Source of the DNA: a virus
IMG/VR virus record: IMGVR_UViG_3300032282_002864
Span: 1-23,872 of that record
Length of the DNA: 23,872 bases
Reading direction: 5' to 3' (one strand)
The position numbers were made by a program, and so were the translations under genes. Numbering within the stretch: the stretch's first letter is position 1; each line of letters starts with the position of its first letter. Below, in pieces: positions 1-23,872 of this stretch. The notes under the pieces are model-generated. The model made no database searches. It saw only the letters and a list, made by a program, of their open reading frames with translations, and was not told where the DNA came from.

Positions 1-1608
1 CTTCCTGTCGATGATCCTAAATCGTTCGATGAAGCAATGTTTATTTTGCTCTGCGGTACAGGAGTTGGGTTCAGTGTTGAATCGAAATATATCAATCAGT
101 TGCCAGAAGTGCCCGAAAAATTATTTGAATCAGAGCACACCATTGCCGTCCACGACTCTAAAGAAGGATGGGCCAAGTCATTACGTTTACTCCTCGCAAA
201 CCTCTGGGCAGGCGAAATCCCAAAGTGGGATGTCAGCAATGTTAGACCTGCCGGAGCACGACTCAAAACATTTGGTGGAAGAGCTTCTGGGCCGCAACCA
301 TTAATTGACTTATTTGAATTTACTGTAGCTACATTTAAACACGCACAAGGTCGTAAATTAAATAGCTTAGAATGCCATGATTTGATGTGTAAAATTGGCG
401 AGGTGGTTGTAGTGGGTGGCGTGCGCCGCTCTGCAATGATCTCACTATCTGATCTTGATGATGAAAGGATTCGTCATGCAAAAGCTGGTCCATGGTGGGA
501 CACTGCTCCTCATAGAGCTCTTGCAAATAATAGCGCTGTCTACAATGAAACACCAACGGTTGGGAAATTTATGGAGGAGTGGCTTTCTTTATACAATTCT
601 CATTCTGGTGAGCGTGGTATTTTCAATCGTGAGGCTGCTCGTAAAACCGTGGAAAAGTACGGTCATCGTGATCCTAATTTTGAGTTTGGTACTAATCCAT
701 GTTCTGAAATTGTTTTAAGACCCTATCAATTTTGTAACCTTAGCGAGGTAGTAGTAAGACATGATGACACCAAAGAAACCCTATTGCGAAAAGTGCGGCT
801 TGCCTCCATCCTTGGTACAATCCAAAGTACCTTCACAAAATTCCCCTACTTGCGAAAAGTGTGGCAACGTAATACTGAAGAGGAGCGCTTACTTGGTGTC
901 TCACTCACAGGAATCTATGACAACAAACTCTTGTGTACACAAGGAGAGGAATTAAATGTTTTATTGGACGAACTTAGAGAATGCGCTAGAGCAACAAATA
1001 CAGAATGGGCGACAGCTCTCGGAATCCCTACAAGCGCTTCTATCACATGCGTCAAGCCAAGTGGAACAGTATCCCAGCTTGTTGATTCGGCGAGCGGCAT
1101 CCACCCTCGCCATTCTAAATTCTATATCCGAAGAGTGCGAGGAGATAAAAAAGATCCTCTCACCCAATTCCTTATTGGACAAGGAGTACCAGCTGAAGAC
1201 TGTGTTTACAAGCCAACCCAAACTACCGTCTTCAGTTTTCCACAAAGAGCCCCAGACGGACTTGTCAGAGATGATGTCACCCCAATCGCTCACCTTGAGC
1301 TCTGGCTTACTTACCAGCGACACTGGTGTGAGCACAAGCCAAGTGTCACTATCTCAGTCTCCGAAAAAGACTGGCCAAGTGTTGGAGCCTGGACATGGGA
1401 TCACTTTGACGAAATCAGTGGAGTTAGCTACCTCCCCTACGACGGAGGAACCTATCGTCAAGCCCCGTACGAAGAGTGCACCGAAGAAGAGTACAAAACC
1501 CTTAAAGCCCAAATCCCTAAAATCAACTGGGAAGAGCTAAAAGAAAATACAGACAATGTGGAAGGAGCACAGATGCTTGCTTGCTCAGCTGGTGTTTGTG
1601 AGATCTGA
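1..1608 (+). CDS. nrdJ: Adenosylcobalamin-dependent (class II) ribonucleoside-triphosphate reductase, 5'-truncated by the window edge
   Basis: This enzyme reduces ribonucleoside triphosphates to deoxynucleotides for phage DNA synthesis, using a thiyl radical generated from coenzyme B12. The frame is open from base 1 without a start, so the 5' end is missing; 535 codons are visible. The family's catalytic residues are present. Cys18 in CGTGVGFS matches the first redox cysteine. The NPCSE motif (Asn232, Cys234, Glu236) matches the thiyl-radical site. Cys245, eleven residues on, matches the second redox cysteine. The C-terminal CSAGVC (Cys528, Cys533) is the thioredoxin-linked pair. In Lactobacillus leichmannii numbering these are C119, C408, C419 and C731/C736. 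The spacing from the first redox cysteine to the radical cysteine is 216 residues against 289 there, so this is a more compact form. DUF1289 and polymerase genes follow on the same strand, which fits a replication module. Confidence 0.95.
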   Translation, partial: LPVDDPKSFDEAMFILLCGTGVGFSVESKYINQLPEVPEKLFESEHTIAVHDSKEGWAKSLRLLLANLWAGEIPKWDVSNVRPAGARLKTFGGRASGPQPLIDLFEFTVATFKHAQGRKLNSLECHDLMCKIGEVVVVGGVRRSAMISLSDLDDERIRHAKAGPWWDTAPHRALANNSAVYNETPTVGKFMEEWLSLYNSHSGERGIFNREAARKTVEKYGHRDPNFEFGTNPCSEIVLRPYQFCNLSEVVVRHDDTKETLLRKVRLASILGTIQSTFTKFPYLRKVWQRNTEEERLLGVSLTGIYDNKLLCTQGEELNVLLDELRECARATNTEWATALGIPTSASITCVKPSGTVSQLVDSASGIHPRHSKFYIRRVRGDKKDPLTQFLIGQGVPAEDCVYKPTQTTVFSFPQRAPDGLVRDDVTPIAHLELWLTYQRHWCEHKPSVTISVSEKDWPSVGAWTWDHFDEISGVSYLPYDGGTYRQAPYEECTEEEYKTLKAQIPKINWEELKENTDNVEGAQMLACSAGVCEI

Positions 1609-1611
1609 TCC

Positions 1612-1827
1612 ATGGCCATGCCCACCGCTAAATTTGAGCAATTGGAATCTAGCATGGATGTGGCAAGCCCCTGCATTGGAATCTGCACCCTCGACTTCAT
1701 GGATGTTTGCCGAGGGTGTCAAAGAACCAAAGACGAGATTGCAAGTTGGATGGGTTTATCGCCAAACGAAAAGCAACAGATAATAAACAGAGTCAACCCG
1801 ACCGGGGAAGTATCAAGAACGTGGTGA
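1612..1827 (+). CDS. DUF1289-family small cysteine protein
   Basis: This is a 71-residue protein with the DUF1289 signature: SPCIGICTLD at residues 19-28, then DVCRGCQRT at 31-39 and an EIASW segment. The four cysteines (21, 25, 33, 36) form two close pairs that could bind a metal or an iron-sulfur cluster; the family's biochemical role is not established. It begins three bases after the reductase stop, so it is probably co-transcribed and perhaps translationally coupled. No strong Shine-Dalgarno precedes the first ATG. Met3 and Met15 are alternative starts, and Met15 would leave a protein of the minimal family length. It lies between two DNA-synthesis genes, which suggests but does not prove a role in nucleotide metabolism or redox. 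Confidence 0.85.
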   Translation: MAMPTAKFEQLESSMDVASPCIGICTLDFMDVCRGCQRTKDEIASWMGLSPNEKQQIINRVNPTGEVSRTW

Positions 1828-1907
1828 TTTTTCGGGTTTCTATCCACGGTATCAACGAATTGGCAGGCGTAGCTTGTGCCTTCCCCAACTATTTCACATG
1901 GTGGTGA
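1824..1907 (+). CDS. Candidate very small ORF (27 aa), GTG start overlapping the DUF1289 stop
   Basis: A GTG at 1824 overlaps the DUF1289 stop as GTGA and opens a 27-codon frame. The frame ends in a Trp-Trp dipeptide and a TGA at 1905-1907, four bases before the terminator stem. The overlap and the fit before the terminator are what a coupled last cistron would look like. The product would have a moderately hydrophobic, aromatic C-terminus. I do not recognise it, and so short a frame could be open by chance. It could also be the remains of a longer gene. Confidence 0.2.
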   Translation: MIFRVSIHGINELAGVACAFPNYFTWW

Positions 1908-1911
1908 GTTT

Positions 1912-1935
1912 GGGCTCCTTCGGGAGCTCTTTTTT
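1912..1935 (+). terminator. Rho-independent terminator after the reductase/DUF1289 genes
   Basis: The arms GGGCTCC (1912-1918) and GGAGCTC (1923-1929) form a 7-bp stem with one G-T pair, closed by a TTCG tetraloop and followed by six T residues (1930-1935). This is a textbook intrinsic terminator. It separates the upstream genes from the polymerase, which would then need its own promoter or readthrough. Confidence 0.9.
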
Positions 1936-1955
1936 ATGTTACAATTTTTATTCCG

Positions 1956-1967
1956 CCGACACGTCGG
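1956..1967. promoter_or_regulatory. Short inverted repeat in the DNA polymerase leader
   Basis: CCGAC and GTCGG flank a two-base spacer in the 51-bp leader between the terminator and the polymerase ATG. As RNA it could fold into a small GC-rich hairpin about 10 bases upstream of the AGGAG ribosome binding site (1976-1980). It might be an operator or a translational control element. I see no convincing -10/-35 pair with it, and an inverted repeat this short can occur by chance. Confidence 0.25.
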
Positions 1968-1986
1968 TTTGCCATAGGAGCACATA

Positions 1987-3906
1987 ATGATTTACTCAAT
2001 TGATTTTGAAACCCGCAGTTTTGCTGATCTACCCGAGATAGGGCTAGATAAATACGCAAACTGTTTATCAACAGAAGTGCTGTGTATTGCGTTCGGTACC
2101 ACACCAGAAACCGTCAAGGTCAAAGCACCACAAAACCCCAACACAAATGAATTATGGCCATTGATGCAACATGTATCAAAAGGTGGCAAGATTGCGGCAT
2201 GGAACGCCATGTTCGAGTACGCCATCTGGAACTGCGTCTGTGTGCCTAAGTACGGCTGGCCTCCGCTTAAACTGGAGCAGTGCATAGACACTATGGCAAT
2301 TGCTGCCAGTAATAACATCCCTCAGAACTTGGACGATGCAGGTCAGTTTATGGATGCCAAATATCAAAAAGACCCCATGGGCAAAAAGCTGATTCAAAAG
2401 CTATGCAAACCCAACAAAAAGGGTCAGTTTAATAATGACCCAGAATTGATGTCCCAGCTGTTTGAATATTGTGCCCAAGACGTACGCACAGAAATGGCTA
2501 TAGGAAGCGTTTTAAGGGGTCTTACAGACACCGAACAGGAGGTTTGGTACCTTACCCAACGGATCAATCTAAGAGGCGTTCCTGTGGACTATAATGAGCT
2601 CCATAACGCTGTCCTTGCTGTGACAAGGGCGCAAGATGCCCTAGACAATGAATTGGTTGCACTAACTGGGTGCAAGCCATCTGAGAGGGCTAAACTGCTG
2701 GGTTGGCTCAATGCCCAAGGTGCCGATATGGCAAACATGACTGCTGAGACAGTGGTTGCCAAACTGGCAGATCCATTCTTAAAACCCAAGGTGCGTAGGG
2801 CATTAGAATTACGCCAAGAAGGAAGCCAAACTAGCGTGGCTAAGTACGCTAAGATGATGGAGATACAACGTGAAGGACGGATTCGGAATACATTGGTATA
2901 TCATGGCGCTAGTACTGGCCGCTGGGCGAGTCGTGGTGGGCTTAATCTACAGAATATCGCCCGTCCCACGATTGATGATGAGCAGATTGCACTCGCAATA
3001 CCATCTGTATTTATGGAGGGAGTCGGAACGATGCAACAACTTAGTTCCCTTGTCCGAAGTGCAATCGTGGCCCCACTGGGGAAAACCTTCGTTGATGTGG
3101 ATTTTAGCTCAATTGAAAACCGAGTTGGCGTCTGGTTGGCTGGGCAAACTGACAAGGTGGATTTGTTTAGACGTGGTTTGGATGAGTATAAGACGTTTGC
3201 ATCTAGCTCGCTATACAATATACCATACGAGGAAGTTACTAAGGAACAAAGACAAATAGCCAAGTCGGCTGTGCTTGGCTGTATGTTTGGTCAGGGTTCT
3301 AAAGGATTAGTGGCGTATGCCGAGGGGATGGGAGTTAAGTTGACTGAAGAACAAAGTCAAAAGGCGGTTAACGCTTATCGGACAGATTATCAAAAAGTCA
3401 AAAACTTTTGGTATCAATGTCAATCAGCCGCTATTGCTGCGATCAAGCAACCAAGCGACATGCAAGATGCCGGGCTGTTGCGTTTCATGTATGCCAAGGA
3501 TGTCTTGTGGATGAAGTTGCCCAGCGGTCGATTCATTTGCTGGCGGGATCCCAAGGTTGAGGATCAATTGACTCCATGGGGTGAAATGCGAGAGGGTGTC
3601 ACTGTGCTCAATCAAAACACTTTCACTCGTAAGTGGGGACGCAACAATTTGATTGGTAGCAGTATCTTCCAATCGGCTGTCCAAGGTACCGCTCGGGACA
3701 TGCTGGCTGAGGCTTGTTTGTTGTTGGAGAAGAATGGCTTTGAAGTTCTCAACTTGATCCATGACGAAGTCCTCATGTTGGTGGACGAGAGTCAGGCAGA
3801 AATCGCCTTAGATCGTGTAGTCAAGTTAATGACTACACCGCCTAAGTGGGCTTCAGATTTTCCGTTAGCTGCGGAAGGTTGGGTAGGAAAGCGTTATCGG
3901 AAGTGA
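1987..3906 (+). CDS. polA: Family A DNA polymerase with 3'-5' exonuclease domain
   Basis: This is the probable phage replicative polymerase, 639 residues, with no 5'-3' exonuclease domain. The N-terminal DnaQ-like proofreading domain shows Exo I (Asp6, Glu8), an Exo II-like NAMFE (Asn73, Glu77) and Exo III YCAQD (Tyr161, Asp165). The polymerase domain shows motif A VDFSSIE with catalytic Asp372 and Glu377. Motif B runs from Arg422 and Lys426 to Leu430 and Phe434. Motif C is HDE at 592-594. By spacing, Leu430 corresponds to E. coli Phe762 and Phe434 to Tyr766. Exo II has Glu where Asp is commoner. The ATG is well supported by AGGAG six bases upstream. The gene converges on the minus-strand operon, with six bases between the two stop codons. 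Confidence 0.96.
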   Translation: MIYSIDFETRSFADLPEIGLDKYANCLSTEVLCIAFGTTPETVKVKAPQNPNTNELWPLMQHVSKGGKIAAWNAMFEYAIWNCVCVPKYGWPPLKLEQCIDTMAIAASNNIPQNLDDAGQFMDAKYQKDPMGKKLIQKLCKPNKKGQFNNDPELMSQLFEYCAQDVRTEMAIGSVLRGLTDTEQEVWYLTQRINLRGVPVDYNELHNAVLAVTRAQDALDNELVALTGCKPSERAKLLGWLNAQGADMANMTAETVVAKLADPFLKPKVRRALELRQEGSQTSVAKYAKMMEIQREGRIRNTLVYHGASTGRWASRGGLNLQNIARPTIDDEQIALAIPSVFMEGVGTMQQLSSLVRSAIVAPLGKTFVDVDFSSIENRVGVWLAGQTDKVDLFRRGLDEYKTFASSSLYNIPYEEVTKEQRQIAKSAVLGCMFGQGSKGLVAYAEGMGVKLTEEQSQKAVNAYRTDYQKVKNFWYQCQSAAIAAIKQPSDMQDAGLLRFMYAKDVLWMKLPSGRFICWRDPKVEDQLTPWGEMREGVTVLNQNTFTRKWGRNNLIGSSIFQSAVQGTARDMLAEACLLLEKNGFEVLNLIHDEVLMLVDESQAEIALDRVVKLMTTPPKWASDFPLAAEGWVGKRYRK

Positions 3907-3912
3907 TTGCTA

Positions 3913-6900
3913 TTAGGGATTTTCGTGAGGCCAGAAAATCCCTTCTTGCATTACTCGTTCAATAACAGCATTACGAGCCACTGGTGAATAGTTGGTTAAG
4001 CCGTAATTTCGTGGGAAACCTTCCATATCTGTTACTATAGATTGTCTAGCATCCATATCACCTTCGTATAATCTTCTTAAAAATATCACATCGTATAAAT
4101 TACGAACTGCTTCACTGGCAGTTTCATAAGCGCGTTGCCTAATTGCAGTAACTTGATCAAACTCACCAGCGTTTTCTGGCTCCATTTCACGCACAGCATT
4201 GACTAAATCATTTTCAGATGGGTGCCAAGGAGATTCTGGAATACTGATTTCGTTAAATGGATCTGGATGAGATTGTATTGCTTTTTCAAAATCAGCGTTA
4301 GTTGGCAATTTTTCCATTGGGTGTCTTTCAAACCAACTAGCCATAATATTTAACATATTGGTAATCTGTGGTTCTGTAAATTCATCGACCCAACCGTTTG
4401 GACCTTTATCAGCTAATTGTCCTAAAGCGGAAACTAACTGCTCACGATATTTACCATTGTGATCAAGCAACATATCGGCTAACTTGCGATGAACATCAAG
4501 TGGTACTTGACCCTCTGGTTTTCTATCACCAAACAAGATGTCTAAATTTTGAACATAATCATCTTTTAGATTATCTTGTAAATACAAAGACTCTGGATCT
4601 TTTATTAAAACGCTATAAACTTCTTCCCGAAGTGTTTGCTTATCCCAATCGCTTAATTTCTTTGGTGGCTCGGCAGATAAATCTACGCCATAATCAGTTG
4701 CTAATTGAGCAAATTGATCAGTGGTAAAGAACCTTGGAAGCAATCTTTCATCATCTGCTTTTTTGAAAAACTCTTCAACAGTAGGTGAATACCAATGAGC
4801 GCGTTCATCTGTCATTTTACCAATCGAATTGTAATGATTATCTAAGTCGTGTACTTCTTTTAAATGACTAAGTTCACGAACATCCGTTAAATTGTCAGCA
4901 TTTTTATTAAGCCATTCAACCATTTGCGGAACATAAGTTGCATCTACATCACCGTTGTTTGCGCCTTTAAGTTGTTGAACAGATTTTTTAATAGGAGCTT
5001 GTCTTTCGGCTAATAAATTAGTAATTTCGGGATACAATTGAATTGCATTTTCAATAGCTTTTGCTTTTCCAAAAGTAGCCATATTACCAAAAAATTCAAT
5101 AGCTGCTTCGGGGTTATTATCTTCTAAATAAATACCGATTGTATGAACTTTATTGGAATCACTTAATACTTTTGGTTTATCAATTTTTAATTCAAGTGTA
5201 GCTTGCGATACACCATTGGGATCTTTCAAACTAGCAATTTCAATTTGACCATCTTTAAGGCGACGCAAGTAACCGTATTTGTCAACTTCTACTTTGCCAC
5301 GAGGAGGTTTGCCAGTATGTGGCACCAACCATGGACCATGACCAGGGTAATCCTGTGTAGCATGACAACCAGAACCGACACATTGATTTAAGTCGATGGT
5401 AATTTGACCTAAATCACGAGCAGTCATATTTTCATCAGCGTTTGCCATTTCTGGCGTGATGATAGTCATCTTAGAACCATCAGAAAATGCCATGTCTGTC
5501 GGCATTGCGGCAGCACGTTTAGGAATCCATTCTGCTGCACCTTGTTTACTTAATTGTGCTGCTTTAAACTCAGCCATTTTATCTTTAATCATTTGGCGAG
5601 TTACTGTAGCAGGTGTCACATTAGATAACTTATTAGGATCTAAATTACCAGCTAACAAATCTTGAAATACTTGTTTTCTGATTTGATTAAATCCAGTTTC
5701 TTCATCTGGCTTAGTTAAAAAGTCTGTAATAAGTGCTTTTCTATCTAATTTTTCTGAGACTGGATATCCTTCTTTTGCTGTAAATGAATATCTACCCTTC
5801 GGATACAATTGAGCATCCAAAACATTTTCATACTGTAATCCCTCTGGAGTGGTAGCTGTTATTTTTCCAATAGGTGTATTTTCTAAAACTTTAACTTTGT
5901 CCTCATCAAGACCATAATTTGTTAAGGCTTTAATAAAATCTTCTCTTCGCTCTTGCCCTGTTCTTTCACGATAATCTGGAACTGGACGACTTAATCCAAA
6001 TATTTCATGAACTGGCATGCCACTTTCGTTAACCGCTTGCAACAAAGGATCTGTTGCTAAACCAGTACCCATTTGATTTGTAATGTATTTTTGATACGGA
6101 CCCATTACCCATGCGTTATAAGCTGGTAATGCTTGTTCAATTTCAGATGCTGTATACAACGGTTTTCCACCAGCCGTTTCATCAACTTCTATGTTGTAAT
6201 TTTCGGCAAATTGATTAGCTGCTTCTTTACGAAGCTGTCGCATCTGATCTAAATCTATTGGCGGAGAACCAAACTCTTTATATGGGGCTAAATAATTAAC
6301 CCAAAAATCTTCCCATTTATGCAATAATTCACGATTGTCTATTGCTCTAGGATAATGTTTTTCTAATTGTTGTTGAAAAACAGCCACAGGATCATCATAT
6401 TGTACTGATGATAAATGTTTACCAAGCTCACCTTGTTCTGACAACGGCATCGTCGCACCCAAATTGGTTGGCCAGTTGCCACCCTTTGGTTTGACAGCGT
6501 AGGATGCTACGGGGACGCTAAATTGATTTGGCATACCAGGGATATTAAATCCGCCAGTTTCCATTACTTGATTGTAAATTGGCTCTATAAAGGGTTTGGC
6601 TGTTTCAGCAGCACCAGCAGCGCGAGATCCTAAAGTGGGATACTCACGGGTAATGCCAGCTTGGGCGTTTGTATAATCAGATGGGAAGTTGCGGATGTCT
6701 TCGATAGCAGTTTTACCAGCAACACGAAGGTCGTCTGGAGTAAACCGAACACGAGTATTCCACAACTCCGGCAATGGTCCAGTGCGTTCTCCAATATCTG
6801 CAATAGTATTGGAAATATCTTTGCCTAATTGTGTTGGGGGAGTGTATTGCAAAGCTTGCATTGCTTTAGCTGTATCAGCGTTAAAGTTTGCAGTTTGGGG

Positions 6901-7224
6901 ATTGACGGCTTGATTGCCAGCTCCATATAAAGCGGAGCCAGCTATTTGAAATGGCGAGGCAAGAGCGGGTATTACACCTTGAGCTAAAGATGCTCCTGGC
7001 ATGCGCTCCATAAGATATTTAACCAACCCCGTGGGGTCAGATAAATAATTGGTTTTTGCTTGGGAATTAAGTTGTTGCTGGCGTAGTGCTTCTTCGCTAT
7101 TAAGCTGAGCACGCATTTTAGCTATGTTGGCTTCATTACCAGCTTGAGGTTGATTGTAACCTGGTGGTAAAGCACTTAAACTATCCGCAACATAGGCACC
7201 AGTGACGGGATCAATATACGGCAT
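3913..7224 (-). CDS. Large phage protein (1103 aa) with a PcfJ-like segment, probably virion-associated
   Basis: Last gene of the long minus-strand operon, one base after the 300-residue gene, with no clear Shine-Dalgarno, so it is probably translationally coupled. I do not recognise the whole protein. The N-terminus begins YIDPVTGAYV, and DPxTG recurs in the preceding protein. At residues 614-680 there is a pattern typical of PcfJ-like proteins: QCVG, a further Cys and His, a tyrosine-rich stretch, then IASLKD, a G and an ATLEL strand. The rest is polar and mostly helical by composition, with no signal peptide or obvious membrane segment. Its place after the other large putative ejection proteins suggests a virion component delivered into the cell. 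A cytoplasmic role is also possible. Confidence 0.7.
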   Translation of the reverse strand: MPYIDPVTGAYVADSLSALPPGYNQPQAGNEANIAKMRAQLNSEEALRQQQLNSQAKTNYLSDPTGLVKYLMERMPGASLAQGVIPALASPFQIAGSALYGAGNQAVNPQTANFNADTAKAMQALQYTPPTQLGKDISNTIADIGERTGPLPELWNTRVRFTPDDLRVAGKTAIEDIRNFPSDYTNAQAGITREYPTLGSRAAGAAETAKPFIEPIYNQVMETGGFNIPGMPNQFSVPVASYAVKPKGGNWPTNLGATMPLSEQGELGKHLSSVQYDDPVAVFQQQLEKHYPRAIDNRELLHKWEDFWVNYLAPYKEFGSPPIDLDQMRQLRKEAANQFAENYNIEVDETAGGKPLYTASEIEQALPAYNAWVMGPYQKYITNQMGTGLATDPLLQAVNESGMPVHEIFGLSRPVPDYRERTGQERREDFIKALTNYGLDEDKVKVLENTPIGKITATTPEGLQYENVLDAQLYPKGRYSFTAKEGYPVSEKLDRKALITDFLTKPDEETGFNQIRKQVFQDLLAGNLDPNKLSNVTPATVTRQMIKDKMAEFKAAQLSKQGAAEWIPKRAAAMPTDMAFSDGSKMTIITPEMANADENMTARDLGQITIDLNQCVGSGCHATQDYPGHGPWLVPHTGKPPRGKVEVDKYGYLRRLKDGQIEIASLKDPNGVSQATLELKIDKPKVLSDSNKVHTIGIYLEDNNPEAAIEFFGNMATFGKAKAIENAIQLYPEITNLLAERQAPIKKSVQQLKGANNGDVDATYVPQMVEWLNKNADNLTDVRELSHLKEVHDLDNHYNSIGKMTDERAHWYSPTVEEFFKKADDERLLPRFFTTDQFAQLATDYGVDLSAEPPKKLSDWDKQTLREEVYSVLIKDPESLYLQDNLKDDYVQNLDILFGDRKPEGQVPLDVHRKLADMLLDHNGKYREQLVSALGQLADKGPNGWVDEFTEPQITNMLNIMASWFERHPMEKLPTNADFEKAIQSHPDPFNEISIPESPWHPSENDLVNAVREMEPENAGEFDQVTAIRQRAYETASEAVRNLYDVIFLRRLYEGDMDARQSIVTDMEGFPRNYGLTNYSPVARNAVIERVMQEGIFWPHENP
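3915..3943. terminator. Shared hairpin between convergent polymerase and structural operons
   Basis: AGGGATTTTC (3915-3924) and GAAAATCCCT (3934-3943) form a perfect 10-bp stem with a 9-nt loop, sited exactly where the two transcription units meet. It lies just after the polymerase stop and overlaps the last codons and stop of the minus-strand gene. Neither side has a good U-tract (TCTTGCATT on plus, AATAGCAATCA on minus). It may therefore be a bidirectional terminator or an mRNA 3'-end stabiliser rather than a classic strong terminator. Confidence 0.6.
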
Positions 7225-7225
7225 G

Positions 7226-8128
7226 TTATCTATCTAAAGAAATTAAACCACCTGTTTTAACAGCGATTTGACCGCCAGCTGCTTTCTTTTGTAATTTATC
7301 TTGCTCTTCTAGGTGGCGTTGATACATGCCAATAGGAATAGAAAGGCCAGCACCAGCGATGTTTGACCATGGGCTGGCTGGAGTTGGAGCAATAGTGGCG
7401 GCGTTACTAACAACACCAGCAACATCTAATAACTCACGAGCGGGATTGCCTTCTTTAAAATGATTCCATAGGCGTACTAAATTTTCGCCACCTTCCCATA
7501 AACCACCCACAGTACCAGCACCTCTTGCAACGGGAGAGCTTGCAGCACTCTTAACCACTTGCATAGCTCGTTGGGTAGGGGTCAATGGAGGAGGCGCAGC
7601 AACGGGAGGTGCGGCTGGAGCACCAGCACTGCTTAAATCCAAACCTTCTAGAGCTTGTGGTGGAACATTAATACCCATTGGGGTAGAGGCTTTAAAACCA
7701 GCACCACCACGCACAGGATCAAATTGAGATGTTAACTTAGCTTGGTCTAACGCTTTGATACGAGCTTCGTTTTGAGCACGCTCAGCAGCTTGTTCCATTG
7801 TGGTTGCGTTGTACCCGGTTTGTCTTGCACGACCAGTAGCGCCTGTTTCGGGATCAATAGTGCCTTGGATTTGACGCTCTAAAATAGTTCTATTTGGAGG
7901 TGCAATCTTCTCAGCAATACGATTAGTAATTTCTTTGGTAATGTTAGAACCCAAAACACCCTTAAGTGTTTTAGCACCAGCGATCGCTGGAATACCCAAT
8001 GCTTCAGCAGCAATACCGCCAGTAACAGGATCTACTTGTTCAGTTTTGGCTTTATTAAGATGAAACCGTTGGTACTCGTGAAGATCGCTTTCGGGTACTG
8101 GTTCGTATTCTACTTTTTGATCGCTCAT
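7226..8128 (-). CDS. Unrecognised phage protein (300 aa), probable minor virion protein
   Basis: The start ATG overlaps the stop of the 581-residue gene as ATGA, showing tight coupling. The N-terminal part is polar with two DPxTG motifs. Residues about 165-185 form a Pro/Ala-rich linker. The region after about 185 contains small-residue stretches that could form amphipathic helices. The last 20 residues carry KKAAGGQIAVKTGGLI, a Gly-Gly motif related to ones in neighbouring proteins. No catalytic motif is visible. The context among large low-complexity proteins downstream of the tail genes suggests an internal or ejected virion protein; this is inference. Confidence 0.65.
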   Translation of the reverse strand: MSDQKVEYEPVPESDLHEYQRFHLNKAKTEQVDPVTGGIAAEALGIPAIAGAKTLKGVLGSNITKEITNRIAEKIAPPNRTILERQIQGTIDPETGATGRARQTGYNATTMEQAAERAQNEARIKALDQAKLTSQFDPVRGGAGFKASTPMGINVPPQALEGLDLSSAGAPAAPPVAAPPPLTPTQRAMQVVKSAASSPVARGAGTVGGLWEGGENLVRLWNHFKEGNPARELLDVAGVVSNAATIAPTPASPWSNIAGAGLSIPIGMYQRHLEEQDKLQKKAAGGQIAVKTGGLISLDR

Positions 8129-9870
8129 TGTTTCACTCTCATAGGTTGACCATTTTGATAAATAATTGGGTTGCCATTCTTATCAGTGTCTTTAGTGCCA
8201 TCTTTAGGCTTGTTCATTACTTTGCTAATTTTATTAGATAGCTCTATATCGTATTTAGTAATAATACCTTGTACTTTAGGAGTATTCATAAAGGCATATG
8301 GGTCAGGATTTTTTAAAGTTGTTTTGTATTTATCCCACTCTTTTGCCAATTCTTTATTTCTATCGTGAACAATTTGCACAGTCAATGCTTGTGCAATGTT
8401 TTGCTCTGGAGGATACTTAGAACTTAAACCTTTAGCTGCTTGAGAAATGGTAGTTAACTGAGCACCCATTTTAGAACCTGTACCACCAAACTGTTCTTTC
8501 TCGTATGCAATACCAAGCTGTTTAGCTAGGTTGTCCAAACGAGAGCGTTTTGTCATAGCATCTTCACCAGCAAAAAATTCTTTCATGCCAGTTAAAATAC
8601 CAGTTTCTCGTTGACCAGTTTCACCTTGAGTATCTTCAGTACGACCAGTGAGTTTCATTAAGAAACCAACGGGGTCTTTCTTGTAGCCATAACCAAAGTA
8701 TTCTGGATGCTCAGTAGCCATATCAATAATTTCTTGGGCTTGTTGGTTAGTAGTTGGGCCAAAGGATTGGTTTGAAATGTCAGCAATAAACTTACCAGCT
8801 GCAATACGCTCTTCTTGTAAAGATTTTAACTGGGCTTCATTAAGTTGTTGTTCTTGTTGCAAACCGCTTTGTTGACCACGACCAGCAAATTCTGGATTAA
8901 AAGAATAATCAATTGCTGGTGCTGGGGATACAGTTACTGTACCTTTTACTGGAGGTGCAGCTTGTGCAGTACCACTACCAGTTAATGCACTAATAATGTT
9001 TTCTGCCATACTGCCACGAGGAGCGGCTTGCGCCATTGGGGCAGGAACTGGAGCTTGATCCATTGCCATCGGAGCTGGCATTGGCATCATTGGAGCATCT
9101 TGTGGTTGTGCACCATCGGCCATGTAACGAATTGAGCCACCCATGGCTTTTTTCTGAATCGGTTGAATTTTTGGATCTTGCAACACGCCTCTGAACTGCG
9201 GAGGAACAATTTGTCTATCTTGCCAGTTTTGCAGATCTTGTTTAGTAATTTTAGCTGAGAAGTTACGGTACTGACCAGCGGTATCATAACCACTAACAGT
9301 AGCATCAACCACGTCCATGCCTTTAAATTCTGCACCAGCTCGAGTGTGAATATCCGACAAGGCTTTAAATGCTGCTTTAAAACCTGCTAAGTCGTTTGTA
9401 TCAGCGTAGTTCTTTAAATTCTGGTAATCGTAAACAGAAAGTGGAACACCATTGTAGGTATAACCACTTGATTGAGCACCAGCTTGCGGTTGAGTGCCAG
9501 CTTGAGGTTGACCGCCAGCTTGAGGCATTGTTCCTGTTTGACCAAAACCAGAACGCATTGCGCCAAGTTGTTGTCTCATTATGTCAGCTTGTGCTGTGAG
9601 CATACCGATGTTTTGTAATTCTTGTGCTTCTTTAGCACGCTTTTCCCCAAGCATAGCAACACCAGTTTCTGGATGGTACGCTGTACGAGCAACCATCTCA
9701 TCTAGATTGCCTTGAAGTGCTTTCCAAGGGCTACTTAATTCAGCAGCACGACGTTGTAAGTTTTGTAAAATTTCAGCTGAATTAGGAGACGCAGCAATAG
9801 TCTCAGCATTGTATTCTGCTGTTGATTTTGGTCTTGGTTGTAATGCGTCTAACGGTTGTGTATCTGCCAT
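8125..9870 (-). CDS. Unrecognised phage protein (581 aa) with Gln/Gly/Ala-rich linkers, probable virion or ejection protein
   Basis: The start is supported by AGGA six bases upstream of the ATG. The protein has an N-terminal helical region (about 1-110) and a short PQAG-type imperfect repeat around 120-135. A compact segment with many aromatics follows at about 140-230. The motif MGGSIRYMADG is at 243-253, followed by a Pro/Met/Ala-rich linker. A charged, helix-rich C-terminal region runs from about 330 to 560. No enzyme motif is visible. It sits between the 322- and 300-residue genes of the same operon and ends in an ATGA overlap. Position and composition resemble internal virion proteins of podoviruses, but homology is not shown. 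Confidence 0.68.
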   Translation of the reverse strand: MADTQPLDALQPRPKSTAEYNAETIAASPNSAEILQNLQRRAAELSSPWKALQGNLDEMVARTAYHPETGVAMLGEKRAKEAQELQNIGMLTAQADIMRQQLGAMRSGFGQTGTMPQAGGQPQAGTQPQAGAQSSGYTYNGVPLSVYDYQNLKNYADTNDLAGFKAAFKALSDIHTRAGAEFKGMDVVDATVSGYDTAGQYRNFSAKITKQDLQNWQDRQIVPPQFRGVLQDPKIQPIQKKAMGGSIRYMADGAQPQDAPMMPMPAPMAMDQAPVPAPMAQAAPRGSMAENIISALTGSGTAQAAPPVKGTVTVSPAPAIDYSFNPEFAGRGQQSGLQQEQQLNEAQLKSLQEERIAAGKFIADISNQSFGPTTNQQAQEIIDMATEHPEYFGYGYKKDPVGFLMKLTGRTEDTQGETGQRETGILTGMKEFFAGEDAMTKRSRLDNLAKQLGIAYEKEQFGGTGSKMGAQLTTISQAAKGLSSKYPPEQNIAQALTVQIVHDRNKELAKEWDKYKTTLKNPDPYAFMNTPKVQGIITKYDIELSNKISKVMNKPKDGTKDTDKNGNPIIYQNGQPMRVKQ

Positions 9871-9879
9871 AATTTATCC

Positions 9880-10848
9880 TTAGTATATCGCTTGACCGCT
9901 GTTATCCACTTGGTTATAGCCTTGATCAGCGCCAGTAGTGGTGCCATAATCAGTAGGAACTGTAGAGTTTGCAACCGAGCCATCGGGGTTGTATGTAATA
10001 CCGCCACCACCGCTACTGCTACCACCAAATATACTATTAAACGTTGGTAATATACCGGCGGGGATATAACCAGAAGTGCCTGGTGTTCCAGCACCTTTAC
10101 CAAATATGCTATTTAATAAGTTAGTACCAATTGTCGGTACACCAGCCAGTGTACTAACCATCTGCAACGGAGACAATTGATTTTGCTGAGATACAGTCGC
10201 TGGAACATTAATTGCGTTTATTAAGTTTGCGTAGTTTGTAGCACCTTGGAATGGAGCGTTCATTTGTGCCGCACCAGTGGTTAATCCAGAAGTAATGCCT
10301 TGTGCACCCACATTGCCTAATGCACCACCAGCGGTAGCACCAGTTTGTTGGTTTTGTAATGCCGCTTGCATTTGCTGAGCTTGTAAGGTAGCTAGTGCAT
10401 TTGATTTAGCGGTATCGACTGCAGTTTGAGCACGCAAACCACCAAAACCGCCAGTACCAATACCAGTTGCTTGAGTTGGAGCAATGGCTGTTGGCAATAG
10501 TTGATTTAATTGATTTGTTTGTGCTTGAAATAAACCACCTAAAGCGGTGTTTACATTTGGGGTTACTTGACCAGTAGCTTGGTTTACATTCCAAGGGTTA
10601 GCTGCACCTTGCGCAATGGTGTTTAAACTGCCTTGTGCTTGAGTAAATGGATTAGCCGCACCTTGAAGGGTATTAACAGCACCTTGAGCAGTGGTGTTGG
10701 CAAACGAAGGTGCGCCACCCAAAGCTGTACTAGCTTGATTAGCAACATTTTGTTGCGCGGCATCGTACCAAGACGGTAGCGTTGTCTGTACCTGATTGGT
10801 ACTAGACAATATATTATTTAAACCTGAAGAGGATGTTGTTCCAGCCAT
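9880..10848 (-). CDS. Gln/Ala/Gly-rich phage protein (322 aa), probable internal virion/DNA-transfer protein
   Basis: The start codon overlaps the stop of the 1084-residue gene by one base (TAATG). The protein is strongly enriched in Gln, Ala, Asn, Thr and Gly, with a few charged residues. It has repeated short helical stretches such as NTALGGLFQAQTNQL near residues 95-115 and a GFGGLRAQTAVDTA segment near 135-150. The C-terminus carries a Gly/Ser run and a Tyr-rich tail. Such Gln/Ala-rich proteins in this position are common in uncultured podoviruses and are often thought to enter the host with the DNA. That role is inferred from composition and neighbours; I see no defining domain. Confidence 0.65.
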   Translation of the reverse strand: MAGTTSSSGLNNILSSTNQVQTTLPSWYDAAQQNVANQASTALGGAPSFANTTAQGAVNTLQGAANPFTQAQGSLNTIAQGAANPWNVNQATGQVTPNVNTALGGLFQAQTNQLNQLLPTAIAPTQATGIGTGGFGGLRAQTAVDTAKSNALATLQAQQMQAALQNQQTGATAGGALGNVGAQGITSGLTTGAAQMNAPFQGATNYANLINAINVPATVSQQNQLSPLQMVSTLAGVPTIGTNLLNSIFGKGAGTPGTSGYIPAGILPTFNSIFGGSSSGGGGITYNPDGSVANSTVPTDYGTTTGADQGYNQVDNSGQAIY

Positions 10849-13800
10849 TATTTTTTCACCTTACGTTTTGCTTCTAATAAATAACCCAATGGACCTTTGC
10901 TATCTGAAGGCAGATGCTTGGCGTCATGTTTTTGTTTATGTGCTCTAATGGTTTTTAAGAATGAATCTAACATTTTAGCACCGCTATCATTACTACCGTT
11001 GCCCAAAGAAGCTACTACATCTGCGGGTATTACAAATTCGCCGTCTGATAACATCGCTGGGATGCTATCGCTTGTTCCAGTCCCTGGACCACGCACATGC
11101 GTGTTTTGCATCGAACCAAGGCCGCCTTCGCTATAGAATTGTGGATTAAAGCCTTGAGAAATAGCACCACCTTCAGCTTTTCCAACAATTGGATATAAAG
11201 GTATGCCACCTAAACCAAACAAATTGGAATGTTGTGTTTGTTTACCACGCATCAATACTGGTTTTAAAGACAAATCATCTTCATTGGAACTTCCACCACC
11301 AGCAAGATGCATTATACCACCAGTGGCGGCGTTTTCTATTTCGGCTAGTGCATTTGGATCTGGAACTGGGGTAGCATAAGTAACTGTTGGTACATTAAAA
11401 CTACCTAAAGGAGAAGCAATTTGCGATCCTTTTACAAAAGTGCCTTTTGGTGCTGTTGGTGTTGTGGTTGCTCCAGAAGACGCTGAGTTACCACCACCCA
11501 TACCATATAAAGCCGAAGCCAATCCAGCGGCAGTTAAACCAGCTGCAGCAGCACCAGTGCCCGTACCAGCTGTTGTGCCCGTTCCAGTACCAGCTGTTGT
11601 GCCCGTTCCAGTACCAGCTGTTGTGCCCGTTCCAGCTGTTGTGCCCGTTCCAGCTGTTGTGCCCGTTCCAGCTGTTGTGCCCGTTCCAGCTGTTGTGCCC
11701 GTTCCAGCTGTTGTGCCCGTACCAGCTGTTGTGCCCGTTGTTGGTAAACCGCCAGCAGTGCCCATGCCAGTTCCAGTGGTGCCAGCACCACCAGTCCCTG
11801 TTGAGGTGCCAGTTGTTGCTGTACTTGTACCTAAACCACCAGTGGCTGTTCCAGCACCAGATGATCCAGCGGTGCCTTGATTTGCTATTAAATTAGAAAG
11901 TACATCCGTTGGTGTAACGGGTGTTGTTATTGGTGTGTTTTCAATTGCCGCAAGTCTTTGGTCATATTCGCTTTGCGTGATTTCACCATTTTGTAATTGG
12001 GTTTCTAAATGATTGGCTGCATCAATTTGAGATTGAGACAATGAATCACCTATTCTATCACCAGTTACTACAACGCCTCCAGAGAGATTTGTACCCCCTG
12101 GAGTAACTACTTTAGGAGTTAAATCTACTTTAGGTAATTCAATATTACCAACACCCCCACTTGTTCCATAAGTAATATCAGATGTAGCTGGTCCAGAAGC
12201 AACTTGCGTACCACCAGTAGTTGGCTGATCTGGATTAGCAAAAGCATTAGTAAACTGATTATAGTATTGATCAGCTAAACTGGCTGTTGGTGCGGCCAAT
12301 GACAATTCTGGCGCAAGATAATTAGTTGGCAGTTTACCAGAAGCAATGTCATTTAAACCACTTACATAGTTAGATGCAGTTGTTGTTGTGTTAGTTAGCT
12401 GATCTTGTGCTTGCGAATATTGATTAGTTTGATCAGTTAGTGCTTTATTTAAGTTAGTTAATTGATTCTGTAACGGTTGAACATTAGTGCTATACAAATC
12501 GTTTACTTGCTTACTACTTGCTTCCAAAGTTTGACGCATTGGAGCAATATCAGAATTGTAAAGATTCTCTAAACTGGTATTAGCTGTTTTAAATTCTTGA
12601 GAGGCAGTGTTATATTGTGGAATTAAATTGTTTAATTTATTTGCGGTATCATTGGCTGCATTAAACGCCGTAGTGTTACTACTATCAGCCTCATAAGCAG
12701 CTTTGTTAGTGTCATAATTAGACTGTAATGTTTGTACTTGTGAATACAAATCATTTGCATTTTTTTGCAAATCAACTACATTTTGGTATGCTGGATTATA
12801 TTTATTATTTATAGCATCTTGATACGCACTTTGATTTGTTTTGTAATCGTTGTATGCTGTTTTAAATTCATCACCAGCTAAATAATTATCTAGTGCTGTT
12901 TTTGTGGTGTTGTATTGATCATAAGTACCTTTAACACTATCAGCTTGGCTTAATAACGCAGTTCTTTGCTGATCAATGGTTGGCATTAAATCAGCAACTT
13001 TATTAGATAAATCGCTTGATGCGGCAGTTAAATACTGCTTAGCCAAATCACCACTAACGGGTTGATCCAGATTAGCGCCTAGACTAATATTTGCTGCTCC
13101 GCCAGCTAAGCCGCTTCCTGTTGCACTCCAAGGCAATCCCGTTGCTGGGTTAACATCACCTAATGAAGCTGTTGGTGCCACTAATGAATTCCAAGCATCT
13201 TTACCAGCACCAATAGCATTACCTAATAATGTTCCACCAGCGCCACTAACAGCGCCCGTTAACGGATCACCACCTTTAATAGCAGAGCCAATAGCACCCG
13301 TTCCAGCGTTGGTAACAATAGGATTGACATATTGATTGGCTTGATTTCCAATAGCACCAAGACCTGTGCTTAGTGCAGAATTTTGTAGTAATGTTGCTAC
13401 ATCTTGCCCTCTAAGAGCACCAGTACCAGCAGACGATAATGCTTTGGCAACATATGGATTGACGCCAGCGGATTCTAATCCACTTAATGCACCGCCAGTT
13501 AGACCACCATAAAACGCACCAGACAATGCTCCTTTTAGGGGATCTTGACCTTTAATGGCAGACATTGTTCCACCTAAACCAGCACCATATAAAGATCCAG
13601 TTCCCGCGGCAGCTAATGCTGATTGAAGTGCTGTTGGGGCTGCAAAACCACCAATACCAATTGTGCCACCTGTTCCGATTCCAATTCCAGCACCAGCTCC
13701 AGTACCAGCGGCGCCAGTTAAACCAACACCCGTACCAGCGGCACTACCAGCACCAGTACCAATACTACCAGCTACTTCTGGAGCTAAATTACCTACAGCA

Positions 13801-14102
13801 CTTGCACCACCGTACCCAGCCTCTATTGCACCAGCGCCCGTTCCGGTCAAAGCAGAACCGCCTTCAATCGCTGGTAAGGCTTCTGCTAAATAAGGTGCTG
13901 CGTATGGGGCAACAACAGCCAATGCTACAGCACCAACTGTTGCCCAACCACCAGGGATGACATCGTTAACAGCTTTGTCAACAGATGCACTAACGTCACC
14001 GATAGCGGGACCCGGGTCAATAGATGCTAAAGCATCACCTGCCCCACTCCAATCAATTGGGTCTGTGATGTCAAATCCACCTCCGCCTCCACCACCACAC
14101 AT
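10848..14102 (-). CDS. Large repeat-containing virion protein (1084 aa): glycine-zipper N-terminus, coiled-coil centre, Thr/Gly repeat, conserved C-terminal module
   Basis: The protein starts two bases after the acetyltransferase stop. It begins MCGGGGGGGF and continues as a Gly/Ala-rich region (to about 330) containing hydrophobic and glycine-zipper stretches. Two copies of an SAIKGxDPLxGAxSGA motif begin near residues 181 and 273. Residues about 385-585 are Asn/Gln/Thr-rich and look like a long coiled coil. Residues about 700-720 resemble a SHOCT-like helix pair (NGEITQSEYDQRL). A GTTAGT-type repeat covers about 789-847. The C-terminal part has the motifs GGIMHLAGGG and GGAISQGF. A segment at about 1001-1035 (GPGTGTSDSIPAMLSDGEFV) recurs in many phage structural proteins. 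It may span or pierce the membrane during DNA entry; this is inferred. Confidence 0.72.
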   Translation of the reverse strand: MCGGGGGGGFDITDPIDWSGAGDALASIDPGPAIGDVSASVDKAVNDVIPGGWATVGAVALAVVAPYAAPYLAEALPAIEGGSALTGTGAGAIEAGYGGASAVGNLAPEVAGSIGTGAGSAAGTGVGLTGAAGTGAGAGIGIGTGGTIGIGGFAAPTALQSALAAAGTGSLYGAGLGGTMSAIKGQDPLKGALSGAFYGGLTGGALSGLESAGVNPYVAKALSSAGTGALRGQDVATLLQNSALSTGLGAIGNQANQYVNPIVTNAGTGAIGSAIKGGDPLTGAVSGAGGTLLGNAIGAGKDAWNSLVAPTASLGDVNPATGLPWSATGSGLAGGAANISLGANLDQPVSGDLAKQYLTAASSDLSNKVADLMPTIDQQRTALLSQADSVKGTYDQYNTTKTALDNYLAGDEFKTAYNDYKTNQSAYQDAINNKYNPAYQNVVDLQKNANDLYSQVQTLQSNYDTNKAAYEADSSNTTAFNAANDTANKLNNLIPQYNTASQEFKTANTSLENLYNSDIAPMRQTLEASSKQVNDLYSTNVQPLQNQLTNLNKALTDQTNQYSQAQDQLTNTTTTASNYVSGLNDIASGKLPTNYLAPELSLAAPTASLADQYYNQFTNAFANPDQPTTGGTQVASGPATSDITYGTSGGVGNIELPKVDLTPKVVTPGGTNLSGGVVVTGDRIGDSLSQSQIDAANHLETQLQNGEITQSEYDQRLAAIENTPITTPVTPTDVLSNLIANQGTAGSSGAGTATGGLGTSTATTGTSTGTGGAGTTGTGMGTAGGLPTTGTTAGTGTTAGTGTTAGTGTTAGTGTTAGTGTTAGTGTTAGTGTGTTAGTGTGTTAGTGTGAAAAGLTAAGLASALYGMGGGNSASSGATTTPTAPKGTFVKGSQIASPLGSFNVPTVTYATPVPDPNALAEIENAATGGIMHLAGGGSSNEDDLSLKPVLMRGKQTQHSNLFGLGGIPLYPIVGKAEGGAISQGFNPQFYSEGGLGSMQNTHVRGPGTGTSDSIPAMLSDGEFVIPADVVASLGNGSNDSGAKMLDSFLKTIRAHKQKHDAKHLPSDSKGPLGYLLEAKRKVKK
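11563..11736 (-). repeat. In-frame tandem repeat: seven 18-bp and two 24-bp units
   Basis: On the plus strand the unit is GTTCCAGCTGTTGTGCCC, repeated nine times head to tail. Two units, at 11581-11604 and 11605-11628, carry an extra six bases (CCAGTA-type insertion). The first (11563-11580) and last (11719-11736) have GTACC instead of GTTCC. All lengths are multiples of six bases, so the reading frame is kept, and the protein gains Gly-Thr-Thr-Ala-Gly-Thr-like units. The near-identity of the units suggests recent slippage or expansion. Confidence 0.97.
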
Positions 14103-14104
14103 AA

Positions 14105-14539
14105 TTAGAGCCTTTTCATACTGTTAAAACCACCGATTTTATAACCATTGTGTATGTAGAATTTTTTCATCTCTTCAATTTTTCCACCAACACTATGTCC
14201 CATAAAGATCTCTTTTGCTCCATTTTCTTTTGCCCAATTCTCAATCGCTTTCAACAGTTTAAAAGCAGTTGAACCTCCTCTATGTTCTGGCAAAATATAA
14301 AATCCAACATCACTTGCTTTTTCATATTCTGAAAAGAAAAATGGACTAATAACTGCTCCAACAAAGCCAATGCATTTTTCATTTTTAAATGCTAAAAATG
14401 CGGCACTTTTTGGATAATCCATCAATGCTTGAATTTTTCTTCTAGATGGTGGTGCAAAAGAAAAAACGCTTTCAACAACCATTTGCTCAATCAAAGCAAA
14501 AAGTTGTTCAAAATGTTCTTGTTTAGCTCTAATAATCAT
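14105..14539 (-). CDS. GNAT-family N-acetyltransferase
   Basis: Predicted 144-residue acetyl-CoA-dependent acetyltransferase; the substrate is unknown. The fold's landmarks are present. The N-terminal helix is followed by strand 4 (SDVGFYILPEHRGG) and the acetyl-CoA loop RGGSTA at 87-92. A helix (AFKLLKAIENWAKENG) and the C-terminal FYIHNGYKIGG strand come next. An earlier in-frame ATG exists at 14602. The start at 14539 is preferred because it overlaps the cupin stop as ATGA and begins directly with the typical MIIRAKQ strand. It is the last of three coupled AT-rich genes between tail genes. It could modify a virion protein, a host protein or a small molecule such as a toxin or sugar. Confidence 0.85.
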   Translation of the reverse strand: MIIRAKQEHFEQLFALIEQMVVESVFSFAPPSRRKIQALMDYPKSAAFLAFKNEKCIGFVGAVISPFFFSEYEKASDVGFYILPEHRGGSTAFKLLKAIENWAKENGAKEIFMGHSVGGKIEEMKKFYIHNGYKIGGFNSMKRL

Positions 14540-15081
14540 ATATACTCTAAACTTGCAGCATCTTGTTTTGTCAAATTTGATTTTATATAAGCTTCTCCAC
14601 ATTTAACAGTAGACAAATGATGCTCGCCCATAACTATACCTATATAGTCGGAAGCAACGCAATGTGGTTTAACCCCGTTTAACCAATGTTGAATTGACAT
14701 AAAAACTCCACCAGAATCACCTATTATTGCGCCATGAGTTGTTTCTGGTTTAACTCTCATTCGGACTCCTCTACAAAAAGAAGTTCCATCAATATTTGGA
14801 GTTGTCATTGCTTTTTCAGAAGTTGTATATTTACCATTTATTGTAAATTGAATTTCGCCTCCTAAATATAGTTCAAAACTATCCACATTAGGATGAGTGT
14901 GTTCTGGTATTATATAATTTGGAGGAACAATGAACAATTGAACTTGGAACGGATCTTCCCTATACCAAATTACAGAAATAACATCTTCAACTTTATGAAC
15001 TGCATGAAAAAGTGGTATTCTTCCTATTAAAGAAGAATCTTTTAAAAAACTTTCGCAAAAAATTTCTAATTGATCACTCAT
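14536..15081 (-). CDS. Cupin-fold protein
   Basis: A 181-residue protein with a single cupin-like core. The first motif PEHTHPNVDSFELYLGGE (residues 59-76) supplies His61, His63 and Glu70 (or Asp67) as probable metal ligands. The second motif VKPETTHGA supplies His116. Cupins include dioxygenases, isomerases, epimerases and non-enzymatic binding proteins, so the reaction cannot be named. The start at 15081 is chosen over 15096 because it forms an ATGA overlap with the preceding stop; the gene also ends in an ATGA overlap with the acetyltransferase. Such coupling suggests that the three products act together or need matched amounts. Sampled base composition is AT-rich (17 G+C in 14521-14580). 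Confidence 0.78.
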   Translation of the reverse strand: MSDQLEIFCESFLKDSSLIGRIPLFHAVHKVEDVISVIWYREDPFQVQLFIVPPNYIIPEHTHPNVDSFELYLGGEIQFTINGKYTTSEKAMTTPNIDGTSFCRGVRMRVKPETTHGAIIGDSGGVFMSIQHWLNGVKPHCVASDYIGIVMGEHHLSTVKCGEAYIKSNLTKQDAASLEYI

Positions 15082-15440
15082 TCTGTTGCCATCCAAGAGT
15101 AATTTGACTTGTCAGATTTTTCAATATTTAAACCTTCTTCGTCAAGCATTTCAATTATTTTAGGTGCATAAAAACTGCTGTAAATTCTTTTTATACCTAA
15201 TTTTTTTAATTTTTTCATAAACTCTTTTATAGATGTTTTGAAATTCAAAGGAGAATCTACTGTATATAAATGGATTTCTGCAATATTAGGTTCAATAGCA
15301 ATTGCAAGCAAAAGGGAGTTATTTGCTTGAATAAGAATCCCTGCACCAGATTGAACAACTTTGTTTATTTTGCGCAAAACAATTTTAGGGTCATAACTTA
15401 ATCGCTCTGAATCTTTTGTTATAATTTCTGAAGGTGTCAT
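15078..15440 (-). CDS. Unrecognised small protein (120 aa), first gene of the cupin/acetyltransferase cassette
   Basis: I do not recognise this protein with certainty. It starts MTPSEIITKD. It has alternating strands and helices and a Lys-rich segment (EFMKKLKKLGIKRIY, about 73-87), and ends in NYSWMATE. The alternation and the internal GILIQANNSLLLAIAI and EIHLYTVDSP strands could fit a small alpha/beta fold, possibly a degenerate GNAT-like one. No acetyl-CoA loop is visible. There is no good Shine-Dalgarno before the ATG, and a 13-bp AT-rich gap separates it from the preceding gene. It is very AT-rich: only 9 of the 60 bases at 15181-15240 are G or C. It overlaps the cupin start as ATGA. 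Confidence 0.72.
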   Translation of the reverse strand: MTPSEIITKDSERLSYDPKIVLRKINKVVQSGAGILIQANNSLLLAIAIEPNIAEIHLYTVDSPLNFKTSIKEFMKKLKKLGIKRIYSSFYAPKIIEMLDEEGLNIEKSDKSNYSWMATE

Positions 15441-15453
15441 ATTTAATTAAAGT

Positions 15454-15714
15454 TTAACGACTTGGGCCATTGACAATTTGACTAAAGCTATGAGCCCAAT
15501 CTTGCCAGTTATCAAAACTCTCTGGAGCAGATACGGGGTAAGCTGCAAAAGTAGCCAAATTCATAATTTGAGCTGCTCCCGCTTGCCAGTTTGTATCTAC
15601 AGTAATGCCAATCGGTTCAGAACCAAAATACTGAATTAAATTACCATTCCAATCTTCCCAAGTAGTATATTCTGGGGAAAACGGAAAGTGTTGCGTTATA
15701 CTAGGGACGCTCAT
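15454..15714 (-). CDS. Small Trp-rich phage protein (86 aa)
   Basis: An 86-residue protein overlapping the end of the nozzle-like gene by 14 bases. ATG at 15714 (MSVPSIT) is preferred over an upstream TTG at 15720. It contains two similar segments, TTWEDWNG near the N-terminus and DNWQDWAHSF near the C-terminus, suggesting a small internal duplication around a WxxW core. The short acidic-aromatic composition and the place after tail genes suggest a minor tail or assembly protein. I know of similar unnamed proteins in phages but no assigned function. Confidence 0.7.
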   Translation of the reverse strand: MSVPSITQHFPFSPEYTTWEDWNGNLIQYFGSEPIGITVDTNWQAGAAQIMNLATFAAYPVSAPESFDNWQDWAHSFSQIVNGPSR

Positions 15715-17830
15715 CACCAAACTCAGCAGTAATTAAGTTACGACCCATTTCAAAGTTACCGTTAATATCATTGGATTCAAACTTCAAACGAACCAAACGA
15801 TGCTCAACACGAAGATCAATTTTACCAGTATCTTTAGTAAAATAGTACGGACCAGAAGTTTCTTCGTATGGACCAGAAGCAAACTTACGACCCAAAATAG
15901 TCATCGACATGGTGCCAGATTGTACGAAGTTAGGCTCAACGCGGCGTAAATGCATACGACGATTAATACCTTGAATGGCATTTTGACTTGGATTACCAGT
16001 AAGCCAACTAATATCGCAAGTGGTAACGCTGGAGTATACCGCTAATTCGTTAGCTATTGTTACTTCATTCAAATTGTGTTCGTGTTGCCAAATTGAATAT
16101 CCGCCAGAAGTTGGATATACCAAAGTGCCTGGTGCTGTTGATGATGTTATAATGGTAGATGCAGTAATTAAAGTAGCGTTGTATGTAAAGTCATATACGC
16201 TAGAAACAATATTGTACACTTTTTTTGGATTGGCTAAATCGGTCGAAAGTGTAACACTATCGCCTGGACTAATAATATTTGAAACATCACCAGCTAAATA
16301 AATTTGTTTGTTAGTTGGTGCTGGAGCACCCTCTGGAGTTGCTATTGATACAACGGGATTACTAACGCTTGTATTGTATTCCCAACCAGCCCAAATTGGG
16401 GTTGGGAATAACTCTGTAGTATAACCACAAGAGCGACGAGCACCAATAGCAGAACCAGCATCGTACCATAATTTATCTTTTACATTGTAGATAATAGCAT
16501 CAGTACATTCTGTGGCACGACCACGGGGATAAAAGAACCAAATCTCGTTGTATCTTGGAACTTTGGTTGCCCATACTTTTTGACGCTGTTCATAATTGAT
16601 ATTATCAAACAACCAGTTTACATTCTTATCGTTTGGCAATACGGCAACTTGACCGTTGTAAACATAGTATCTATCAACGCCCATCCAGAAATACAGACCG
16701 TCCATCTCAACCACAGCGTTAGAAGACATGATAGAGATTTGGCTAGAAACAATGTCATAATTCCAGTAAAACTGAGTAGCTTGGGAATTGAATGAAACAC
16801 GAATAAGTGAATCTGTAGCCCAAAATAAACCAGATGGTGAATTAGTACCACCACGCACTGTCATGCCTTTTACAATCTTGGAAGACGATACATTAATTTG
16901 GTTAGCTAATGGGCCGTTCCAATCGTATAGTGTTTGTTCAGAATAAATATTGCTAACATTATTGTTTGCAATAAATCCATGTGAACCGTATACAAAAATA
17001 AATGGATACAGAACGCAAACACCACCGTCTACAGAAATAGGCTTATATGTTGGATTTTGACCAGCACTATCAGATAAACCAGATAAATAAAACTGATTGT
17101 TTGCATCTGGTGTAACCGATCCTGTTAATACTTGGGATGTAACGCCGCTGTCAATATTTTGTAAATTTTTACCAGGGTGAGCTAGTATATTTAATTGACC
17201 ACCAGATGGGCTAAATTGAGCATCAAATTGCCAATTATTACGAGTATCCGCTGAAAAAATAGTATCGTTTAACCAAATTTGACTAATGGGTCCAGCTGGA
17301 GCGTTTGGCGTAAAGTCAATTGTTGTTTCTGAAGGAGGCCCCGCGGCGTAAGTAGAACCAGTAATGGTGTAAACAACAGGCGTACCTGTTTGCTCAATAA
17401 TAAATTCAGTGCCAACAGCAAAAGTTGTAGTGGCATTACCAGGAACAACTATTTGAGATACTGAGACAGTGGTTGTTACATAGGCCGTTACTGAACCAGG
17501 TAACATATTTTCCACATAAGGTCCGCTACCAGCACCGTAAGTTGTGCCTGTAGTAAATACATCTAAACCGTCTGCATTTCCTGCAAAAACATAATTAACA
17601 CCGTTATACGGTACATTCATCATGCCACGATAAATACCGTTAAAACTTGTAAATAGTGTGGAATACCCACCTATTTTTTTTGGTTCACCACGCTGAAAAC
17701 GACACCATACACCGTCGGTGTATTGGTCATTTTGAAACTGAGTACCGTCGCGCTTGATTCCAGCCGGAATTACTAGGCTGTAAATTGAAGTATATTGCGA
17801 GGTATCCTGTTGCTGATTATCAGCCGCCAT
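15701..17830 (-). CDS. Large tail protein, nozzle/hub-like (P22 gp10 / T7 gp12-type)
   Basis: A 709-residue structural protein. Its opening (IPAGIKRDGTQF, then DGVWCRF and KIGGY) resembles P22 gp10-like tail hub proteins. The middle has the propeller-like pattern of such nozzle proteins: GLFWATDSLI, then GLYFWMGVDRYYVYNG and ARRSCGYTT. Two related beta modules appear inserted at about 120-175 and 505-565. The gene follows adaptor-like genes and abuts the 420-residue gene (TAA directly followed by ATG). The product probably forms the lower tail tube through which DNA leaves the virion. The assignment rests on motif recognition and gene order; P22-type and T7-type cannot be told apart from this alone. 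Confidence 0.72.
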   Translation of the reverse strand: MAADNQQQDTSQYTSIYSLVIPAGIKRDGTQFQNDQYTDGVWCRFQRGEPKKIGGYSTLFTSFNGIYRGMMNVPYNGVNYVFAGNADGLDVFTTGTTYGAGSGPYVENMLPGSVTAYVTTTVSVSQIVVPGNATTTFAVGTEFIIEQTGTPVVYTITGSTYAAGPPSETTIDFTPNAPAGPISQIWLNDTIFSADTRNNWQFDAQFSPSGGQLNILAHPGKNLQNIDSGVTSQVLTGSVTPDANNQFYLSGLSDSAGQNPTYKPISVDGGVCVLYPFIFVYGSHGFIANNNVSNIYSEQTLYDWNGPLANQINVSSSKIVKGMTVRGGTNSPSGLFWATDSLIRVSFNSQATQFYWNYDIVSSQISIMSSNAVVEMDGLYFWMGVDRYYVYNGQVAVLPNDKNVNWLFDNINYEQRQKVWATKVPRYNEIWFFYPRGRATECTDAIIYNVKDKLWYDAGSAIGARRSCGYTTELFPTPIWAGWEYNTSVSNPVVSIATPEGAPAPTNKQIYLAGDVSNIISPGDSVTLSTDLANPKKVYNIVSSVYDFTYNATLITASTIITSSTAPGTLVYPTSGGYSIWQHEHNLNEVTIANELAVYSSVTTCDISWLTGNPSQNAIQGINRRMHLRRVEPNFVQSGTMSMTILGRKFASGPYEETSGPYYFTKDTGKIDLRVEHRLVRLKFESNDINGNFEMGRNLITAEFGDERP

Positions 17831-19093
17831 TTAAAAAGTTCCACCACTGATCAATTGCGCTCTAAGTTCTGCATTGACAGTAACCAATGGTTGTAATGTG
17901 TTGGTATTGTCAATATCCACAATCTCCACGCCATTTGCTGACAATCCAAGGATATTAGCACCAGGTAAATACATACCCGTAGTGGAGTCATTTAAAAATG
18001 AATATGATGGTGCTGAAGCAACACCATCAATAGCATAAAAAAGATTGGATGCTGAAGAGGTCAATAGGTAAAGATTTTGACCATCACACAGTACCGTAGC
18101 AATATTACCAGTGGTAACGACCAACGCTGGAGATAAACTACCTTCTACAACAAACTCCAAATCATAATCAGAATGCCCAGTTGCGTTAATCAAAATGTAA
18201 ATTTGAGTTGTTGCTGGCAATGTAATGGTTAGTGATAGTGTACGACTACCCGTTTGCGCAATATAGTTTTGGATAATTGGTGCATAGGAAACTAAGCTAA
18301 AAGTAGTTCCTGGAATAGAATCCACATCATAAGTAGCCGATGTAAAGGTTACATTTGCTGCAGCAGTTAAGCCAACAGTAATAAATGAACCCGTGCTAAC
18401 ATCATAAACAATATAACCAGAATCACCTGGGTTAGCAACAATCGAAGATTGGCCATTAATTAATGTTGGTGTTTGTGGCATAAGCATTAAAGAGCCAGTG
18501 CCAGCATTTCTAAATCCGATGTACCAACCAGTGGACAATGAAGAAATTAAAGGAAGGTTATATGTTCCAGCACCACTGTTCCAAACAAAAGTAGATGCAC
18601 GACTAGCATCATTAATTGTTGGGGTTGTGGTTACATTGACAATGTTTTGAGTAGTTGCTAATTTACCAGAAATGGTTGTTAAGCCAGCACCTTGCAGTGT
18701 TGCCGCATCAGCGTATGATGTGCCAGCAGCAAATTCTACATTTGCCCAAGTACCACCCAAAGAAGTATTATCAGTAAGATAGAAGTAGCGAGATTTACCA
18801 ACAGCAACGGTAACGGATTGACCCCCATCGGCATCTTTAACCACAAAATCATTGAGTCCCAAATTGCGGAGAAGGATGTCCGTTCCAAGTGCGCCTTGAG
18901 ACGCATCAGGTAATAGGATGCTAAGATTGCCAAGAGAAGCAGCGCAATCCATAATACGGGCTGCAGGAACTTGTTGACCATTAACGACAGCAGGCCAGAC
19001 AAGCTGAGTGTCGGTGCTAAATGAGAGAGCATAGTAGGATACATCCGTTGGTTGAATAACGTCGCCAGTAAACGGTGATGTGAATGTTGACAT
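17831..19093 (-). CDS. Tail-fibre or tail-associated beta-rich structural protein
   Basis: A 420-residue beta-rich protein, high in Thr, Ser, Gly, Asn and Val with few charges, typical of fibres and spikes. The N-terminus (FTSPFTGDVIQPTDVSYYAL) could attach to the tail. The C-terminal stretch from about 365 has PSYSFLNDSTTGMYLPGAN followed by NGVEIVDIDNTNTL, a pattern I know from the ends of many phage fibre proteins. The ATG is preceded by an AGGA that overlaps the previous stop. Standing between adaptor and nozzle-like genes, it may be a fibre or a collar component. The receptor is unknown. Confidence 0.68.
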   Translation of the reverse strand: MSTFTSPFTGDVIQPTDVSYYALSFSTDTQLVWPAVVNGQQVPAARIMDCAASLGNLSILLPDASQGALGTDILLRNLGLNDFVVKDADGGQSVTVAVGKSRYFYLTDNTSLGGTWANVEFAAGTSYADAATLQGAGLTTISGKLATTQNIVNVTTTPTINDASRASTFVWNSGAGTYNLPLISSLSTGWYIGFRNAGTGSLMLMPQTPTLINGQSSIVANPGDSGYIVYDVSTGSFITVGLTAAANVTFTSATYDVDSIPGTTFSLVSYAPIIQNYIAQTGSRTLSLTITLPATTQIYILINATGHSDYDLEFVVEGSLSPALVVTTGNIATVLCDGQNLYLLTSSASNLFYAIDGVASAPSYSFLNDSTTGMYLPGANILGLSANGVEIVDIDNTNTLQPLVTVNAELRAQLISGGTF

Positions 19094-19096
19094 ATT

Positions 19097-19717
19097 TTAT
19101 GGTTCCTGAGTCGTAACATTTCTGTCAATACGACGAGAATTGTCTTCTTTTTTAAGCGCAGCCAAACAATCTGTATAGTATTGTTTCCACACTGGCAATT
19201 TATCCAAAGCTTTTAAATAGCCTTGTGCTTGCAACAAAGTGCCAAACAACATCGCCTGTGGAGCTTCTCTAGTAAACAGATTTTGTTGATTGGAAGAATC
19301 TAACGGTTGAATTTCACTGTAGTAAATAATTTCTATTGCCGTGTCTTGTGCGGGTGCTGGAGCAAACGCCCAGTTGTTGTAATCATATTCTCCATAGTAC
19401 TTTACATCTGACGGAGTTGATTCAGATTGGTATTGAGCAATATAATCTTGACTACGCATGAGAATTGGGCGACCATTTGCTTTCATAGAGACTGTTTTTC
19501 TCCAACGAGCTGGTTTAGCAAGCACAACTTGGTTCTGTGCTAAAGAAGTTTCAACTACAGTTAACTGAAGGTATGTTTTAAGTTCCGCAGCAATAGCGGA
19601 TTCTGCCAAGCCAATTAAGCTAGGAATTTGTGCAATAAACCCAGCATCGTTTCTTTCCATATAGGAAATAACATCCGCCACCAAATTATCGTAAGTTTGA
19701 ACGTATGCGTTGGTCAT
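19097..19717 (-). CDS. Head-tail adaptor-like protein (SU10-type)
   Basis: A 206-residue mainly helical protein whose layout resembles podovirus adaptor proteins. The N-terminal helices are followed by a beta segment (RPILMRSQDYIAQY) and the strands WAFAPAPAQDTAIEIIYYSE with PLDSSNQQNL. A C-terminal helix pair follows (LFGTLLQAQGYLKALDK, then VWKQYYTDCLAALKKED). Such proteins form a dodecameric ring joining the portal to the nozzle. The start overlaps the previous stop as ATGA. Its position next to the 354-residue protein and upstream of the nozzle-like gene supports the role. I judge this by eye from the family pattern. Confidence 0.75.
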   Translation of the reverse strand: MTNAYVQTYDNLVADVISYMERNDAGFIAQIPSLIGLAESAIAAELKTYLQLTVVETSLAQNQVVLAKPARWRKTVSMKANGRPILMRSQDYIAQYQSESTPSDVKYYGEYDYNNWAFAPAPAQDTAIEIIYYSEIQPLDSSNQQNLFTREAPQAMLFGTLLQAQGYLKALDKLPVWKQYYTDCLAALKKEDNSRRIDRNVTTQEP

Positions 19718-20778
19718 CTTGTATAATAACTGATGTTAGGTTGGAAGTATATTGGCGATTTATCACGATCTTCATCACTAGCATGTTGGAACAGCTTAGC
19801 GGCTTGTCCTTCTAAATACTGTATACGAGGCATATCTACACCTGGTAACTGTAAAGATAGTTTATGCGATAGGGATGCTTGAATAGAAGCAATCCAACGA
19901 TCGGGTACATAAATTTCATTTGTTAACGAGCCTACATCTTCCATTTGTTTTTCAACAATTAATTGGAACATTTGGAAGTCGTTGTTTGGCACAGGCCACA
20001 AATACATCGATGGCTCAATCTGACGATCAAACCAGTATTGTAACGAGCGTTGACTAGGGAATTGTTTGTTGGGAAGATTCCAGTAATCGTCACGGTTTAA
20101 GCGAGCTAATGGAATTACTTGTTGGCTAGTTGAAAATACAATCTGGCGAACAGAGAATGTGGGTGCTACCGTCTCTCTTAGACGATAGTATTGATATGGT
20201 GGCGTAATGGGGATATTGTAATATTGCCACTGTTTGTCAACCATGGTAATTTCTGGGAATATTTTAACTACTTCCCAAGTAATGCCATCGTTGCTGACTT
20301 CGTAAACAAAGTTATATGTTACTGTGCCAAGTGGTGCATAAGCATTCCAGCCAACATAATACACAGGTAATGCTGGAGAATACTGTAATCCCAAATAGTT
20401 TTTTGAAACAGTTGATGTTGCATGTGTTTCTAAATTTAAGTCAAATGCCGCTGGAGCGTAATCATTATCAAGAGGCAAATATTCAGAAGCTTGACTGTTA
20501 ATAACATAAACCCAGTTGGCTTCACGAACATCAATTGTTGTTTTTGGTAGAACTAATTGCTGTTGTGCATTTAATGCGCCGTATAACTGATTTTCTAGGA
20601 GCCAAAGATTGACTCCCATGTTGGACAAATCCATCAAGTTATAAAACAAAGCCTGTTTGGCTGCATCAATATACTCGGGCGTGATTTCTTCTGCCACTTT
20701 ACCAGCATCACGATATGCATATGAAATCAGTTGGTCGACATTGATCTTTGTCTTACCAGTGGTGCCTGAATAGGCCAT
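19714..20778 (-). CDS. Podoviral neck/adaptor-like protein with an inserted beta domain
   Basis: A 354-residue protein. The N-terminal helices (residues 12-70) are followed by strands, then a beta-rich insertion at about 95-215. That insertion contains YEVSNDGITWEVV and YYRLRETV, resembling discoidin (F5/8 type C) or Ig-like sandwiches. The final part has RLNRDDYWNLPNK (226-238) and DRQIEPSMYLWPVPNND (251-267), the pattern of phage neck and adaptor proteins, and ends in helices. It probably forms part of the head-tail connection; the insertion could project outward and bind a partner or a sugar. The gene overlaps the next one as ATGA, which supports a joint role in the neck. Confidence 0.7.
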   Translation of the reverse strand: MAYSGTTGKTKINVDQLISYAYRDAGKVAEEITPEYIDAAKQALFYNLMDLSNMGVNLWLLENQLYGALNAQQQLVLPKTTIDVREANWVYVINSQASEYLPLDNDYAPAAFDLNLETHATSTVSKNYLGLQYSPALPVYYVGWNAYAPLGTVTYNFVYEVSNDGITWEVVKIFPEITMVDKQWQYYNIPITPPYQYYRLRETVAPTFSVRQIVFSTSQQVIPLARLNRDDYWNLPNKQFPSQRSLQYWFDRQIEPSMYLWPVPNNDFQMFQLIVEKQMEDVGSLTNEIYVPDRWIASIQASLSHKLSLQLPGVDMPRIQYLEGQAAKLFQHASDEDRDKSPIYFQPNISYYTR

Positions 20779-20780
20779 AA

Positions 20781-20948
20781 TTAACGTCCTCTACCAGCTG
20801 AGCGCTTCAATACTTTGTTTGGTAATTTGTTTGATGCAGGACCAGCTTTGACAAACTCTTTGCCAACCTTTTTAGGGATGCCAAGAGTAGATTTGCCTTC
20901 AGCGGCGGCGTACATAGCGCTTTGTTGAGCTTTAGATTTGTAAGGCAT
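20781..20948 (-). CDS. Small basic phage protein (55 aa)
   Basis: A short gene read from the sequence: [18 protein letters not shown], then [14 protein letters not shown], ending KRSAGRGR. It is Lys/Arg-rich with no acidic cluster, so it could bind nucleic acid or a virion surface. Similar unnamed proteins are common in phages. Its ATG follows the stop of the previous small gene directly (TAA then ATG), and its stop lies two bases before the neck protein start. The tight packing and the codon-clean reading frame argue that it is real despite its length. Confidence 0.72.
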
Positions 20949-21143
20949 TTAGCAAGCCTTTCCACCTTTTCTCATGGCACGACCACCGCCACAGAGTTTT
21001 GAAAGGTCGGTCTTTTTGCCTTCATGCGATTGTTTATCGTGCATGGCAAAAGCCTTTTTAACAATCTTCTTGTCCTGTTTAATATCATCATTGCCAACAG
21101 AACCGCCAGTTTTCATTTTTGGAAGACACTTAAATCCGTCCAT
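20949..21143 (-). CDS. Small basic phage protein (64 aa) with MKTGGSV motif
   Basis: A 64-residue protein starting MDGFKCLPKMKTGGSV. It has a middle rich in Lys and Asp (DDIKQDKKIVKKAFAMHDKQ) and ends GGGRAMRKGGKAC. Comparable small proteins are known from many phages without a function. The ATG at 21143 is preferred over a TTG at 21158, because the TTG lies on the ribosome binding site itself. Its Gly-Gly motifs resemble those in the larger virion-type proteins downstream. Three cysteines (residues 6, 51 and 64) are few and dispersed. Confidence 0.72.
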   Translation of the reverse strand: MDGFKCLPKMKTGGSVGNDDIKQDKKIVKKAFAMHDKQSHEGKKTDLSKLCGGGRAMRKGGKAC

Positions 21144-21149
21144 GGTATA

Positions 21150-21156
21150 CCCTTTC
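21150..21156 (-). promoter_or_regulatory. Ribosome binding site GAAAGGG setting the start at 21143
   Basis: On the minus strand GAAAGGG lies six bases before the ATG at 21143. It would overlap the alternative TTG codon, which argues for the ATG as the true start. Confidence 0.6.
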
Positions 21157-21176
21157 AATTATCTATATCTACTTAT

Positions 21177-21201
21177 GCAAAAATAAGGCGGTTTACGCCC
21201 C
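21177..21201 (-). terminator. Possible weak terminator overlapping the endolysin stop
   Basis: On the minus strand GGGGCG, a five-base loop containing part of the stop codon, and CGCCTT form a 6-bp stem with two G-T pairs, followed by ATTTTTGC. The stem is short and close to the threshold. It could cause partial termination or simply be the gene end. Confidence 0.3.
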
Positions 21202-21711
21202 TAAAAATAGTGCTCTTTCACGCTCTCTGCGTTTCTGAAGCACCGCCGGTTTGTTCCACATGAGAATGGCATCTGCCGCTCCCTTGAGGTCATTTTCATT
21301 AATTTTACGAACTACGGTAGACTTGGCAAAAGCAGTGCCTCCAATATTGAAGCACAGGCTGTATAAGGCGTCGAATTGAGGTTGGGTAAGGGGTACCTTC
21401 ACTGAGTTCTCTACCGCCTCGCTACACCACTTTAAATCGCTTCTAAGGAGCTCTTCTACTTGCTCGTCTGTCAAGGTAGCTGTGATAAGGTGCTGCTCAT
21501 CGGGTTTGATAAGGTGCCCTACGCCAATTGTCCAAAGACCCTTGGAGTCCTTGTATGCCTTGTTGCGCGAGCCTTCTTCTTTGGTGATGAAGGAAAGAGT
21601 GGATTTTGCAATTGCCATGATGTTCTCTTCAATATGGGTATAACGGTCGGTAAAGTGGATAACTGCAAACACACCCAACGACCACAGCAGTACCGCTATA
21701 AGTCTTTTCAT
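21193..21711 (-). CDS. Endolysin: T4-type lysozyme (GH24) with N-terminal signal anchor
   Basis: This enzyme cleaves the glycan strands of peptidoglycan to release progeny. It has 172 residues. The catalytic triad with T4 lysozyme spacing is seen as Glu46, Asp55 and Thr61, in KEEGSRNKAYKDSKGLWTIG. The following GVGHL and the LTQPQFDALYSLCFNIG and RRERERALFL segments are typical of the family. Residues 4-20 are hydrophobic after MKR, so the protein is probably exported as a signal-anchored or signal-arrest-release endolysin. The start is fixed by AAGGAG five bases upstream of the ATG; an internal Met32 would remove the anchor. The holin gene is just upstream in the operon. Confidence 0.93.
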   Translation of the reverse strand: MKRLIAVLLWSLGVFAVIHFTDRYTHIEENIMAIAKSTLSFITKEEGSRNKAYKDSKGLWTIGVGHLIKPDEQHLITATLTDEQVEELLRSDLKWCSEAVENSVKVPLTQPQFDALYSLCFNIGGTAFAKSTVVRKINENDLKGAADAILMWNKPAVLQKRRERERALFLGA

Positions 21712-21750
21712 TTTTACTCCTTACTTTGCAATGTTACCGCAAATTGGGGG

Positions 21751-22155
21751 TTATTCTTTTGTCTTATATTTCATTTGTGCAACCTTCTCTAGGCTACGTG
21801 ATCCAAAATACGCCCCGAAGACGAGCATGCCCCAGTTACCTAATAGGGTTACATACGCTTCATTAGCGTCCATTCCAAAAGCAGACATCATGGCAAATAT
21901 AAAATAGCCACTAAAAATAGCAATTAAAGATAAAGGTCTAATGTTTTTTGCCAGCCAAGAATCGGAAGATAAGTCTGCTTTCCAACGTTCTGAAATATTA
22001 TTTTGCTCGTTCATGTCAGCTTGTAATTCTGCAAGTTGACCCTCTTGAGCTAACTTAGCAAGATCTAATTGTGCTTGGGCTTTTTGAGCTGGATCGGGAA
22101 TGAGCTTGTCAACTAGCTTCATTCCAACGGCAACAATATCGTCTATTCCAAACAT
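21751..22155 (-). CDS. Holin, 3TM / GTA-holin superfamily
   Basis: A 134-residue membrane protein that probably forms the lesion or depolarises the membrane before lysis. After an amphipathic, Gln/Ala-rich N-terminal part comes ERWKADLSSDSWLAKNIRPL (residues 56-75), the family signature. Two hydrophobic segments follow at about 74-94 and 101-118, ending YFGSRSLEK. A further membrane-interacting N-terminal helix is possible, matching the three-segment description of the family. It starts with a one-base overlap on the preceding gene (TAATG) and is followed by the endolysin, a normal lysis cassette order. Confidence 0.88.
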   Translation of the reverse strand: MFGIDDIVAVGMKLVDKLIPDPAQKAQAQLDLAKLAQEGQLAELQADMNEQNNISERWKADLSSDSWLAKNIRPLSLIAIFSGYFIFAMMSAFGMDANEAYVTLLGNWGMLVFGAYFGSRSLEKVAQMKYKTKE

Positions 22156-22388
22156 TATCTATCTACCTTTTTGTCTAGCTTGTCTTCAATGCGATGTAGA
22201 GCTTTGAGCACTTCGTTCCAGCGGTCGTTAAAGTCTTCTTTGCTGACATAGTGGGTTGGTAGTTCTTCGCGCAGTTTGGCAAGGTCAATTTTAAGCTCTT
22301 GAACGGCAGTCCAAAGCTCCCTACAAAACCAACCGAGTACGGCGCAGGTGGTTGGTAGGATAAAGTTCATCATTGATTGAAAGTCCAT
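22155..22388 (-). CDS. Small membrane/coiled-coil protein (77 aa) of the lysis region
   Basis: The N-terminus (residues 7-22) is hydrophobic and the rest is charged helix (AVQELKIDLAKLREEL, then RWNEVLKALHRIEDKLDKK). This could be a short membrane-anchored coiled coil. I know this type as an accessory protein next to phage holins. It could be a spanin-like or holin-regulating protein, but no Cys-lipobox is visible. It lies directly before the holin gene with a one-base overlap. Confidence 0.65.
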   Translation of the reverse strand: MDFQSMMNFILPTTCAVLGWFCRELWTAVQELKIDLAKLREELPTHYVSKEDFNDRWNEVLKALHRIEDKLDKKVDR

Positions 22389-22389
22389 A

Positions 22390-22707
22390 TTATCCTATGA
22401 TTGCTTTTACTTCATCTTGCGTTAAACCTAATGCGGCTAGTTTAGCTAGTGCTGATTGTTTAGCATCAATAGTTGCTTGTGCAACATCAATAATGGCTTG
22501 TTTTTTAGCTTCATTAACTACAACTTTGCCATCTACTAATTCCCAAGCGTTAAAGTATTCATTGTCAATAGGAAATTCACTGTCATCAACAATAATTGCG
22601 CCTTCAGGACAGTCTTTGACCAAGACTTCCTCAATAGATAATTCGCCAGTAGGAATACAAACAGAAACACCGCCATTGTCGTTAGTAAAAATAATTGCTT
22701 GTGTCAT
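22390..22707 (-). CDS. Tail-fibre-assembly-like small protein (105 aa)
   Basis: An acidic protein beginning MTQAIIFTNDNGGVSVCIP. A WELVDGKVVVNEAKK segment (about 55-69) is followed by a helical C-terminus (DAKQSALAKLAALGLTQDE). The C-terminal pattern resembles short chaperone-like proteins encoded next to phage fibres. AAGGA lies just upstream of the ATG. It follows a fibre-like gene and precedes the lysis genes, which fits a chaperone for fibre folding, but the role is not proven. Confidence 0.65.
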   Translation of the reverse strand: MTQAIIFTNDNGGVSVCIPTGELSIEEVLVKDCPEGAIIVDDSEFPIDNEYFNAWELVDGKVVVNEAKKQAIIDVAQATIDAKQSALAKLAALGLTQDEVKAIIG

Positions 22708-22721
22708 TGTTATTCCTTAAA

Positions 22722-23159
22722 TTATCTAAATATTGAAAAATAAATATAGTTGGCATCTACAACAGCTTGATTTGGAACGGCTACATAAAATTGAAATGAT
22801 GAAGAAGTAATGCTTCCTGTGCCATTTACCTCAAAAATTTGATTAGTAGCAAATCCTGATTGATACGCAACACCACCACAAACTGCATAATTAGCGTCTG
22901 CCAAAGCATTTGTAAAATTTACTGTATAAGACCCTGTGGTATTTCTAGTTATAGAACTAATATTATAAGAAGCCCTTATAGATACTCCGCTTGTTCCATT
23001 AAAATTAGCCCAAGCCTTTGCAGAACCTTGAATACAGTTGGTAGAAGAAGTGCTATTAGTACCATCTGAAATAGTAGTGCTAGTTAAAGTAGTAACAGTA
23101 CCAGTAGTAATAGTTGCGGTACTAAAATTCGGTACATCACCGCTAATTGTTATAGCCAT
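22722..23159 (-). CDS. Tail-fibre-like protein (145 aa)
   Basis: A Thr/Ser/Asn-rich beta protein. The N-terminal TTTxxT stretch is followed by AKAWANFNGTSGVSIRASYN, SSITRNTTGSYTVNFTNALA and CGGVAYQSG. These motifs, AWxNFNG with RNxTGxYTVNFTNAL, recur in the C-terminal parts of phage tail proteins that touch the host. It could be a separate short fibre or receptor-binding subunit. The start codon overlaps the previous stop by one base (TAATG). Confidence 0.75.
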   Translation of the reverse strand: MAITISGDVPNFSTATITTGTVTTLTSTTISDGTNSTSSTNCIQGSAKAWANFNGTSGVSIRASYNISSITRNTTGSYTVNFTNALADANYAVCGGVAYQSGFATNQIFEVNGTGSITSSSFQFYVAVPNQAVVDANYIYFSIFR

Positions 23160-23323
23160 TATGCTTGCTCCTCTGCTGGTAATGGTTCGTTACCTTCTTC
23201 TACCCATGCAAGGTAGGCTTGGTAGTCTGTGTTGTCTGGGTCAAAAGGGATAGAAGCACCGTCTGATAAGCGTTGAACTACATCAGATGGATTTCCAAAT
23301 AAACCTTGTGTTAATTTATACAT
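23159..23323 (-). CDS. Small acidic protein (54 aa) next to the tail fibre
   Basis: A gene too short for the usual 60-residue cut-off, read directly: [11 protein letters not shown], then [19 protein letters not shown] and a C-terminal [16 protein letters not shown]. The [16 protein letters not shown] pattern is common in short proteins encoded beside phage fibres and may be a chaperone or a fibre-end element. The ATG lies two bases after the fibre stop with GGAG ten bases upstream, and its stop overlaps the next ATG as TAATG. Confidence 0.75.
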
Positions 23324-23325
23324 TT

Positions 23326-23872
23326 TTATAACTCCGCCGCAATAGTAACACCTAAATTTCCAGCAGTTCCACTTAAATAAAAAGCTGAACTAGCATTTGT
23401 ATATGTAAAAAGCACATCCGTTCCTGGAGCAAAAAGACCCGTAGTTCCAGTCCAAGTACCACTAACTACAGTAACAGTAGGTACAGCTCTTTTAGTAGTG
23501 TGATAAGTGTAAGTGCAACCATAAGTTGTAGAACTAAAATATGTTCCCCAAAATGGATAGTTAACGCTTGAACCATAAGTTATGGTTTCAAGATACCTCT
23601 GACACAAAGCCAACTCTTGACCATATTGACGATACTCAAATCCAGTAGCACTACTTCCTACTTCTAGTTGAACACCAGTAATGTAGAAGGTTGCTCCGTT
23701 TGTTCCTACTACGGATGTTGCACCTGTAACTGAACGATAATCACCAGCCGCCCATGAGCCAGCAGTTCCGCTATATGTTGAACCCATACCAACACCAAAC
23801 CAAACACGCATACCAATGCCGCTAGTTGTAAGCCAAGTTCCTGTTGTATCGCCTGGAATAGTTACTGAAATA
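23326..23872 (-). CDS. Tail fibre protein, C-terminal part (5' end beyond the window)
   Basis: The frame is open through the right edge of the window, so the gene starts outside and 181 codons are visible. The upstream codons read [13 protein letters not shown], in the same frame as [15 protein letters not shown]. The motif [20 protein letters not shown] and the LCQRYLE segment are typical of the ends of phage fibres with carbohydrate-binding-like folds. It probably helps to recognise the host surface. As the right-most gene here it is transcribed first in this stretch of the operon. Confidence 0.88.

Follow-up and report, generated by a model that had tools for sequence, protein, structure and literature searches.

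Why an uncultured phage should end its block of structural genes with a large protein resembling PcfJ, a domain of plasmids and phages to which, to our knowledge, no function has been assigned, is the question raised by the 23,872-nt stretch of viral DNA analysed here (the window). The protein is 1103 aa long, and we read it as a late, probably virion-associated protein that carries a diverged PcfJ-type domain. Our preferred reading, to which we give a probability of roughly 45%, goes further and takes it to be an ejection-type virion protein whose PcfJ/GNAT-like module is derived and may be enzymatically silent.

Motifs of the terminal protein and their link to PcfJ

The earlier note on this DNA had singled out residues 614-680 (window 5185-5385, a start two bases away from the one it gave), and QCVGSGCH, IASLKD and ATLEL were found where it had placed them (Table 1). 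Its description of a Tyr-rich stretch did not hold up, with 3 Tyr in the 67 residues, about the whole-protein level of 4%. The segment is conserved among relatives in viral contigs and therefore above chance, and its motifs belong to a larger domain in which two further blocks, DGSKM and QLKGANN, had been overlooked. The second of these, about 70 residues further downstream, surfaced in the alignment of relatives. Along the 1103 aa, Kyte-Doolittle means over 19 residues did not exceed 1.17, which indicates no strong transmembrane segment.

Table 1. Features of the 1103-aa protein and of neighbouring genes, in window coordinates.
Feature	Position	Strand	Remarks
Family-A DNA polymerase	1987..3906	+	Faces the 1103-aa gene
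1103-aa protein, ORF	3913..7224	-	Terminal gene of the minus-strand structural block
Mostly helical N-module, residues 246-556	5557..6489	-	Begins in KPKGGNW (245-251); AlphaFold model
Diverged PcfJ-like core, residues ~576-790	4855..5499	-	GNAT-like predicted fold
DGSKM (582-586)	5467..5481	-	Aligned with the viral PcfJ D-x-G-x-x-W block
QCVGSGCH (614-621)	5362..5385	-	Equivalent of HCVGGY; signature His to Gln
First insert with PHTG, about residues 621-650	5275..5364	-	H636 invariant in 26/26 rows
IASLKD (663-668)	5221..5238	-	Equivalent of IYSLRD; signature Arg to Lys
ATLEL (675-679)	5188..5202	-	Equivalent of VTIEV
Second insert, helices, about residues 689-741	5002..5160	-	
QLKGANN (751-757)	4954..4974	-	Equivalent of QIKGKGN; carries most of the profile signal
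1084-aa protein	10848..14102	-	Lies between the stabilization-type and PcfJ-like genes
709-aa homologue of a protein annotated 'phage stabilization protein'	15701..17830	-	

Direct family searches were negative. The Pfam PcfJ model (PF14284) gave no match in the window protein at E ≤ 10, and PHROGs and NCBIfam (E ≤ 1) gave neither a PcfJ match nor a significant domain. At the same Pfam threshold there was no match in any of the eight members of the narrow window family (A1) or in the 32 other records with window-type relatives (9+17+6, near-copies included), and PF14284 also had no match in the downstream copy of L026 described below. Viral PcfJ records in the same scans were matched in 3/3 and 15/18 cases, the three misses being the variants L065-L067, which have His-Ser-Val instead of His-Cys-Val; this variant of PcfJ occurs in L065-L068 and L079. 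Scans of viral contigs returned nine relatives of the whole 1103-aa protein, plus more distant ones that align to the core. Using tblastn against phage records, we found no match to the protein, only a Vibrio phage at E 2 for the core alone, and nothing for the L026 downstream copy. Sequence searches of the PDB with the window family and with viral PcfJ gave best E-values of 0.11 or worse, which we read as unrelated, and none of 32 candidate stretches in bacterial genome contigs was confirmed as a window-type relative.

Profile-profile comparison with hhalign gave a different picture. On the window side we used families of 8 rows (A1), 15 rows (A3, without L020 and L027) and 26 rows (without L112, L113, L115, L123, L125, L127 and L129, which are near-copies or fragments); L007 and L009, near-copies of L006 and L008, were left out of the relatives' alignment. 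The viral PcfJ side was represented by nine cores that all match PF14284 at E ≤ 0.01 (A2), and by 28 rows drawn from 42 PcfJ loci (A6), 25 of which come from PF14284-matched proteins or records, with L065-L067 as the exceptions. The 8-row family matched the nine cores at 94.8% (E 5.3e-8; 94.6% without the L026 and L028 rows) and the 28 rows at 97.0% (E 1.1e-10), and the latter figure rose to 98.3% with 15 rows and 98.7% (E 1.9e-16) with 26. Against the nine cores, 100 column shuffles each reached maximum scores of 23.1 (8 rows) and 24.1 (15 rows) and reversed alignments 15.6 and 19.1, compared with real scores of 54.4 and 79.9. Against the 28 rows, the 8-row family scored 75.4 (shuffled maximum 23.6 in 100 shuffles, reversed 12.8) and the 26-row family 115.8 (shuffled maximum 18.6 in 50 shuffles). 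The HMM comparison that the earlier note had proposed was thus negative with the PF14284 model itself and far above shuffles when profiles were set against viral PcfJ, and the resemblance it had claimed survives as a remote one (94.8-98.7% profile-profile, same predicted element order), not as a Pfam match.

The signal is unevenly distributed along the protein. When the family alignment was divided into ten segments, the one covering residues 493-707 scored 24.4 (7%) against viral PcfJ, close to what the best shuffles reached, the two bearing QLKGANN (605-818 and 708-933) scored 62.0 and 52.8 (96.2% and 94.5%), and the remaining seven scored 10.3-15.8. The stretch first noted, 614-680, is by itself weak evidence for PcfJ. 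The helical region ahead of the core matched its viral PcfJ counterpart independently (95.0%, E 3.7e-8), with a score of 62.9 against a shuffled maximum of 23.8 and 22.0 for the reversed alignment. The aligned part covers about residues 367-560 and the KPKGGNW stretch lies outside it; a K-x-x-G-G-N or EKGGN start was present at the helical module in 12 of the 18 viral PcfJ proteins checked.

Plasmid PcfJ was represented by three sequences, from 3/5 regions (L090 was without the searched motif and L094 without annotation). Against these three the narrow window families reached 0.6% and 1.3%, below or near shuffles, and the 26-row family 37% (E 3.5e-4, score 31.9, shuffled maximum 15.2), while viral PcfJ (the 28 rows) matched the same three at 98.8%. 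Since the window ties weakly to plasmid PcfJ and strongly to viral PcfJ, its membership rests on the viral intermediates, and a remote homology of the window domain to PcfJ through them is well supported by the profile comparisons.

Two of the viral contigs carry two PcfJ-type modules within one ORF (L026, 384-5927, 1848 aa; L028, 1696-7242, 1849 aa), and L027 is a near-copy of L026. The upstream module passes Pfam PcfJ at 41.5 and 41.4 bits (cut-off 25), and the downstream one is related to the window core by tblastn (35% identity, E about 2e-16). Each module sits behind a K-x-K-G-G stretch, and the pair looks like an internal duplication.

Predicted fold of the core

The structure prediction that had also been proposed pointed the same way, as the window core shares its predicted element order with the viral PcfJ model. 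Using AlphaFold, we modelled window 4735-6507 (residues 240-830; from a 19-row alignment, A4) with a mean pLDDT of 82.1 and a pTM of 0.65, and the viral PcfJ core of L050 (from the 28 rows) with a pLDDT of 92.2 and a pTM of 0.84. In element order, which is all that was compared, both cores run strand, strand, helix, strand, strand, helical insert, strand, helix, strand, and the L050 model has three additional strands ahead of the long helix. The two models are not independent, because A4 holds five PcfJ-type rows with L050 among them; this alignment also places some PcfJ-type rows differently from hhalign.

Searching known structures with VIA-align, we obtained the GNAT fold in 49 of the 50 matches listed for the window model, the last being a phage capsid protein, and in all 50 listed for the PcfJ model. 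The best matches reached Z 7.2 (135 aligned, rmsd 3.5) for the window and Z 8.2 (106 aligned, rmsd 3.0) for PcfJ, and a Z of about 7-8 is, according to the tool's note, what models lacking clear relatives usually reach; it can mean no more than a common arrangement. Most GNAT-fold rows are so named in their entry titles; 3i9s, 1yre and 4v36, present in both lists, and 5xxs, 4f6a and 7qf6, in the list for the PcfJ model, we take to belong to the fold as well. Plain Foldseek against the PDB gave no match at E ≤ 0.001 for either model, its best rows being acetyltransferases (E 0.24 for the window, 0.096 for PcfJ) in lists that also contained unrelated rows. When the PcfJ model was searched against predicted viral proteins, 15 matches had E ≤ 0.001, and 11 of these bear the name PcfJ-like.

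From these models, the window domain and viral PcfJ appear to resemble GNAT acyltransferases best, which is suggestive and not proof. GNAT acyltransferases (HAT1, ESCO1, aminoglycoside acetyltransferases) are the best fold matches of both models, but sequence similarity to them is not established and the window lacks the last position of their CoA loop. The signature of this loop is [Q/R]-x-x-G-x-[G/A], and QLKGAN of the window keeps the Q and the first G but has N at the last position and so departs from it. Judging by element order, we infer that QxxGxxN of PcfJ would correspond to the GNAT CoA loop. A GNAT-like shape for PcfJ domains in general is borderline, resting as it does on predictions with borderline scores, and would offer a testable idea of what these domains do. 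Our searches for literature on PcfJ (with phage, PF14284 or conjugation) found no structure or function paper, judging by titles and abstract openings.

The strongest competing explanation, possible if not probable in our view, is that the PcfJ homology is real and the fold is not GNAT, the matches reflecting a common alpha/beta arrangement. The Foldseek result at E ≤ 0.001 and the level of the Z scores are what this explanation would predict, but both models, although built with common alignment rows and not independent, match little other than GNAT-fold entries across the PcfJ core, and the invariant QxxG closes a core strand, ahead of the next helix.

Gene position and virion association

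The placing of the 1103-aa gene as the last of the structural block, made in the earlier note, agrees with the gene order and with the facing polymerase. The two genes lie tail to tail, and a ribonucleotide reductase gene adjoins that of the polymerase. The window's structural genes are like those of MW202545 and of Caulobacter phages, 'phage stabilization protein' among them. The 1084-aa neighbour has tape-measure and SMC-type matches, which we read as coiled-coil resemblance. In P22-type phages the ejection proteins are encoded after the stabilization gene, and our ejection reading stems from the window gene following a stabilization-type gene in the same manner. Podovirus ejection proteins (P22 gp7/gp20/gp16, T7 gp14-16) are, like the window protein, encoded where the structural block ends and behind a stabilization-type protein; the likeness is one of gene place, not of pairwise sequence comparison. 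Delivery of the product with the virion, which had been raised as one option, would fit the place of the gene.

Part of the structural block appears to vary. The 300-aa and 581-aa genes (window 7226-9870, minus strand) directly precede the PcfJ-like gene, and relatives of them were not detected in L004, L005 and L017; the 322-aa gene upstream of this pair does have relatives in all three, making 7226-9870 a variable spot. Within the same block, a 165-aa protein (window 14105-14602, minus strand) matches the PHROG acetyltransferase family phrog_1249 (E 4.5e-26), so that its gene is a second acyltransferase-type gene there.

A PcfJ domain in a structural operon had been called unexpected, and this is not what the wider set of loci indicates. 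Among 42 PcfJ-type loci (tblastn relatives, with near-copies and fragments counted), the order TerL-PcfJ-portal on one strand was found in 19/19 that show both neighbours; the rest have terminase only (7), portal only (8), a window-like DNA polymerase (3) or none of these (5). Of 17 further window-type loci, near-copies included, 11 are flanked by terminase and portal, two by portal only and two by terminase only, and two face a polymerase. In L051, L055 and L057, HCVGGY-type Pfam-positive proteins occupy the window gene's own slot, facing polymerases that are 70-72% identical to that of the window. PcfJ domains thus turn up repeatedly within clusters of virion genes in environmental phages, three of them in the window gene's slot, and the location of the window gene is not unexpected. 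An annotated example is WJZ48068 of the metagenome-assembled Phage DSL-LC04 (OR003939), a PcfJ-like protein within a virion gene cluster that is 36% identical to the Pfam-positive L050 core; unlike the window protein, it is 825 aa long and sits between the terminase large subunit and the portal.

We also compared the protein with polyvalent proteins, which PMC5512222 describes as injected, encoded near late genes in phages and having GNATs among their domains; the name PcfJ is absent from its main text. The likeness lies in a large multidomain protein near late phage genes, with GNATs among the domains listed there, and the window gene is likewise encoded beside virion genes. Some PcfJ-bearing relatives add an HExxH motif or weak similarity to ART-PolyVal. 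Of 34 PcfJ proteins (34 of the 42 loci, nine being open-ended ORFs), 13 have HExxH, compared with 2.8% of shuffled proteins; most of these are zincin-like, that of L061 is not, and the near relatives L026-L028 are within the count. L037 (1828-7485) and L039 (1641-7139) have two each, and L057 (1716-5663) is another carrier. The ART-PolyVal match, below cut-off, was seen in one of six PcfJ-bearing relatives scanned, the 2002-aa L067 protein (2490-8495), which has an HSVGGY-type PcfJ core, no Pfam PcfJ match, and the ART-PolyVal stretch near its C terminus. Unlike polyvalent proteins, the window protein showed no second catalytic domain in Pfam, PHROGs, NCBIfam or HExxH searches, HExxH itself being absent. 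Literature searches on ejection or injected proteins with acetyltransferases returned next to nothing at the depth of titles and abstract openings.

A late cytoplasmic role in assembly or packaging, as a head- or terminase-related factor that is not itself packaged, would suit the many relatives whose gene lies between terminase and portal. We consider it unlikely for the window protein, as in the window's group the gene is the end gene, past the stabilization-type gene and several large genes and facing the polymerase, and as the HExxH and ART-PolyVal matches of PcfJ relatives are traits of injected polyvalent proteins.

Signature residues in the window's clade

The window domain has in common with viral PcfJ (PF14284) the order of motif blocks, the predicted core order, the preceding helical module and the gene slots; it differs in having no Pfam match, Gln for His, Lys for Arg, the PHTG insert and a helical insert. 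In the 28 viral PcfJ rows the His of HCV, the Arg of SLR, the Thr, and the Gln and Gly of QxxG are all present in 28/28, and the Glu in 26/28. The window protein retains the Gln and Gly of QxxG and has Q614 and K667 in place of the signature His and Arg. Across the 26-row window-type alignment, His and Arg occur jointly in 13 rows, and the other 13 have Gln plus one of Lys, Leu, Val and Ile, with none mixed, so that position 667 is variable (K, L, V, I) within the latter. These 13 Gln rows lie together on one side of a branch supported at 100/100, in a tree that includes the trait columns and carries a long-branch warning for L111, L128, L117, L025 and L017, and being on one branch they count as one event, not 13. 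We read its direction as loss, since His and Arg are present in 28/28 viral PcfJ rows. That the two are missing jointly suggests a shared function of His and Arg that the window's clade may no longer need, and because this clade has lost residues invariant in viral PcfJ, the specific activity of the domain is doubtful in the window protein.

It is nevertheless conceivable that the domain has remained enzymatically active in this clade, with Gln and Lys as substitutes or H636 of PHTG in the place of the His, and that it modifies a host target after ejection. C615, H636 and G638 are invariant in 26/26 rows and the QxxG glycine is kept in 25/26, the core is predicted with fair confidence, and the MAFFT alignment A4 sets PHTG against the canonical HCVG. 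We consider this last alignment the less likely one, because hhalign and the predicted helix boundaries put QCVG, not PHTG, against HCVG. With both signature residues absent from 13/13 clade rows and position 667 varying, and with the VTIE Glu kept in only 6/26 rows (a loss not limited to the window's clade), an active enzyme appears quite unlikely. A candidate zinc site of C615, C620, H629 and H636 stays a guess, since C620 is kept in 13/26 rows and H629 in 18/26.

Chance resemblance of the motifs is hardly credible: the direct Pfam, PHROGs and NCBIfam searches were negative, as it would predict, but the motif blocks occur in order, the preceding module matches independently, the gene slots are common to viral PcfJ, and the controls (shuffled, reversed and from other regions) score far lower than the real comparisons, which speaks against it.

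Under the preferred reading of an ejection-type virion protein, the window gene would give a late, virion-associated multidomain protein, in which residues ~246-790 are a diverged form of a two-part unit of uncultured phages. The unit would consist of a helical module, starting with K-x-x-G-G-N in most of the phages examined, and then a PcfJ domain of GNAT-like (N-acyltransferase) predicted fold, with the invariant QxxG at the strand end where GNATs bind CoA pyrophosphate. Where a relative has kept His-Cys, SLR and QxxGxxN, the domain might pass into the cell along with the DNA and there modify, by acyl-type transfer, a target belonging to host or phage. For the window's clade this activity has probably been changed or lost, as His and Arg are gone while the fold and PHTG are conserved, and the domain could have a role within the particle or in binding. 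Within this reading, the homology, the position of the gene, the common predicted topology and the loss of residues are computed results, and GNAT-type chemistry, packaging, ejection and a changed role are inferences. A bolder version, which we regard as somewhat unlikely, is that PcfJ is an unrecognised GNAT-fold acyltransferase family in phage virion-associated multidomain proteins, and that in one clade the catalytic His/Arg pair disappeared together, turning the domain into a pseudoenzyme whose site, possibly metal-binding, centres on PHTG. The predicted fold, the candidate active-site residues, the recurrent slot in virion clusters and a natural residue-loss clade make the function of PcfJ directly testable. 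The second insert also varies across the alignment, with a spacer between its flanking motifs of 67-79 residues in 16/26 rows and 11-14 residues in the other 10.
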